This document shows positions 1 to 64,000 of a DNA stretch of 64,000 nucleotides, in pieces (positions within the stretch are counted from its first letter, which is position 1; each line of letters starts with the position of its first letter). The notes beneath the pieces are model-generated. The model did no database searches. It was not told the origin of the DNA and was given only the letters and a program-made list of their open reading frames with translations. Origin of the DNA: an uncultured Acidimicrobiaceae bacterium. GTDB lineage: Bacteria > Actinomycetota > Acidimicrobiia > Acidimicrobiales > Ilumatobacteraceae. The stretch is taken from positions 1-64,000 of the forward strand of contig CAIXIJ010000008.1 in the NCBI GenBank assembly GCA_903919455.1, given 5' to 3'. The translations under genes and the position numbers were made by a program.

Positions 1-1
1 C

Positions 2-70
2 GACCCCGAGTTCGACGTGGATTGGTACCTCACTCGCACCGAGCGACGCGCCGGTTTGGTGGCGAAGTGA
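2..70 (+). CDS. C-terminal end of a CDS truncated by the window edge (…DPEFDVDWYLTRTERRAGLVAK*)
   Basis: Open frame from window start to TGA at 68-70; next gene starts in a GTGA overlap. Confidence 0.5.
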   Translation, partial: DPEFDVDWYLTRTERRAGLVAK

Positions 71-336
71 GTTCCCGCCAACAGGTGCTCATGTTGTGGC
101 TCGCCAGCCCCACCCTCGACAGCCGTGTGTTGGGCTGGTCGTTCTTCGACGGCACGGCGGGAGCCGGCCCGCAGCCGGAGGCCGACCCGCCCTACGGCAC
201 CGGCGTCGAAGCCTTGGTGGATGGGTGGCGGATGCTGCAGATGTCGCCGCTCATCCCACCCGTTCCGGGGCACGAACGCGAGACGTCGTTCCTGAAGCAC
301 GAGTTCGTATTCGAACGCCTCGTTGAACTCGGCTGA
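67..336 (+). CDS. hypothetical protein
   Basis: ORF with GTG start overlapping the upstream TGA (GTGA); track ORF 22..336 trimmed. Confidence 0.55.
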   Translation: MSSRQQVLMLWLASPTLDSRVLGWSFFDGTAGAGPQPEADPPYGTGVEALVDGWRMLQMSPLIPPVPGHERETSFLKHEFVFERLVELG

Positions 337-381
337 CACTCCAACACCGACACCGGCCGAGCCCGCACCTACGCTCATGGC

Positions 382-570
382 ATGACGGCTCGACAGTTCG
401 TGTTCCCGCAGGCGGGCGACGACCTCGCCACGCTCGCGGCGCGGGAACTACCCGACCTCGCCGACGCCGCCCAGCAACTGCTGTCGTGGAATCTGCATCT
501 CGCCGCACGTCGCTCCACCGGGCTGCTCCCGAGCGACGTCGTGTTCACCGAGCCACCGCCGGCCCGATGA
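382..570 (+). CDS. small hypothetical protein
   Basis: ORF 62 aa, ATGA overlap with next ORF. Confidence 0.45.
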   Translation: MTARQFVFPQAGDDLATLAARELPDLADAAQQLLSWNLHLAARRSTGLLPSDVVFTEPPPAR

Positions 571-812
571 GCGCCATCATCACGCGCGCCACCGTGGTGG
601 GTGGCCACGACGGACGGGCCGAGATCGAAGTGGAACTCACCTACGCCAACGGTGGCACCTCCACCATCTCGCTCGACGAGGACGCCTGCCTGGCCTCGCT
701 CGACACCGCCGGTATCAACTCGATCGACGATCTGGTCGGACAGCCATGGAGCACCGTGCTGCCGGCCCTCGAACTCCTGGGAGACACACATGCTCGATCT
801 CGTCATTCGTAA
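567..812 (+). CDS. small hypothetical protein (MSAIITRATVVGGHDGRAEIEVELTYANGG…)
   Basis: In-frame ATG 567, overlaps preceding stop; plausible codon usage; track ORF 486..812 trimmed. Confidence 0.5.
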   Translation: MSAIITRATVVGGHDGRAEIEVELTYANGGTSTISLDEDACLASLDTAGINSIDDLVGQPWSTVLPALELLGDTHARSRHS

Positions 813-2475
813 TGGCTTCATCGTCGACGGTTCGGGTTTGCCGGGCCGCAACGGCGACGTGTCGATCAAGGGCGGCAAGGTGGTGTCGGTCGGCGGCCGC
901 GCCGGCGAGGCGCAGCGGGTGATCGATGCCACCGGTCGCGTCGTGGCACCCGGGTTCATCGACCCGCACACGCACTACGACGCACAGCTCTGCTTCGACC
1001 CCTACGCGTTTCCCGCCATCGAGCACGGCGTCACCACCGTGGTGCCCGGCAACTGCTCGCTCTCGCTAGCACCGCTGCGCATCGATCAGCGCGACTCGTT
1101 CAGCCGCATGTTCCGCCTGATCGAGGAGATGCCCGAGGCGGCGTTCGACGCGGGCGTCGACTGGCGTTGGGGTGAAGGCTTCGGTGGTTGGCTCGATGCG
1201 CTGGAACAGAACATCGCGCTGAACGTCGCACCGCTCGTGGGCCACAGCGTGCTGCGCATGTACGTGATGGGCCCGGAGGCGCAAAGCCGCGCTGCCGATG
1301 CCGCTGAAATCCGCGCCATGGCCGACCTCCTGCGCGTCTGCCTCGACGCTGGCGCCGTGGGCCTGAGCACCAGCTTCGTCGACATCGACGAGCACTACCG
1401 GCCGGTGCCCAGCCGCTGGGCTGCTCCCGCCGAACTCGATGCGCTGTCGGCCGTATTGGGCGAGCGCGACGCGGTGCTGCAGATCGTGCACGAGTTCTAC
1501 GACACCGAACTCACCATCGCCCGCATCGAGCACCTCGCCGAACTGTCGTTGCGACACGGCATCACCACCACGCTCTCGCCGCTCTTCCACACCAATGGCA
1601 ACAACACTGGCGTCCAAAGGGTGATGGCCGCAGTGGAGGCGGCCCGGGCACGCGGCGCTGCAGTCTGGCCGCAGGTGCAGACCCGCCCCATCGACATCAG
1701 CTTCACGCTGGAGCAGCGCAGCCTGATGTTGCTCACCATGCCGGCGTGGTGGAAGGTGGCCTCTATCCGCGACCACGCCGAGAAACTGGCCGCTGTCGCC
1801 GCCGGCCGCGATGCACTTGTGGCCGAGATGAACGCGATGTCGCGCCGGCCCAACGGCGGCCTCGGCGCGGGCGGGTTCGTGGTGCGCGAAGTGGTCCATG
1901 CCCGCAACAACGACCTCATCGGCCGCAACATCGACGACATCGCTCGCGAGCGCGGCACATCGCACGGCGACACAGTCGTGGACCTCGCGCTCGACGAAGA
2001 CCTCGGCACGTGGTTCATCCGCGCATCGATCGGCCACGACAACTCGCCCGTCGTTGGCGATCTTCTCGCCCATCCATTCGTGCACGTTGGCGCCTCCGAC
2101 GGTGGCGCGCACGTGGGTTCGTTCTCCACGTTCGGCGATACCGGCTACCTGTTCTCCGAGTTCGTACGCGGCACGAAGTCGCTGTCACTCGAGGCCGCCG
2201 TGAAGAAGATCACGCTCGACCCGGCCAGCATCTGGGGCCTGAAGGGCCGCGGGTTGCTGGCGGCAGGCAACGCCGCCGACGTGGTGGTGTTCGACGCCGA
2301 CCACATCGGTCGCGGTCCCGAGATCGCATCAAACGACTTCCCCGGCGAGGGTGTGCGCTGGATCCGCCGACAGGAGGGCGTGGATTCGGTGGTGGTGAAC
2401 GGCGAGGTCACGTGGAGCGCCGACGCCGGCTACGCGCCCGAGGCACGCGCCGGCGTCATCGCCACCCGCGATTGA
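790..2475 (+). CDS. amidohydrolase family protein (N-acyl-D-amino-acid deacylase-like)
   Basis: DLVIRNGFIVDGSG…GRVVAPGFIDPHTHYDAQ metal-binding motif, GVTTVVPGNCSLSLAP; C-terminal AADVVVFD. Confidence 0.88.
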   Translation: MLDLVIRNGFIVDGSGLPGRNGDVSIKGGKVVSVGGRAGEAQRVIDATGRVVAPGFIDPHTHYDAQLCFDPYAFPAIEHGVTTVVPGNCSLSLAPLRIDQRDSFSRMFRLIEEMPEAAFDAGVDWRWGEGFGGWLDALEQNIALNVAPLVGHSVLRMYVMGPEAQSRAADAAEIRAMADLLRVCLDAGAVGLSTSFVDIDEHYRPVPSRWAAPAELDALSAVLGERDAVLQIVHEFYDTELTIARIEHLAELSLRHGITTTLSPLFHTNGNNTGVQRVMAAVEAARARGAAVWPQVQTRPIDISFTLEQRSLMLLTMPAWWKVASIRDHAEKLAAVAAGRDALVAEMNAMSRRPNGGLGAGGFVVREVVHARNNDLIGRNIDDIARERGTSHGDTVVDLALDEDLGTWFIRASIGHDNSPVVGDLLAHPFVHVGASDGGAHVGSFSTFGDTGYLFSEFVRGTKSLSLEAAVKKITLDPASIWGLKGRGLLAAGNAADVVVFDADHIGRGPEIASNDFPGEGVRWIRRQEGVDSVVVNGEVTWSADAGYAPEARAGVIATRD

Positions 2476-2486
2476 GGTAGTGGGGC

Positions 2487-2966
2487 TCAGCCCTCGACGG
2501 CGACGCGCTCGAGCTTCGCCATGGTCTCTTCGAGCATCGACACCGGCACGATGGGCCACGTACGCCCAGTCGCACGCAAGGCCTCGACGATGTTCGACCA
2601 GTCGCAATAGTTGGTGACGTCGGTGTGCGTGTCGTCGACCGGGTCGAGCTGCCACCCGTACACGTGACCGAGCGGCGGCTGGTCGGGGGCGCCGACCGTC
2701 CACTCCACGAGGCGACCCGGCTCGAGTTGCGTGATGGTGTTGCGCACCACGTACTTGCCCAACCCCGGGATGTCGTTCAGCGGTGCGCGGTCCATCGCGA
2801 TGTCGAATGTGTCGCCGACGGCAGTAACGGGCTGCGCGTCCGGTGCGGCTTCCAGCATGCCCGAGCCGTCGATGCGCACATGGCCGGCAGGATCGCTGAC
2901 GATGGCGTAGAGGGCGGCAGCAGGTGCGGCGATGCGGTGGGTGACGGACACTCGTTCAGCAGACAT
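2487..2966 (-). CDS. SRPBCC family protein
   Basis: VTHRIAAPAAALYAIVSDPAGHVRIDGSGM…LEPGRLVEWTVG typical polyketide-cyclase/SRPBCC pattern. Confidence 0.75.
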   Translation of the reverse strand: MSAERVSVTHRIAAPAAALYAIVSDPAGHVRIDGSGMLEAAPDAQPVTAVGDTFDIAMDRAPLNDIPGLGKYVVRNTITQLEPGRLVEWTVGAPDQPPLGHVYGWQLDPVDDTHTDVTNYCDWSNIVEALRATGRTWPIVPVSMLEETMAKLERVAVEG

Positions 2967-3026
2967 CGCGCCAACGTACCAGTGGGCGCGCGGGCCGAGG
3001 TTCCCAATGTTGCAATCGTCGCGGGG

Positions 3027-3752
3027 TCAGGCGACCGATCCGATGAAGATGATGTCGCCGGTCGCGACCTCGGTACCCGATTCAGGTTCCACCGTGATCG
3101 CCCACTTGGCGGGTGCCTGGGGCATATCGAACGATGCGTGCACATTGCCGTCGGATGCCGGATCCAGCACGTGCATCGCCATCGACGCCGATGGCGTGAT
3201 GAGCCACAACTCGTACGCCTTGCCGGCAGGGGCAGCCCCCAAGTCTTCACCGATCACGACGGCGCGGTGCAGCGTTTCGGACCAGGCAACTTTGAAGCGG
3301 CCCGCATCGTTGGGTTGTTCATCCAGTTCCACCATGCGCGCGTCGGGTTGTTCCATCACTACTGCGAGCTCGGTGGCGAAGGGGTCGCTCGCATCGTTAC
3401 GTGAGAGCACCGACACGCCCACCACCACCAGCAATGCGGCAGCCGCAATCAGTGCCGCAGCCGTCCACTTGCTCCGTCCGGCAGAACGGCTCATCGAGGG
3501 CGGCAGTTGGCGCACGCTCGGCGACATCTGCCGGGTGCGGTTGATCTCGTCGAGCACGCGCCCCTTCAACGCCGGCGGCGGGCTGACAGCCTGCGTCTGC
3601 GCCATCGATGAGTGAATTGCGCGGAACTCGTCGACCTCGGCGCGGCACAGTTCGCACGTGCCGAGGTGTGCCTCAAAGGAGGCCCTATCGGCATCGTCGA
3701 CTGCGTGAATGGCGTACGCGGCGGCAAGGAGATGCACATCGTGGTCGATCAT
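3027..3752 (-). CDS. rskA: anti-sigma-K factor RskA-like protein
   Basis: N-terminal zinc-finger HLLAAAYAIHAVDDADRASFEAHLGTCELCRAEV, single TM, C-terminal RskA domain; overlaps the sigma factor stop by 4 nt. Confidence 0.85.
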   Translation of the reverse strand: MIDHDVHLLAAAYAIHAVDDADRASFEAHLGTCELCRAEVDEFRAIHSSMAQTQAVSPPPALKGRVLDEINRTRQMSPSVRQLPPSMSRSAGRSKWTAAALIAAAALLVVVGVSVLSRNDASDPFATELAVVMEQPDARMVELDEQPNDAGRFKVAWSETLHRAVVIGEDLGAAPAGKAYELWLITPSASMAMHVLDPASDGNVHASFDMPQAPAKWAITVEPESGTEVATGDIIFIGSVA

Positions 3753-4432
3753 GACGCACCTCCCAGTTCGTCGCGGAGCTTGATCATGCCATCTCGAATT
3801 CGAGTCTTAACTGTTCCTTCGGGCACGTGTAACAGCACCGCAACCTCGCGGTACGTGTAGCCCCCGAAGTAGGCCAACTCCACGGCTTCGCGCTGTGCCG
3901 CAGTGAGCGAGGTCATCGCCTTGCGAACCCGGTATTGGTCGATCGACGACTCCACCTCTGCCACCACCGGGTCGTTGGTGGGGGTTGCCATCAGCGCTTC
4001 ACGATCGTCGCGACGGCGGCTGGCCTGTTCGCTGCGAACACGATCGACTGCTCTGCGGTGCGCCACCATCGCAGCCCACGTGCGCACCGATGCACGCGAC
4101 GCGTCGAAACGGCTCGCGGTACGCCACAGTTCGACGAACACTTCTTGAGTGACCTCTTCCGACTGCGATGGATCGCGTACGACCTTCAAAGCCACACCAT
4201 GCACCATTGGCGCGAGCAGGTCGTACAACTGGGCAAAGGCATCCTGGTCACCCCGGGCGACGCGGTGCAGCAACTCAACGTCGGATTCGATCTGCAGAGC
4301 GTCCGCAGTCGGATCGAGAGCGGTGGCAGCCTTGATCACGTCGCTAGTTCGGTGCCGAGCCTCATTTGGATTGCGCCAACGCAACCACCGCACACGCTGT
4401 TCAGATTCGTGGGGAGCACCGCTGTCGCTCAT
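3749..4432 (-). CDS. sigK: ECF RNA polymerase sigma factor (SigK-like)
   Basis: Sigma70 r2/r4 motifs (QDAFAQLYDLLAPMVHGVALKVV…QREAVELAYFGGYTYREVAVLLHVPEGTVKTRIRDGMIKLRDEL). Confidence 0.87.
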   Translation of the reverse strand: MSDSGAPHESEQRVRWLRWRNPNEARHRTSDVIKAATALDPTADALQIESDVELLHRVARGDQDAFAQLYDLLAPMVHGVALKVVRDPSQSEEVTQEVFVELWRTASRFDASRASVRTWAAMVAHRRAVDRVRSEQASRRRDDREALMATPTNDPVVAEVESSIDQYRVRKAMTSLTAAQREAVELAYFGGYTYREVAVLLHVPEGTVKTRIRDGMIKLRDELGGAS

Positions 4433-4481
4433 GCCCGCAGCACAACCTGGCGGTCTCCGCCGGTATTCCCACTCGATGCGC

Positions 4482-4519
4482 GACGAAGCCCGAGTCCGTT
4501 GACGGACTCGGGCTTCGTC
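4482..4519 (-). terminator. 38-nt perfect palindrome (18+2+18) between fasciclin gene and sigK-like gene
   Basis: GACGAAGCCCGAGTCCGT-TG-ACGGACTCGGGCTTCGTC downstream of the fasciclin CDS. Confidence 0.6.
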
Positions 4520-4549
4520 ACCGACCAGATGGTCGTGAGCGCTAGCTGA

Positions 4550-5107
4550 TTACAGCGCCGCAACATCCAGGCCCGGGGGCAGGATGACGGCATCGATCAC
4601 GTGGATCACACCGTTGGAGGCGGCAACATCAGTGGCCACCACGTTGGAGGAGCCGTTCAGCGTCACCTTGCCGCCGTCGACTGCAACCGTAATGTTCGAA
4701 CCTTCGACGGAGGGAACGTCGCCGGCCTTCACATCAGCGGCCATCACCTTGCCGGACACCACGTGGTAGGTGAGGATCTTCACCAACACGTCCTTGTTCT
4801 CCGGGAGGAGAAGCTTGTCCACCAGGCCGGCGGGGAGTGCGGCGAAGGCGGCGTTGGTGGGCGCGAACACCGTGAACGGGCCGGGACCCTGGAGGGTCTC
4901 GACCAGACCGGCGGCCTGCACCGCAGCCACCAGCGTGGAGAAGTCGGGGTTGCCGCTGGCCACGGCAACGATGTCGCCGGCCTCGGCGGGCGCGCCGGTT
5001 TCCACGGGGGCAGCCGTGGTGACGGGTGCGGAGTCCTTGTCGTCGCCGCAGGCGGCAACGAACATCGACGCTGCCACCACTGCGGCAAGTGCGAAACGCT
5101 TGTTCAT
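4550..5107 (-). CDS. fasciclin domain-containing lipoprotein
   Basis: [24 protein letters not shown] lipobox; fasciclin motifs [16 protein letters not shown]…YHVVSGKV…[12 protein letters not shown]…[11 protein letters not shown]. Confidence 0.9.
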
Positions 5108-5243
5108 GGGGGGATCTCTCCTGGGGGGATCGTGGCCCCGACATGGGACCCTCGTCACCCGTTCGGAACCACGAGCGATCCGGATGGGTCGAAATCCAAA
5201 CTTTTCATTCGGGCAGATCCGATGGCGATCTACGCTCTCGCCG

Positions 5244-5597
5244 ATGGCCGAGCCGCACCGCCTCTTCACCACCAGCGTCGCCAGCGTCTACCCGCTGTAT
5301 GTGAACAAGCTCGAACGCAAGGGCCGCACCAAGGCCGAACTCGACGAGGTGTTCCGCTGGCTCACCGGCTACGACCAGCGCGCATTGGAACGGCACCTCG
5401 TGAAGGGCACCGACTTCCAGACGTTCTTCGCCGAGGCGAAGAAGATCAACCCTGCTCGACACACCATCACCGGCTCGGTATGCGGCGTGAAGGTGCACGA
5501 GCTGGAACCGGGCACGATGCAGGAGATCCGGTACCTCGACAAGCTCGTCGACGAACTCGCCAAGGGCCGGCCGATGGCGAAGGTGCTGCGCTCCTGA
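5244..5597 (+). CDS. DUF2200 family protein
   Basis: [37 protein letters not shown] pattern; ATG at 5244. Confidence 0.8.
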
Positions 5598-5658
5598 GCG
5601 CGCTCAGGCCGACCGTCCGCTCGTTCGGGCGCAGAGCACCGTGGCATACGCTGCAGCC

Positions 5659-6816
5659 ATGTCCGACAACCCGTCCGCCTTCGCCGCCGTCGCCCTCTTC
5701 ACGGGTGCACCGCAGCACGAGAACTTCAACCGCCTGCACCACCTTCTGCCCAGCAGTCGGCTCGTTGCCAGCGCCAGTCCACACCAGTTTCCGGACGGAC
5801 CTTCGCTCGACCTGCCGAGCACCTTCGACCTCGATGGTACGGCGGTCGACACCGAGCACTTCCTCGACGTCACCGACACGGCAGCACTGCTGGTGCTGCG
5901 CAACGGCGAGGTGGTGCACGAGCAGTACCGACTCACCGGCGGCCGCGACGTGCAGTGGATCTCGTGGTCGGTGGCGAAGAGCTTCGTGTCGGCGTTGGTC
6001 GGCATCGCTGTGGAACAAGGGCACATCGGTTCCATCAACGACCCCATCAGCAACTACATCGATACCGAGCCTGGCTCGGCGTACGACGGAGTCAGCATCA
6101 AGGACGTGCTGCAGATGTCGTCGGGCGCGCGCTGGAACGAGGACTACAGCGACCGAACCTCGGATGTCGCGCGTCTCGGAGCAGCGATGGCCCCCGGCGG
6201 CAGTCTCGACGAGTTCGTCGCCTCCGCTGTCGGAGAGGTGCCGCCTGGCACCGTGTGCCAGTACAACTCCACCGACACGCAGGCGCTCGGTGCGCTGCTC
6301 GTGCGCGCCACCGGCCGTTCCATCACCGACTACATGCAGGAGCACCTCTACGAGCCGCTCGGCATGGAGAGCGACGGCTACTGGCTGCTCGACACGTTGG
6401 GCCGCGAGATGGCATTCGGCGGCGTGAACCTGACCGCGCGCGACTTCGCCAAGCTCGGCGAGCTCTATCGGCGCGGCGGCGAATGGAACGGCCACCAGGT
6501 GGTGCCTGCCGCTTGGGTCGCCTCCTCCATCGTGCCCGAAGCTCCGCATCTGGAATGGGGCAACCCGGTGATCGCCGGCGAGTCGCTCGACAACGGCTAC
6601 GGCTACCAGTGGTGGCTCATTCACGGCGGTCTCGACCAGTACAGCGCCATTGGCATCTACAACCAATGGGTGTTCGTGTCGCCGCACGACGGCGTCACCA
6701 TCGTGAAGCTGTCGGCCACGCGTTCCTATGGCACCACGATGGGCGAAGAAACCAACTTCGAAGCGCACCACGAGGCGTTCCTGCAGTCCGTCGCCGCCCA
6801 CGTCGCCGCGCACTGA
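5659..6816 (+). CDS. serine hydrolase (class C beta-lactamase-like)
   Basis: SWSVAKSFVSALVGIAVEQG (SxxK), YNSTDTQALGALL (YxN), C-terminal active-site region. Confidence 0.88.
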   Translation: MSDNPSAFAAVALFTGAPQHENFNRLHHLLPSSRLVASASPHQFPDGPSLDLPSTFDLDGTAVDTEHFLDVTDTAALLVLRNGEVVHEQYRLTGGRDVQWISWSVAKSFVSALVGIAVEQGHIGSINDPISNYIDTEPGSAYDGVSIKDVLQMSSGARWNEDYSDRTSDVARLGAAMAPGGSLDEFVASAVGEVPPGTVCQYNSTDTQALGALLVRATGRSITDYMQEHLYEPLGMESDGYWLLDTLGREMAFGGVNLTARDFAKLGELYRRGGEWNGHQVVPAAWVASSIVPEAPHLEWGNPVIAGESLDNGYGYQWWLIHGGLDQYSAIGIYNQWVFVSPHDGVTIVKLSATRSYGTTMGEETNFEAHHEAFLQSVAAHVAAH

Positions 6817-7163
6817 TGACCGACAGTCCTTCCTCGGGTGAGGTTGCTTCCCCCGAGGAAGTGCTCGCGGCGTTACACCACGAGCTGACGGCGCGCGCCG
6901 AGGCGCTGCGGTCGGGTGCCACGGTGCCGAGCGGCGGCATCTCATTCGGCAAGCGAGTGGGCGAAGGCACCAGCATCGCCATCGAACGGTTCACCGATGT
7001 GGCCATCCACGGGCAGTTGTTACAACAGTTGACCTTGGTGGATGAGGCGCTCGCCCGCATTGCCGAAGGTACGTACGGTCAGTGCACCGTGTGCCATCGG
7101 CAGATCATGGCCGAGCGCCTCGAAGTGGTGCCCTGGGCCGCCACCTGCGTCGCGTGCGCCTGA
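6816..7163 (+). CDS. DksA/TraR-type C4 zinc finger protein
   Basis: CTVCHRQIMAERLEVVPWAATCVACA zinc ribbon; starts in overlap with upstream stop. Confidence 0.8.
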   Translation: MTDSPSSGEVASPEEVLAALHHELTARAEALRSGATVPSGGISFGKRVGEGTSIAIERFTDVAIHGQLLQQLTLVDEALARIAEGTYGQCTVCHRQIMAERLEVVPWAATCVACA

Positions 7164-7183
7164 CGCGACCGTCCCCGGTTCAC

Positions 7184-7281
7184 GGGAGGTTTCGCGCCCA
7201 CGGGCGGTCGTTGTGCCAGGGGCGGGAGATTTCGCGCCCGTGGGTGGTCGTTGTGCCAGGGGCAGGAGATTTCGCGCCCAA
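7184..7281. repeat. 40-bp-period intergenic palindromic array, copy 1 (about 2.4 units)
   Basis: GGGAGRTTTCGCGCCC(AC/GT)GGG… with cores at 7200, 7240, 7280. Confidence 0.85.
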
Positions 7282-7292
7282 CCCAGCGGGCG

Positions 7293-8663
7293 TCAGGCGC
7301 CGACGCGGATGAGCTTCTTGTTGACGAACTCGTCAGCACCCCAGCGGCCGAGCTCGCGGCCCGAGCCGGAGCGCTTCACACCACCGAAGGGCAGCTCGGG
7401 GCTGTCGGCCCCGACGATGTTCACGTACACCATGCCGGCCTGGATGGCATCGGCCACGCGGGCCGCCTGATCGGCGTCGGTGGTGAACAGGTACGAGCCC
7501 AGGCCGAACGGCGTGTCGTTGGCCAGGTCGATGGCTTCGTCCTCGCTGGTCACCTTGAAGATCATGGCCACCGGGCCGAACAGCTCTTCGTAGAACGACG
7601 GGTTGTCGCGAGTGACACCGGTGAGCACGCCGGGCGGGAAGAACGAACCCGAACGCTCGCCGGCCGACACCAGCGTGGCACCGGCGGCCACCGCTGCATC
7701 AACCTGCGACGCCAGGCGCTGCGCGGCGCCCAGCGACGAGAGCGGCCCGATGTTGATGTCGTCGTCGGTGGGGTTGCCCACCTTGGTGGCCAGCACCGAG
7801 GCGGTGAACTTCTCGACGAACTCGTCGTAGAGGTGGTCCATCACGATGAAGCGCTTGGCGGCGTTGCACGCCTGGCCGCAGTTGTCGACTCGGGCGATGG
7901 TGGCCGAGGCAACCGTGGCATCGAGGTCGTCGGTGGACAGCAGGATGAACGGGTCGGAGCCGCCAAGCTCCAGCACGACCTTCTTCAGGTGGCGACCGGC
8001 GATCTCGGCCACCGCTGCACCCGCACGCTCGGAACCGGTGAGCGACACACCCTGCACGATCGGGTTGGCGATGATGTCGGCCACCTGATCGTTAGTGGCG
8101 TAGATGTTCGTGTAGGCACCGGCGGGGAAGCCAGCGTCGAGGTAGATCTGCTCGATGGCAGCGGCCGACTCCGGGCACTGCGGGGCGTGCTTCAGCAGCA
8201 CCGGGTTGCCGATGATGAGGTTCGGGCCGGCGAAACGCGCCACCTGGTAGTAGGGGAAGTTCCACGGCATGATGCCGAGCAGCACGCCGAGCGCACTCTT
8301 GCGCACGATGGCGGTGCCCTCGCCGCCCATGAGGGTGACGGGCTCGTCGGCCAGGAACTCGGTGGCGTTGTCGGCGTAGTACTGGTAGATGGCGGCGCTG
8401 AAGCCGATCTCGCCGAGCGCATCGCCGATGGGCTTGCCCATCTCGCGGGCGATGATGGCGGCCAGGTCGTCCTGCCGTTCGGTGTGCAGTTCGGCCACTC
8501 GGGCGATCATCGCCGCGCGCTCGGCGACGGTGGTGTGCCGCGACCAGGAGCGGTGGGCATCGTTTGCCCCGTTGATGGCGGCGACCAAGGCCTCGTCGGT
8601 GATGGTCGGGTAGGTCTGAACGGTTTCACCGGTGGCGGGGTTCACCACTGCATAGCTGCTCAC
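7293..8663 (-). CDS. aldehyde dehydrogenase (succinate-semialdehyde dehydrogenase-like)
   Basis: ALDH motifs VLELGGSDPFILL, NCGQACNAAKRF, EELFGPVAMIF; probable GTG start 8663. Confidence 0.88.
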   Translation of the reverse strand: MSSYAVVNPATGETVQTYPTITDEALVAAINGANDAHRSWSRHTTVAERAAMIARVAELHTERQDDLAAIIAREMGKPIGDALGEIGFSAAIYQYYADNATEFLADEPVTLMGGEGTAIVRKSALGVLLGIMPWNFPYYQVARFAGPNLIIGNPVLLKHAPQCPESAAAIEQIYLDAGFPAGAYTNIYATNDQVADIIANPIVQGVSLTGSERAGAAVAEIAGRHLKKVVLELGGSDPFILLSTDDLDATVASATIARVDNCGQACNAAKRFIVMDHLYDEFVEKFTASVLATKVGNPTDDDINIGPLSSLGAAQRLASQVDAAVAAGATLVSAGERSGSFFPPGVLTGVTRDNPSFYEELFGPVAMIFKVTSEDEAIDLANDTPFGLGSYLFTTDADQAARVADAIQAGMVYVNIVGADSPELPFGGVKRSGSGRELGRWGADEFVNKKLIRVGA

Positions 8664-8861
8664 TACTGATTCATCCTTCTTCGAGAGTTCGCGACGATCG
8701 CGAACGCGAGTGGCCTCCACCGTAACCGGTCGCGCAGAAGCCCTTCACCGCCGAGGCCGGTCAGGATGCGATGGCCAGCGCCGCACGGTTGACGATGGGC
8801 GGCCGCCACGATGGAATATCCGCACTAGCCGAAGCGCAACACCCGATCGAAAGAGACGTTC

Positions 8862-9341
8862 GTGACCCCGAAGAACACCATTTGCATCTGGTACGACCGC
8901 GACGCGCTGAGCGCTGCGCAGTTCTATGCCGCCACATTCCCCAACAGCTCCGTCGGCGCCATCGCCTTTGCGCCCGGCGACTACCCCGACGGCAAGGAGG
9001 GCGACGTGCTCACCGTGGAGTTCACCGTGGCCGGCATCCCGTGCCTCGGGCTCAACGGTGGCTCGGCGTTCACGCACACCGAAGCGTTCTCTTTCCAGAT
9101 CTCCACCGACGACCAGGAGGAGACCGACAGGCTCTGGAACGCCATCGTGAACAACGGCGGCGAGGAAAGCCAGTGCGGGTGGTGTCGAGACAAGTGGGGG
9201 CTGTCGTGGCAGATCACGCCGAAGGCCTTGGCCGAAGCGTTGGCCGACCCCGACCCCGTAGCTTCCAAGCGTGCGTTCAACGCAATGATGGAGATGGGCA
9301 AGATCGACATCGCCGCCATCGAGGCCGCTCGACGGGGCTGA
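8862..9341 (+). CDS. VOC/PhnB-like family protein
   Basis: ICIWYDRDALSAAQFYAATFPNSSVGAI…CLGLNGG…SWQITPKAL. Confidence 0.85.
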   Translation: MTPKNTICIWYDRDALSAAQFYAATFPNSSVGAIAFAPGDYPDGKEGDVLTVEFTVAGIPCLGLNGGSAFTHTEAFSFQISTDDQEETDRLWNAIVNNGGEESQCGWCRDKWGLSWQITPKALAEALADPDPVASKRAFNAMMEMGKIDIAAIEAARRG

Positions 9342-9370
9342 ACCCCATCAGGTGCTAGGAGCGGCGACGT

Positions 9371-10759
9371 TCAGTCGGCGAACCAGTTGGCGTGGAAGCC
9401 GATAGGGACTCGCGTGGCCATCTGCACTCGAGCCACCGGGCCGGCCGCCACGTCGCGAGCGTCGAGGATCACGAGCTCCGATTGCTCCGTCGCTCGGTCG
9501 GTGACGAAGCTCATCAGCCAACCGTCGTCTTCGGCAGTGCCATCGGGGTCGGGCGCGAAGACGTGCTCGCCGCACACCTCCGACGGCGCGTAGTGGTGAG
9601 CCACCACGTCGTCGGTGTGGAAGTCGTACTTGAACACGCCCTCGAAGTCGAACTCGAACTCCCACGACCGCTGCGGGCAGGCGTAGCCGAAGCGAGTGGG
9701 TCGACCGGTGAGCCGCTCATTGACCCGTGGGAACTCGCTGGCGGTGTCGCCGGTGGGCCCTTCACTCACCCGACCGGTGGCGAGGTCGATTGACCAACGC
9801 CACGGCTGCGGCGCACGCGCCGCGCCAGGGTTGTCGAACTGGAACGCACCGGGCATGTCGGGCATACGTGGCGCACGAATCTCGATGGTGTCGCCCACCT
9901 CCCACGCATTGAAGAAGTGCACGACGTAACTGTTCTCGATGTCGAACCATCGCACGTCGGCACCCGACCCGCCTCGCGGCACCACTCCGATTCGTGTGCC
10001 GTTGTCGGGCTCCCAGCTCATCGGATCGCCGCCCTGGAGCATGCGGTGCAGATCGAACACCGCTGGTGCGTCGAGGAAGATCGAGTAGTGCTCGGTGATC
10101 ACGAAGTCGTGGATCATCACCGGAGCCGGAATGTCGATCTCGGTGCAACTCACCAGCTCGCCAGCTGCGTTCACCTCCGAGTAGCGCAGGTATGGCGACG
10201 ACGGGCTGTAGCCGAAGAACAGCATGTCGCCCGTGACGGTATCCACCTTCGGATGAGCCGTCATCGGGCCTTGCAACCGCCCGCCGAAGTCGTGCTCGCC
10301 GAGCGTGCGCAACTCACGGTCGAACTCGGTGGGCGCCCCGGCTTCGAGCATGCTGAAGTAGCGGCCGGCGTGGCGCACGGTGGCGGTGTTGGCGGTGTTC
10401 TTCAACACGCCCGACTCGGCCACTACGTCGCGATCGGGGAACTGGAAGTTGCTCATGCCGCCGAAGCACGCACGGCCGCGCCGACGCTCGGCCAGCAGGC
10501 CCTTCGACTCGATGAATCGGTTCCGGTACCGAGCGGTCCCGTTGTCGATGTACACCGCGTGCAACATGCCGTCGCCATCGAACGGGTGATACGCACCCAT
10601 CGGCGCGAACTGTGGGTTCGGCCCGGTGCGTACGAACATCCCGTTCAGCGCCTTCGGGATCTCACCGATCACCGTGAGGTCGGCGTCATCACGTTCTTCG
10701 AACACGGGCCTCATCAGCCCCTGCAGGAACGGCGTGTCCCATGTGTCGATGGTGGTCAT
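9371..10759 (-). CDS. carotenoid oxygenase family protein
   Basis: GMFVRTGPNPQFAP…YHPFDGDGMLHAVYI, MIHDFVITEHYSIFLDAP, HFFNAWE. Confidence 0.92.
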   Translation of the reverse strand: MTTIDTWDTPFLQGLMRPVFEERDDADLTVIGEIPKALNGMFVRTGPNPQFAPMGAYHPFDGDGMLHAVYIDNGTARYRNRFIESKGLLAERRRGRACFGGMSNFQFPDRDVVAESGVLKNTANTATVRHAGRYFSMLEAGAPTEFDRELRTLGEHDFGGRLQGPMTAHPKVDTVTGDMLFFGYSPSSPYLRYSEVNAAGELVSCTEIDIPAPVMIHDFVITEHYSIFLDAPAVFDLHRMLQGGDPMSWEPDNGTRIGVVPRGGSGADVRWFDIENSYVVHFFNAWEVGDTIEIRAPRMPDMPGAFQFDNPGAARAPQPWRWSIDLATGRVSEGPTGDTASEFPRVNERLTGRPTRFGYACPQRSWEFEFDFEGVFKYDFHTDDVVAHHYAPSEVCGEHVFAPDPDGTAEDDGWLMSFVTDRATEQSELVILDARDVAAGPVARVQMATRVPIGFHANWFAD

Positions 10760-10781
10760 GAGCGCTGCCCCGGGACCAACG

Positions 10782-12107
10782 TCAGTTGGCGATGTCGAGA
10801 ATGCGCACCGGCATCTCGCGCGGCCCACGAATCTGGCCGACGCTCCACCGAGTGTCGCCCGCCAGTTCGAAGCGGGGGAATCGCTTCACGAACTCCTCGA
10901 TGGCCACCTTCAGTTCCAGGCGAGCGAGGTTCGAGCCGATGCATCGATGAATACCGAGACCGAACGCGGCATGACGGTTCTCCTGCCGGTCGACGATGAA
11001 CTGGTCGGGGTCTTCGAACTGGTGCGGGTCGCGGTTCGCTGCCGGGAACGGCAGCAGCACCCAGTCGTCCTTCTTCATCGGGCAGCCGTGGAAGTCGGTG
11101 TCCTCGGCAACCAGACGAGCCATGGTGACCGGCGCGTAGGCACGAAGGAACTCCTCCAGCGCGAAGGTCATCACTTCAGGATCGTCGATGATGCGCTGAT
11201 GGTCTTCGGGGTGCTGCGCCAGGTGCCACAGCGACGAGCCGATGGCCGACCACGTGGTGTCGATGCCCGCGATGAGCAGCAGGATCACCATGCCGCCGAC
11301 GATCTCGTCGTTCATCTCGATGCCCTCGATCTGCGTGCCCATCAGGTAGCTGGTGAGGTCGTCACGGGGGTTCTCGCGATGGTCTTGGATCTGGGCGAAG
11401 ATGTACTGACCCAACTCGTCCATACCGGTACGGGTGCCGGGCTCTTCGTTGATGCGCTCGAGCGTCTCGTGCACGAAGCGGCGGAACAGCTCTTCGTCCT
11501 TCTCGGGGAAGCCGAGCATCTGACGAATGACGCTGACCGGGATGTGCTGCGCGTACTGCTGTGCGGCATCGATGATGCTCTCGCCGGCGGTGAGATCGCC
11601 GAGGCGGTCGAGCAGCGACACGCAGAGCTCGCGCACCTTTGTCTCCCACGGCTCGATCACCTTGGGTGCGAACGCGGGCAGCAGCAGCCGGCGAGCCATC
11701 GCGTGGAACGGCGGATCGCTGGTGATCGGCGGCGCACCACCGATGGGTGCGGGAAGAGACAGGTCGCCGGGGCGACCAACACTCACGACGACGCTGCGGC
11801 TGGTGAAGTGCTGCGTGTCGTAGGCGATCTCGTGCACGGTGTCGTGGGTGATGGGCACCCACATGCCGCCGTAACGGTCGGAGTGAGCGACGGGGCACTT
11901 CGCGTCGCGCAGTTCCTTCCACACCTCGGGGGCGTTCGGGTTGTAGGCCGGATCGCCATGGTCGAAGTCGGTGGCAAAGTCGCTCACCGGGCCATAGTCG
12001 TCGGGGTTGTAGGGCACGCGTTGCCAGACGTGCGTGCCTTCGGGCGAGTCGCCGAAGATCGGGGGCTCGTAGCCCGGGGTGTCGGCGGGTGCGACGGTGT
12101 CGGTCAC
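10782..12107 (-). CDS. cytochrome P450
   Basis: I-helix LLLIAGIDTTWSAIGSSLWHLAQHP; heme loop AAFGLGIHRCIGSNLARLEL. Confidence 0.95.
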   Translation of the reverse strand: MTDTVAPADTPGYEPPIFGDSPEGTHVWQRVPYNPDDYGPVSDFATDFDHGDPAYNPNAPEVWKELRDAKCPVAHSDRYGGMWVPITHDTVHEIAYDTQHFTSRSVVVSVGRPGDLSLPAPIGGAPPITSDPPFHAMARRLLLPAFAPKVIEPWETKVRELCVSLLDRLGDLTAGESIIDAAQQYAQHIPVSVIRQMLGFPEKDEELFRRFVHETLERINEEPGTRTGMDELGQYIFAQIQDHRENPRDDLTSYLMGTQIEGIEMNDEIVGGMVILLLIAGIDTTWSAIGSSLWHLAQHPEDHQRIIDDPEVMTFALEEFLRAYAPVTMARLVAEDTDFHGCPMKKDDWVLLPFPAANRDPHQFEDPDQFIVDRQENRHAAFGLGIHRCIGSNLARLELKVAIEEFVKRFPRFELAGDTRWSVGQIRGPREMPVRILDIAN

Positions 12108-12108
12108 G

Positions 12109-12306
12109 TCAGTCCACCAGAATCGAGATGGCGTACTCGGGGCAGTTGCTCACGGCGAGACGGGCCTTCGCGTGCAGTTCGGCCGGCACGTCGCCCTCGA
12201 CGAGCAGCACGGACTGGCCGTACTCGTCGACATCGAACAATTCGGGCGCCAACGCGTAACAACGGTTGTGGCCCTGGCACTTCTCAGCATCCAGTCGCAG
12301 CAGCAT
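12109..12306 (-). CDS. ferredoxin ([3Fe-4S]/[4Fe-4S] single-cluster type)
   Basis: LRLDAEKCQGHNRCYALAPELFDVDEYG…NCPEYAISI; adjacent to P450. Confidence 0.85.
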   Translation of the reverse strand: MLLRLDAEKCQGHNRCYALAPELFDVDEYGQSVLLVEGDVPAELHAKARLAVSNCPEYAISILVD

Positions 12307-12371
12307 AGGGTGAGACACTACGACCGATTTCGTCTCATGTCGATACGAAAGTTGGGAAAGGCGCGGCACCA

Positions 12372-14324
12372 TCAGATCTCTACGTGGGATCCGATCTCGA
12401 AGACGCGATCGGGCGGCAGGTTGAAGAAGCGACTGGCACTTTCAGCGCCACGGTTCAACACGACGAAGAGTCGCTCACGTGCCGGGTGCATGCCGGGCAC
12501 CTTGCCGGCGATCACGGACTCATTCCCGATGAAGTAGGTCACCTCATCCAGGTCGATACGACGCCCTTCCAGCTCGACCTCGGCGAGCGCTGCGGGGACG
12601 TCGACTTCGTCCATGAACCCGAAGCGCAAGCGCACCTGATACACGCCCGACTGCACTCGGATCACCTCGACGCTCTCCTCGACGCGAATCCGTGGGAGCA
12701 CGTCGGTCACGATCGACACGATCAGCGTCGTGGTGTGCAGCACCTTGTTGTGCAGCAGGTTGTTGATCAGCGCCGGTGGCGCTGCGCCGGGGTCCTTGAA
12801 CAGGAACACCGCGGTGCCGTCCACGCGGGTGGCTTCGCTGAACTCGTCGAGCACCTCGCTGATCGAACGCTCACCTCGGCGGATGCGTGCGGCTACGAGC
12901 TGTCGACCGGTGCGCCACGTGGCCATCTGCACGAGCAGCACGGCTGCGATGGCCAGCGGGAACCAGCCGCCGTGCGGGATCTTCGGGACGTTCGCTGACA
13001 GGAATCCGGCGTCGACGGCGATCAGCGGCACCATCACGATCGCCGTCTTCGCCCGCGACCAATTCCAGTTCCGGCGCGCGATCACCGAGATCAGGATCGT
13101 CGTGATCAGCATGACGCTCGTGACGGCGATGCCATACGCACCGGCAAGGTCGCTGGACGTGCGGAAGGCGAGGACCAGGCCGACGCTGCCCACCATCAAC
13201 GCCCAGTTGACCAGCGGCACGTAGACCTGACCGTGGTGGTCGCTCGACGTGTGCCGGATCGCCAACCGCGGGAGATAGTCGAGTTGCACCGCTTGGACCG
13301 TCAATGAAAACGCTCCGGAGATGAGCGCCTGCGATGCGATCACCGACGCCAACATCGCGAGGACCGCCAATGGAGTGACAGCCCATTCCGGTGCCATTCG
13401 GTAGAAGGGGTTCTCGATCGCGTCGGCATTACGCGTCAGCAGCGCTGCTTGCCCGAAGTAGTTCAGCAGCAGTCCGGGCAACACGATCGCGAACCAGCCG
13501 ATCGCGATCGGGCGCCGCCCGAAGTGCCCCATGTCGGCATACAGCGCTTCGCCACCGGTGACGACGAGGAAAATGCTGCCGAGGGCGAGGAACGCCTTGA
13601 GTGGCTCGGCGGCGAAGAAGTCGACGATGTGCACTGGGTTCACCGCACCGAGAACGCCCGGCTCCTGCACGATCTGCGAAAGGCCGAGCACGCCGAGCAC
13701 GCCGAACCAGACGACCATGACCGGTCCGAACACCTTGCCGATCGCTCCCGTGCCGCGACGCTGTAGGGCGAACAACGCCACCAGGATCACACACGTGATC
13801 GGGATCACGTACGGCTCGAACGCGCTCGAGGAGATCTTCAAACCCTCGACGGCGCTGAGCACGGAGATGGCCGGAGTGATCAGCCCGTCGCCGTAGAGCA
13901 GTGCCGTGCCGAACACTCCGAGCATGATCAGCACCTCGGTCGCCCGGCCAGCCTTCGACTTCGGCATGATCAATGCCGTCAATGCGAGGATGCCGCCTTC
14001 GCCGTGGTTGTCGGCCTTCATCACCAGCGCGATGTACTTGACCGAGATGATCACCACCAGCGCCCAGAACGCCAACGATGCCACGCCCATTGCGTTGGTC
14101 CGCGAAACGTCGAGGTGCTGGTGCTCGAGCGCCTCCCGGAATGCGTAGAGCGGGCTGGTGCCGATGTCGCCGAAGACGACGCCGAGTGCACCGATGGCCA
14201 GCGCTCCAGCGCCGAACGCCGACGAGCGGCCCGGACGGGCGTGTCCGTTCTCCGGGGCCGGCGGCGAGTCGGCCGAAACCTCGGCAATGTCACCCTGTTC
14301 GGACGTCGCCAGTTCGTCGCTCAT
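12372..14324 (-). CDS. kup: KUP/HAK/KT family potassium transporter
   Basis: LGVVFGDIGTSPLYAFREALE, VKYIALVMKADNHGEGGILAL, GGEALYADMGHFGRRPI. Confidence 0.95.
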   Translation of the reverse strand: MSDELATSEQGDIAEVSADSPPAPENGHARPGRSSAFGAGALAIGALGVVFGDIGTSPLYAFREALEHQHLDVSRTNAMGVASLAFWALVVIISVKYIALVMKADNHGEGGILALTALIMPKSKAGRATEVLIMLGVFGTALLYGDGLITPAISVLSAVEGLKISSSAFEPYVIPITCVILVALFALQRRGTGAIGKVFGPVMVVWFGVLGVLGLSQIVQEPGVLGAVNPVHIVDFFAAEPLKAFLALGSIFLVVTGGEALYADMGHFGRRPIAIGWFAIVLPGLLLNYFGQAALLTRNADAIENPFYRMAPEWAVTPLAVLAMLASVIASQALISGAFSLTVQAVQLDYLPRLAIRHTSSDHHGQVYVPLVNWALMVGSVGLVLAFRTSSDLAGAYGIAVTSVMLITTILISVIARRNWNWSRAKTAIVMVPLIAVDAGFLSANVPKIPHGGWFPLAIAAVLLVQMATWRTGRQLVAARIRRGERSISEVLDEFSEATRVDGTAVFLFKDPGAAPPALINNLLHNKVLHTTTLIVSIVTDVLPRIRVEESVEVIRVQSGVYQVRLRFGFMDEVDVPAALAEVELEGRRIDLDEVTYFIGNESVIAGKVPGMHPARERLFVVLNRGAESASRFFNLPPDRVFEIGSHVEI

Positions 14325-14410
14325 CGCACACCTCTCTCGGCGCGCTGACCGAAGCAACCCGTTCGGAGAAGATGAGCGAAATCGAGCATGGGTGCCTCTC
14401 GAGGGACTGG

Positions 14411-14516
14411 TGTCCGTTCGGAAGGTCTCTCCACTCGAATCGAGCCGGGCTGCCGGGACCGATGGTGGCCCGTGATGACGACAGTTCCGTGGTTGGGATA
14501 CTCCCCTTCGGCGGCG
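14411..14516 (-). promoter_or_regulatory. yybP-ykoY (Mn2+) riboswitch-like leader
   Basis: Minus strand: CCGAAGGGGAGUAUCCC…CUGUCGUCAUCACGGGCC…CCCGG…GUGGAGAGACCUUCCG; conserved GGGGAGUA, GUCGUCAnnACG and AGACCUUCC blocks with GAAGG/CCUUC P1; upstream of kup. Confidence 0.75.
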
Positions 14517-14599
14517 ACGCTACCAATGCTGTCCGAGACGCGCAATGCAGAGCCGCAGTTGTGCAGACCCACCTCGCAGGCCTACGAACTCCCGGCGGC

Positions 14600-15448
14600 T
14601 CAGCCGCCGAGACCCATCGTTGGGGGATTCTCCGCCGCGATGACCGCGTCGAATCGGGGCTGCAGACCCTGCACCATCTGCATGTCGGTGAACACCCAGA
14701 AGCGGTTGGTGAGAATCGCGTCGTGCACCAGATCGGCAACTGCGTCGGGCTCCATGCCCGAGCGCAACTGGTCGCGCACGTACGCCTCCATCATTTCCTC
14801 CAATGGTGAGCGCTCGACGCCGAGCGCCGGGGCCGCCCACTCGGGCCGGTTGCGGGCCGAGTCGGCGATCGCGGTGTTCACCCAGCCGGGGCACAGGCAC
14901 GACACACCGACACCGGCGGCTCGCAACTGTTGGTCGTGGAAAAGGCCTTCGGTGATGCCCACCACGGCCCACTTGCTGGCCGTGTAGGCGGAGTGGCCGG
15001 GGAAGTGACCAGCCATCGAGGCGGTGTTCACGATGTGCCCGTCGCCGTGCTCCGCGAGGTGCGGAAGGAACGCACGGTGACCGTGGATGACACCCCACAG
15101 GTTCACGTCGAGCACCCACCGCCACTCGGCCTCGCTGACGAACTGCCCACCCAGCGGCCCGGTACCGGCGACGCCAGCGTTGTTGCACAGCACGTGCACC
15201 CGGCCGAACCGTTCGATGGCCGCATCGCGAAGCCGATCGACTGCCGCTCCATCGGTGACGTCGGTGATGACGCCGATGGCCTCGGCCCCGGTGGCGGTGA
15301 TCGCCTCGACGGTTTCGTCGAGCTTCGGTGCCTCCACGTCGGCCAGCACCACCTTCATCCCAGCCCGGGCGAACCGTTCCGCGAACGCGCGGCCCATGCC
15401 GGATCCGGCTCCTGTGACGACTGCGGTCTTTCCCTGCAACGATTCCAT
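14600..15448 (-). CDS. SDR family NAD(P)-dependent oxidoreductase
   Basis: AVVTGAGSGMGRAFAERFA, NNAGV, YTASKWAVVGITE. Confidence 0.9.
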   Translation of the reverse strand: MESLQGKTAVVTGAGSGMGRAFAERFARAGMKVVLADVEAPKLDETVEAITATGAEAIGVITDVTDGAAVDRLRDAAIERFGRVHVLCNNAGVAGTGPLGGQFVSEAEWRWVLDVNLWGVIHGHRAFLPHLAEHGDGHIVNTASMAGHFPGHSAYTASKWAVVGITEGLFHDQQLRAAGVGVSCLCPGWVNTAIADSARNRPEWAAPALGVERSPLEEMMEAYVRDQLRSGMEPDAVADLVHDAILTNRFWVFTDMQMVQGLQPRFDAVIAAENPPTMGLGG

Positions 15449-15461
15449 CGGCCGAGCGTAG

Positions 15462-15563
15462 GCGCGACAGCGGTCGCGCCCACGGGCGCGCCTCTTCCCG
15501 CTCGTGGGAGTTATCGCCCCCGTGGGGGCGACTTGGCCCGCATGCAGGAGGTTTCGCGCCCGA
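15462..15563. repeat. 40-bp-period intergenic palindromic array, copy 2
   Basis: TCGCGCCCACGGGCGCG … TCGCCCCCGTGGGGGCGA … GTTTCGCGCCCGA; cores at 15482, 15522, 15562. Confidence 0.8.
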
Positions 15564-15601
15564 CCGGCAGCCGCGGTGGGAGGCCGAGCAAGTGCCCGCG
15601 T

Positions 15602-16711
15602 TCAGGCGAAGCGGTACCGGAGTTGGTCGCCGCTCTCGTCAACCGTGGCTTCGCCGGTGAGGCGTAAGTGTTCGAGGTGGGCGTACGTCTCACTCTCGGC
15701 CATGGAACCCCACGACCGCTCCTGGAACAGCACCTGCATGTACTCGTGCACGGTGCCGCTGCCGAGCTCGCCGCTGGCGGTGCGCAGCGTGTCGAGGCGT
15801 TCGAGGTGGTGACGTTCGATGGCGGTAGCCCGACCGGACAGGTCGGTGAACTCGAGGCCGTGCGCGGGCAGCACCGTGCGCACGCTGTCGAAGGTCTTCA
15901 TCAGTTCGAGACTGTCGAAGAAGTCCTTCAGCGGGTCGACCGTCGTTCCCAACCCTGAGATGTGCGGGGTGATGGTGGGTAGCACGTGGTCGCCGCTGAT
16001 CATCACGCCGCCCGCGGGGTCGTAGAGGCAGAGGTGGTCGATCGTGTGACCGGGGGTATGGACGGCCACCCACTCGCGACCACCGAGTTCCATCACCTGC
16101 GCGTCCTCCACTCGCCGGGTGGGGGTGGGCGTGGTGACGAAACGACCCGCGGCCTTGCGCATCGCCCAGTAGCGCAGCCGACGAGAGCGTGGCATCGAGT
16201 AGGGATCGCCACCCCACGGTGTGTGCTTGGCGAAGGGTCCACGCCGCAGGTCCTCGCCCTGTAGTGACTCGATCTGGGCCTTCACCGGCCGGTCGATCAC
16301 TTCCAGTTCGTCGGCGCTCTCCTGATCCTCTGCCTCCGGGTCGAGGAAGGTGCGGAACGCCTTGTGGGTGATCACCTCGGCACCAAAGCGCTTGCGGAAC
16401 TGGCCGGCCTGCCCGAAGTGATCGGGGTGGGAGTGGGTGACCACCACCGAGTGGACGCGTTCGATGGCGAGACCACCGGTCTTCATGATCCGCTGCAGTT
16501 CCCGCCATGTCTTCGGGCCAGGCAGTCCCGGATCGACGAGCGTGATCCCTCGGCTGTCCTCCATCGCGTAACAGTTCACATGGCCGAGACCCGGCAGCGA
16601 GATTGGCAGCTGCAAGCGAAGGATCCCCGGCGCGACCTCCTCTACGCCCTCACGCGGAGGCTGCCGCTCTTCGCGGACAGGCTTCGGTGCGGCATGGTCG
16701 TGGTCGGTCAC
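15602..16711 (-). CDS. MBL fold metallo-hydrolase
   Basis: VVTHSHPDHFGQAGQF metallo-beta-lactamase motif; VHTPGHTIDHLCLY. Confidence 0.9.
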   Translation of the reverse strand: MTDHDHAAPKPVREERQPPREGVEEVAPGILRLQLPISLPGLGHVNCYAMEDSRGITLVDPGLPGPKTWRELQRIMKTGGLAIERVHSVVVTHSHPDHFGQAGQFRKRFGAEVITHKAFRTFLDPEAEDQESADELEVIDRPVKAQIESLQGEDLRRGPFAKHTPWGGDPYSMPRSRRLRYWAMRKAAGRFVTTPTPTRRVEDAQVMELGGREWVAVHTPGHTIDHLCLYDPAGGVMISGDHVLPTITPHISGLGTTVDPLKDFFDSLELMKTFDSVRTVLPAHGLEFTDLSGRATAIERHHLERLDTLRTASGELGSGTVHEYMQVLFQERSWGSMAESETYAHLEHLRLTGEATVDESGDQLRYRFA

Positions 16712-16804
16712 CCCTTCGTCCTAGCGGAGCAGCAGGCCGAGGCGGAAGTCGCACGGGCTGGAGTCGCGGTCAGTTGGCCGGCGACAGGAACCTCGATTTC
16801 CTTG

Positions 16805-16834
16805 TTGACAATCGAACACATGTTCGATTACCAT
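16805..16834 (+). promoter_or_regulatory. promoter with embedded LexA/SOS-box-like operator
   Basis: TTGACA(16805-16810)-ATCGAACACATGTTCGAT(16811-16828)-TACCAT(16829-16834); spacer is a perfect 8+2+8 palindrome containing GAACACATGTTC. Confidence 0.7.
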
Positions 16835-16840
16835 GTCCCC

Positions 16841-18100
16841 ATGGACCCGGCACTCGTCGATTTCGAGGCCGCTGCAACGGCAGCTGTCGGCCTCGGACGG
16901 CAGTTGCTCCCCGCTGCCACCGATCACCGGCGGCTCCGTGCAGCCATCCTCGCGGTCCATTCGGCTTCCGATCAGTTGAAGGTGGTCGAGGCCGAGCTGC
17001 TCGCTGCTGCCGAAGCACTCGAGGCCTGGGCGGGCACCGGGGCCAGGAACATGGCCGACTGGTTGGCCGGGAAGACGAACTCGTCGTACGGCGACGCGAA
17101 GCGGAAGACGAAGCTCGGTTCCGCGTTGGGGAAGAACAAGAAGTTGAAGGATGCGGTCGATGCTGGCGAGGTGTCGCCCGACACGGCCGAGCAGTTGGCG
17201 GGCACCATCAACGAACCACCCAAGGGTGCCGACGACCACCACCTCGACGATCTCGTCGATGCGTGCAAGGGCGCCTCGCCGAAGGACGCTCGCGATGCGG
17301 CGAACCTGTTCTCCACCACCTTCACTCCCGAAACCGATGAGGAAGCGGCAGATCGGCGCCATCAGGCGCGGTCGTTGAACTTCGGGCCCTCCGACGACGG
17401 CATGGTCGCCATCAAAGGTCTGCTGCCGGCTGCGAGCGCCGACCAGGTGAAGAAGAGCCTGTTGCACGCGGCCAGCGCGGGCGAGGGCGACACGCGCACC
17501 ATCGAGCAGCGGCTCGCCGACGGGCTCACCAACCTGGCCACCGCCTACGCGAAGGGTGAAGTGTCGGGCGGACGCGAGGCGCCGCAGATGAACATCACGA
17601 TGAGCGAAGCATCGCGCCGCGGCCACTCCAACGAGCCCGCGGTCACCGATCTCGGCACGCGCATCCCACCGTTCGAGGCCCGCCGCCTCGCCGAACTGGC
17701 CGAGATCCGCCGCATCGTGATGGCCGGTTCCGAGATCATCGACCTCGGTCGCAGCTACCGCTACGCCACCGACAAGCAGTATCAGGCACTCTTCGCTCGC
17801 GACCGCGGCTGCGTGTGGCCCGGCTGCAACATTCCCGCCGCATGGTGCCATGCCGACCACATCGTGGAGTGGGGGCACGGCGGCACCACCGATCTGAACC
17901 AGATGGCACTGCTGTGCCCGCACCATCACACCGAACGTCACCGACCCGGGGTGTGGATCGAAGGCAATGCCATTACGTGGCGACTTCACCTCGCCGATGG
18001 CACCATCCTGCACCGACGGCCCATCCGGCAGCCCGACCAATCCGACCTCTTCGAGCAGATGCTCGACCACACGGGGCCACCAGGGTCGGCGGCGGCCTGA
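16841..18100 (+). CDS. DUF222/HNH endonuclease signature protein (13E12-like)
   Basis: C-terminal HNH: RDRGCVWPGCNIPAAWCHADHIVEWGHGGTTDLNQMALLCPHHH; start 16841 chosen from promoter geometry (alternative ATG 16820). Confidence 0.88.
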   Translation: MDPALVDFEAAATAAVGLGRQLLPAATDHRRLRAAILAVHSASDQLKVVEAELLAAAEALEAWAGTGARNMADWLAGKTNSSYGDAKRKTKLGSALGKNKKLKDAVDAGEVSPDTAEQLAGTINEPPKGADDHHLDDLVDACKGASPKDARDAANLFSTTFTPETDEEAADRRHQARSLNFGPSDDGMVAIKGLLPAASADQVKKSLLHAASAGEGDTRTIEQRLADGLTNLATAYAKGEVSGGREAPQMNITMSEASRRGHSNEPAVTDLGTRIPPFEARRLAELAEIRRIVMAGSEIIDLGRSYRYATDKQYQALFARDRGCVWPGCNIPAAWCHADHIVEWGHGGTTDLNQMALLCPHHHTERHRPGVWIEGNAITWRLHLADGTILHRRPIRQPDQSDLFEQMLDHTGPPGSAAA

Positions 18101-18127
18101 CGCCCCCGGCGCCGTTCCCCGGCACGT

Positions 18128-18150
18128 TCCGCGCCCACGGGCGCGGCGCT
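18128..18150. repeat. degenerate single core of the GCGCCCACGGGCGC intergenic repeat
   Basis: TTCCGCGCCCACGGGCGCGG immediately downstream of the HNH gene. Confidence 0.55.
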
Positions 18151-18199
18151 GCCATGCGCGGGCGCACCTGCGCATGGCCGACCCGCGCCCGGCCGCTCG

Positions 18200-18920
18200 T
18201 GAGGCGGGGCGACGACGCCGGGAGGTCACCAACGCGCCGGCGCCGAGCATCAGCACCACCGCACCCGCAGCAACGAACGGCGTTGCGTTCCGACCGGTCG
18301 ACAGCAGCTCCGGAGCAACGGCCACCACGACCGCAACGACCGCAACGACCGCAACGACCACCGATGCCGGCTCGGCAGCGGTAGTGCTCTGGAACGCGTG
18401 CCCCTGAACAAGCGACGACACGGTGCTCGATGCCGAACCGTCGGCGCCGGCACTGCCCGCAGCGCCGGCACTGCCCCCAGCGCCGGCCCCACCAGCCAGC
18501 CAGAGCATCGTCCGCGACGCACCGCACGCAACTGCAGGAACCGTTCGAACACCCAGTCGTCGTGCGCGCACGCAATCTGTCCCGTTCGTCCAACTCGACT
18601 CATACATCACACACCACGCCGCACGTTCCGGCGCGGAGCGGTGGCGGATGTCGATGAACGCACGCGCTGGCGCGGTGATGACTACCTCCGGCGCTGCAAC
18701 CTCGGGCATCGCTGCGCCGTGGCTGTCGATCGCGAACACCTCGCCGTCGACACGGATCTCGTATCGCTCGTCGACGCCGACAGACGCCACCGTGTCGCGG
18801 TAGGAGAGCAGCGCGCCGCGCACGGCGAGCATCGGGCGCACTGCATCATCGGAAGCCGGTGGTTCGAGGAGCGGCATGCCGAAGCGCACCAGTGCCCTGA
18901 GCACCGGAAGGGCGCGGCCA
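18200..18920 (-). pseudogene. possible decayed gene remnants (HTH-regulator/SCP2-like C-terminus and LPxTG-like tail fragment)
   Basis: Minus-strand open frame contains MLAVRGALLSYRDTVASVGVDERYEIRVDGEVFAIDSHG… and ELLSTGRNATPFVAAGAVVLMLGAGALVTSRRRRPA, with no coherent start or full-length domain. Confidence 0.3.
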
Positions 18921-18930
18921 TCCGGCACGT

Positions 18931-19122
18931 TTCGGACCCACGGGTCCGTTTCGTGCCATCCATGGCGCTGTGCCATCCATGGCGCTGTGCCACCCGTGGG
19001 TCCGGGATGCGCCACTTGCGGCAGAAGGTTTCTGCGCCCACGGGCGCGACTTCTCCTACGTGTGGGACATTGCCCGCCCGTGGGCGCGAAGCGACCCGGA
19101 TTAGGAAGGTTTCGCGCCCAAC
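18931..19122. repeat. 40-bp-period intergenic palindromic array, copy 3 (with variant cores)
   Basis: Cores GGACCCACGGGTCC (18940), CACCCGTGGGTCC (18996), TGCGCCCACGGGCGCG (19040), CGCCCGTGGGCGCG (19080), TTTCGCGCCCAAC (19120). Confidence 0.8.
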
Positions 19123-19283
19123 TCCACGTCAGGCCGGAGAACGTCGAAGGCCCGGACCTTGCGATCCGGGCCTTCATTTCGTGGCGGGGGCAGGAACCGT
19201 CGCTCGCTGCGCTCGCTCCTCCCAAATCCGTGCGCGCCACCAATGCGAACGGCCGGCCCTTGCGGGCCGGCCATTTCATTTAG

Positions 19284-19357
<74 letters not shown>

Positions 19358-19476
19358 TCGCCAAGCACGAACGCTACCGCCGCAGGGGCGCGACGGCAAC
19401 CGCCACCCGCCGTGCCATCGAAGGCGGCAACTCGCCCTGCCTGCGGGGAACTCCGCAGCGCAGCCGCACCCGATCA

Positions 19477-20394
19477 TCAGCGTCGAACGGCCTCGAGTGC
19501 CGGCCACAACTCGTCGGGCAACGACGTGTCCGCGTATGCCACATCGGCCTCGATCTCCTCCGACGAACGGGCCCCAACCAGCACGACGCCGACCGCAGGG
19601 TGCCGCAATGCGAACTGCACCGCCGCTGCGGGCAGTGCCACGCCGAACTCGCCACACACCGACTGCATCTCTCGCGCCTGCTCCACCAGCGCTGCGGGTG
19701 CCGCCGCATAGTCGAAGATGGCACCAACTTCGGGCCGTGCCAACAGCCCACTGTTGAACACCCCGCCGATGATCACCTCCACGCCGCGAGCCGCGCACTG
19801 CTCCAGCAACGCCGCGCCCTTGCGGTCGAGTAACGAGTAACGGCCGGCCAGCAACAGGCAATCGAGGTCCACACGTTCCACGAACCGAGACAGCATCTCG
19901 GCCTGGTTCATGCCGCAACCGACCTTGCCGATCACCCCCTGCTCGCGCAGTTCGATGAGCGCGGGGAAGGCCGTCGCCAACGCCTCGGCTTCGTGTTCGT
20001 CGGGGTCGTGTACGTGCACGATGTCGAGACGATCGGCACCCAACCGCGTCAACGACTCCTCGATGGAGCGCAGCACGCCATCGCGGCTGAAGTCGAACAC
20101 CGGATCCACGTCGGGAATGTCGATAAAGGCCGAGGCCGGACGCGGTTCCACCCTGCGCAGCAGGCGGCCAACCTTCGATGCGAGCACGAACTGGTCGCGC
20201 GGATACGACGCCAACGCGACGCCGAGTCGAGTCTCCGAGAGGCCATGCCCGTACTGCGGTGCCGTGTCGAACAAGCGCACTCCGCCGTTCCACGCAGCGG
20301 CAACGGTGGCAGTGGCCTCGTCGTCGGTGATGGCGGTGAATAGGTTCCCCAGCGGAGCGGTGCCCAGCCCGAGGCGGTGCGCCGTCATCGCCAC
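19477..20394 (-). CDS. aldo/keto reductase
   Basis: LGLGTAPLGNLF…GVRLFDTAPQYGHGLSETRLG…LDIVHVHDPDEHE. Confidence 0.9.
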   Translation of the reverse strand: MAMTAHRLGLGTAPLGNLFTAITDDEATATVAAAWNGGVRLFDTAPQYGHGLSETRLGVALASYPRDQFVLASKVGRLLRRVEPRPASAFIDIPDVDPVFDFSRDGVLRSIEESLTRLGADRLDIVHVHDPDEHEAEALATAFPALIELREQGVIGKVGCGMNQAEMLSRFVERVDLDCLLLAGRYSLLDRKGAALLEQCAARGVEVIIGGVFNSGLLARPEVGAIFDYAAAPAALVEQAREMQSVCGEFGVALPAAAVQFALRHPAVGVVLVGARSSEEIEADVAYADTSLPDELWPALEAVRR

Positions 20395-21674
20395 TCGGCG
20401 CCGTCGGGGAAGCGCAGCGCAGCGATCGACTCCGGGTGCATCTCGATGGAGTAGCCCGGCGCCTCAGGCATCACATAGGCGCCGTTGCGCACCACCGACG
20501 GATGCAGGAAATGCTCGTGCAGATGGTCGGCGTACTCCGTAGTGCGATCGTCGAGCGACCCGCTGACACACAGGTAGTCGATGACGGAGATGTGCTGCAC
20601 GTACTCGCACAGGCCGATGCCACCGGCGTGCGGACACACCGGCACCCCTCGCGCCGCAGCCAGCAACAGCACGGCCAGCACCTCGTTGAGACCGCCCAGT
20701 CGGCAGGCGTCGATCTGCGCGTAGTCGATGGCCTCGGCCTGCAGCAGTTGCTTGAAGATCAGCCGGTTCGCAGCGTGCTCGCCCGTCGCCACACCGGCCG
20801 GCTTCACGCCGCGGCGGATGGCCGCATGACCCAACACGTCGTCGGGGTGCGTGGGTTCCTCGATCCAGCGCAGCCGGTACTCCCCCAACTGATTCGTCCA
20901 GTCGATGGCCTGCTGTACGTCCCACACCTGGTTTGCGTCGGCCATCAGTTGGCGGTGATCACCGATCTCTTCGCGCATCACCTCACAACGACGACGATCG
21001 CTCGCCACGTCGATGCCCACCTTGGTCTTGAAGCTCGTCCACCCCAACGCCAGTGCCTCCTGACAGCGACGTCGCACCTCGGGCTCCGGATAGCCCAACC
21101 AACCGGCAGACGTGATGTACGCGGGGTACCCGTCGCGACGCAACTCGGCAAGGCGTTCGGCCTTGCCCGCCTGCATGCGCGTGAGCATCTCCAGCGCGCG
21201 CACTTCGTCCACCTCGTCGCGCAGGTAGCGGAAGTCGATGCAGTTCACGAACTCGGCGGGTTCCATGTCGGCAACCAACTGCCACACCGGCACGCCGCGC
21301 ACCTTCGCCCACAGGTCCCACACCGCGTTCACCAGCGCTGCGGTGGCGAGGTGGATGACGCCCTTGTCGGGGCCGAGCCAACGCAGCTGCGAATGGTTGG
21401 TGACGGATCGCCAGAACGTACCCATGTCGTCGGTGAGATCGCTGAGCTGGCGACCCACCACCAGCGTGCTCAGCGCCTCGATGGCCGCACAGCACAGCTC
21501 GTTGCCCTTACCGATGGTGAAGGTCATGCCGTGGCCCTCGTGCGCGCCGTCGGTGTGCAGCACCACATAGGCAGCCGAGTAGTCGGGATCGGGGTGGTTG
21601 GCATCCGATCCGTGCAGGAACGCCGAGGTGCGTGCCCTGAGATCGTGAGTGGTGACGGAGACGATGGTGGTCAT
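20385..21674 (-). CDS. enolase-superfamily dehydratase (L-fuconate dehydratase-like)
   Basis: TSFKTKVG, MADANQVWDVQQAIDW, RWIEEPTHPDDVLGHAAI, VPVCPHAGGIGLCEYVQH. Confidence 0.87.
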   Translation of the reverse strand: MTTIVSVTTHDLRARTSAFLHGSDANHPDPDYSAAYVVLHTDGAHEGHGMTFTIGKGNELCCAAIEALSTLVVGRQLSDLTDDMGTFWRSVTNHSQLRWLGPDKGVIHLATAALVNAVWDLWAKVRGVPVWQLVADMEPAEFVNCIDFRYLRDEVDEVRALEMLTRMQAGKAERLAELRRDGYPAYITSAGWLGYPEPEVRRRCQEALALGWTSFKTKVGIDVASDRRRCEVMREEIGDHRQLMADANQVWDVQQAIDWTNQLGEYRLRWIEEPTHPDDVLGHAAIRRGVKPAGVATGEHAANRLIFKQLLQAEAIDYAQIDACRLGGLNEVLAVLLLAAARGVPVCPHAGGIGLCEYVQHISVIDYLCVSGSLDDRTTEYADHLHEHFLHPSVVRNGAYVMPEAPGYSIEMHPESIAALRFPDGAEWR

Positions 21675-21761
21675 GGCACGTCCTGCTGGTCGACGACGCT
21701 GCGACAGTAGGCGCGATACTGGGCGCCGAAGTGCGCTGGAGCGCACACACAGGGGGACACG

Positions 21762-22472
21762 ATGAGCGGACGAGTGGTGGTCATCACCGGAGCAGCGGGT
21801 GGCATCGGCAGCGCCATGATGGAGCGCTTCGCGGCGAACGGCGACACCGTCGTGGGCCTCGACCTGGCCGACGGTTTCGACCTCACCGACCCGGCGCAGT
21901 GCACCGCCGCTGCCGACCGGATCGTGGCCGAGCACGGGCGCATCGACGTGCTGTGCAACAACGCCGGCATCAGCGCCATCGGCGACGTGGTGCAGAGCAC
22001 CCCCGACGACTGGCAGCGGGTGTTCGCGGTGAATGTCTTCGGCGTCGCCAACATGTCGCGCGCCGTCATCCCCCACATGCGCGCCGCAGGCGGGGGTGCC
22101 ATCGTGAACACGTGCTCCATCGTCGCCTCCGTCGGCTTGGTACAGCGCGCTGTGTACGCCAGCTCGAAGGGCGCCATCCAGGCACTCACCAAGGCGATGG
22201 CCGCCGACGAAGTGCAGCACGGCATTCGCGTGAACTGCGTGTCGCCCGGCACTGTGGAGAGCCCGTGGGTGCAGCGGCTCGTGGCGGCCACCGAGAACCC
22301 CGAAGCCACCTACGCAGCGCTGCGCAAGCGCCAGCCAATGGGCGATCTGGTGAGTTGCGAGACCGTTGCCGATGCCGTGGTGTATCTCGCCGCAGCCACC
22401 ACGTTCACCACTGGCATCGACCTGTTGGTGGATGGCGGCATCAGCGGTATCCGCATCGTGGACGCATCATGA
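21762..22472 (+). CDS. SDR family oxidoreductase
   Basis: VVVITGAAGGIGSAMMERFA, LCNNAGISAIGD, YASSKGAIQALTKAMA; in fuconate-dehydratase neighbourhood. Confidence 0.9.
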   Translation: MSGRVVVITGAAGGIGSAMMERFAANGDTVVGLDLADGFDLTDPAQCTAAADRIVAEHGRIDVLCNNAGISAIGDVVQSTPDDWQRVFAVNVFGVANMSRAVIPHMRAAGGGAIVNTCSIVASVGLVQRAVYASSKGAIQALTKAMAADEVQHGIRVNCVSPGTVESPWVQRLVAATENPEATYAALRKRQPMGDLVSCETVADAVVYLAAATTFTTGIDLLVDGGISGIRIVDAS

Positions 22473-23548
22473 CGTTGCGCGTCGCTCTGGTGGGCGGGCC
22501 GATGTACGACCACCTGTACAGCTTGCTCGCCGATCAGGACGTGGAGATCGTGGTGCACGCCGATCACCCCACGCTGAACCGCGAGGTCGCCGCAATGCTC
22601 GAGCGCGGCGACCGCATCGATGTGCTCGCCACCCACAGCAAGTACGCACCGTCGCAGGCACGGTGGTTGCAACCGCTGAACGGCGCAGTCGACACCTCGG
22701 CGCTGGCACCGTTGGCCGTCGATCTGTGCCGCTTCGACGGCGCTCAGTACTGCGTGCCTCGGCTGATCGACGTGCGCATCATGTGGGTGCGTACCGACCG
22801 CGTAAACGCCGTGCCGAACACGTGGGACGACCTCGCCGGGCGAGGCATGGTGTTCGGTTTCCCTGGGCGCGAGTCCGGTCTATTCGGCACGTTCTTCGAA
22901 CTCGTCGTCGGTGCTGGTGGCCAGTTGTTCGACGACGACGGCCTGCCATGCATCGACTCACCGGAGGCCGTGGCCGCAGTGGACCAACTCTGCCGCCTCG
23001 CCGCCGCTGCGCCCGCCGACCTGCCGACGTGGCATTACGACCAGGTGGATCGAGCCTTGCTCGACGGACGCGTCGATGCGGCTGGCATCTGGCCCGGAGG
23101 TTGGGGCCCTATCCGCAACAGCTCGCTCGCCAACAAACTGACGCCGCATCCGTACCCGTCCGGCGCGCATCGACGCGTCAGCTACGCCGGCTGCCATGCG
23201 TGGGCCGTGCCCACCACCTGTGCCGACGTACCCGCCGCTACCAAGCTCGTGTCGTTGCTCACCGGCTTCGAAGCGAACGCGCTCGATGCTGCAGGGGGCA
23301 GCGTCTGTGCGCACACCGGTGCATTCGCCGACGTGAGCCCCGTGAACGAGACCGACCGGCAGCGGCTGGCCATCACCGCGGAAACCATCCAGACCGCGAT
23401 GATCACGTATCCGGCCCACCCCCGCTTCCCCGAGGTGGAGGATGCCGGTTGGCAGGCCATTCACGACGCGCTGCGCGGCATGCGAACAGCGAAGTCGGCC
23501 GTCAAGGAAATCCAGGCTCGCGCCGAGGGCGTACTCGGCGGCAACTGA
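22469..23548 (+). CDS. solute-binding-protein-like (family 1 SBP fold), no signal peptide apparent
   Basis: ATGA overlap with SDR; WDDLAGRGMVFGFPGRESGLFGTFFELVVGAGGQLFDDDGLPCIDSPEAVAAVDQL typical of sugar SBPs; N-terminus MTLRVALVGGPMYDHLYSLL. Confidence 0.75.
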   Translation: MTLRVALVGGPMYDHLYSLLADQDVEIVVHADHPTLNREVAAMLERGDRIDVLATHSKYAPSQARWLQPLNGAVDTSALAPLAVDLCRFDGAQYCVPRLIDVRIMWVRTDRVNAVPNTWDDLAGRGMVFGFPGRESGLFGTFFELVVGAGGQLFDDDGLPCIDSPEAVAAVDQLCRLAAAAPADLPTWHYDQVDRALLDGRVDAAGIWPGGWGPIRNSSLANKLTPHPYPSGAHRRVSYAGCHAWAVPTTCADVPAATKLVSLLTGFEANALDAAGGSVCAHTGAFADVSPVNETDRQRLAITAETIQTAMITYPAHPRFPEVEDAGWQAIHDALRGMRTAKSAVKEIQARAEGVLGGN

Positions 23549-23594
23549 CCCCCGGCGTGCTTCCACCCGGCTGGCGCGGGGATACCATCCGCGT

Positions 23595-24467
23595 ATGGAG
23601 CAGCACGGCGGCCACCAACACGGCCACCAACACGGCCACGATCACCAGCACGGCCATCAGCACGGCGACGGCTTCGACTGGGATGCGATGACGGATCGCC
23701 TGGTGCTCGACGCAGCCATCACCGAACCCATCGTGCACTCGATCATCCCCGAGATCGAAGGACCCGTGGAGCACGTGCTCGACGTGGGCTGCGGGCCCGG
23801 AGAAACGGCCATCACGCTGGCCATCGCCTTTCCCGACGCCGAGGTGACCGCCATCGACTCCTCAGAGGCGTTGCTGCAACGCGCCGCCCACCACGCCGAG
23901 CGTCATTCGGTCTCCGACCGCCTCACCACCCTGCCCGGCAACCTCGACGAGCCGCTGCCCTCCACCGGACCAATGGATCTCATCTGGGCATCGATGGTGT
24001 TGCATCACGTCGCCGATCCCATCACCACACTGCGCCGACTGCGCGATCGCCTTCGCAGGGACGGCACGTTGGTGATGATCGAATTCGGCGACCTTCCCAG
24101 AGTGCTGCCTGCCGACGACCCATTGATGACGGCTGGCACCTGGCAACGGTTTCAACTCGCCACATCGACCACGCTGACCGAGCGGCTGGGCCTCGACCCA
24201 GTACTCGTCGACTGGCCGGCGTTACTCGCCGAGGCGGGGTTCGATCACATCACCGACGGCAACCGCGTGGCGCATCACGCAGCGCCATTGGCACCGACGG
24301 CGCTCGCATGGCTGGAAGCGCACGTGCGTCGCGGTATCGACATGGCCGGCGACCTGTTGTCGCAGACCGACGCGCTGGCATTGGCCGAATTCGCGAACGC
24401 CGTGCGCCAACGCAACGACCTCACGGTGGAGGCATCTCGCCGCGTGCTCACGGCACGCCCCGCTTGA
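23595..24467 (+). CDS. class I SAM-dependent methyltransferase with His-rich N-terminus
   Basis: MEQHGGHQHGHQHGHDHQHGHQHGDG…VEHVLDVGCGPGETAITLAIAFPDAEVTAID. Confidence 0.85.
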   Translation: MEQHGGHQHGHQHGHDHQHGHQHGDGFDWDAMTDRLVLDAAITEPIVHSIIPEIEGPVEHVLDVGCGPGETAITLAIAFPDAEVTAIDSSEALLQRAAHHAERHSVSDRLTTLPGNLDEPLPSTGPMDLIWASMVLHHVADPITTLRRLRDRLRRDGTLVMIEFGDLPRVLPADDPLMTAGTWQRFQLATSTTLTERLGLDPVLVDWPALLAEAGFDHITDGNRVAHHAAPLAPTALAWLEAHVRRGIDMAGDLLSQTDALALAEFANAVRQRNDLTVEASRRVLTARPA

Positions 24468-24533
24468 TCCCGGCGGCAGGGGCCAATACACCGTTTGCTA
24501 GCGAGCAATGCCCGGCCGGTATACGTTGTATCT

Positions 24534-26798
24534 ATGCAAACCAACGGCGGGCCAGCATCTGGTTCGCACCCGCCGGTCTTCGCTGCCGAACTGGCTGAAT
24601 TGCTGCCGTCAGCTGTTGGAGTGGTTGACCCTGAAGGCTTCATCCTGTGGGCCAACGCAGCATGTCGAGAGCTCATCGGGTGGGACCCCGCCACTCAACC
24701 TCGGGTCCACGTCAGCAACATCATCGACACCGATATGTACGCCTTGGCGAACGAGATCCAGCATCGTATGTCGTTGGCGGATCAGGTCGACATGAAGGTC
24801 GCTGCCCGCATGCGCCGCCTGGACAACACCGTGTTCGACGCCACTGTGCACGCCCGAACGGTGCAGTTCGGGCCTGACCAAACCACCGGCCTGCTCAGTG
24901 TCGTGACTCCGGCCGAGGAGTCGATCCAGGAGAACCCGATCCGCCGCGCAATGGACCTCCAGCGAGAGTTGGTCTGCGAATGGGCTCGCGACGGAACCAT
25001 TCTTTTCTGCAATCGTGCGTATCGCGACTATCTCCATAATGGCGAAGAGATGGTGGGGCGAAACATCGATGAGTTCGTCCATTGGACCAAGGGCAACAGC
25101 CGAGAAGAGTTGATTGGCTATCTCCTCGCCGGCGTGCCGGCGTATGTGAACACCGGCACGTACAGCGACGGCCGTTCCATTGAATGGTCGAACACCCTCG
25201 TGCAGTCCTCCAGCGGCGACGCGATCTCCGTGCTCGCCGTCGGACGCGATGTCACCGAGCGCCTGCGCGCCGAGGCGATGGTGCGCAGCAACGAGGAACG
25301 CTTCCGCACGATGGTCACCTACATCTGGGACTCGATCATGCTCGTCGATCGAGACGGCAACCTGCTCGACGCGACCTCCTCGTACCGCACCGATCTCGGT
25401 CATCCATCCGATTTCTGGGCGCACAACACGTTGGTCGACATCGTGCATCCCGACGATCGGGAGAGAGCTCTGCTCGAGTTGGCAGCGCTCGTCGAAGCCG
25501 GCCCAATGGCAGAAGCCTGGTTCGAGCTACGGGCCAGGCGTAGCGACGGCACGTACAGTTGGTTGGAACTCAACGGCGCCAATCTCCTCGACAACCCAGC
25601 AGTGAACGCCGTCCTGCTCACCGTGCGCAACGTCGACCGCCGCAAGAAGATCGAGGCCGAACTCACCGATCGCCACGCCAAAGCCGAGGCGGCATTACGT
25701 GAGCGGTCCAGGTTCGTTGCTCAAGTCAGCCATGAACTCCGTAACCCTCTCCACGGCATGCTCGGCCTCAGCGAGATCCTGACGAAGTCGGAGTTGTCAC
25801 CAGAATTGGCGGAAGCGGCGCGGGCCATCTATCGGCAGAGCACCACCATGCGGCGCATCGTCGACGACCTGCTCGACATGGCACAGCTCGAAGCCGGCAC
25901 TCTGAGAATCCGCCTCGCGGATGTCGACCTGGATGCCGTCTTCAATGACGCCATCGAGACCGCCCGCAACATCGTCGGGCCAAATGTGAACCTTCGCCCC
26001 ATCGGCCCGGCGCCGGAACTGCGCTACGTCCGCGCCGACAACGACCGACTTCACCAAGTGCTCAACAATCTGCTCTCCAACGCTTGCAAGAACACCGAGC
26101 GCGGGGAGGTACGCATCACGGCATCGCCCGGCGAGCAGCTCCGATCCGTTCGAATCAGCGTGCTGGATTCGGGCTCAGGCGTTCAAGCAGACGACATCGA
26201 ACGCCTCTTCGAGCCCTACGAGCGCGGCACAGACGCTGCCGGTTCGGGCGTAGGCCTTGGCCTCGCCATCGTGAAGGGAACCGTGGAGGCGATGGGCGGC
26301 AACGTTGGCGCAGCACCACGCCCAGAGGATGGGTCCTGCTTCTGGATCGAACTGCCACTGGCCGAACAAGGTACGGACGACGTCACCCACACCCCAGACG
26401 CCACCCTCGACAACGGCTTGGCTCGGTTCGCAGTGAATTTCCTCGTCGTTGACGACGACCCTGTGAACCTGCTGCTGGCCCAACTGCAACTCGCCGATGT
26501 CGCCTCCGGTGTCACCACCGCAGCGAGCGGCGACGATGCGTGGGCGCTGCTCCAGGCGCAGACATTCGATGCCACCTTCATCGACGTGCAGATGCCAGGC
26601 ATGAGCGGTCTCGATCTGGTGCAACTCATCCGCACCATGCCGCTCCCCCACCCGTTGGTCGTCGTGATGACCGCGAGCGCCACCGCAGCCGACAGGGCCG
26701 CCGCACTCGCTGCCGGTGCCGACGACTTCCTCGCGAAGCCAGCCGGCCGCAGCGACATCCTCGATGCGTTGCGGCAGCGGTTCAACGAAGCCGACTGA
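24534..26798 (+). CDS. PAS-domain hybrid sensor histidine kinase/response regulator
   Basis: PAS repeats, H-box FVAQVSHELRNPLHGML, N-box NNLLSNACKNT, G-box GVGLGLAIVKG, REC FIDVQMPGMSGLDL. Confidence 0.92.
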   Translation: MQTNGGPASGSHPPVFAAELAELLPSAVGVVDPEGFILWANAACRELIGWDPATQPRVHVSNIIDTDMYALANEIQHRMSLADQVDMKVAARMRRLDNTVFDATVHARTVQFGPDQTTGLLSVVTPAEESIQENPIRRAMDLQRELVCEWARDGTILFCNRAYRDYLHNGEEMVGRNIDEFVHWTKGNSREELIGYLLAGVPAYVNTGTYSDGRSIEWSNTLVQSSSGDAISVLAVGRDVTERLRAEAMVRSNEERFRTMVTYIWDSIMLVDRDGNLLDATSSYRTDLGHPSDFWAHNTLVDIVHPDDRERALLELAALVEAGPMAEAWFELRARRSDGTYSWLELNGANLLDNPAVNAVLLTVRNVDRRKKIEAELTDRHAKAEAALRERSRFVAQVSHELRNPLHGMLGLSEILTKSELSPELAEAARAIYRQSTTMRRIVDDLLDMAQLEAGTLRIRLADVDLDAVFNDAIETARNIVGPNVNLRPIGPAPELRYVRADNDRLHQVLNNLLSNACKNTERGEVRITASPGEQLRSVRISVLDSGSGVQADDIERLFEPYERGTDAAGSGVGLGLAIVKGTVEAMGGNVGAAPRPEDGSCFWIELPLAEQGTDDVTHTPDATLDNGLARFAVNFLVVDDDPVNLLLAQLQLADVASGVTTAASGDDAWALLQAQTFDATFIDVQMPGMSGLDLVQLIRTMPLPHPLVVVMTASATAADRAAALAAGADDFLAKPAGRSDILDALRQRFNEAD

Positions 26799-26826
26799 GC
26801 CGACCGACGCTGCCAGCGACACCTCG

Positions 26827-28089
26827 TCAGCAGCGGGCGAGTTCGGGCTGCGGCAGCACTTCGTTGCCATCGATGGCACGCCGCCAGTTCTTGGCGCGCA
26901 GCGTCAACAACCCGAAGCCAATGATGCCCACCACTGCGCCGACCATGAAGGCACCGTGCATGTTCCACGTATCGCCGATGATGCCGATGAACAGCAGACC
27001 GGAGCCGTAGGAGATGCCGAGCGTCGCCTGCATCAACGACATCACACGCCCTCGACTGGCGGGAGGCGCATCGCGCTGGATGACGGCCGAGAGCGCGATG
27101 AACATGCTCGACCAACCACCGCCCAGCACCATCGCGATGCCGATGACCCACGCCTCGTTCGGCGCCAGTGCGTAGGCGGCCAGCGCCACCGACACACCGA
27201 TGGCGATCCAGCCGACCAGCAGTGAACGTGCGTAGCGGGTGGCCAAGATGCTGACCAGGACGCCGCCGACGATGGCACCGATTCCCTGGGCCGATGCCAC
27301 CACACCGGTGAGGCCCGTACCACCGCCGTAACCCACACGGACATAGATGGGGATGAGCCCCATGAACGGCACGATGGTGAAGTTGAACAGACCGAGCATC
27401 ACCAGCGCGTGCCAACAACCGGGGGTGCTGCGCAAGGCCTGCATGCCACCCACCAGTCGCTCGCGAATAGTGCCGGGCGCACCGTGCGGTCGGAATGGTC
27501 GCCTCACCAAGGCCACGGCGACTGCCATCACCACGAATGAGAATGCGTTGAAGCCGATGGTCCACGCCGGGCCCACCGCCAAGACCATCGCCGAGCCGAG
27601 CAACGGGCCCACCACGCGGCCGCTGTTCCAGGAGTACACGCCCAGCGACACCATCTGCATCAGTTCGTCCGGCGGCACCAGATCCGGTTGCATGGCCGCG
27701 TATGACGGAGCACCCGTAGCGCCGGCCGCGCTGCCGAGCAGGATGAGCACCGTCAGTACAGCCGGGGTTCGTACGCCCATGCCCAGCACGATGGCGAGCA
27801 CCGTGGTGACACTGGCCTGCACCATCAACGCGACGGCGAACACCTTGCGACGGTCGTAACGATCGGCCAGCAACCCGCCGACCGGCGAGGCGATGCCCTG
27901 CGGCATGAACGTGGCCAACGCCACCAGACCGGTCTGCACGGCGCTGCCCGTGCCAGCAGCCACCAGGCTGCCGACGACGATGAGCTGCACCCAGGTACCG
28001 ATGTCGCTGATGACCGCGGCGCTCCACAACAGCCGCACGGCACGATGGCGGAGGGGGACGAACGGGTGGTTGCTCACGACGAACCCCAC
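26827..28089 (-). CDS. MFS transporter
   Basis: Multiple TM segments; SPVGGLLADRYDRRKVF signature loop. Confidence 0.9.
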   Translation of the reverse strand: MGFVVSNHPFVPLRHRAVRLLWSAAVISDIGTWVQLIVVGSLVAAGTGSAVQTGLVALATFMPQGIASPVGGLLADRYDRRKVFAVALMVQASVTTVLAIVLGMGVRTPAVLTVLILLGSAAGATGAPSYAAMQPDLVPPDELMQMVSLGVYSWNSGRVVGPLLGSAMVLAVGPAWTIGFNAFSFVVMAVAVALVRRPFRPHGAPGTIRERLVGGMQALRSTPGCWHALVMLGLFNFTIVPFMGLIPIYVRVGYGGGTGLTGVVASAQGIGAIVGGVLVSILATRYARSLLVGWIAIGVSVALAAYALAPNEAWVIGIAMVLGGGWSSMFIALSAVIQRDAPPASRGRVMSLMQATLGISYGSGLLFIGIIGDTWNMHGAFMVGAVVGIIGFGLLTLRAKNWRRAIDGNEVLPQPELARC

Positions 28090-28090
28090 G

Positions 28091-28106
28091 CTACCCCTGG
28101 GGGTAG
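28091..28106. promoter_or_regulatory. CsoR/CstR-like palindromic operator candidate upstream of MFS gene
   Basis: CTACCCC-TG-GGGGTAG perfect 7+2+7 palindrome next to the start codon. Confidence 0.45.
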
Positions 28107-28121
28107 TTCCGAACCGTGTCG

Positions 28122-28625
28122 TCAGTGAGGGTCGTCGGACACACCTTCAGGCAACATCGATCGCTCGACGATGGCCCTCAGTGCCGGCCACGCGGCCGCG
28201 AAACCGGCGTGCAGGGGTCGCTCATCGACCTGGTCGAGCGGCAACCAGGCAACGGCGTCGGTCTCGAAGTTCACCGAGGACCCAAACCGATGGTCCACCT
28301 CCAACACGATGGTGGTGTAGCTCCAGTCGTCGGCAGGTGCGAAGACGTACTCCCCCAGCACCCGATGATGCTCCGGGATGTCGCCGACCTCCTCGGAGGC
28401 TTCGCGCAGCGCGGCCTCAAAGGGTGTCTCGCCCTCATCGATGGCTCCACCTGCACAACTCCAGGTGCCGCCCTCGTGTGCCATGGCAGAGCGCTGCTGC
28501 AGCATCACTTTCGGCACACCGTTTTCCCACACGACGAACACCACACCGGCGGCGCCGAACACGCCCCAACGGACATGGCCGTCGGAGCACCGCACGAAAC
28601 CGTCACCTGAGCGTCGATGCCACAT
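28122..28625 (-). CDS. NUDIX hydrolase
   Basis: GGAIDEGETPFEAALREASEEVGDI Nudix box. Confidence 0.93.
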   Translation of the reverse strand: MWHRRSGDGFVRCSDGHVRWGVFGAAGVVFVVWENGVPKVMLQQRSAMAHEGGTWSCAGGAIDEGETPFEAALREASEEVGDIPEHHRVLGEYVFAPADDWSYTTIVLEVDHRFGSSVNFETDAVAWLPLDQVDERPLHAGFAAAWPALRAIVERSMLPEGVSDDPH

Positions 28626-28647
28626 GGCGGCCGACCCTACGCAATGA

Positions 28648-28686
28648 CGAGGGTTTCGGCGTACCCGTAGGACACCGAAACCCTCG
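28648..28686 (-). terminator. stem-loop downstream of surface-protein gene
   Basis: CGAGGGTTTCGG…CCGAAACCCTCG 12-bp perfect stem. Confidence 0.6.
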
Positions 28687-28706
28687 ACATGGAAACCCGA
28701 ACGGGT

Positions 28707-30296
28707 TCAGCGAAGGCGACTGGGTCGGCGGCGCAACGACAGCACCAGGTAACCGAGATCCAGGAACATCAGCGCGATCAGCACCTGCACCAGCGTGGAG
28801 CCCGCACCGGTGACCACCAGTTGGCCGGGCGTCGTGGTGCTGGGTGCCTCGGACGCAACTTGGGTAGTGGTGGTGGCCGGGATGGTGGTGGTGGCCGTCG
28901 ACACGCCCACGGCCTTCGTGCTCACGAACGACGTCGGCTTGGTGGGCTTGCACACGAACACCACCGGGCTGGGCAGGCCGATCTTCACACTCACATTGGC
29001 GCCGTACAGACGGAAGTCGATCTTGCCGGTGCGAGCGGTCCAGTGCATGGTCGGCACATCAAACTTCACCGTGGACGGCAACGCCTGGCCGTTCGAGGTC
29101 TTCACCGGAATCACCAGAGCGATGTTGTCGGCGTCTTGCGTGACCTGGACCGTGTTCGTGCCGGTGATGGCAAGGTCGAGGGTGCCGTCGATCGAGGTGC
29201 CGGGATTGATGAGACCGAAGTTGATGCCGGTCTGGAACACGCCGGCCGGGATGGTGACGCTCCACTTCATCTTCGAAAGGTCGAACTTCGAGTCGGCCGT
29301 CACTTCGCCCGGGGCGGTGCCCGTGGCCGTGAAGGTGAGTTCGCTGAGGTCGGGCGTCACGCTGTTCTTGCAGGAGGTGACGTAGTTACCCGAGCCAGCA
29401 ACCGGCGGCGGCAGCGTGGTGGTGGTAGCGGGCACCGTGGTGGCCGGAGCCGTCGTTGCCGGCGTCGTGGTGGCAGGGGCCGTGGTTGCCGGAGCAGTGG
29501 TGCCCGGAGTCGTGGTACCCGACGGGATGGTGGTGGTGGATCCGGCCACGGTGGTGGTGGTGCCACCGCCGACGGATGCCGAGGTCGTTGCGAAGATGCC
29601 GGGGGTGGACGGGGTGAAGGATGCGCCACCCACGGCCGAGGTGCCGCCCTGGCAGTCGAAGTTGGCCTTGATGAGGCCGCCGGCCACCTGAGCGCTGATG
29701 AACACACCACCGGCCGGGTTGGTCACGCCACCCGATACCTGCCCTGCGGCAATGGGCGGAAGCGAACCGGGCCCGCCCTGTGAGAAGTTCACTGCTCCGC
29801 CGGTCGGCGTCCAGGCCGTGTCGGGCAGGCTGACGTCGACATTGAGGGGAGTGGCGTTCTCGTCGCCATTACCCGGAATGCCATTCGGGTCGGTGATCGT
29901 GGTGGTGACCGTGGTGGAGAACTGCACCATCTTCTTCACGTCCGAGGTGCCGGTGGCGGTGAGCGACACCCATCCCTTCACCGGGATGGAGTTGTTACCA
30001 ACCGTCAACAAACCGAGGTTGTAGCCGGCAATCAACAGCGTGGCAGGAACGGCTGCAGTGAACTTCACACCACTCAGAGTGACGGAGTTCGCCGGATCGG
30101 CGGCGCCACTCCACGCGGCGGTTCCCGTCAAGCCCACGCCGATGTCGCTAAATGTGCCGGTGGCGTTGCTCTTGCATGAATTTGTGGCAGCAAGTGCCAC
30201 AGCTGTGCGACGAGTTGGCCCCACGACGATCGCTGCCGCGAGGGCAATCGATAGCATGACCAGCACGATGACGGCCCCGCGTTGGTGGCTTCGCAT
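28707..30296 (-). CDS. secreted/surface protein, duplicated beta-domain, Thr/Pro-rich linker, LPxTG-like C-terminal anchor
   Basis: N-terminal signal MRSHQRGAVIVLVMLSIALAAAIVVG; TTTPATTAPATTVPATTT linker; C-term QLVVTGAGSTLVQVLIALMFLDLGYLVLSLRRRPSRLR. Confidence 0.75.
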   Translation of the reverse strand: MRSHQRGAVIVLVMLSIALAAAIVVGPTRRTAVALAATNSCKSNATGTFSDIGVGLTGTAAWSGAADPANSVTLSGVKFTAAVPATLLIAGYNLGLLTVGNNSIPVKGWVSLTATGTSDVKKMVQFSTTVTTTITDPNGIPGNGDENATPLNVDVSLPDTAWTPTGGAVNFSQGGPGSLPPIAAGQVSGGVTNPAGGVFISAQVAGGLIKANFDCQGGTSAVGGASFTPSTPGIFATTSASVGGGTTTTVAGSTTTIPSGTTTPGTTAPATTAPATTTPATTAPATTVPATTTTLPPPVAGSGNYVTSCKNSVTPDLSELTFTATGTAPGEVTADSKFDLSKMKWSVTIPAGVFQTGINFGLINPGTSIDGTLDLAITGTNTVQVTQDADNIALVIPVKTSNGQALPSTVKFDVPTMHWTARTGKIDFRLYGANVSVKIGLPSPVVFVCKPTKPTSFVSTKAVGVSTATTTIPATTTTQVASEAPSTTTPGQLVVTGAGSTLVQVLIALMFLDLGYLVLSLRRRPSRLR

Positions 30297-30652
30297 GATC
30301 GTTCCCCTTGAAACTGTGTGGCTCGGAGACCGCCTCCCCAGGCAGTCAGGCAGCAGTTCACACCCCATTCAGGGCCGGTGTCAAGGGCCTACGACTTTTG
30401 GTAACTGTCAAGATGCCCAAAAGATGTCCTTGACGACCGACCGCACTGGGCTGGTATGTTGCCCACTGTCTCACCACCAACAGTGACGAGACACACCACG
30501 GGAGGGGACGTCGGTAGACGACTCGTGGATGCGATGGGGACAGTTGATACGACAGCCACGGTTTACCGTTCTGTCGGCTCGTCGCATTCCGGGTGTACCC
30601 ACACGATCTCACCGGTGGATGAAGTTCCGAGCCACCAACATCGAACGAGGGA

Positions 30653-32437
30653 GTGATCCTCTTGCAAGCATCCACTCGGCGTAAAAGCGCCATCGCAGCA
30701 GTCGCCGGTCTGTTGACCGCGCTGGTTGCGGTCGGAGTCACCACGGGAACAGCGTCTGCTGCGCCCGGAACGCTCACGACCGTCAACACCTGCCAGAACA
30801 ACGCCAACGGCAACTGGGCCGACATCTCCTGGACCCTGAACGGTACGGCGTCGCCGAACCCGCAGACGCTCGGCTCGGGGGACGTCACCCTGTCCGGCGG
30901 CAGCATCGTCGGCGAGATTCCGGCCGCCATTCTGGTGGCCGGTTACAACCTCGGCGTGCTCAGCGTCGGCACGAACCCGATCCCCACCAAGATCTGGGTC
31001 GGCCGTTCGGCCAGCAACGTCGACACCGGCGCAGGCGTGAAGGGCACGCTCACGAAGGTCGACGTGCTCGATCTTCCGTCGCAGCTGTCCACCGTCATCA
31101 CCGACCCGGACGGCGTGCCCGGTGGCACCGGCCCCGGCGGCGCTGACGAGACGGCCACGCCCATCAGCGTGGACCGGCCGCTGCCCGACTGGACGGTCAC
31201 CCCGCTCGGCGGCAACGTGGAGTTCAAGCAGGCTGGCCCCGGCGCCATCGGCCCGCTTCCCATCGGCGCTGGTGGCGCCAACACCGCCACCACCGGCAGC
31301 ATCTTCACCCAGTCCGTCGTCGCCGGCGGTCTGATCAAGGTGAACTTCGACTGCCAGCCCGGTGCGTCGGTTGCCGCTGTGCCGCCGTCCACCACCACCT
31401 CGTTCACGGCTGCTGCCAGCATCGGTGCGTTTGAGACCGGTGTTGTCGTGGCGCCGCCCACCGCCCCGGTCTGCACCAACGAGACGCTCAGCGTCGGCGT
31501 GGGTCAGAACTCCACGGTGGACCTCACCAACAACTGCACCGATGTGAACGAGGCGCAGGGTGGCGGTAGCCCCTTCACCTACCAGATCGGCGCAGTTTCG
31601 GCTGGCACGCTCACCCCGACCGCAACGGCCGGCATCTACACCTACGCCGCACCGGCAACCGACCCGGGCGCTCCGGTCGTCGTGAACTTCACGGCCACCG
31701 ACGCAACGGGCCTCGTCAGCGGCACGGCCACCATCACCGCCACCATCCTGGCCAACACCTGTGATGCCACCTTGGCTTCCTGCAACCTCACCGAGATCAT
31801 CGTGCAGCCGGTCATCGGCACCACCATGAAGCTCGAGAAGGTTCCCGGTGTGGTCGTCATGTCGCCGGTCATCTTGAACGGTCGTGAGCAGGTCTCCACC
31901 GGTGCGCTGCAGACCCTCACGGTCACCAACGCCCGCGGTACTGCCGCTGCATGGTCGGTCACGGCCTACGCCACCGACCTCGGTGCAGCAGGTGCACCCA
32001 CGTTCTCGCCGCTGCCCGGCGTGACCGTGGCGCTCTGCTCGCGAGCCGGTGCCGGTCCGCTGATCGCCAACCCGGTGCTCGCCGCAACGGTCGCCAGCGA
32101 TCGTCTCTGCATCCCCGGCGACAACCTCGGTTGGACGCCCAGCGCCGCCATCACCCACAACGACATCCCCGGTGATGTCGCCCAGGTGACCGCCGGTGCC
32201 GCCAGCGCCCCGACCCCCGCCGACTGGCTGGCCGGTCTGGTTACCGCGGGCAACACCAACGACCCTGGCGTCGGCGTGGACGGCCTCGGCGGTCTGCTCG
32301 GCTCGAGGACGCTGTGCTCCGCCCCGGTGAACCACTCGGGTGGCACGTTCACCTGCAACGCCTCCCTGTACCTCGGTGTCCCGGCTTCGGCCGGCGCCGG
32401 TCAGTACACCGGTGGCATCGTGCTGACGCTCGCCTGA
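30653..32437 (+). CDS. WxL-domain-like secreted surface protein
   Basis: Signal peptide …AGLLTALVAVGVTTGTASAAPG; C-term LTVTNARGTAAAWSVTAYATDL … QYTGGIVLTLA resembles the WxL domain; N-terminal domain paralogous to the divergent gene; likely start TTG 30662. Confidence 0.75.
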   Translation: MILLQASTRRKSAIAAVAGLLTALVAVGVTTGTASAAPGTLTTVNTCQNNANGNWADISWTLNGTASPNPQTLGSGDVTLSGGSIVGEIPAAILVAGYNLGVLSVGTNPIPTKIWVGRSASNVDTGAGVKGTLTKVDVLDLPSQLSTVITDPDGVPGGTGPGGADETATPISVDRPLPDWTVTPLGGNVEFKQAGPGAIGPLPIGAGGANTATTGSIFTQSVVAGGLIKVNFDCQPGASVAAVPPSTTTSFTAAASIGAFETGVVVAPPTAPVCTNETLSVGVGQNSTVDLTNNCTDVNEAQGGGSPFTYQIGAVSAGTLTPTATAGIYTYAAPATDPGAPVVVNFTATDATGLVSGTATITATILANTCDATLASCNLTEIIVQPVIGTTMKLEKVPGVVVMSPVILNGREQVSTGALQTLTVTNARGTAAAWSVTAYATDLGAAGAPTFSPLPGVTVALCSRAGAGPLIANPVLAATVASDRLCIPGDNLGWTPSAAITHNDIPGDVAQVTAGAASAPTPADWLAGLVTAGNTNDPGVGVDGLGGLLGSRTLCSAPVNHSGGTFTCNASLYLGVPASAGAGQYTGGIVLTLA

Positions 32438-32479
32438 CATTCGTCGGGTAGGCAAGCACACCTGAAGTTCAGTAACTGA

Positions 32480-32515
32480 GCGGGTGGGATCCCGGGCAAC
32501 CGGGGTCCCACCCGC
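32480..32515 (+). terminator. stem-loop after WxL-like gene
   Basis: GCGGGTGGGATCCCGGGCAACCGGGGTCCCACCCGC. Confidence 0.65.
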
Positions 32516-32578
32516 TTCTCACTGAAAGACCGTTCAACTGCAGCGGCTTTCTCACGAAGCAAAAGGACAGGACGACAC

Positions 32579-33613
32579 GTGGAGCTACGACGGAAGCGAA
32601 ACGGAACAATGGGTGCGCTGGCGCTGAGCGCCGTGCTGCTGTTCGGGGCCTTCACCCCTGCGTCGGCCATCTCACCGGCCTCGATCTCTCCGGCCGCCAC
32701 CACGCCCCCCAGCGACAGCGTGCCGGCCGACGAAACCGCTCCGAGCGATGCGGGCGCCTTCGCTGTGCGCCCCTACAGCTCCGATGGAGTAGGCGGGCGC
32801 GACTATTTCATCTACACGCTGAAGACCGGCACGGTCTACGGCGACAAGGTCACGATCTCCAACGACAGCGACCAGGAAGCCACCTACGCCGTCTACGCCA
32901 CGGATGCGGTGAACACCAACGACGGTTCCTTCAGCCTGCTGCGCGAGGAAGATAAGCCCAAGGACGTTGGTTCCTGGGTAGAGCTCGGCGCCACGCAGTA
33001 CACCCTGAAGCCGCACACCGAGGTGACCATTCCCTTCAGCGTCACCGTGCCGAACGACGCAATTTCGGGCGACCACGTGGGTGCCATCGTGGCCCAGAAG
33101 ATCGCCGACCCCTCCAACCCGAATGGCATCGGCCTGAACGTGCGCGTGCGCGTCGGGGCCCGGCTGTATGTGCGCATCGAAGGCGCCACCAACCCATCGT
33201 TGGCCGTCGACTCGTTCACGATGACCTACGACACCCCTGCCAATCCGTTCGGCACCGGCACTGCGAAGGTGGAGTACACGCTCACCAACACCGGCAACGT
33301 GCGCCTCACGCCCACCGCCACCTTGAAGCTTGCCGGTGTCTTCGGTCTGGGCGAGAAGAACTTCCCCGACCGAGAGATACCCGAGCTTCTCCCGGGCAAC
33401 TCCATCCAGATCGCCGAAGTGATGCTCGACGTGAAGCCGTATCTGCGGCTCACCGCCGATCTCGACATCACAGCCCCGGACGAAGCCGTTGCCGTCCACA
33501 GCACCATCACCCAGTGGGCCATTCCCTGGCTCGGCGTCGCAGTGATAGCGCTCATCATCGTGGCCTTGATGGTCCGCAGCATCGTCAAGCGGCGTAAGCG
33601 GGCAACTGCATGA
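32579..33613 (+). CDS. DUF916-like (WxL-interacting protein) membrane-anchored protein
   Basis: FAVRPYSSDGVGGRDYFIYTLKTGTVYGDKVTISNDSDQEATYAVYATDA…ISGDHVGAIVAQ, C-terminal TM plus RRKRATA. Confidence 0.78.
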   Translation: MELRRKRNGTMGALALSAVLLFGAFTPASAISPASISPAATTPPSDSVPADETAPSDAGAFAVRPYSSDGVGGRDYFIYTLKTGTVYGDKVTISNDSDQEATYAVYATDAVNTNDGSFSLLREEDKPKDVGSWVELGATQYTLKPHTEVTIPFSVTVPNDAISGDHVGAIVAQKIADPSNPNGIGLNVRVRVGARLYVRIEGATNPSLAVDSFTMTYDTPANPFGTGTAKVEYTLTNTGNVRLTPTATLKLAGVFGLGEKNFPDREIPELLPGNSIQIAEVMLDVKPYLRLTADLDITAPDEAVAVHSTITQWAIPWLGVAVIALIIVALMVRSIVKRRKRATA

Positions 33614-34992
33614 TCTCGGGTCGGACTCGGGCGATGTGGGCGACGTACCTCGCCAGCACCATGCTGGCGGTGGTGTCGATTGTCGCGCCCGTAGCCGCAG
33701 CATTGCCCGCCGCCGCCCCGCCGTCAGCCGACGACAGCGCCGCTGCCGCGGCACCTGCCATCGCTATCGAAGACCAACTCTTCAGCGAGCGAGAAGTGCA
33801 GGACGGAGCCACATTCAAGGTGGCCGGCACGGGATGGCCCGCCGACACCCTCATCCAGCTTGAAGTCTGTGGCGCCGAGGCCCGTTCCGGTACCAGCGAT
33901 TGCGCCTCCGACGCCGCCCAAGTGGTGGCCAGCAACGTCAGGGGAACGTTCGAGGGACGACTCGCGTTGGTCGTACCTCCGTCGCCATGCCCTTGCGTGG
34001 TGCGCGCGCTCAGCCAGACCACCACCGACACCGCACTCACCCCCATCGAGATCCCTGGTGCACCCACCTCGCACGCCGGTGACGGCGACATCACGGCACC
34101 CGCCCTTCGGCGTCTCGAAGCCTCGAACGTGGAACTCAGCGGTAGCGACAACCTGCGCACCTGGATGGGCGCCAGCCCGCAGCGCGTGTTCATGTTCGAG
34201 TTGAAGAACACCGGGTCGGTGGCCGTCAACAACGCAACCGTCACGATGACTGCCGGCCCATCGGATAACCCGACCGGCTTCGTGAAGCCGGTGAAGATCG
34301 AGCGCATGGAGGTGGGGCAGACACGGAAGATCTCCGTGCCCATCGAGTTCCCCAACCTCTCCTACGGCGAGCAATCGGTGCGGGCCACGCTGAACGGCAC
34401 CTCGATGCCCACCACCTTCGCGGCCACCACCACCACACACCCCTGGCTGGTGATCATCATTCCGATCGTGGTGGTCCTGCAGTTGCTGTTGCTGCTCATC
34501 CGCAATGCGCTACGCCGGCGCCTGAATGAGGCCGACGTCGTGCCTGCAGAGGTGGATCCTTCCATCCCGGCCGACGACTCGCTGATCTGCGTCGTGGAGT
34601 TCACCGAGGCAGACCCGAATGCCACGCCGAACGTGCAGCACCGAACCCAGGTGGTGCGCAGCATCAACGAAGTGCGCCAGATGGTGCTCGACGCCCTGAA
34701 GGTGGACGAGCAGGACCAACCGGTCGCCGTCGCCGGGCCCGAGCGGGTGATCAACACCATCACGGTGCTTGCCGATGCCGATGCACGCGTAGGCGCCTCC
34801 CACCACGCGTGCGATGTGCTCTGCACCTGGATTGAAAGCACCTACACCAACAGTTCGCACCCGTCGGCGCGTTCCCTCACGCTTCGCCGCCACAACAGTG
34901 GCACCAGCACGAACGTGTCCGCAGCGTCGGGGCTGGGAATGGTGCCACTGTCGGTGCTGGTTCGCGCCCCACACATTCGGGCCGCGGCCTGA
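33610..34992 (+). CDS. secreted single-TM protein of WxL locus, unknown function
   Basis: ATGA overlap with DUF916-like gene; signal peptide, Ig-like ectodomain FKVAGTGWPADTLIQLEVCG, TM LVIIIPIVVVLQLLLLLI, cytoplasmic C-domain. Confidence 0.7.
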   Translation: MISGRTRAMWATYLASTMLAVVSIVAPVAAALPAAAPPSADDSAAAAAPAIAIEDQLFSEREVQDGATFKVAGTGWPADTLIQLEVCGAEARSGTSDCASDAAQVVASNVRGTFEGRLALVVPPSPCPCVVRALSQTTTDTALTPIEIPGAPTSHAGDGDITAPALRRLEASNVELSGSDNLRTWMGASPQRVFMFELKNTGSVAVNNATVTMTAGPSDNPTGFVKPVKIERMEVGQTRKISVPIEFPNLSYGEQSVRATLNGTSMPTTFAATTTTHPWLVIIIPIVVVLQLLLLLIRNALRRRLNEADVVPAEVDPSIPADDSLICVVEFTEADPNATPNVQHRTQVVRSINEVRQMVLDALKVDEQDQPVAVAGPERVINTITVLADADARVGASHHACDVLCTWIESTYTNSSHPSARSLTLRRHNSGTSTNVSAASGLGMVPLSVLVRAPHIRAAA

Positions 34993-35026
34993 GCGCAGCA
35001 CGGCCTGAACGCAGCACGGCCTGAGA
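34986..35026. repeat. 16-bp tandem repeat carrying the stop codon of 33610..34992
   Basis: GGCCTGAGCGCAGCAC / GGCCTGAACGCAGCAC / GGCCTGAGA. Confidence 0.7.
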
Positions 35027-35031
35027 ACAAA

Positions 35032-35068
35032 AGAAGCGGCAGCCACGATAATTCGAGCCGCCGCTTCT
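35032..35068 (+). terminator. stem-loop downstream of WxL-locus operon
   Basis: AGAAGCGGC…GCCGCTTCT 9-bp stem. Confidence 0.5.
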
Positions 35069-35254
35069 CCTCCGAGCCACCGGAGAACGTCGCCATTGTA
35101 ACGACGACGATGTCGGATAGGCCAGAGCCGTCCGGTGAGAATCTGGTGAGCGCAAACTCGGCGCTGCGGCCCGGGCTAACGCACCCAGCGCGTGCGAAGC
35201 GATACGCTCGGCGTCGCCGTCACGCGGCCATCAGGTGATGGGGAGCCACCAACC

Positions 35255-36436
35255 ATGGGTCTGTTCAGCAAGAAGCCAAAGCCGAGCACCAGCGCCACCA
35301 ACGACGACGCGCCCGCGGGGGCGATGCCGGCCCCGACACCCCAGGCGGCACCCGTCGCAACTCCCGCTCCGCCGCGTGCCCCTGCACCGAATCCAGCGGC
35401 GCCGCCCGCCGCTGTTGGTTGGGGGTCGAAGAAGTCCAAGACGACCGCCATCGACCCTGTCGACTTCCTGAACCTCCGAGCTGAGTTGATGGAGGTGAAA
35501 GCCCGCCTGATGGCAGCCGAGCAATCGCGCGCCATCGTCGAGAGCCGCCTGGCAGCGCTCGATGCCACGGCGCTCGCATTGTCCTCAGATCAGGCAGGCA
35601 CCAGCGGTGCCGCCGAACGCCTGGCCGACCTGGAAGCGCGAGTGCTCCACATCGGTAACGGCGACGACGCCGAAGTCCTTGCGAAGATCGCCATGCTCGA
35701 GGCCCAGGTGGCCGAAGCCGCCGCCACCGCCGAAGCGGCTCGGGCCGAAGCCGCAGCCAAGCCCGAGGTGGTCGCGCCGTCGCCGTTGCTCGGCGCCATG
35801 CCCACAGCAGCACCCGACCCTGAGATGGCCGCCAAGCTCGACGCCATCGGGCTTCGCCTGTACGAACTCGACGACCTTGCACTGCGTGTCGCCCAGATCG
35901 ATGTGCTCACCGGTCAGCTCTCGCAGCTCAATGCCCGGGTCACCGCACAGGCCGAGTTTGGGGCGCAACTCAGCGCCATGCGCGATCGAATCACCGAACT
36001 GCAGACGGCACCGGAGACCGGCGACCAGAATGCCACTGCCACCAACGACCCCGAACTTCGCGACCAGATGACCGGCCTCACCACTCGCCTGGCAGCCACC
36101 GAGGCGCTGGCGGCGCAACTCGGCGCCCTCGCCGAGCGAGTTGCCACCACCGACGCCAACGCCCAGCAGACCACGGCGCAGTTGGCAGCGCTCGAGCAGC
36201 GCGTCGATTCGGTGGGTACCGAACTGGCCAACCAGATCAGCGAGCTGGGTCGCGACATCGACGGCCTTGCCGAGCGCACCGCCGACGTTGCATCCGGCAC
36301 GGTGAGCGACGAAGTGATGGCGGCGCTGCGCAGCGGGCAGATCAAGCTCGCCAACGAACAGGCCCGCTACGAGATCGCCTTCCGCGAAGACCTCGCCGCG
36401 CTCGCCGAGCACGTCCGCCGCCAACCCCGCGAATAA
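35255..36436 (+). CDS. coiled-coil protein, unknown function
   Basis: Pro/Ala-rich N-terminus then long heptad-like Ala/Glu/Leu helices. Confidence 0.7.
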   Translation: MGLFSKKPKPSTSATNDDAPAGAMPAPTPQAAPVATPAPPRAPAPNPAAPPAAVGWGSKKSKTTAIDPVDFLNLRAELMEVKARLMAAEQSRAIVESRLAALDATALALSSDQAGTSGAAERLADLEARVLHIGNGDDAEVLAKIAMLEAQVAEAAATAEAARAEAAAKPEVVAPSPLLGAMPTAAPDPEMAAKLDAIGLRLYELDDLALRVAQIDVLTGQLSQLNARVTAQAEFGAQLSAMRDRITELQTAPETGDQNATATNDPELRDQMTGLTTRLAATEALAAQLGALAERVATTDANAQQTTAQLAALEQRVDSVGTELANQISELGRDIDGLAERTADVASGTVSDEVMAALRSGQIKLANEQARYEIAFREDLAALAEHVRRQPRE

Positions 36437-36499
36437 GCCCTTACGTCGAAGGCGTCGGCGTAGCAGTAGAACGCGGGAACCACTCGAAGTGGGCGTGGG

Positions 36500-39355
36500 T
36501 CAGCCGAGCAGATCGAGCGCCTGCTGCACGAGGTCGCGGGCCTGAGCTTCCTTGTCGGCGTACAGACCGAGATCGCCAGCCCTCAACGCCGCTTCGGCCT
36601 CGTTGAACAATTGTTCAGCCTGCTGCAGCAGTTCTTGGGCAGTGGTGCCGGTGACGGGCGGCTTGGAGCCACCGTCGGATGGCGTGCTGCCCGACACGTC
36701 GCCAACCACGGCGGAGAAGCCGGGGAAGAGCTGCGACATGGCGTCACCGATGCTGTTACCGATGGCCACCTTGCCGTTGTAGTTGGCGATCATGCGCCGG
36801 AGCAGCGGCTGCCCCGAGGTCTCGGATTCCACGTAGAGCGGCGCGATCCAGACCACGCCACCAGCAATGTTCAGCATCTGCAGATCGCCGAAGGCCACCT
36901 GCGAGCCCTGCTGACCGAGCAGGGTGATGGCCTCGCTCACCTTCGGATCCGTGGCCATCGACGCACCGATGGTGTTCGGGCCTTCCGGCAGCGCATCGTT
37001 CGGGAACTCGTAGGCGATCAGTTCGCCGTAGCTTCCCGGATCGCTGCCCGCGGTCATGTACGCGATGAGTTCCTTGCGCTGATCGGTGGTGCTGAACGGC
37101 TGGAACGGCCGGTACAGCTGGAACGACACTGACGCGTCGCCGGAGGGGTGGAACATCGTGTAGTACGGGGCGAAACGCGCCGCCGTGCTCTCACCCGCAA
37201 AGTCGTTCGGCTGGCCCGATGCGGTGGTGGTGATCGGGGCGGCAGCACCGCCCACCACATCGCCCGGTGAGGCCGCAGCAGCCAGTGCCACGGACCATGC
37301 GCCGCGACGGTCGAAGAAGTCGTTCGAATCGAGGCGGTACTTGGAGTACGCCGAGGTCTGCACCCGGAAGAGTTCCTCCGGATAGCGGAGGTGCTCCACG
37401 AGATCGGCCGACATAGCGCTGGCCGGCTCGAACAGATCGGGGAACGCGGCACGCCACACCTGCAGCACCGGATCGGTGTCGTCCATCGCATACAGATGCA
37501 CCGAACCGTCGTATGCGTCGACAGTGGCCTTCACGCTGTTGCGCACGTAGTTGAACGCCTGGTCGAGTCCACCGCCTGCGATGAGATCGCGACTGTCGGC
37601 AAACTGGGAGTACGGGTACCGAGAACTGGTGGAGTAACCATCGACGACCCACTGGATGCGCCCGCCGGCCATCACCGGGTAGGGGTCGCCGTCGAACGAC
37701 AGGAAGGGTGCGACCTTCTGCACTCGGGCTCGCACGTCGCGCACGGTCACGAACCGCGACTGATCATTGATGGCGCTCGAGCCGAGCAGGTTGTAGTCGA
37801 ACTCAGCCAGCGCGAAGGCGAGCCGACGGAGGCCCGAGTTCAACTGCACACCCGCGGTGCCCGAGTACGGCTTGGCGTCGTCGACACCCTGGCACGGCTG
37901 CTCGGTCACCGAGGTCTTCAGCACGGCATACCCCGACAGGGTTGGGCTGAAGTACAGCTGCGGCTGATCCACCTTGGTGATGTCGTCGCGATACACGGGC
38001 TTGCCGTCGCTCTGGATCTGGGCAGCCAACGCGCTCGCCAGACCGCACCCATGGGTGTTGATGAGGTGCGTGCCCTGCCAACTCTTGTTGCCCACCTGGT
38101 TCAGGTCGAGCTCGCGAGCACCCACGATCACCTGCTGCGAACGGCCATCCACCACGTAGCGGTCGGGGTCGAGATCGGCAATGGTCATCCCCGGCTGGCC
38201 CTCATCGGTACGGAAGCGGGTCTCCATCTTCTCGTCGGGTTTGATGAGGCGTGTGTCGCGGAGTGCCGCCACGTTCGTTTCGACGTCGTTGGTACTGATC
38301 GTCTCGAACTTGGCTGGCTTCACCGTGACGCCATCGATGCCCAGCGCGTGTCGCGTGGCCTCGATGTTGTGGGCGATGTAGGCAGACTCCTTGTCCTTCT
38401 TGTTCGGGTTCACCACCAACGACTGAATGACCGCCGGATAGATCACCCCGCCGATCAGAGCCACCACTGCCCACAGCGCCGATGCAACAACGGCGGGGCG
38501 CCAACGGTCGGTCTTCAACGTGCTGAGGAACAGCACCGCCGTGAGCAGCGCGATGAGGCCCAGCAGCAGCACGGCCGGAAGTTGCGCGTTCACCACCGTG
38601 TAGTTGGGGCCGGTAAACGAACCGCGGTTGGCGTTGGTGAGCTCGTAGCGCGTCACCCAGTAGTCGCCCGCCTTCAGAATGGCCATGATGGCGAGCAGCA
38701 CCGCGAGGTGTGCCTTCGTGGCGCGACGGATCTTCGGCTTCGGCGGCGCCAGCATCACACCGCCCGACAGCACGTGGGTGGCCAACACGAGCAGCGTGAC
38801 GAAACCGACCGCCAAGTACATCCAGTCGAGCACGAACGTCACGAACGGCAACTTGAACATGTAGAAGCCGACGTCATTGCCGAACTGCGCGTCGCTGATG
38901 CCGAACGACTTACTGTTTCGGAACATCAACCAGTCCTGCCACCGACCGACTGCCGGGGCCGCAAAGAGCAGCGCGAACACGCCGGCGACTCCGAAGCGAA
39001 GCAAGCGGAGGCGATGACCGAAGAACTCATGGAACCGTTCCACGACGGGGTGCGTGTTCGCCGTGAAGGCTGCTGGCGCCAGTCGATCGGCAATCACCAG
39101 GTTCAAGATGGCCAGCACCGCGAACACCAGGCCGAACACCACGAACAGGGTGACCTTGGCCCAGAGCTCGCCCCAGAACACGTCGGAACGGCCGACCGAT
39201 TTGTACCACAGCAGGTCCGTGTAGAAGCCGGCGAGGAACCGCGCCGACAACAGGAGACCGACTACGGCAACGGCCGCAATGATGATGACCGCACGACCCC
39301 GGTCGCTGACGCGACGTTGGCGGGCGGAGCGGGGAAGATCCGCAGGGTTCTGCAC
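36500..39355 (-). CDS. UPF0182 family membrane protein
   Basis: N-terminal TM segments with FLAGFYTDLLWYKSVGRSDVFWGELWAKVTLF; large extracytoplasmic domain; acidic C-terminus. Confidence 0.92.
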   Translation of the reverse strand: MQNPADLPRSARQRRVSDRGRAVIIIAAVAVVGLLLSARFLAGFYTDLLWYKSVGRSDVFWGELWAKVTLFVVFGLVFAVLAILNLVIADRLAPAAFTANTHPVVERFHEFFGHRLRLLRFGVAGVFALLFAAPAVGRWQDWLMFRNSKSFGISDAQFGNDVGFYMFKLPFVTFVLDWMYLAVGFVTLLVLATHVLSGGVMLAPPKPKIRRATKAHLAVLLAIMAILKAGDYWVTRYELTNANRGSFTGPNYTVVNAQLPAVLLLGLIALLTAVLFLSTLKTDRWRPAVVASALWAVVALIGGVIYPAVIQSLVVNPNKKDKESAYIAHNIEATRHALGIDGVTVKPAKFETISTNDVETNVAALRDTRLIKPDEKMETRFRTDEGQPGMTIADLDPDRYVVDGRSQQVIVGARELDLNQVGNKSWQGTHLINTHGCGLASALAAQIQSDGKPVYRDDITKVDQPQLYFSPTLSGYAVLKTSVTEQPCQGVDDAKPYSGTAGVQLNSGLRRLAFALAEFDYNLLGSSAINDQSRFVTVRDVRARVQKVAPFLSFDGDPYPVMAGGRIQWVVDGYSTSSRYPYSQFADSRDLIAGGGLDQAFNYVRNSVKATVDAYDGSVHLYAMDDTDPVLQVWRAAFPDLFEPASAMSADLVEHLRYPEELFRVQTSAYSKYRLDSNDFFDRRGAWSVALAAAASPGDVVGGAAAPITTTASGQPNDFAGESTAARFAPYYTMFHPSGDASVSFQLYRPFQPFSTTDQRKELIAYMTAGSDPGSYGELIAYEFPNDALPEGPNTIGASMATDPKVSEAITLLGQQGSQVAFGDLQMLNIAGGVVWIAPLYVESETSGQPLLRRMIANYNGKVAIGNSIGDAMSQLFPGFSAVVGDVSGSTPSDGGSKPPVTGTTAQELLQQAEQLFNEAEAALRAGDLGLYADKEAQARDLVQQALDLLG

Positions 39356-39365
39356 GCGGCGAAGG

Positions 39366-41351
39366 TTACCTGGGTGCTCGCTGCAGCATGCAGCGGCACC
39401 CTTCGTGTGCAGGAGTGCACACGTGATCCGTGGGGAACGGATCTCCGGCCTTCACCACGCCACCGAGCGCATTGTCCTCGGCATCGGGGCAGTCGGGGCC
39501 GTTGGGGTCGACGGTCCAGCAGATGGGCGTGCCAGGTGCCAGCACTGCGAGTTGGCCACGGCCAAAGGCCATGCGAGCCACGTCGTCGAGGTGTTCGTCG
39601 ATGCGCTGGGTCTTCCACTCGCGATACACGGCCCGCACCACCGCCACCAGGTCGTCGGGGTCGCCACCGGTGTCGGAGACGGCCCGGTCGAGTCGGTCGC
39701 GCAGCGGCTGCACGATGGACGTGCCCAGTGCGGCAACCGCCGGCTGCAACACCTCAGCCTTCGCCACCGCCTTCTTGTGGTCCTTCGCCGTGCCCTCACC
39801 CAGGCTGGAGGCGCCGGCCAGCGCAGCAGCGCGCAGCTCGGCGTCGATGGCATCCGCGTAGTGGCGCACGTGCTCGGCCTCGGAGGGCAGCAGGTCGGAC
39901 AGTGCGTTGATCTTCTTCGCGCTGCGCAGCACATGCAGCACATCGTTCTGTTCGTCGGCGAGCACCCGCTTCAGCTTGCGGGCGCTGCCCACGATGAGGG
40001 GTGTGAGTTCGGCATCGCGCCGACCGAATGCGGAATCGTCGAACTCCGTCGGCGCGACGGGCGCCTCGGGCGTGGACCGGAAGACGGCAAGTTCCTCGGT
40101 GGCGTCGGGCAGCACGATCTCCGGAGCAGCCTCCGGGGCAGGCTGTACGACCGCGGCTGAAAGGGCCTCGGCCGACGACTCGGTTGCGCGCGCGGCCACC
40201 TTGGCAGTGCGCGACGCCCGCAGCTTTGCGAACAGATCCTCGACGGAATCCTTCTCCGACGTGGCTGCTGAGGCGACATCCGCAGTGGCTTCGGGTTCTG
40301 CCGTCACCACGGCGCCGCCGAAGATGGACACGACGGGGGCGATGACGTCGGACTCCGGTTCGTCGCCGGCATCAGCCGAAAGCTGAATGTCGAGTTCGGG
40401 TTCCGCTTCGACCGTGTCTGCTTCGAGCGTGTCTGCTTCGAGCGTGTCTGCTTCGAGGGTCTCTGCTTCGAGGGTCTCTGCTTCGAGCGGCGACTCTTCT
40501 GCCACTTCCTCGGCCACCTCTTCGAGCGTGTCCTCGGCCTCCGGCTCGTCGGCCACCTCGAGTTCGGTGTCGGCCTCCACGTCGTCCACGATCTCATCAA
40601 CCGCAGGATCGTCGGTGGGAGCCTCGTCGGCCTCTGCCTCAACCGAACGGAGTTTCGCCGCGGGCACCATCAAGGGCACAGGGCCGGTGGTGGGATCCAG
40701 GTTCACGTACTCGTCAGGTTCGCCGAGCGGTGTCATCTCTGCCATCACATCGACGGCAGCGATACGAGCCCGCTCGAACGACTGCAGGAGGCGGTCGCGA
40801 CCATGCACCAGCTGTTCGATCTGCTGGCGTGCCAGTTCTCGACGCCGGGCGAGTTCGTTCAGTACCCGTTCGCGATAGGCGCGAGCCTCGTTGACCATGT
40901 CGCGGCCCTGCTGCTTGGCCATCTGCAACTCGGCTTCGGCGTCGGCGGCAGCATCCTGACGGCGACGAGCAGCCTCCACCTGGGCTTCTTCGCGAAGGCG
41001 CTGCGCTTCATCGGTGGCCTCGCGAAGGATGCGGGCAGCATCGTCTTCGGCTCGCACCTTGATGCTGGACGCAGCCTCGCGGGCCGTGGAGAGAATCCGC
41101 GCCGCTTCCTCGCCGAGCAGGCGAGTGACAACCTCTTCGTCGAGCGCCACGTTCGCGTTGGTGGCCCCACGCTGCGCGTTGCGGAGTTCGCGGTCGAGGA
41201 AACGCTCGCGTTCCTGCAGGCGCGCCAGCTCGGCGGCGACCATCCGAAGGAAGTCGCGAACCTCGCCCTGTTCATACCCCTTGCGGGACGTAGTGAACGC
41301 AGCCGTGGACACCGCGTTCGGCGACGAGGGATCGGGGCGTGAAAAGGACAT
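39366..41351 (-). CDS. DivIVA-domain protein with acidic repeat region and Cys-containing C-terminal domain
   Basis: FTTSRKGYEQGEVRDFLRMVAAELARLQERE DivIVA N-term; (LEAETLEADT)n; C-term PICWTVDPNGPDCPDAEDNALGGVVKAGDPFPTDHVCTPAHEGCRCML; start approximate. Confidence 0.85.
   Translation of the reverse strand: MSFSRPDPSSPNAVSTAAFTTSRKGYEQGEVRDFLRMVAAELARLQERERFLDRELRNAQRGATNANVALDEEVVTRLLGEEAARILSTAREAASSIKVRAEDDAARILREATDEAQRLREEAQVEAARRRQDAAADAEAELQMAKQQGRDMVNEARAYRERVLNELARRRELARQQIEQLVHGRDRLLQSFERARIAAVDVMAEMTPLGEPDEYVNLDPTTGPVPLMVPAAKLRSVEAEADEAPTDDPAVDEIVDDVEADTELEVADEPEAEDTLEEVAEEVAEESPLEAETLEAETLEADTLEADTLEADTVEAEPELDIQLSADAGDEPESDVIAPVVSIFGGAVVTAEPEATADVASAATSEKDSVEDLFAKLRASRTAKVAARATESSAEALSAAVVQPAPEAAPEIVLPDATEELAVFRSTPEAPVAPTEFDDSAFGRRDAELTPLIVGSARKLKRVLADEQNDVLHVLRSAKKINALSDLLPSEAEHVRHYADAIDAELRAAALAGASSLGEGTAKDHKKAVAKAEVLQPAVAALGTSIVQPLRDRLDRAVSDTGGDPDDLVAVVRAVYREWKTQRIDEHLDDVARMAFGRGQLAVLAPGTPICWTVDPNGPDCPDAEDNALGGVVKAGDPFPTDHVCTPAHEGCRCMLQRAPR
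40406..40490. repeat. 15-bp in-frame tandem repeat (TCTGCTTCGAGCGTG)
   Basis: 5-6 near-identical units encoding ETLEA/DTLEA on minus strand. Confidence 0.85.
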
Positions 41352-41419
41352 GGCCATTGACCGTCAAGCGTAAGCGCGCCACGGCTCGAAAGGGTGGCAA
41401 TCCCCTTCCAGCAACCGGG

Positions 41420-42661
41420 TCACTCGGGGAGCGGATCGCCACCCAGTCGCTGGAGCGCAGCAAGCGCTTCATCGAGCGTGTCGACTGGAATGATCTCAAC
41501 CCGGTCACCCACCACCTTGCGAGCCGCCTCCACACTGTCGAAGTCGGGGTGGGCGGGGTCGTTGCCCGGGCCGGGTTGGCTCTTGGGGACCAGGAAATAC
41601 TTCACGCCCACCTGCGCCACCGCCGATGCCTTGGCGCTCAGGCCGCCGATGGCCCCGACGTTGCCGTCGATGTCGATCTCGCCGGTCACGGCTACTCGCT
41701 GCGGCCCCATCAGGTTCCCCTTGGTGACCTCATCGATCAGCGTCAGCGTGAACGCCAGGCCAGCGGACGGGCCACCGATGCCCTCCGTCTCGAAGTCGAC
41801 CGACACCCCGTCGGGCAGCTTCACCGTCGTGGTGTCGACGGGACTGAAGCCGATGATGGTGCGGGTTGGCGTCTCGCCCGGGGCGGCGATCGTGGTGACC
41901 TTGGTGTCGATCTTCTTGCCATCGCGCTCGACCGTGATGGGCACCGCGGCACCAGCCTCGATGTCCTTCAGAATGTTGCTGAGGTCGTCGAGAATCTTCA
42001 CCGGCTCGCCATCGAGTTGGGTGATGACGTCGTTCGGCTTCAGCACGTCGTTGGCCGGTACGAACTGCTCGCACTTGGTGTTCGACTGGTTCGCCTTCAG
42101 GCAGATCAGGTAGTCCACAACGGCTGGACCCTCTTTGCGTTCCACCGGGAACCCTGCAGCCTTCAGCGCCACATAGGTGGCGCGGTCCTTGGCCCCGGTC
42201 ATCTGTCGCTGACCCGACTGCAGCAGTTGCTCCTCGGTCTGGTCGCCGTACTTGTCGGTGTAACTCATGTACCGAACCGCCGGCGACTTCCGCGTGACGA
42301 GCCAGTCGAGCAGCGTGATCGGTGGCTGCCGAATGGTGACGAAGTAGATCTGCCCGTCGCTGGCATAGGTGGGCGTTCCCTGCACATCGAGGCGCGGCTC
42401 CACCGCCTCGGCATCGGCGGGCACCAGCGCGAACTCCACGGGCACCTGCTTGGAATCGATGCAGACGTTGTTCTTGTCGCGTTGAAGGCACTTCGGCTTC
42501 TCCACGAACCACTTCGACGGTGCGAGAGCCGTCAACACCACGCCGGCGATCAGCACGAACCCGAACATGGCCAGCATGAACGCCCACCAGGGACGGCGCG
42601 ACGAAGGCGCGTGGGGCGGCGGAAGCGGCTCCGGTACAGTGTCTGATTGCGTGAGTATCAC
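41420..42661 (-). CDS. PDZ-containing Lon-like (S16) serine protease, YlbL-type
   Basis: TM + PDZ (PNDVITQLDGEPV) + S16 motif EGIGGPSAGLAFTLTLIDEVTKGNLMGPQRVAVTGEIDIDGNVGAIGG; start approximate. Confidence 0.9.
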   Translation of the reverse strand: MILTQSDTVPEPLPPPHAPSSRRPWWAFMLAMFGFVLIAGVVLTALAPSKWFVEKPKCLQRDKNNVCIDSKQVPVEFALVPADAEAVEPRLDVQGTPTYASDGQIYFVTIRQPPITLLDWLVTRKSPAVRYMSYTDKYGDQTEEQLLQSGQRQMTGAKDRATYVALKAAGFPVERKEGPAVVDYLICLKANQSNTKCEQFVPANDVLKPNDVITQLDGEPVKILDDLSNILKDIEAGAAVPITVERDGKKIDTKVTTIAAPGETPTRTIIGFSPVDTTTVKLPDGVSVDFETEGIGGPSAGLAFTLTLIDEVTKGNLMGPQRVAVTGEIDIDGNVGAIGGLSAKASAVAQVGVKYFLVPKSQPGPGNDPAHPDFDSVEAARKVVGDRVEIIPVDTLDEALAALQRLGGDPLPE

Positions 42662-42971
42662 TGAGGTCACCACCGCGGCAGGCTGGATTGCCGGTCTGGC
42701 CATTGTGGCTCTCATTGCGACCGGTTGGCGTAAGACTGCCAGAGCGACGGCCAATCCGGCGCGCGCCCGCCGACCCGACCATGCCCCCACCGGTGTAGAG
42801 GTGGTCACGGTCGACACTCCCATGGACCACCACGCACACGCACTGAAGCGCGTCTGGTCGGTGGTGGCAGCCAGCGCACTGGCAGTCTGGGTGGGCGCCA
42901 TCGTGGCCACCGTGCTCGGATTCGGTGTGGCCTACGCCGTCATCACCCTCACCCACATGCTGAAGCGATGA
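42651..42971 (+). CDS. small membrane protein, hypothetical
   Basis: GTG start; two TM segments; overlaps next gene by 4 nt. Confidence 0.6.
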   Translation: MSITEVTTAAGWIAGLAIVALIATGWRKTARATANPARARRPDHAPTGVEVVTVDTPMDHHAHALKRVWSVVAASALAVWVGAIVATVLGFGVAYAVITLTHMLKR

Positions 42972-43573
42972 ACTGGCGCACGCTGGCCGTAGCAGGCCAC
43001 GAGGGCGATGAACCCACCGCCCGAGCGGCCCTCGCCGAGACCGACCCCGTGGCACGCGAATTGGCGCTCGGCGCGCTGTCGCGTATGGGGGCGCTCACCG
43101 ACGACGACCTGCGTCGCGCTGCTGATGACCCTGAGATGGCCGTGCGACGACGCGTCGCAATGATGATGGCCGACCGAGTGGAAGTGTCGCTGCTGGACCT
43201 GTTGTCGGATGCCGATGTCGGCGTGGTGGAGGCAGCCGCCTGGGCCGCCGGCGAGCAGCAGCCGCTGCTTCCGCATCCCGACCCCACGGTGCTCGAGCGA
43301 CTGATTCAGCTCGCCACCGAGGCACCCGACCCCCTGGTGCGCGAGGCCGCCGTCGCATCGCTCGGGGCCATCGGCCACCCTACGGGCCTTCCCGCCATTC
43401 TCGCTGGCTGCAACGACAAGCCCGCCATTCGACGTCGAGCCGTACTGGCACTGGCCCCGTTCGATGGGCCCGAGGTGGACGCTGCACTCGCCGTTGCGCT
43501 GGAGGACCGCGACTGGCAGGTACGCCAATCGGCGGAGGACGTCGCACCCTTCATGCAACCCGACCAGGCCTGA
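42968..43573 (+). CDS. HEAT-repeat domain protein
   Basis: Repeated helical units (ARELALGALSRMG…VREAAVASLGAIG…IRRRAVLALAPFDG…WQVRQSAEDVAPF). Confidence 0.78.
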   Translation: MNWRTLAVAGHEGDEPTARAALAETDPVARELALGALSRMGALTDDDLRRAADDPEMAVRRRVAMMMADRVEVSLLDLLSDADVGVVEAAAWAAGEQQPLLPHPDPTVLERLIQLATEAPDPLVREAAVASLGAIGHPTGLPAILAGCNDKPAIRRRAVLALAPFDGPEVDAALAVALEDRDWQVRQSAEDVAPFMQPDQA

Positions 43574-43651
43574 CGCCTGCTGCGCACTGTGCGCTGACCA
43601 GTTCGTCATCGACGCTGCGACAGATCGGCCACACCCCGGTACATTGCCCCG

Positions 43652-44647
43652 ATGCGCCGGACCCTCCTTCTTCTCGCCGCCAGCCTCAGCCTGTTGGCTG
43701 CGTGCAGCAGTTCCTCGGATTCAGGCGCTCAGTCGCCCGACACCACTCCGGTCACCACCACGGCCGTGGCCCCCGACACCAGCGCTCCGCCGACGACCAC
43801 CGCCGTCACCGATCTGCCCACCACCACCGCTGCTGCTGCCCCCGACCCGACGCGGCCGTACAAGGTGTTCGTGCCCACCACGTACACCAAGGGAACGGCG
43901 ATGCCGTTGGTGGTGCTGCTGCACGGCTACGGCGCCAGCGGCGACATTCAAGAGGCGTACTTCCAGGTAGAGCCATTGGCCGAGGCCAAGGGTTTCCTTT
44001 ATGCACACCTCGACGGCACCAAGAACCAGCGAGGCGACCAGTTCTGGAACGCCACCGACGCGTGCTGCGGGTTCGGCACCTCGGTTGACGACGTCGCGTA
44101 CGTCACCGCTGTCATCGACGACATCAGCGCGAAATACGACATCGACCCGAAGCGCATCTTCCTGATGGGCCACTCGAACGGCGGCTTCATGTCGTACCGC
44201 ATGGCGTGCGACAAGAGCGACCGCATCGCCGCCATCGCCAGCCTTGCTGGTGCCACGTTTGCCGACACGAAGAAGTGCGCACCCAGCGAACCCGTCAGCG
44301 TGCTGCAGGTACACGGCACCGCCGACGGCACCATCAGTTACACGGGCGGCATCATCCCGGTGGTGAACGGCACGTACCCCGGCGCCGAGCAGTCGGTGGC
44401 CAACTGGGCCACCTACAACGGTTGCTCAGGCAGTCGCACTCCGAGTAGCCCGGCGCTCGACTTCGAGCCGAACATCTCCGACGCAGAAACGCAACGGTCG
44501 GCCATCGACGGCTGCCCCGACGGCATCGGCGTGGAACTGATGACCGTGAACGGTGGCGCACACATCCCGGGCATCGTGTTTCCGGATGGCAGCCATCACC
44601 TCACCGAGGCGATGGTCGACTTCCTGCTTGCTCACCCCAAGCCGTAA
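43652..44647 (+). CDS. PHB depolymerase-family esterase lipoprotein
   Basis: Lipobox LSLLAACSS; MPLVVLLHGYGASG; FLMGHSNGGFMSYRMACD. Confidence 0.88.
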   Translation: MRRTLLLLAASLSLLAACSSSSDSGAQSPDTTPVTTTAVAPDTSAPPTTTAVTDLPTTTAAAAPDPTRPYKVFVPTTYTKGTAMPLVVLLHGYGASGDIQEAYFQVEPLAEAKGFLYAHLDGTKNQRGDQFWNATDACCGFGTSVDDVAYVTAVIDDISAKYDIDPKRIFLMGHSNGGFMSYRMACDKSDRIAAIASLAGATFADTKKCAPSEPVSVLQVHGTADGTISYTGGIIPVVNGTYPGAEQSVANWATYNGCSGSRTPSSPALDFEPNISDAETQRSAIDGCPDGIGVELMTVNGGAHIPGIVFPDGSHHLTEAMVDFLLAHPKP

Positions 44648-44665
44648 CGCGTTGCCGGCCGGCGT

Positions 44666-45313
44666 TCAGCCGCCCCAGCCCCGTTCTTCTTCGGCCATGG
44701 TCATTGCGGCCCACAGTTCGTCGTCGCCCACGGCGTTCAGCCCGGCAATCACACCTGCTCGATCCGCGTCGGATCGGTTCTGGCTCAACTTCGCCTTGCC
44801 CTCCACGCGGTCTACGTGAAACTCAAGGCCCACGATGCCCTTCAGCATCTTCGCGATGAAGTCGTCGGGGGCATCGCTCACGGCCCACGGGTACGGCATG
44901 TCGTCTTCGAAGCGTTCGGTCAGGCGGCCCACCTGGTCGCGAAGCCAATGCACGTCATCCACCACTCGCACGCTGCCATGCACGTGCACGCTCACGTAGT
45001 TCCACGTCGGCACCACCTGATGGTGTTCCGCCTTCGAGGGGTACCAGGTAGGGCTCACGTACCCATCGACCAGATCGAACATCGCCAACGCAGGAACGGC
45101 TTGCTCGGCAATGCGTACGAGCGCATTCACCTTGGCCACATGCCCGAGTAGCCGCACCGCACCGTTCGGGGCGCGGTGGATGATCCATGGCAGCAGCGTG
45201 GCTTCGAAGCCGCCATCCGGGTCGGCCACCACCAACGTGCCCGCACCGCTGCGTTCCACGATGTCCAAACACTCGTCGGGGTCGTCGATGCGAAAGTGAG
45301 CGGGGGTGTACAC
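44666..45313 (-). CDS. FMN-binding negative transcriptional regulator (PaiB-like)
   Basis: MYTPAHFRIDD, YVSPTWYPSKAEHHQVVPTWNYVSVHVHG, AKLSQNRSDADRAGV. Confidence 0.92.
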   Translation of the reverse strand: MYTPAHFRIDDPDECLDIVERSGAGTLVVADPDGGFEATLLPWIIHRAPNGAVRLLGHVAKVNALVRIAEQAVPALAMFDLVDGYVSPTWYPSKAEHHQVVPTWNYVSVHVHGSVRVVDDVHWLRDQVGRLTERFEDDMPYPWAVSDAPDDFIAKMLKGIVGLEFHVDRVEGKAKLSQNRSDADRAGVIAGLNAVGDDELWAAMTMAEEERGWGG

Positions 45314-45376
45314 GCCATCACTCTCGCATGCCCGGTGGGTCGCAACCCCGCCATCGGCGGGTACGGTCGAACCCGC

Positions 45377-46462
45377 ATGACCGAACCAGCCTCCGCCACA
45401 ACGATTGCGCCCACCGCGCGGCTGAGCACGCTCGATCGCTACCTGCCGCTGTGGATCGGCCTGGCGATGGTGCTCGGCATCGTGCTCGGCCGCGTGTTCA
45501 CCGGCCTCGACGACACGCTCGACAGCGTGAAGATCGGCACGGTCTCCCTGCCGATCGCCCTCGGTCTGCTGGTGATGATGTACCCGGTGCTCGCCAAGGT
45601 GAGATACCGCCGCGTCGGCGATGCACTGGCGGATCGGCGCTCCATCGGCCTGGCGATGTTCTTCAACTGGGTGGTGGGTCCGGTGGTGATGTTCGCCCTT
45701 GCTTGGCTGACGCTGCCCGACCTGCCGGAGTACCGCACCGGCCTCATCATCGTGGGTCTCGCACCGTGCATCGCCATGGTGCTGATCTGGAACGATCTTG
45801 CTGGCGGCCACCGAGAACTCGCCGCCGTACTGGTGGCGGTAGACGCCATCATTCAGGTGCTGGCGTACGCGCTGCTCGGATGGTTCTACCTCGAGGTACT
45901 TCCGGGTTGGCTAGGGCTGGAGACCACGCAGCTCGACGTCACGGTGTGGGAGATTGCGAAGGTGGTGTTGGTGTTCCTCGGAGTGCCACTGCTGGCCGGT
46001 TTCCTCACCCGCGTCATCGCAGAACGCACCAAGGGAACGGAGTGGTACGAAGGGACCTTCCTCCCGCGCATCGGCCCGATGGCCCTCTACGGCCTGCTCT
46101 TCACCGTGGTGGTGCTGTTCGCGTTGCAGGGCGACACCATCACCAACAAACCGTGGGACGTCGCGCGCATCGCACTGCCGCTCCTTGCCTTCTTCGCCAT
46201 TATGTGGTTCGGCGCATTCTTCGTCGCGCGGCGTTCCGGCCTCCCCTACGACCGCACCGCCACCGTCGCGTTCACCGCAGCGAGCAACAACTTCGAACTC
46301 GCCATCGCCGTGGCCATCGGTGTCTTCGGTGTCACATCGGGCGAAGCACTTGCCGGTGTGGTCGGGCCGCTGATTGAGGTGCCCGTCCTCGTCGGGCTCG
46401 TGTACGTCTCGCTGTGGGCGAAACGCCGCTTCCCGGCGCGTATCGTTGCGCCGAACCCCTGA
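45377..46462 (+). CDS. ACR3 family arsenite efflux transporter
   Basis: LPLWIGLAMVLGIVLGRVFTGL…LGLLVMMYPVLAKVRY…GLAPCIAMVLIWNDLAGG…TAASNNFELAIAVAIG. Confidence 0.93.
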   Translation: MTEPASATTIAPTARLSTLDRYLPLWIGLAMVLGIVLGRVFTGLDDTLDSVKIGTVSLPIALGLLVMMYPVLAKVRYRRVGDALADRRSIGLAMFFNWVVGPVVMFALAWLTLPDLPEYRTGLIIVGLAPCIAMVLIWNDLAGGHRELAAVLVAVDAIIQVLAYALLGWFYLEVLPGWLGLETTQLDVTVWEIAKVVLVFLGVPLLAGFLTRVIAERTKGTEWYEGTFLPRIGPMALYGLLFTVVVLFALQGDTITNKPWDVARIALPLLAFFAIMWFGAFFVARRSGLPYDRTATVAFTAASNNFELAIAVAIGVFGVTSGEALAGVVGPLIEVPVLVGLVYVSLWAKRRFPARIVAPNP

Positions 46463-46467
46463 CAGGG

Positions 46468-46483
46468 ATACCCTGGGGGGTAT
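46468..46483. promoter_or_regulatory. CsoR/CstR-like palindrome overlapping start of DsbA-like gene
   Basis: ATACCC-TGGG-GGGTAT. Confidence 0.4.
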
Positions 46484-47117
46484 GAACCCAGCCCCTGGCC
46501 CCACCATCGAAGTGTTCGCCGACATCTGGTGCACCTTCGCTCACGTGGGTCTGCGGTCGGTCGCAGAACATCGCCGACGCCTCGGACGCGACGATGTGGT
46601 CATCAATGTGCGCGCCTGGCCGCTTGAACTGGTGAACCAGGCACCAATGGATGTCGCCAAGGCCGCCGAACACGTGGTGGAACTGCGCGAGTACGTCGCC
46701 CCGCACACATTCGCCGGGTTCGACCCCGACCACTTCCCTGCCACCACCCTGCCCGCACTGGCCCTCGTGGCGCGGGCTCAACGCACCGATCCACTACTCG
46801 GGGAACGGGCTTCGTTCGAGGTTCGCGACGCGCTGTTCGAGCGTGGTCAGAACATCGCCGACCCGGCGGTGCTGCAGGCGCTGGCCGGGCAGCTCGGCAT
46901 CCCGATGCCCGATGAAACCGACCACGCAGCAGTGTTGAACGACTGGGAGGCTGGCAAGGCTCGCGGCGTTATCGGTTCACCGCACTTCTTCGCTGCAGGC
47001 CGAGACGAGTTCTGCCCATCGCTGCAGATCACCCGCGCCGATCACGGCCTCACCATCCATCGCAACGCTGAACGGCTCGGCGGCTTCCTCAACGCCGCCT
47101 TCGCCGAACTGCGCTGA
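46482..47117 (+). CDS. DsbA/FrnE-like thioredoxin-fold protein
   Basis: IEVFADIWCTFAHVGLRSV…GVIGSPHFFAAG. Confidence 0.85.
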   Translation: MNPAPGPTIEVFADIWCTFAHVGLRSVAEHRRRLGRDDVVINVRAWPLELVNQAPMDVAKAAEHVVELREYVAPHTFAGFDPDHFPATTLPALALVARAQRTDPLLGERASFEVRDALFERGQNIADPAVLQALAGQLGIPMPDETDHAAVLNDWEAGKARGVIGSPHFFAAGRDEFCPSLQITRADHGLTIHRNAERLGGFLNAAFAELR

Positions 47118-47159
47118 GCACGAGCAGGTACAGTCGGCGGGTCGCCACAGGAGGCATCG

Positions 47160-47594
47160 ATGGCACGCGTCAGCACCTATCTCAACTTCATGGGAAACAC
47201 CGAAGCGGCATTCACCTTCTACAAAGGCGTCTTCGGCACGGAGTTCATCGGCGAGATCCAGCGCATGGGCGACGTGCCATCGAACCCCGACATGCCACCG
47301 CTGAGCGTTGAAGAGCAGCACATGGTGATGCACGTGAAGTTGCCCATCATGGGCGGGCATGTGCTCATGGGTACCGACATGATCGAGTCGATGGGCCACC
47401 ACCTACGCATCGGCAACAACACCACGGTGATGCTCGAACCCGACGACCGCGGCGAAGCCGACCGTTTGTTCAGCGCCCTGTCGCAAGACAGCACCGAATC
47501 GGCCGGAATGATGGAGATGTTCTGGGGCGCGTACTGGGGCGTGTGCCTCGACCAGTTCGGCATCCGCTGGATGATCAACGTCGATCCGGAATGA
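47160..47594 (+). CDS. VOC/PhnB-like family protein
   Basis: VSTYLNFMGNTEAAFTFYKGVFGTEF…WGAYWGVCLDQFGIRWMIN. Confidence 0.9.
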   Translation: MARVSTYLNFMGNTEAAFTFYKGVFGTEFIGEIQRMGDVPSNPDMPPLSVEEQHMVMHVKLPIMGGHVLMGTDMIESMGHHLRIGNNTTVMLEPDDRGEADRLFSALSQDSTESAGMMEMFWGAYWGVCLDQFGIRWMINVDPE

Positions 47595-48319
47595 TTCGCA
47601 CCATCGCCATCGTCATGGCCATGCATGACGAGGCTGCACCGGTCGTGAGCGCACTGGGCGCAACACCCGTATCAGCGCCCGCCGGTCGCCCCCACCAGTG
47701 GTATCTCGCGCAGCGAGCGGGTGCTCGCGTCGTCATCTCGGTGAACGGTGCCGACCGTCGCTTCGGCGTGGAGGGCGTGGGCCCCGAGCCCGCCGTGATG
47801 AACACGGTGGCCACCATCGAACGATTCCTGCCCGATCTCGTGGTGTCGGCGGGAACCGCCGGTGGTTGGGCCGCGCGCGGCGCCAGCATCGGCAAGGTGT
47901 ACCTGTCGTACCCGCACGTGGTGCGACACGACCGTCGGATCGCCATCGAGGGTTACCAGGAGTACGGCGAGGGTCGCTTCCCCGTCGTTCCCATGCGCGC
48001 GGTGGCAGCCGACATCGGAGCCGAACTCGGCGTGGTCACCACCGGCGGCTCACTCGACGAAACCGCCGAAGACATCGCCATCATGGCCACTCTTGACGCC
48101 CGCGCCAAGGAGATGGAAGCGGCCAGCGTTGCCTGGGTGTGCGAAACATTGCAGGTGCCCTTCGTGGCGCTGAAGACCATCACCGATCTCGCCGACGCTC
48201 ATGCCACGGCAGCGGATCAGTTCCTCGAGAACCTGCACACCGCCTCGGCGCAACTCACCGAACACCTCGTGCTGTTCGTGGATCGCGTCGCCGGACGTTC
48301 GGTTGACGAGCTGGACTGA
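47591..48319 (+). CDS. 5'-methylthioadenosine/S-adenosylhomocysteine nucleosidase-like protein
   Basis: AMHDEAAPVV, VSAGTAGGW, KEMEAASVAWVC…LKTITDLAD. Confidence 0.85.
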   Translation: MIRTIAIVMAMHDEAAPVVSALGATPVSAPAGRPHQWYLAQRAGARVVISVNGADRRFGVEGVGPEPAVMNTVATIERFLPDLVVSAGTAGGWAARGASIGKVYLSYPHVVRHDRRIAIEGYQEYGEGRFPVVPMRAVAADIGAELGVVTTGGSLDETAEDIAIMATLDARAKEMEAASVAWVCETLQVPFVALKTITDLADAHATAADQFLENLHTASAQLTEHLVLFVDRVAGRSVDELD

Positions 48320-48337
48320 CAACCAGGCCTCTGAAGG

Positions 48338-50686
48338 TCAGCCTCGCGGGTCGCGACGCAGAACCGACACCAGGTCGTCCACCGTGGAGGGCTTGGGCAC
48401 GAACGCATCGGCACCGGCTGCCGCGGCAGCGGCCCTCGATGCATCGCCCACCTCGCCAGTCATGATGGCCACTACCGGCTGACGCCCGCCCCGAGCGCGC
48501 AGTTGGCGGGTCATCTCGAGGCCGCTGATACCGGGGAGCCTCACATCGGCGAAGACCGTGTCGAACCGCTGATCCGCAAGCATCTGCAGCGCTTGCTCGC
48601 CGGACACGGCCGTCGCCACCTCGGCGCCAAGATCGGCGAGCAGGAACTTCGCAGCAAGGCGATTCAGTGGCTCGTCGTCGACGATGAGTACGTGGCGTCG
48701 GGGCACCTCGCGTCGGGGTGCCACGATCTGCGTAACCGGCGCACCATCAGCACTGAGTGGAATGTCGATCCAGAAGAGGGACCCGCCTCCAGCCCGCGGG
48801 GCGGCCCCCGTGGATCCGCCCATCGCCGTAGCGATACCCGTCACGATGGCGAGGCCGAGCCCAACGCCCGGCATCTCGCTCTCGTGATCCTGACGCCCAC
48901 GCTCGAAAGGCCGAAAGAGCCGAGCGACGTCGTCGGAGGAAATGCCCGAACCCGTGTCGCTCACGTTCAGGCGAACCATGGAGTCGTCGGCCGCGGATGC
49001 ATCCACCGTCACCGCGCCGGACGCAGTGTGCTTGCACGCGTTGGACAGCAGGTTGGTCAATGCCTGTCGAATCCGGTCGGCATCGCCCACCACGTAGCGA
49101 AGGTTCGACGGCACGTCGGAGCCGCTGACCTCCACCCCCGGCTGGGTCAGTTGTCGCGCCATGAAGACTGCGTCGTCGATGATCGGAACGATGTCCACCA
49201 CATCGGCGCGCACCGACAGGGTGCCGAGTTCGAGTTGCGAAGCATCCAGCAGATCATCGACCACACGTCGCATCACTCCCGCGAGCCTGGAAATGGCTTC
49301 CACATCGTCGGCGATCTCCCGGGGAACACGGCGAGACAGAAGGTGATCGGAGAACGCAGCCAGACCTTGGAGCGGGTTGCGCAGTTCATGCCCCACCTGG
49401 GCCACCAACGCCAACCGCTCGCGGAGTTCCTCTTGCGCCTGATGGCGGCGTGCCTCGAGTTCGATTTCCAGGCGCTTGCGCTCATCGATGTTGCGGACTG
49501 TCAGGACGACCGCGCCAACCTCGGGGTCGTCGAGCAAGTTGTTGCCCGAGACCTCCAACCATGCGTAGTCGCCGTTCGCACGCAGAGCTCGAAACTCGAA
49601 CCAGCCGGTCTGCGCGCCCGGCTCAGCTGCCAGGGTGGAGTAGACGACGCCCACCGTCGCTCGGTCATCGGGGTGCACCAGTTCGCCAAGGCGCTCCCCC
49701 ATGAAACCCGCAGAACCGCCGTAGCCGAGCCCGGGTAGCTGCGCAGACGCTTCGATCAGCCGCGCGGAATCATCCAGCATCAGTACCGCGTCCTGGAAGT
49801 TCGACACCATCACCCGGTTGCGGCGTTCGCTCAGTCGCAGTTCTGCTTCAATACGCACCCGGTCGGTGATGTCCTGGCCCATGGAGAAGATCGACACCAC
49901 ATTGCCCATTTCATCGCGCACCGGTGTGTTGGCCCACTCGACCACCAGTCCGCTCGAGTAGACGCGCTGCTCTCGCTGCAGCGGTGCCTCGGACAAGGCC
50001 CGTTCGACCACGAGCCCTCTGCTCTCGAGCGAACCCCCTCCGTAGAGCTCATCAAGCTGACGCCCCGCCACGTTCTCATCCCAGCCGAAGGACTCGCGAC
50101 ACGACCGATTGCAGAACAGCAAGGTGCCATCGACCGCCCACTCCAACATCAGCTCGTGCTGGTCTTCGAAGGCCTCCCACAACAGCCGGTACCGATCGGC
50201 GCCTGCAGCACTCGAACCGGAGAACATGGCAACCATGCCGACGATCTGCCCGTCGGCAGCACGGGCCGGCCACGTGCGCAGGTTGGCCATCACCGTGCCA
50301 CCATCGAGCCGTTGGAAACGATGATGAACCGGCTGCGAATTCATCACGCCATCGCGAGCGAGTTGGAGGTAATGGTCAGGCCAGACGGTGCCGAGCGAAT
50401 CACCGAAACTGCTTGCTGTGATACTCGGTTGGGCGGCAGGGTCCCACCCGAACAGCGACGCGAACGCGGGGTTCGCAGAAGCCACCCGACCATCAAGAGC
50501 CACCAGCGCGACGGGAACAGGAATCTGGTCGGTGGGCAGCGATGTGAGTTCGGACGCACGGTCGAAGCTGATCCTTCGCAAGCTAGTGGAAGGTCTCGCA
50601 TCGTCCACGCTGAGGCTCAGAATAACGGTGTAAAGCTCGGACAGATCCTCGCGACCTTGCCGCTGTAGGCAGCATGCGGCCCACAT
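48338..50686 (-). CDS. PAS-domain hybrid sensor histidine kinase/response regulator
   Basis: PAS repeats, H-box LVAQVGHELRNPLQGLA, REC domain DTVFADVRLPGISGLEM; paralogue of 24534..26798; start approximate. Confidence 0.9.
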   Translation of the reverse strand: MWAACCLQRQGREDLSELYTVILSLSVDDARPSTSLRRISFDRASELTSLPTDQIPVPVALVALDGRVASANPAFASLFGWDPAAQPSITASSFGDSLGTVWPDHYLQLARDGVMNSQPVHHRFQRLDGGTVMANLRTWPARAADGQIVGMVAMFSGSSAAGADRYRLLWEAFEDQHELMLEWAVDGTLLFCNRSCRESFGWDENVAGRQLDELYGGGSLESRGLVVERALSEAPLQREQRVYSSGLVVEWANTPVRDEMGNVVSIFSMGQDITDRVRIEAELRLSERRNRVMVSNFQDAVLMLDDSARLIEASAQLPGLGYGGSAGFMGERLGELVHPDDRATVGVVYSTLAAEPGAQTGWFEFRALRANGDYAWLEVSGNNLLDDPEVGAVVLTVRNIDERKRLEIELEARRHQAQEELRERLALVAQVGHELRNPLQGLAAFSDHLLSRRVPREIADDVEAISRLAGVMRRVVDDLLDASQLELGTLSVRADVVDIVPIIDDAVFMARQLTQPGVEVSGSDVPSNLRYVVGDADRIRQALTNLLSNACKHTASGAVTVDASAADDSMVRLNVSDTGSGISSDDVARLFRPFERGRQDHESEMPGVGLGLAIVTGIATAMGGSTGAAPRAGGGSLFWIDIPLSADGAPVTQIVAPRREVPRRHVLIVDDEPLNRLAAKFLLADLGAEVATAVSGEQALQMLADQRFDTVFADVRLPGISGLEMTRQLRARGGRQPVVAIMTGEVGDASRAAAAAAGADAFVPKPSTVDDLVSVLRRDPRG

Positions 50687-50711
50687 CGTTCCCTGCGCGT
50701 ACCCTGCACGG

Positions 50712-51653
50712 ATGGACTTGGTACCCGTCATCGACATCGGCGACCCACACAGCGCATCGCTGGCAGCACTCGATACCGCCTGTCGCGACCACGGGTTCTT
50801 CCTCATCGAGGGCCACGGCCTCGACGACGTGATAGCGAACACCTTCCGGGCCGCCCGCCGGTTCTTCGACGCCGACCGTTCAGTGAAAGACCCCATCCGG
50901 CGCGACGCCGTCAACCCACTGGGCTACAACGACCGCGAACTCACCAAGCGACGCAGAGATCACAAGGAAGTGTTCGACTTCCTCGACCCCGACGACGTTC
51001 GCGCCGACGCATACAACCGTTGGCCCGACGGCGTGCACGAGTTTCGCCAAGCGTTGCGCACCCACTTCGACGCCTGCAGTGCACTGGCCGACCGCACGCT
51101 CACGTTGGTGCTCGATGCGTTGCAGTTGCCACGCGAGGAGGCCGACACACACCGGGGCGACCGCACACGGTCCAGCATGCGGCTGAACCACTACACGATG
51201 GGCGACCCGGTGGCCGCCGACGAGCGTGGCGACCTCGCCGAACTCGGTGCTGTGGCGTTGGGTCACCACACCGACAGTGGCGTGCTGACGTTGCTGATCC
51301 AGGACGACGTGGGTGGCCTGCAAGCGCATTCCGAGCAACACGGATGGATCGATGTGGCACCGTGCCCCGGCACGATCGTGGTGAACCTCGCCGACTGCAT
51401 GCAGGTGTGGACGAACGACCGCTACCGGGCTGCACTGCACCGAGTGCTGCCGATGACGACGAGCACGCGGATGAGCATCCCGTACTTCTTCAACCCGCCG
51501 AACGACTGCGTGGTGGAACCCATCCCCGATGCAACGGATGGTGCACCGCGCTATCGACCGTTCGCCTTCCGCGACTTCATCGCCGCGCGCGGGGCCGACA
51601 ACTACGCCGACCTCGGCGCCGACGACACACAGATCAGCGACTTCCGTATCTGA
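50712..51653 (+). CDS. isopenicillin-N-synthase-like 2OG-Fe(II) oxygenase
   Basis: VPVIDIGD, HHTDSGVLTLLIQDDVGGLQ, HRVLP…RMSIPYFFNP. Confidence 0.9.
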   Translation: MDLVPVIDIGDPHSASLAALDTACRDHGFFLIEGHGLDDVIANTFRAARRFFDADRSVKDPIRRDAVNPLGYNDRELTKRRRDHKEVFDFLDPDDVRADAYNRWPDGVHEFRQALRTHFDACSALADRTLTLVLDALQLPREEADTHRGDRTRSSMRLNHYTMGDPVAADERGDLAELGAVALGHHTDSGVLTLLIQDDVGGLQAHSEQHGWIDVAPCPGTIVVNLADCMQVWTNDRYRAALHRVLPMTTSTRMSIPYFFNPPNDCVVEPIPDATDGAPRYRPFAFRDFIAARGADNYADLGADDTQISDFRI

Positions 51654-51666
51654 CCTGAAACCCGGG

Positions 51667-52179
51667 TCAGTAGGGGTCCACCGGGGGCGCTTCCGCTGCG
51701 GCTCCCGTCATGCGGGCTTTGGCGCTCTGCCCGCGCTGCCGAGCCGGCACAGCCCCGGTAACAGCCGCCAGACCCATGGTGGGCGTGTTGCCGTACACGG
51801 TCTCCACCGTTGCATCCGACAGCACGATGGTCTCGTGGTAGATGCCCACCGAGCCGTTGTCGCGCACGTTCTTGTTGAACGCCCGCCACGCAGGCAGGTG
51901 CTCCGCCGAACCCGACTTCGAATACGCCTCGAGCTTCTCGAACGACTCCCAGTACTGCCACACCAAGATGGTTCGGCCCGACAGGAACGTGCGTGGCGTA
52001 CCCACCAGGCCGAGGCTGGGGTTCTTCTGCAGTTCGATGAGCATGCGCGGCATGGCGGTCACCACGGGCAGCCACTTCCACGGCTTCCACAGTTGGTTGA
52101 AGCGCATCCCGATGAGGAACAGCACCTTGCCGTCCGCCCCCACATCGGCGGAATACCGGCCCTTGTTGATCGTTGCCAT
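51667..52179 (-). CDS. DUF4188-like monooxygenase-fold protein
   Basis: VLFLIGMRFNQLWKPWKWLPVVTAMPRMLIEL…LVWQYWESFEKLEAY. Confidence 0.78.
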   Translation of the reverse strand: MATINKGRYSADVGADGKVLFLIGMRFNQLWKPWKWLPVVTAMPRMLIELQKNPSLGLVGTPRTFLSGRTILVWQYWESFEKLEAYSKSGSAEHLPAWRAFNKNVRDNGSVGIYHETIVLSDATVETVYGNTPTMGLAAVTGAVPARQRGQSAKARMTGAAAEAPPVDPY

Positions 52180-52219
52180 CGTTGCTCCCCGAGTTCCCTG
52201 TCCCGCACATGTGTACGGT

Positions 52220-52244
52220 GTTCACATTATCCAGTGATGTGAAC
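52220..52244. promoter_or_regulatory. TetR-type operator candidate in divergent promoter
   Basis: GTTCACAT-N9-ATGTGAAC. Confidence 0.55.
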
Positions 52245-52274
52245 GCTGTCAACATCGTGTGAGAGACTTCCGGC

Positions 52275-52871
52275 ATGGCAGCCAAGCCGTACCACCACGG
52301 CGATCTCGAACGGGCACTCCTCGACGCAGCGATCGATGTCGTCCGCTCCGACGGCATCGCTGCGCTGTCACTGCGCGACCTCACGAAGGCTGTCGGCGTC
52401 ACGCCCTCGGCGGCCTACCGCCACTTCCCCAGCCGTGACCATGTGATCGCTGCGGTCGCCATGCTGTCGCGAGAGGATCTCGCCCGCCACATGCTTGCGG
52501 CTCGCGACGTCGTGCCCGCCAGAGGTTCGGCGCAGCGTCGGTCGGTCGCGAGGTTCGAGGCGATCGGCCACGCCTACGTCGAGTTCGCGATCGCGCACCC
52601 CACCGTGTTCGAAGCGGCGTTCACCGCCTGCCCCGTACAACTCGAACGCACGGAAGACCCCCGAGCGTGGGAAGTGCTCACGCTCGCCATCGATGAGATG
52701 ACGTTGGCCGGGGCGATTCCGGCATCTCGCCGCAAGGACGCTCCGATTATCGCCTGGGCCGGAGTGCACGGCCTTGCCAACATCCTCACTGGTGCCGCGG
52801 TGCCGCCGGGCATGGAGGCCGACGGCCAGATCGCCGCCGTCGTAAAGGGCATCTACCGGTCCATCAGCTGA
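52275..52871 (+). CDS. TetR/AcrR family transcriptional regulator
   Basis: HTH: GIAALSLRDLTKAVGVTPSAAYRHFPSRDHVIAAV. Confidence 0.92.
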   Translation: MAAKPYHHGDLERALLDAAIDVVRSDGIAALSLRDLTKAVGVTPSAAYRHFPSRDHVIAAVAMLSREDLARHMLAARDVVPARGSAQRRSVARFEAIGHAYVEFAIAHPTVFEAAFTACPVQLERTEDPRAWEVLTLAIDEMTLAGAIPASRRKDAPIIAWAGVHGLANILTGAAVPPGMEADGQIAAVVKGIYRSIS

Positions 52872-52890
52872 ACCTCAGCGCACCCGGGCG

Positions 52891-53352
52891 TCAGTCCCGT
52901 TCCACCTGCTGCAGGCCGCCCTTCGGCGTCCACCATTGCACGACCAATCTGGTGCCATCGGCGTTGAGGCGGGTGAGCACCACGTTGTCCAGGTCCACGA
53001 CGAACTGCTCACCTGACGGTTGCCCGTCGCCACCGATCGCGCCCGCCGATACGGCACGACCAGCCACCTTGGCCTCGCCGGGCCAGTCTGCCTCGTTGCC
53101 TTCCACCGGGTCGACGGTGGGGCCGTGCAGCGCGCAACGGGGATCGCGCTGCACATCAGCCAACTTCTGCGCACCCGGCATCGAGCCGAACTGCAATTGA
53201 TCGGCCACAAACTCGCACTCGATGCCTGAGATGCGCGGTGAACCATCGGCACGCAACGTCGCCATGGTTTTGTGGCGGCGACTGTTGAACAGGTGCTCGA
53301 CGGTGGACGCCATGTCGGGTTGCTGCGCTCGAAACTCACCCCATGAGGCCAT
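52891..53352 (-). CDS. pyridoxamine 5'-phosphate oxidase family protein
   Basis: HKTMATLRADGSPRISGIECEFVADQLQFGSMPGAQKLADVQRDPRCALH. Confidence 0.85.
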   Translation of the reverse strand: MASWGEFRAQQPDMASTVEHLFNSRRHKTMATLRADGSPRISGIECEFVADQLQFGSMPGAQKLADVQRDPRCALHGPTVDPVEGNEADWPGEAKVAGRAVSAGAIGGDGQPSGEQFVVDLDNVVLTRLNADGTRLVVQWWTPKGGLQQVERD

Positions 53353-53359
53353 GCTGGAC

Positions 53360-53671
53360 TCAGGCGTCGCGCTCGAAACGATGCGCGTACGTCACATCGG
53401 CCACCTGGATGGCGTACTCCGCATAGAAGCGATCGATGCCGGCAGCCTGCGCCTCCCGGTGCTCGGGGTAGTCGCGCCAGGCATCGTGCGAGGCGCGATC
53501 GGCGAACGTGACCAGCGTGACGCGCTCGCCGTCGTCGGCCGTGAACGCCTTGTGCTCCACATAGCCCGGCATCGTGCGAGCCAGCCGCGACATTTCGACC
53601 GCCACATCGCGGTACTCGGGCGCGGCGTCGGCGCGAAGTCGGTTCCGGAAGACCGTGATCACCTGTGGCAT
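53360..53671 (-). CDS. antibiotic biosynthesis monooxygenase family protein
   Basis: VITVFRNRLRADAAPEYRDVAVEMSRLARTMPGYVEHKAF. Confidence 0.85.
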   Translation of the reverse strand: MPQVITVFRNRLRADAAPEYRDVAVEMSRLARTMPGYVEHKAFTADDGERVTLVTFADRASHDAWRDYPEHREAQAAGIDRFYAEYAIQVADVTYAHRFERDA

Positions 53672-53722
53672 CCGCCGGAGCCTAAGCGCCCCAGACACGC
53701 CACGTGGTCAGGGGGCCTCAGG

Positions 53723-54244
53723 TCAGGGCAGGGTGGTTTGGCCGGCCGCGGCGCGCAACTCCTGGTCGTCGGTGATGCCCTGCCGGGCCGCCTCGTACGC
53801 CGCGATGATCTGTTCGAACTCGAGTGTGTACACGAGGCAGAACTCGTTGCCGAACGGGTCCTGCATCACGGCCCAATCGATGACCGGTGGCTCGTCGGAG
53901 GTGGCCGTCGGCCGTGGGTACAGGCTCGGTGGCTTCTTCAGTGTGCCGCCGAGCGCCAGGATGTCGACGATCGCCGCATCGACGCCATGGTTCGGCGTGA
54001 TGTCGATGTGCACACAGTTCGTGTCGTGATGGGTCGGCACCGTTGTCTGGATGGGCGCGTGATCGGTGTGGATGAGGATGATCTCGTGCTTTCGCGGCTC
54101 GTTCGTGCCGAGGTAGACCATCCAGTTGCGCTGCCAGTAGCGATACTCGAGCACCTCGTAGCCGGTGAGGGCCGACCAGAACCGGCACGCAACGTCGTGG
54201 TCGGTGACGTTGATCGCCACACATCGCATCGTCCCGATACTCAT
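53723..54244 (-). CDS. VOC family protein
   Basis: CVAINVTDHDVACRFWSALTGYEV…VIDWAVMQDPFGNEFCLVY. Confidence 0.9.
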   Translation of the reverse strand: MSIGTMRCVAINVTDHDVACRFWSALTGYEVLEYRYWQRNWMVYLGTNEPRKHEIILIHTDHAPIQTTVPTHHDTNCVHIDITPNHGVDAAIVDILALGGTLKKPPSLYPRPTATSDEPPVIDWAVMQDPFGNEFCLVYTLEFEQIIAAYEAARQGITDDQELRAAAGQTTLP

Positions 54245-54285
54245 TACAGTGTCCCTCCAGACCTCGCCGACATCACCGGCCCAAT

Positions 54286-54301
54286 ACTCCTATTGAGAGT
54301 A
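54286..54301. promoter_or_regulatory. PadR-operator candidate, copy 1
   Basis: ACTCCTATTGAGAGTA between divergent VOC and padR genes; matches 57096-57111 at 13/16. Confidence 0.55.
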
Positions 54302-54311
54302 GATTAACAAC

Positions 54312-55010
54312 GTGAAGGTTTCAACAACGACGTACGGCTTACTCGGGTTGCTCGCCGTGCGCTCGTGGACCGGCTACGAGCTCACCCAGCAGATGCGCCG
54401 ATCGCTCCGGTTCGTGTGGTCGTCGTCGGAGGGGCACCTCTACCGAGAGCAGAAGGGTCTGGTCGAACTCGGTTGGGCCGCCGTGGAGGACGAGCAAGCG
54501 GGCGCCCGCACGCGCAAGCGGTACACCATCACCGCAGCCGGCGAGGCAGCGCTCCGCGAATGGTTGACCACTGCCCCGCAGGAACCGCACTTCGAGATCG
54601 AAGGGTTGGTGCGGCTGTTCCACGGCAGCCATGGCAGCGTCGCCGATCTGGCTGCATCAATGGACGCCACGGCCGACGCAGCCCGGGCCATGCTCGATGA
54701 GATGCTCGGCTTCGTCGACGAGTACCTCGCCGATGGCGGACCACTGTGGATGCTCGAACACGGCATCAACGGAGCGACTGCGTCGGAGGCCGGGCCGCCG
54801 GCGGAGTTCGCAGGTCGACCGATGTTCCCCGGCCGACTCCACGTCATCGCCCTTGTCATCGAGTCGACCACCACACTCCTGGCCAGCGTGGAGAGTTTCG
54901 CCCGGTCGACAGCCAGCGAAGTGCGCGGTTGGGCCAGCACCACCGACCCGGCCGCCACCCCGGCGACCCGGGCGCGGCTCGAGGCGGTCCGAAAACGGCA
55001 CCGCCGTTGA
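54312..55010 (+). CDS. PadR family transcriptional regulator
   Basis: TTYGLLGLLAVRSWTGYELTQQMRRSLRFVWSSSEGHLYREQKGLVELGWA. Confidence 0.92.
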   Translation: MKVSTTTYGLLGLLAVRSWTGYELTQQMRRSLRFVWSSSEGHLYREQKGLVELGWAAVEDEQAGARTRKRYTITAAGEAALREWLTTAPQEPHFEIEGLVRLFHGSHGSVADLAASMDATADAARAMLDEMLGFVDEYLADGGPLWMLEHGINGATASEAGPPAEFAGRPMFPGRLHVIALVIESTTTLLASVESFARSTASEVRGWASTTDPAATPATRARLEAVRKRHRR

Positions 55011-55014
55011 TCCA

Positions 55015-55043
55015 TTGACTACTCTTATTGCGACCAATATGCT
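55015..55043 (+). promoter_or_regulatory. sigma70-like promoter of truncated haemoglobin gene
   Basis: TTGACT-17 bp-TATGCT. Confidence 0.45.
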
Positions 55044-55089
55044 CGCAGTTTGAGTACCGACCGGTACTCCTCGACCACAGGAGATCGCC

Positions 55090-55458
55090 ATGGAGCAAGC
55101 ATCGTTGTTCGACCGACTCGGAGGCCGCGAAGGCCTGCACGAGTTGATGGAGAAGATCGTCACCAACCACTTCGCCAACCCGACCGTCTGCACCCGCTAT
55201 GAGAACGCCAAGGCGAGCCGTGCGGAGTTGGTCGAGGGAGCCTTCGAGTTCTTCTGCACCGGTCTCTCGGGCGTGCCCACCTACACCGGTCTGTCGCTCG
55301 TCGATGCCCACCGCGGCATGAACGTCAGCGACCAGGAGTTCGTCGCCGTCATCGACGACATCCTGAAGGCGATGACCGCCCAGGGTGTCGGCGAGCTCGA
55401 GCAGGCTGAGGCGCTGAAGATCCTCTGGGGCATGAAGCCCGAGATCGTCGGCATCTGA
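55090..55458 (+). CDS. group 1 truncated haemoglobin
   Basis: SLFDRLGGREGLHELMEKIVTNHFANP…YTGLSLVDAHRGMNVSDQEF. Confidence 0.9.
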   Translation: MEQASLFDRLGGREGLHELMEKIVTNHFANPTVCTRYENAKASRAELVEGAFEFFCTGLSGVPTYTGLSLVDAHRGMNVSDQEFVAVIDDILKAMTAQGVGELEQAEALKILWGMKPEIVGI

Positions 55459-55466
55459 CTCCCGGC

Positions 55467-55509
55467 GCGGTCACCGAACTGGGCCGCAGCGGCCCACTTC
55501 GGTGACCGC
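55467..55509 (+). terminator. strong stem-loop
   Basis: GCGGTCACCGAACTGGGCCGCAGCGGCCCACTTCGGTGACCGC downstream of trHb. Confidence 0.7.
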
Positions 55510-55635
55510 GTTCCCTACTCGGGTCCGGGCGGGCGGCCGGCGCGTTACCTCATTGGCGCATGCCCAGAAACCTGGTTAGCTTGCCGGCGCCTGCTGCCGC
55601 CCGAGATTGCATCGGGCCACTGGAAGGACGCCCGT

Positions 55636-56415
55636 ATGCTCGCTCGAACCGCCGGAGTCGGTGCCCTCGCACTGTCGATGCTGCTGGTCGGGTGCAGTGG
55701 CTCGTCGACGTCACCCGTCGCCACCACTACCTCAGCCGCCGCAACGGCAGCCGCCACGACGGAACCCACCACCACCGTTGCTCTGCCGAGTAGCCCCGCA
55801 CCCACCACCACCGGCAGCGCGGCCGGCTCACTCGTCACCTTCACGGCGGAGGTGTGGGCCGACAACTGGTTCTCGCTGTACGTGAACGGTGAGAAGGTCG
55901 GCGAGGACAGCGTGCCGATCACCACGGTTCGTTCGTTCAACGCCGAGACGATCACCTTCACCGCCACATACCCGCTCACTATCGCCCTCGTGTCGAAGGA
56001 CTACGTGGAGAGCGACAGCGGCCTCGAGTACATCGGGACCGACCGCCAACAGATGGGCGACGGCGGATTCATCGCGCAGTTCACCGACACCACAACGGGC
56101 GATGTCATCGCCACCACGAGTTCGGCCTGGAAGGGCCTCGCGATCTTCCGCGCACCGCTGAACGCCGACTGTGCATCGTCGACGGATCCCGACACGACGT
56201 GCACGCACGAGATCCTTCCGGAACCCGACGGCTGGACCTTGCCGTCGTTCGACGACACCGCATGGGTGGCAGCGAGTGAGTACACCGCCGCGGAGGTTGG
56301 CGCCAAGGACGGCTACGACACCGTGACCTGGTCGTCCGACGCCAAGCTGATCTGGTCCGGCGACCTCAGGGTCGACAACACCATCCTTTGGCGCACCACC
56401 GTCGCGCAACCCTGA
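55636..56415 (+). CDS. lipoprotein of unknown function
   Basis: Lipobox MLLVGCSG; Thr/Ala-rich linker; globular C-domain. Confidence 0.7.
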   Translation: MLARTAGVGALALSMLLVGCSGSSTSPVATTTSAAATAAATTEPTTTVALPSSPAPTTTGSAAGSLVTFTAEVWADNWFSLYVNGEKVGEDSVPITTVRSFNAETITFTATYPLTIALVSKDYVESDSGLEYIGTDRQQMGDGGFIAQFTDTTTGDVIATTSSAWKGLAIFRAPLNADCASSTDPDTTCTHEILPEPDGWTLPSFDDTAWVAASEYTAAEVGAKDGYDTVTWSSDAKLIWSGDLRVDNTILWRTTVAQP

Positions 56416-56431
56416 CACCCACGCAGACGAC

Positions 56432-57055
56432 TCAGAGGTCGACGCCGAGCGTCCTGCTGCTGGATTGCACTACACGGATGGGAACGCACGATTGCTGAAG
56501 AACACCTCCAGCCACGGTCGTTTGGCCTGCCGCAGCGCGTAACTCCCGGTCGCCCGTGATACCTCGACGAGCTGCGGCCAGGGCCGCGGCTCCTTGTTCG
56601 ACGGTGAGGTCGAAGACGAGGCAGAACTCGTTGCCGAACGGATCCTGCATCACTGCCCAGTCGATGATCGGCTCCTCGTCACACGCGGCAGACGGCCGCG
56701 GGTACAGACTTGGCGGCTTCTTCACACTGCCACCGAGCGCAAGGATGTCGATGATCGCTGAATCGACACCTTGGTTCGGCGTGATGTCGACATGAACGCA
56801 GTTCGTCTGGTGATGCGTCGGCACCTCCGTCTCGATCGGAGCATGGTCGGTGTGGATGAGGATGATCTCGTGCTTGTAACCGGGTGGATGGCCCGGATGC
56901 CCACACGGCTCAGTGGTGCCCAGATACGCGAGCCAACCGTGTCCCCAGTAGCCGGGATCGAGCACCTCATAGCCGGTCAATGCCGACCAGAAGCGAAGAC
57001 CGACCTCGTGGTCGGTCACGTTGAAGGCCACACATCGCATCGTGCCGATACTCAT
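56432..57055 (-). CDS. VOC family protein (paralogue of 53723..54244)
   Basis: CVAFNVTDHEVGLRFWSALTGYEV…IIDWAVMQDPFGNEFCLVF. Confidence 0.9.
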   Translation of the reverse strand: MSIGTMRCVAFNVTDHEVGLRFWSALTGYEVLDPGYWGHGWLAYLGTTEPCGHPGHPPGYKHEIILIHTDHAPIETEVPTHHQTNCVHVDITPNQGVDSAIIDILALGGSVKKPPSLYPRPSAACDEEPIIDWAVMQDPFGNEFCLVFDLTVEQGAAALAAARRGITGDRELRAAAGQTTVAGGVLQQSCVPIRVVQSSSRTLGVDL

Positions 57056-57095
57056 CGTCATTCCTTTCGGTCTCGCCGACCTCCTACGATCAGCA

Positions 57096-57111
57096 ACTCA
57101 CTTTGAGAGTA
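57096..57111. promoter_or_regulatory. PadR-operator candidate, copy 2
   Basis: ACTCACTTTGAGAGTA upstream of second VOC gene. Confidence 0.5.
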
Positions 57112-57310
57112 ACTGAGAGCGCGAGGGGTGCACCACCGTCCACAGGCCTGCTCCACCCATGCGTCGGCTGCGGCGACGACCGCGCCCGGCGCGGGCATCT
57201 GTGTTGATCGGACCCGGCCGAACGGTCACCGGCGGAGTTCTTCCCAGATCAGCTTCTCGGCGGAATCTCTCCCGGCTTCCGGAAACCAAACCGCCCGGCA
57301 CAGCGCCGCC

Positions 57311-57360
57311 TCGCCGTCGGGAGGGTCAGGCTTCGAGCGAGAACCTGTAGACGTTGGTCT
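57311..57360. repeat. direct repeat (left copy) of GNAT 3' end
   Basis: TCGCCGTCGGGAGGGTCAGGCTTCGAGCGAGAACC exact 35 nt shared with 58330-58364; encodes QTNVYRFSLEA* on minus strand. Confidence 0.85.
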
Positions 57361-57371
57361 GCTCACCGTCG

Positions 57372-57842
57372 TCAGAAACGCGCGTCGTCGCCGGACGCGT
57401 TGCCCGTGAGGCGTAGGACGTCGGCGACATCCTGCGGTCGACCGGTGGCCCGCTTGTTCGCTATGAGGTCCTCGCGCCCGATGAACGGCACAACGACACC
57501 GCCGAGTACGACTTCGATATGGCGTGTCCAAGCGAAGTCGAAATCCACGCCGGAGATGCGAGTGAGCAGATCGATCCGATAGGGCGGGTATCCCAACTGA
57601 ACGACGCAATCGTCCGAGGTCAGGTCATCGTGTCCGATACCGATGCCTCCGAAGCCGAACTCTTCGAGCGCTGCGAGAAGGTGGTCCGCGTTGGCCGAAT
57701 CCGTCCATATCCATGCGTCGAGATCGCCGGTCGCTCTCGGCAGACCATGCGCTGCGAGCGCATAGCCGCCGACGATCATGTAACGAACGTCATGCCGAGC
57801 GAGTAATGCGACAAACTCGCTGAAGTCCCGGTCGAACTCCAT
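57372..57842 (-). CDS. nucleotidyltransferase family protein (TA/MNT-like)
   Basis: YMIVGGYALAAHGLPRATGDLDAWIWTDSANADHLLAALEEFGF…VPFIGREDLIANKRATGRPQDVADV. Confidence 0.88.
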   Translation of the reverse strand: MEFDRDFSEFVALLARHDVRYMIVGGYALAAHGLPRATGDLDAWIWTDSANADHLLAALEEFGFGGIGIGHDDLTSDDCVVQLGYPPYRIDLLTRISGVDFDFAWTRHIEVVLGGVVVPFIGREDLIANKRATGRPQDVADVLRLTGNASGDDARF

Positions 57843-58002
57843 CGTTCCCCCCGTACATCCGGCGCCGCAACACCTCGACCGCCGCAACCCGCTCCTCGAG
57901 CGAGATTCCGGCCCAATACACGACCTCATCGACTTGATCGCGCACGGCGGATTTCCTCACGACCTTCGAGATCGAACTCGACGCAGTCGAAGGAGTCTCC
58001 AC
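57790..58002 (-). CDS. small protein preceding nucleotidyltransferase (putative partner)
   Basis: KSAVRDQVDEVVYWAGISLEERVAAVEVLRRRMYGGNDGVRPGLQRVCRITRSA; overlaps NTase start; GTG start assumed. Confidence 0.6.
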   Translation of the reverse strand: METPSTASSSISKVVRKSAVRDQVDEVVYWAGISLEERVAAVEVLRRRMYGGNDGVRPGLQRVCRITRSA

Positions 58003-58134
58003 CTCACGGATTCTACCCGTCAGGCGCCGCCACCACGGTTGACTTGGCCGACAGGACCCGCACATAACGCACGCGCAGAACCCCTTGCCAAGAGCGCCCA
58101 TACCGGGCACTCGGCTCTATCTCGTGAGGCGCCG

Positions 58135-58230
58135 GAGGTTTCGCGCCCACGGGCGCGAAACCTCCCAAATCCGGGTCATTCCTCGCCCGTGGGCGCGAAT
58201 GGTCCCAGTACCAGGACGAATCGCGCCCAA
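58135..58230. repeat. 40-bp-period intergenic palindromic array, copy 4
   Basis: GGTTTCGCGCCCACGGGCGCGAAACC … TCGCCCGTGGGCGCGA … AATCGCGCCCAAC; cores at 58149, 58189, 58229. Confidence 0.88.
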
Positions 58231-58344
58231 CGAAGCCCACGCCCTAACTGCCGTTCTGCTCGGCCTCCGTGCCGTCTCTCGACGGCGTTATGCGCCCTCT
58301 GATGGCGCCGACCGACCGAGGCCGCACGATCGCCGTCGGGAGGG

Positions 58345-58782
58345 TCAGGCTTCGAGCGAGAACCGATACACGTTGGTTTCGCGGGGCTCGAAGCCGATGC
58401 GTTGGTACAGGCGGTTGGCGGCTTCGCGCGACGGGCGCGAGGTGAGGTCCACCGTCTTGGCGCCCTTCTGTCGGGCGATGTCGAGCGCGAAGCGGTTGAG
58501 CTGATCACCCACGCCGTGGCCGCGCGCCGCGTCGTCGACCACCACGTCTTCGATCCATGCCCGCACGCCAGTGGGGATGCGGAACGTCACCAGGGTGAGC
58601 GTGCCCACGATGGCACCGTCGAGCCGGGCGACGAGCACGTCGCTCGCCTCCGACGCCACCATCTCGGCCACCTCGGTGGCAGTAGGCGGGGGTGAACTTT
58701 TCGACAGCTGCGGGATGAGGCGGGCAAACGCCTGCACCAGTTCGTCGTCGGCTTCGGTGGCGATCTCCAGAACAACACTCAC
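58345..58782 (-). CDS. GNAT family N-acetyltransferase
   Basis: AWIEDVVVDDAARGHGVGDQLNRFALDIARQKGAKTVDLTSRPSREAANRLYQRIGF. Confidence 0.92.
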   Translation of the reverse strand: MSVVLEIATEADDELVQAFARLIPQLSKSSPPPTATEVAEMVASEASDVLVARLDGAIVGTLTLVTFRIPTGVRAWIEDVVVDDAARGHGVGDQLNRFALDIARQKGAKTVDLTSRPSREAANRLYQRIGFEPRETNVYRFSLEA

Positions 58783-58835
58783 GGCGCCCACGCTACGGCA
58801 CGACCGACGCTCACGCCGCCGCATAGGGTGCGCGC

Positions 58836-59720
58836 ATGGAACCGTCACGCGCGCTCGCCGCCGCTCTCGAACCCGTCATCGGCCAGGTGTACTTCTCGCC
58901 GGAATGTCACGCCAACTACGTCGCCCTCGGCTTCGAAGCGAGTCGTGGTCAGGCCAACGGAGTGGCGCTGCCCGACGGACCCGCGTACTTCACCAGCCGT
59001 GGTTCGCTGATGGGCCAGGTGCCGGGCGAACTGGTGGCCGCGGCGTTCGCGGTGTTCAACCCACAGGCCGTTGTGCCGGCCGTGTCGTACGGCTGGACGC
59101 TCACCGATGCTGCAACAATCTGTGCCGCACGCGACGCCGGTGCTATCGCCCAACTCGTGCGCATCCTCGGCGAAGCCCCCGAGGGTGTGGGGCGTGCCCG
59201 CGATCTGCTGGCTCGTCTTTGCGAGCCGCTTCGCCCCGAAGGTCGCCCGTTGTACGCCGGTGTGCTGTCGCAGCCGATGCCCGACACCGATCTCGGTGCC
59301 GTGTGGCGCATGGGCGACATGCTCCGCGAGTTCCGTGGCGACTGCCACACCGCCGCCTGGATCGGCGCCGACATCGACGCCACCGAGATCGGTCTGCTCA
59401 GCGAGTTGTATTGGGGCTTGCCGATGCGCACCTACAGCCGCACCCGCGCCTGGACCGAGGCACAGTTCGACGCTGCCCACGAGCGACTGAAGTCGCGCGG
59501 TCTGGTCGACGACACCGGGTTCACGCCGCACGGTCACGGCGTGCGCGAGCAGATCGAACACAACACCGACCGGCAGATGGATCGGGCGATGGCTGCCATC
59601 GGGAGCGACATCGACGAACTCGTCGAGATCCTGCTGCCGTGGGGTGCCGCCATCCGCGATGCGAAGGGCTACCCGGCCAGCGGCCCGCACGACCTCGCCG
59701 ACGCAGTCACCAAGCGCTGA
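58836..59720 (+). CDS. SCO6745 family protein
   Basis: LEPVIGQVYFSPECHANYVALGFEASRGQANGVALPDGPAYFTSRGSLMGQVPGELVAAAFAVFNP. Confidence 0.85.
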   Translation: MEPSRALAAALEPVIGQVYFSPECHANYVALGFEASRGQANGVALPDGPAYFTSRGSLMGQVPGELVAAAFAVFNPQAVVPAVSYGWTLTDAATICAARDAGAIAQLVRILGEAPEGVGRARDLLARLCEPLRPEGRPLYAGVLSQPMPDTDLGAVWRMGDMLREFRGDCHTAAWIGADIDATEIGLLSELYWGLPMRTYSRTRAWTEAQFDAAHERLKSRGLVDDTGFTPHGHGVREQIEHNTDRQMDRAMAAIGSDIDELVEILLPWGAAIRDAKGYPASGPHDLADAVTKR

Positions 59721-59794
59721 CAGCCAAGCGCCGATAGCCAAGCGCCGACGACTCTTCCCTCACGACCCTTCACTCACGACCCTTCGCTCATGAC
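59710..59794. repeat. two adjacent sets of three 14-bp tandem units
   Basis: (CCAAGCGCYGAYAG)x3 then (CCTTCRCTCAYGAC)x3 between SCO6745 stop and selenoprotein-like ORF. Confidence 0.85.
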
Positions 59795-59806
59795 TATGGT
59801 GCCCTC

Positions 59807-60892
59807 ATGATCCTCACCTCGCTCGACGGCGTCACCGCCGACGACTTCGCCGAACACACCGGATGGGCACCAAAGCCCGAAGGCCTCTGCCGCGGCGAAG
59901 TGTGTGTGCCCGCACCCGGCTCGCTGCTCGCCGACGGCACGGTGCACATCGAGACCGCCACCGCACGCCTCGGAATGCCAGTGGTGCACGACGAACAGCA
60001 CGGCGCGTGGGCCGTGGGCTCGGCCACCCTCGGCGGGAAGGCACTGGCCACCGCAACAGCAGCCGACCCCGAACTGCTCACCCGCGACGGCAACCCGTTC
60101 CGCCTCAGCGCACTGCACGGCCGAAAGGTATTGCTGGTCGCCTGGTCCAGTTATTGAGGCTGCCGCACCAGTCTGCCCGGGTGGCAGGCGCTCCACGAAG
60201 AACTCGCTCCGCTCGGCTTCACGGTGGTCACCGTCGCCCTCGATGTGGTGCCTGAGCACACCTTCAAATGGATCGATGCAGCGAACCCCACGCACCCGTC
60301 GCTCATCGACACCGGCCATGTCACCGACGACCTGTTCGGCTTCGTGAACATCCCGATGGCCGTCTGGATCGACGAGACCGGCACCATCGTGCGACCCGCG
60401 GAGGCAGCCAGCATCCAGCGCAGCCCGCTGCGCGACATGGAGATTCCCGAGGGACTGCCCGAACGCATCGATCGCATGTACCGCGAGGTGAAGGCCATTC
60501 CCGATGTGGCCGACGACTACCGCGCCGCCATCGCCGACTGGGCCCAGCACGGAAGTGCGTCGAAGTTCGTGTTGTCGGCCGATGAGGTGATCGCCCGTTC
60601 GCTGCCACGCGGTGACGACGAAGCCCGCGCCGCCGCCTGCTTCGAACTCGGCAACCATCTCCGCGTCACCGTCGGCCCCGAAGCTGCAGTGGCGTGGTGG
60701 CGCGAGGCCCACCGCCTGTTCCCCTCGAACTGGACCTACAAGCGGCAGGCCTGGACACTGGTCACCACGCCGGAAGGCGCCGACGACAACGACCTCATGC
60801 AGGGCCCCAACGACGTCTACGAGGGCAACTGGCTCGACGACGTCATTGCCGGCGGCGGCGGTGCCGCTTACAACCTCCTGCCCCAGTTGTAA
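59807..60892 (+). CDS. candidate selenoprotein: redoxin/thioredoxin-like domain protein with in-frame UGA at 60155-60157
   Basis: ORFs 59807..60157 and 60224..60892 are in the same frame; reading TGA as Sec gives LLVAWSSYUGCRTSLPGWQALHEELAPLGFTVVTVALDV…. Confidence 0.78.
60160..60187 (+). promoter_or_regulatory. candidate bacterial SECIS hairpin
   Basis: CUGC(CG)CACC-AGUCUGCCCG-GGUGGCAG immediately 3' of the in-frame UGA; GUCUG in apical loop as in E. coli fdhF SECIS. Confidence 0.6.
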
Positions 60893-61426
60893 CTACGACG
60901 CCGGGCGGTGAATTCGTGCTGGCGGGCCTGCGGCGCGGTCGCGCAGATACCCGTCGAGGAACGCTGCACCCTCCTGCATTGTGCGCTCCACGTCGGCGGC
61001 AAGGAACGTGGCGATCCGGCCGCCCACGATGGGCATCGGGCACGTCACCTCGCCGGCGATGTCCACGATGGTGCCATCCGCAACCGGGGTGAGCGACAGG
61101 TGGCCACCGGTGGTCACCGGCACGCCGCGAGCGATCACCTGCCAGATACCGGCACGACTGCCGTCGTCCTGCGGGGGATCCCATTCATCATGCTGGTCCA
61201 CCAGCGTGATTGGCTCGAAGAACCGTTTCGCAAAGGTAGGAACGACAAGGCGCACACCACGCCGGGACCGCACCACGGTGATGCCGCCCCTCGCGGTGTG
61301 CTCCACGATCTTCACGTCCAGATGCCCAAGCGCCTCATACTTCGCCACGAGCACCTCGGGCGATGTCATCACCGCGAACACCGCCTCGGGCGGCGCCGCG
61401 TAGGTGTGCGTGGATGCAACCTTCAT
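60893..61426 (-). CDS. DUF2505/SRPBCC-like protein
   Basis: MKVASTHTYAAPPEAVFAVMTSPEVLVAKYEALGHLDVKIVEH. Confidence 0.8.
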   Translation of the reverse strand: MKVASTHTYAAPPEAVFAVMTSPEVLVAKYEALGHLDVKIVEHTARGGITVVRSRRGVRLVVPTFAKRFFEPITLVDQHDEWDPPQDDGSRAGIWQVIARGVPVTTGGHLSLTPVADGTIVDIAGEVTCPMPIVGGRIATFLAADVERTMQEGAAFLDGYLRDRAAGPPARIHRPAS

Positions 61427-61548
61427 GTGCATCATCGTGCGCCGGTGCAAGGGGAAGAGTCAGGGCACATGGTCCCTGCGCGGGGGTGCCCTCTGTCGGC
61501 CCCGTCTCCGTTCATCACAGCCAATTGCGCCGGTAGTTTGTGCGTGTG

Positions 61549-62469
61549 ATGGAACATGTGCGCTGGCTCTCTCGCCCCACGCTGCGACGCCCCACGCTGA
61601 TTGCGGCGTTCACGGGTTGGAACGACGCGGGCGATGCAGCGAGCAACAGTGTGCGGCATCTTGTGGAGGCCTGGCAGGCCCAGCCACTCGCTGAGATCGA
61701 CCCCGAGGAGTTCACCGACTTCGCCACGGTTCGACCCCTCGTGCGCCTGAACCCCGACCGCACGCGAGCCATCGTGTGGCCCACAGTGGGGCTCTGGAGC
61801 GCCAGCACGCCGGGTGGCGATGTCATCCTCATGCTCGGCCCCGAGCCGGCGCTGCGGTGGCGCCTCTTCACCGACCAACTCGTAGCGGTGGCTCAGGAGT
61901 ACGACGTGTCGCTCGTACTCACGCTCGGCGCGCTCTTGGCCGACGTGCCGCACTCTCGACCGGTTCAGCTCATCGGCACCGCCACCGACCAGCAGATCAT
62001 CGATCGGTTCGACCTGCAGCGCAGTCGCTACGAAGGCCCCACCGGCATCGTCGGTGTCGTGCACGACGCGTGCACACGCGCCGATTTGGCGTCCGCATCG
62101 CTGTGGGCTGCCGTACCTGCCTACGCGTCGCAGGTGCCATCTCCGAAGGCCGCACTCGCATTGGTGGAACGCGCCTGCGAGATGCTCGGCACGCCCGGCC
62201 CGGTGGCCCGGCTTCGCCAAGAGGCCGATGCCTACGACGACCGCGTCACCTCCTTCGTGGCCGACGACGCCGACCTCATCGGCTACGTCGCCCGGCTCGA
62301 GCACCTCAGCGATGCCGGTGAACTCGACGACGATTTCGACGATGACGAAGATGACGACGACGATGCCATCGGCGGCGAGCTGGCCGACGACGACGAGGAA
62401 CTCGACAGCGACGAGTTGATGGCCGAGCTGGAGCGCTTCCTGCGCGACCAGGGCACCGACGAACACTGA
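61549..62469 (+). CDS. PAC2 family protein with acidic C-terminal tail
   Basis: LIAAFTGWNDAGDAASNSVRHL…LTLGALLADVPHSRP; DDDFDDDEDDDDD tail. Confidence 0.9.
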   Translation: MEHVRWLSRPTLRRPTLIAAFTGWNDAGDAASNSVRHLVEAWQAQPLAEIDPEEFTDFATVRPLVRLNPDRTRAIVWPTVGLWSASTPGGDVILMLGPEPALRWRLFTDQLVAVAQEYDVSLVLTLGALLADVPHSRPVQLIGTATDQQIIDRFDLQRSRYEGPTGIVGVVHDACTRADLASASLWAAVPAYASQVPSPKAALALVERACEMLGTPGPVARLRQEADAYDDRVTSFVADDADLIGYVARLEHLSDAGELDDDFDDDEDDDDDAIGGELADDDEELDSDELMAELERFLRDQGTDEH

Positions 62470-62484
62470 CCGCCGGTTCGCTGC

Positions 62485-63222
62485 TCAGCCAGCAGTGGGG
62501 TGATCGCCGCGCCACACCTGCGGGCGGGGCGGATCGAACGTGGAGGCCAAGATGGCGCCATCGATGGCAGCGAACGCCATCGGCCCCCACCACTCGGCAC
62601 CCGCCGTCGGCGTCGGCAACGCGTCGCGAGAGAACCAGCCCACATCCGAGGTTTCGAGCGGGTGGCCCTGCAGGGTGCCACCGGTGGCACGGCAGTGGAA
62701 CAGCAGCAGGTGCATAGAGAACCGCGTGAACCCCATACGTTGTCCGTCGACGACGGCGAGCAGCTGCACGGGCTCGCATTCGATGCCGGTTTCCTCCAGC
62801 ACTTCCTTCACCACCACTTCGCTGGCGGAGTAGCCCACATCGGCCCAGCCGGTGGGGTACAGCCACACGCCGCTGTCGCTGCGCTGCATCAGCAGCACCT
62901 CGCCGGCGTCGTTACCCACCACGGCACCCACCGCCACCTTCGGCGTGATGTAACCGGGCACGCCCTCGCCCACGCTGTCCATCCATTCCTGGATGAAGTG
63001 GTCGGTCTCGCGGCGCACCTCCAACGCATCGTCGGCAGCGGCCTTGATGTCGGCCGCCACATGCAGGATCTCCTCGAAGCGCTCACGCTCGTAGAGGCTC
63101 TGCGTGAAGCCCAGACCGGTGCGCGCAATGGCGGCCAGGGTCTCGCTCCAGCGCACCAGATCGCGGGTGAAGTCGGCGGGGTCGGCATCGCTCACGGCGC
63201 ACACGATAACTTGCGCTGACAT
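62485..63222 (-). CDS. NUDIX hydrolase with N-terminal helical domain
   Basis: SDSGVWLYPTGWADVGYSASEVVVKEVLEETGIE Nudix box. Confidence 0.92.
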   Translation of the reverse strand: MSAQVIVCAVSDADPADFTRDLVRWSETLAAIARTGLGFTQSLYERERFEEILHVAADIKAAADDALEVRRETDHFIQEWMDSVGEGVPGYITPKVAVGAVVGNDAGEVLLMQRSDSGVWLYPTGWADVGYSASEVVVKEVLEETGIECEPVQLLAVVDGQRMGFTRFSMHLLLFHCRATGGTLQGHPLETSDVGWFSRDALPTPTAGAEWWGPMAFAAIDGAILASTFDPPRPQVWRGDHPTAG

Positions 63223-63297
63223 CCCGAGCGGTAGGTGGTTGATCGGTTACCTTACGTGATGACAGTGCTGCGCCGTCCCTGCGCAACCGTCAGGGCT

Positions 63298-63336
63298 GGC
63301 GAGCTGGGGATCTCTCCCGTCGATCCCTAGCTGGCC
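63298..63336 (+). promoter_or_regulatory. strong 5'-leader stem-loop upstream of SBP gene
   Basis: GGC-g-AGCTGGGGATC-tctcccgtc-GATCCCTAGCT-g-GCC, one G.U. Confidence 0.5.
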
Positions 63337-63357
63337 GCCTCTTCTACACTCCACACC

Positions 63358-64000
63358 GTGCACGGTCGACGCTGCTTCCTCGTCGTGGTGTTCGGGGCCT
63401 CAGCGCTGATGGTCGCGTGCAGCAAGGGGTCCGAGGGGACAACCACCACCACCGCGCCTGCGGCGACCACCACCACGGCCGCCGCTGCGGACGACGGCAT
63501 CCTCGAGATCGGCGCAGTACTGCCTGGCGGAGGTGCGGCCGCCGACATGGGCGTGTCGATGCGAGCAGCGCTCACGATGGCGGCCGACGAAGTGAACAAG
63601 GCCGGCGGAGTGAACGGCCGACCGATCTCCGTCGTGATGCGCGACGAGGGCGACAGCGCCGCCACGGCGCTGGCCGCCGTGCAAGAACTCGTGCAGGGAC
63701 GCGCCGATGTCATCATCGGCCCCACCTCGTCACTGAACCTGCTCGCCACGTTGTCTGCCACCGTCACCAAGAACGTGCTGACATGCTCGCCCACCTCATC
63801 GGCGCTGTCGCTCGACAACTATCCCTCGAACGGATTGCTGCTGCGCACCGTTCCCAGCGACTCGCTACAGGCGCAGGCCATCGCTCGCACCGTCGACCAG
63901 ACCGGCCGACAGTCCGCGGTGGTCGCCTATCTCGATGACGCCTACGGCCGACCTTTGGCCGATGAGGTGTCGGCAGCGCTCGGCCAGCAGAACACCGCGG
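63358..64000 (+). CDS. ABC transporter substrate-binding lipoprotein (branched-chain amino acid type), truncated by window end
   Basis: GTG start; lipobox ALMVACSKG; ILEIGAVLPGGGAAADMGVSMRAALTMAADEVNKAGGVNGRPI. Confidence 0.85.
   Translation, partial: MHGRRCFLVVVFGASALMVACSKGSEGTTTTTAPAATTTTAAAADDGILEIGAVLPGGGAAADMGVSMRAALTMAADEVNKAGGVNGRPISVVMRDEGDSAATALAAVQELVQGRADVIIGPTSSLNLLATLSATVTKNVLTCSPTSSALSLDNYPSNGLLLRTVPSDSLQAQAIARTVDQTGRQSAVVAYLDDAYGRPLADEVSAALGQQNTA

Follow-up and report, generated by a model that had tools for sequence, protein, structure and literature searches.

The DUF222-HNH gene and its promoter

The DNA analysed here (the window) is a stretch of 64,000 nucleotides from a host genome of 3.55 Mb in 150 contigs, referred to as G000. 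An open reading frame on its plus strand, at 16841-18100, encodes a protein of 419 amino acids. Two domains are found in the frame that starts at ATG 16841: a DUF222 domain at residues 40-321 (16958-17803, plus strand; PF02720, E 6.7e-22), a stretch also returned by the genome search, and an HNH nuclease domain with its conserved Cys and His residues at residues 329-367 (17825-17941, plus strand; PF01844, E 1.1e-4). The divergent gene for a metallo-beta-lactamase (MBL)-fold protein on the minus strand (15602-16711) is a neighbour that does not belong to the system. A tRNA-Met (CAT) lies on the minus strand (19283-19357), about 1.2 kb past the end of the DUF222 gene.

Among 45 relatives of the protein, H340 and G348 are invariant, and C324, C329, C359, H362, and H363 are nearly so; the dN/dS ratio among five copies is 0.07-0.11. 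The copies have been kept functional, as the conservation of Cys and His in the HNH domain and the low dN/dS show. By this measure, the DUF222-HNH proteins are under purifying selection, and the window gene probably encodes a DNA-cutting enzyme. An AlphaFold model of the protein (pLDDT 87) has an N-terminal part that weakly resembles ParB/Noc DNA-binding domains (Foldseek probability up to 0.99, E 0.16 or worse); a Foldseek search with the model gave no match below E 0.05, and the ParB/Noc likeness is a lead only. The window protein matched no family in PADLOC or NCBIfam.

Read directly, positions 16805-16845 consist of TTGACA, ATCGAACACATGTTCGAT, TACCAT, GTCCCC, and ATGGA. The -35 hexamer TTGACA (16805-16810) and the -10 hexamer TACCAT (16829-16834), both on the plus strand, are separated by an 18-bp spacer (16811-16828), which is filled by a predicted LexA operator, the unstranded SOS box TCGAAC-ACAT-GTTCGA (16812-16827). 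Six bases separate the -10 hexamer from ATG 16841; transcription is predicted from this gap to start at the first base of the start codon (16841, plus strand). Four paralogues (L017, L018, L019, and L022) have TTGACA or a close variant at the equivalent position, and the -10 hexamers found in paralogues are TACCAT, TACAAT, TATCAT, and TATAAT. The window contains a single exact TCGAACN4GTTCGA, the 16-mer TCGAACACATGTTCGA at 16812-16827, where first-order simulations of the window composition predict 0.003 per 64 kb, and the composite of -35, box, and -10 did not occur once in 300 simulations. The palindrome and the composite promoter are not expected by chance.

The original prediction, made from the letters of the window, had identified both the DUF222-HNH gene and this promoter anatomy, and in these respects it holds. 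It was wrong to describe the 18-bp spacer as a perfect palindrome: the 7-bp arms ATCGAAC and GTTCGAT are exact inverses, while the central pair is C/A, so that eight of nine pairs match.

Predicted recognition of the operator by the host LexA

Does the LexA protein of this organism read the motif? The host genome encodes a single LexA, with one match to the LexA DNA-binding domain (LexA_DNA_bind, PF01726) and an S24 peptidase domain. The region upstream of lexA carries an array of about six boxes of the window type, one of them with a GTACG half; a CGTAC half also occurs among the LexA sites listed for Streptomyces venezuelae, TCGTACGTACGTTC and TCGAACGTCCGTAC, and is thus a genuine variant (PMC9380542). 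Across the 3.55 Mb there are 20 sites with the strict motif CGAACN4GTTCG, compared with one for the reversed control. Seven of the 20 are at DUF222 genes, and the remainder include lexA, recA, uvrB, a dnaE2-like polymerase gene, imuA', and a DEDD/GIY-YIG nuclease gene. The possibility that the host LexA recognises a different motif is contradicted by the window motif at lexA, recA, uvrB, the dnaE2-like gene, and imuA'. Judged by the genes that it marks, the motif is the one that the host LexA reads. It is true that the ArsR motif of E. coli resembles the mycobacterial SOS box (PMC8151990), yet an operator for another dimeric regulator of, for example, the ArsR type is a very improbable reading of a motif that marks lexA, recA, uvrB, the dnaE2-like polymerase gene, and imuA', which together are a LexA target set.

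In Mycobacterium tuberculosis, the SOS box is TCGAAC-N4-GTTCGA (PMC4181829). The 13E12 genes Rv0515, Rv1702c, Rv3074, and Rv3776 belong to the LexA regulon (PMC5005354), as the original prediction had stated for mycobacterial 13E12/DUF222 HNH genes, and the induction of five HNH genes by mitomycin C depends on RecA (PMC8151990). LexA control of 13E12/DUF222 genes is already known in M. tuberculosis, and the window gene adds a member from another class of the phylum. It shares with the M. tuberculosis genes the protein family, the SOS box, and the multicopy state, but its host belongs to a different actinobacterial class (a relative is named Acidimicrobiaceae in NCBI). The placement of the box also differs: in the window it fills the spacer and is followed by a 6-nt gap between the -10 and the start, whereas in the mycobacteria-like genome G048 most of the copies seen have the box over the start codon. 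The reading of the window gene as controlled by LexA and DNA damage is supported at the level of sequence by the lexA box array, the standard SOS genes, and the sister DUF222 genes, which share the motif.

Two promoter types among the copies in the host genome

The Pfam profile finds 11 DUF222 genes in G000, and a wider profile gives 20 matches including fragments. The 5' end is readable in 16 DUF222-type genes. Inspection of these genes for the same embedded operator, a check that the original prediction had proposed, found a LexA box in the promoters of nine (seven strict; those on C59 and C137 with one mismatch each). The other seven (C29, C45:50270, C45:98763, C63, C72, C83, and C141) have a different promoter, TGTCAcACCCC-N-TANNNT, followed by ATG 6-7 nt on; the C72 promoter reads TGTGACACC, and the -10 is CATGAT in C63 and C72. 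This second motif occurs at 16 sites in G000, against none for the control, and the sites include recA, radA, the tmRNA gene, a PD-(D/E)XK nuclease gene, and an RNase_T exonuclease gene.

In M. tuberculosis, the PafBC motif (PafBC/RecA-NDp) is TGTC(GG/AG/AC)-N10-TANNNT (PMC8151990), and the second promoter of G000 fits it in sequence. A PafC protein (HTH_PafC, E 7e-29) is encoded in G000 next to a second WYL protein. Near-matches to the PafBC motif are carried by the seven DUF222-type genes, recA, radA, and the tmRNA gene, but not by the window promoter, which is of the LexA type only. The tmRNA gene (L288; G000:C138:1-238), truncated by the contig end (Rfam, E 4e-11), starts just 3' of its PafBC-type promoter; this arrangement would place ssrA under DNA-damage control in this lineage. 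Two near-identical DUF222 copies, L283 (G000:C45:98763) and L287 (G000:C83:960), have a common in-frame TGA just before the HNH part, after which the frame runs on into HNH.

Probable dispersal of promoter and gene

The DUF222-type genes of G000 are multicopy and dispersed, with unrelated flanks. Copies are about 80-93% identical in DNA. In most pairs the homology sets in at the -35 hexamer or slightly ahead of it, at -35 to -43 relative to the start codon, and it ends near the stop codon, between about 150 nt upstream and 14 nt downstream of it. A similar pattern is found in the closed genome G030, where 20 copies are alike in promoter and gene and unlike in their flanks. In five relatives from the same genus, the neighbouring MBL gene is present without DUF222; the homology ends at 16755-16772, ahead of the DUF222 gene, and the flanks diverge beyond. 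The restriction of homology to the stretch from promoter to stop, the unrelated flanks, and the occurrence of the neighbour gene without DUF222 in five relatives suggest that the DUF222 genes were dispersed as a unit of promoter and gene.

A clean empty site was not found for the window copy, where G013 matches to 16772 via the neighbour gene and then only in a dispersed repeat, nor for the C56 copy, where G003 has the downstream flank without the DUF222 gene and a different left flank. Dispersed G+C-rich repeats (e.g., TTTCGGACCCACGGGTCCGTTTCGTGCCATCCATGG) lie at 18913-19121 of the window and recur as numerous partial copies in G000 and G013; one repeat lies at the break of synteny with G013. 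There is no sign of recent carriage by phages or plasmids, because the one phage match is weak (18% of the window protein covered) and the five plasmid matches are distant and partial.

REP13E12 is the attachment site of the serine-integrase prophage phiRv1. Two DUF222-HNH paralogues in G000 (L343, G000:C137:21850-27830; L344, G000:C45:98790-112853) are cut by serine-recombinase elements at the HNH codons for Asn-Leu, whereas the window copy is intact. The ends of the cut share AACCTCGT in C137; in C45 the sequence is CAACCT. Beside each cut lies a serine recombinase gene, and the 3' portion of the split paralogue follows 4.8 kb (C137) and about 13 kb (C45) further on, a layout that resembles phiRv1 in REP13E12.

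Promoters of DUF222 genes across the phylum

The sample of DUF222 genes draws on 15 genomes from the genus, 60 from the class, and 61 from the phylum, with some genomes in more than one set, and the upstream DNA of 195 non-duplicate genes was read. Strict boxes are enriched 169-fold in front of these genes: 94 in 64 kb of upstream DNA, against five in 578 kb of other DNA from these loci. If a single mismatch is allowed, a box is present at 131 of the 195 genes, and a further 20 have the PafBC motif only. Damage wiring of DUF222 genes is common and not universal, since strict criteria find neither motif in 44 of the 195, among them all six copies examined in G043. Because most of the gene's relatives throughout the actinobacteria are damage-wired, through LexA or the second switch, the predicted wiring is a property of the DUF222 gene family and not of the single site in the window.

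Two types of LexA promoter were assigned by their anatomy. Type A, to which the window gene belongs, comprises 38 genes in seven families (27 of the 38 promoters belong to f1, the family of the window gene, which makes the sample non-independent, and the box is inherited by any cassette that moves together with its promoter). The box lies inside a spacer of 17-18 bp in 36 of them, and the start codon is 6-8 nt past the -10 in 32 of 38. The conserved short gap is consistent with a leaderless mRNA for the window gene. Could transcription begin further upstream, or translation at the in-frame ATG within the box (16820-16822, plus strand)? The frame upstream of 16841 is open, and gaps of 20-44 nt occur in some spacer-type promoters. 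However, this ATG lies upstream of the predicted transcription start and is probably unused; its position moves with spacer length, in frame at the 18 bp of the window and out of frame in the 17-bp paralogues L017, L018, and L019. Together with the gap of 6-8 nt in most spacer-type promoters, this makes a transcript with a leader improbable.

In type B (54 genes in 14 families, with the reservation that 20 of the 54 are from G030), the -10 directly adjoins the box, which contains the start codon, as in TATAAT-CGAACATATGTTCG. A PafBC motif is found directly upstream in 29 of the 54. At L069 and L070 (both G014:C36), L061, and L091, the SOS box is perfect (CGAACATGAGTTCG or CGAACATGGGTTCG), and the start codon falls within its four-base centre. 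Some mycobacterial genes bear both RecA-NDp and SOS elements (review, PMC8223512). In the papers searched, neither the placement of a LexA box over the start codon nor a phylum-wide wiring of DUF222 genes to LexA and PafBC was found.

A proposed mechanism

The window element is very probably a housekeeping-sigma promoter that is repressed by LexA and that, upon damage, yields a leaderless mRNA for the DUF222-HNH nuclease. In this scheme, a LexA dimer on the SOS box at 16812-16827 would sit between the -35 and the -10 and block RNA polymerase. Upon DNA damage, RecA filaments would trigger the self-cleavage of LexA, and the box would be freed. The promoter would then give rise to an mRNA that begins with the A of ATG 16841, from which the nuclease is translated.

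A competing idea is that the DUF222-HNH protein has the palindrome as its own DNA target, for self-repression or as a homing site, and that the palindrome resembles the SOS box by convergence; the start of homology between copies at the box-bearing promoter and the weak ParB/Noc likeness of the model are compatible with it, but it is scarcely credible given that genes with no relation to DUF222 carry the box as well and that seven DUF222-type genes in G000 use a different, box-free damage promoter.

For type B, LexA would occupy the start point and activation would depend on PafBC, so both damage signals may be required. This leads to a broader and distinctly speculative proposal: DUF222-HNH genes might form a phylum-wide family of damage-triggered cassettes in which promoter and gene travel together, one branch using a LexA operator in the spacer and another an AND gate made of a PafBC promoter and a LexA operator at the start codon. 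If such a gate exists, both damage pathways would be needed before a risky nuclease is made.

What might the nuclease do?

The favoured role, held tentatively, is that of a dispersed and probably selfish nuclease cassette with its own damage switch. Alternatively, the induced protein might be a DNA-repair nuclease of the host, neither selfish nor toxic. This would agree with the low dN/dS, with the control shared with recA, uvrB, imuA', and radA, and with the proposal that 13E12 HNH genes are part of a LexA-controlled mismatch-repair system (PMC4181829). However, copy number ranges from 1 to 15 within the genus, the copies have promoter and gene in common and not their flanks, and the MBL locus exists in five relatives without the DUF222 gene; a host repair role is somewhat unlikely. 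A damage-triggered suicide or defence role for the nuclease is less likely again.

The selfish-cassette reading and its alternatives concern a large family. Among the nuclease genes of actinobacteria that await characterisation, those for DUF222-HNH proteins are some of the more numerous, and one genome has as many as 22 matches. Judged by their motifs, most of the sampled genes answer to either of two DNA-damage regulators, and this opens a direct route to the function of the family. The combination of a start-codon LexA operator with a PafBC promoter is a candidate for a two-signal damage gate in compact form.

Follow-up and report, generated by a model that had tools for sequence, protein, structure and literature searches.

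More than 91% of WxL sequences are found in Firmicutes (PMC9772566), and almost all descriptions of WxL clusters come from Bacilli, where the clusters are read as devices for host adhesion and virulence (PMC10599100). A WxL/Csc cluster is defined as a group of nearby genes that encode one WxL-interacting protein (WxLIP) and two or more WxL proteins, and a WxL protein in the strict sense by dual Trp-x-Leu motifs (PMC10599100), the first of which is preceded by Asp-x-Arg-Gly (PMC1534035). According to a model for gut commensals, the helix of the WxLIP may enter host membranes (PMC10599100), and nutrient (sugar) acquisition has been proposed for Csc complexes by Siezen et al. (PMC1534035). In Lactobacillus plantarum and Enterococcus, the WxLIP of the cluster is CscA, the WxL proteins are CscB and CscC, and CscD is an LPxTG protein. 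An LPxTG-type protein is frequent in WxL/Csc clusters, but is not obligatory. In the open-access literature searched, no paper joining WxL with Acidimicrobi- was found, the genes concerned in the one paper on DUF916 and Actinobacteria are from lactobacilli, and nothing relevant joins the WxL domain with phosphate and PstS.

The window, a stretch of 64,000 nucleotides, comes from an acidimicrobial genome of 3.5 Mb. Four neighbouring genes in it form one set, with gene A (28707..30368) on the minus strand and genes B (30653..32437), C (32579..33613) and D (33610..34992) on the plus strand. A and B are transcribed divergently, and the frames of C and D share an ATGA overlap. The initial annotation had described the reading frames at 30653, 32579 and 33610 and the ATGA coupling, all of which are present; gene A lies inside the interval of that annotation, is not discussed there, and is part of the system. 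The A-B-C-D set probably (about 0.7 by our estimate from the sequences) encodes a variant, actinobacterial form of the WxL/WxLIP (Csc) complex of the cell surface. In common with Csc clusters, it contains a WxLIP with a C-terminal transmembrane (TM) helix, adjoining a secreted protein of the C-terminal WxL type, and a protein with a sorting-signal-like end. It differs from them in having a single WxL protein with degenerate motifs (WSV and LTL), a large LVxTG protein (A) with an N-domain as in B, whereas CscD is very short, and an additional membrane protein (D), which is related to WxLIP and has a cytoplasmic domain. The type-1 locus, as we call this arrangement, falls short of the cluster definition given above, because B alone carries a WxL-like domain, and PF13731, the WxL family of Pfam, has no match elsewhere in this genome.

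The A-B-C-D order is found in all five type-1 loci, which are those of this genome, L044 (the same contig as L120 of G876), L045 (G375), L046 (G366), in which gene A is cut by the contig end, and L121 (G872). The Nudix and MFS neighbours of the locus are also conserved in L044, L045 and L121. Compared with the near relative L044, the amino acid identities of A-D are 88-98% and the dN/dS values are approximately 0.07-0.25, the highest of which, that of gene B, depends on very few synonymous changes. Compared with L045, the identities are 59-71% and the dN/dS values are approximately 0.26-0.35. These values, together with the gene order kept in four other genomes, indicate that A-D are real genes under selection. 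A promoter scan found nothing.

The WxL-like protein and the WxL-interacting protein

Gene B starts with GTG and encodes a secreted protein, which begins with an A-like N-domain, continues with a middle domain and ends in a WxL-like domain (31889..32434, plus strand). Its orthologs are 68-97% identical. Motif 1, NARGTAAAWSV (31928-31960), and motif 2, YTGGIVLTL (32405-32431), are located within the WxL-like domain and are separated by 157 residues. In motif 1, the R, G and W are in register with those of D-x-R-G and W-x-L, and D and L are replaced by N and V, respectively. Motif 1 of the type-2 WxL members, which belong to a sister lineage described below, is mostly DTRD....W-x-V/L. The second W-x-L is not seen in motif 2, in which W is replaced by L; most relatives have L, F or I at this position. 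B contains no literal W-x-L motif and is thus a homologous variant outside the strict WxL definition.

PF13731 matches the C-terminus of B with 12.4 bits (E 0.16), which does not reach the cut-off of 25, and is the sole Pfam family matched by this domain in the window sequence. It matches 9 of the 16 members of the B family (best 8e-5). When the profile of four type-1 B proteins is compared by hhalign with two independent WxL sets, the probabilities are 96.3% for actinobacterial PF13731-positive proteins and 98.6% for actinomycete WxL-like proteins, whereas 40 column-shuffled profiles per set, used as controls, all give probabilities of 3.6% or less. By these comparisons, the C-terminal domain of B is homologous to WxL, a relation that is visible at the level of family profiles only. 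The likeness to WxL domains proposed in the initial annotation therefore holds between profiles, with controls near zero, but not for the Pfam score of B itself or for literal motifs. A structure predicted for B from 20 sequences has a mean pLDDT of 62 and matches no PDB fold significantly. Because this model is poor, a structural match for the WxL part was not obtained, and the suggested check by structure prediction lends the WxL fold no support. Matches of the profile of the B C-domain to PDB sequences are chance matches and were discarded. An order-wide search with B, in which few candidates per genome were scored, gives weak C-terminal matches alone outside this genome.

Gene C encodes a WxLIP. 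Its DUF916 (PGBD) domain (32798-33094, plus strand) matches PF06030 with 47.6 bits against a cut-off of 27.3 (E 2.1e-12), and a second Ig-like domain (about 33191-33508, plus strand) is homologous to the second Ig domain of D. As read from the sequence, the N-terminus of C contains a hydrophobic stretch (signal peptide), and the C-terminus a TM helix and a basic tail, LGVAVIALIIVALMVRSIVKRRKRATA. The only credible PDB relative of C is EfmWxLIP1 from Enterococcus faecium (PDB 9i1y and 9i25), with a phmmer E of 1.5e-4, or 4.9e-10 when a profile of 21 C homologs is used. EfmWxLIP1 has a DUF916 domain like that of C, but its DUF3324 domain (HBD) is not recognised by sequence in C, the second domain of which has no match to DUF3324 in a Pfam search. 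That C is a DUF916-like protein with a C-terminal TM, as initially annotated, is borne out by the PF06030 score and by EfmWxLIP1 as the closest PDB sequence, and C is a WxLIP by sequence.

The membrane partner, the sorting-signal protein and the intergenic hairpin

Gene D encodes a membrane protein with a Cys-rich first Ig-like domain (33757-34047) containing the conserved cysteines C..DC..CPC, a second Ig domain (34114-34437), a TM (34444-34533) and a cytoplasmic domain (34543-34989), all on the plus strand. The module of second Ig domain and TM is homologous to its counterpart in C (hhalign 96.8%, E 2.9e-10), and the profile of D matches C genes with E values down to 4.5e-9. Neither Pfam nor PDB contains a relative of the cytoplasmic domain. 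The Ig-like ectodomain, the TM and the cytoplasmic part ascribed to D by the initial annotation were all found. It also suggested that this third partner could link the complex to the cell interior. A long cytoplasmic domain is clear only in type-1 orthologs of D, so that such a link would be a feature of type 1 only. Fold matches of D to transglutaminase, RbmA and WxLIP reflect a generic tandem-Ig pattern with low TM-scores and are not functional evidence. A match of the first domain to neocarzinostatin (24.5 bits, cut-off 25) is taken to reflect a common Ig-like fold and not an antibiotic carrier.

Gene A, with a probable start near 30296 (MRSHQRG...), encodes a secreted protein with two beta-rich domains, Thr/Pro-rich linkers and an LVVTG-hydrophobic-RRR end that resembles a sortase signal (LVVTGAGSTLVQVLIALMFLDLGYLVLSLRRRPSRLR, 28710..28820, minus strand; read from the sequence). 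The LVxTG, the hydrophobic stretch and the arginines are kept in the four sequences from this genome, L044, L045 and L121. The N-domain of A is 39-42% identical to that of B; this common domain has no match in Pfam or among plasmid sequences. The second domain of A shows a weak likeness to DUF6801 (E 0.007, below the cut-off). By its N-domain in common with B and its conserved LVxTG-TM-Arg end, A belongs to the system. LVxTG is not the canonical LPxTG, and no sortase is encoded near the type-1 locus; four sortases are encoded elsewhere in this genome.

Between B and C, a hairpin with an 18-bp stem and a 4-nt loop, without a T tract, is located at 32478..32517 (plus strand). In each of the 19 loci examined (5 of type 1 and 14 of type 2), a near-perfect hairpin separates the WxL gene from the WxLIP gene, with a stem of 14-19 pairs located about 30-50 nt past the WxL stop. 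The hairpin of L056 was placed by its fold, slightly closer to the WxL stop, because the automatic scan picked a different stem. As a background, 500 stretches of 120 nt were drawn at random from the window, and only 3 of them reach a stem of 14. The stem sequences vary among the loci, and two-sided changes are seen at 7 of 10 consensus pairs in an imperfect alignment. Among the other actinobacterial loci, a strong hairpin is found in six of eight (L064-L067, L070 and L077) and none in L069 and L071. We infer that the hairpin acts as an attenuator or in processing, so that the secreted WxL protein stays above the membrane receptors, although gene-end hairpins of this kind may simply be terminators.

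Distribution and the type-2 sister lineage

In a sample of 298 genomes of the phylum, PF06030 is found in 28 and PF13731 in 10. In the same family as this genome, a search with C gives matches in 17 of 101 genomes, and D is found in 23 of 224. The tree of C splits type 1 from a second group of loci, type 2 (support 100/100 and 98/97), a copy of which is also present in this genome on a 2.35-kb contig. The order of the type-2 genes is sortase (PF04203), PstB, a secreted protein with PstS-like motifs, WxL (with fn3), WxLIP and D. All nine upstream stretches read contain two Pst permease genes and the gene of a PstS relative, and PstSCAB directly follows the set in L048, L049, L051, L055 and L057. 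Proteins ending in LPGTG or IPRTG are encoded ahead of the sortase in L125 and L130, and one LPxTG-like protein upstream has an N-domain in common with the WxL protein, which is the same relation as that of A to B. Type 2 thus resembles type 1 in its homologous WxL, WxLIP and D proteins, its hairpin and this LPxTG-like protein, but differs in its linkage to Pst and sortase genes, in a D without a long cytoplasmic domain and in its separate clade. The likeness of the type-2 secreted protein to PstS is one of motifs only, since a profile comparison with true PstS gives no hit.

WxL-like genes located just upstream of WxLIP genes are also found in Streptomyces, Clavibacter, Cellulosimicrobium and Arthrobacter. 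These actinomycete WxL-like/DUF916 pairs, which are those on plasmids of the four genera and the pair of L077, resemble B-C in gene order, in a degenerate second motif and in a hairpin (5/5). Unlike type 1, no D is seen in them, and several adjoin glycoside hydrolases. The initial annotation had proposed conserved co-occurrence as a check, and named the lack of a WxL/DUF916 match or of co-occurrence as evidence against its proposal. A match was found, all five type-1 loci contain A-B-C-D, and the type-2 loci with enough contig contain WxL-WxLIP-D.

Proposed complex and its possible role

The reading as a variant Csc complex is supported by the PF06030 score of C and its EfmWxLIP1 relative, the homologous module of C and D, the N-domain of A and B, synteny, the controlled WxL homology and the hairpins, and also by type 2, which keeps WxL-WxLIP-D and encodes a sortase and LPxTG-like proteins, together with the sortases of this genome. 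The score and motifs of B, its poor model, the single WxL protein, a C without DUF3324 and the non-canonical LVxTG were counted against it. That B and D are unrelated surface proteins lying by chance next to a generic DUF916/Ig membrane protein, C, is very improbable. The Pfam score of B itself is not significant and Ig-like domains are widespread, as this explanation would predict, but it accounts neither for the WxL homology of B against shuffled controls nor for the WxL-WxLIP-D set kept together in two clades of loci, nor for the same gene pair in the four actinomycete genera.

The arrangement is most likely a surface complex that is bound to the wall and tethered to the membrane of the cell itself. 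In this complex, A would be exported and linked covalently to the wall by a sortase of the genome, and B would be exported and attached through its WxL-like domain both to peptidoglycan and to the DUF916 domain of C, which may complete the WxL beta-sandwich, as proposed for E. faecium. C and D would lie side by side in the membrane, with their ectodomains outside and their basic tails inside. The N-domains common to A and B may face outward and bind a ligand or each other, and the cytoplasmic domain of D may couple the complex to the interior. The B-C hairpin probably lowers the expression of C-D relative to that of B, so that the secreted WxL protein would exceed the membrane receptors.

The published model of Firmicutes gut commensals suggests another function, adhesion to hosts or particles together with insertion of the WxLIP helix into a foreign membrane, which is unlikely here. 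Host-membrane insertion of this helix fits badly with D, in which the same Ig and TM module runs into a conserved cytoplasmic domain; the TM segments are followed by basic tails, as expected of the cell's own membrane, and the sister lineage is found in transporter clusters. The sister lineage points instead to nutrient capture. A tentative reading, which refines the variant Csc complex functionally and does not oppose it, is that the platform is a device for nutrient capture or sensing that holds ligand-binding proteins in the wall and hands the ligand or a signal on to the inside via Pst in type 2 or via the cytoplasmic domain of D in type 1. The sortase, PstB and PstS-motif genes directly before the type-2 set, the permeases and PstS relative upstream of it, the PstSCAB genes after it and the proposal of Siezen et al. 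all argue for this reading, but the type-1 locus of the window contains no transporter, the PstS likeness lacks a profile hit, and the ligand is not necessarily phosphate. At slightly longer odds, the WxL platform of Acidimicrobiia could be an envelope-spanning capture or sensing device, with a ligand domain common to the wall-anchored and the WxL-bound proteins on the outside, the WxLIP pair C-D in the cell's own membrane and Pst (type 2) or the cytoplasmic domain of D (type 1) on the inside. If this is true, WxL systems would be machines for nutrient uptake or sensing first and devices for host adhesion second.

A diverged version of the WxL system in Acidimicrobiia makes several questions testable, namely the topology of the helix, regulation by phosphate, binding between B and C, and the part played by the hairpin. 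A D protein that reaches the cytoplasm and a sister lineage linked to Pst and sortase genes argue that the WxLIP helix lies in the cell's own membrane, and the same evidence suggests that the role of the system may be nutrient capture or envelope organisation.

High identity of the surface protein gene B to that of a near relative

The tract at positions 30601-32700 of the window, which contains the gene for the secreted protein with a WxL-like C-terminal domain (B), shows 94-99% DNA identity to L044, the type-1 (A-B-C-D) locus of a near relative, whereas the surrounding region is otherwise about 89% identical. The dS value against L044 is 0.05 for B, but about 0.3-0.5 for the other genes. These results suggest that B has likely undergone recent recombination between species.

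Conserved elements flanking the WxL genes

A hairpin at 32478-32517, between B and the gene for the WxL-interacting protein (WxLIP; C), has equivalents at other loci, being kept across Acidimicrobiia and in many other actinobacterial WxL-WxLIP pairs. The gene at 35192-36436, directly after that for the membrane partner D, encodes a coiled-coil protein with no assigned function, which is possibly part of the WxL system. This gene is kept there in L044 (83% identity) and in another type-1 locus, L121 (58% identity).

WxL-like proteins with other N-terminal parts

A secreted protein of 1,923 aa (L059 1028-6799) contains ThuA, GSDH, CBM6 and PKD domains and a WxL-like domain at its end, and the WxLIP gene follows directly. 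This arrangement suggests that the bacterial family to which the window belongs has WxL-displayed enzymes. The N-terminal part of an actinobacterial WxL-like protein encoded before a WxLIP gene (L077 358-1866) resembles, by eye, the haem-binding HtaA domain and is a candidate for such a domain.

Type-2 clusters with Pst-like genes

The type-2 region of sister-lineage loci in the same family contains a full Pst-like transporter gene set, a sortase gene, genes for LPxTG-like proteins and the WxL-WxLIP-D set, and this combination forms a single long conserved region (L047-L058, L060, L122-L125, L128-L136). These clusters possibly represent a wall-spanning phosphate-acquisition system, and deserve to be ranked as a finding in their own right.
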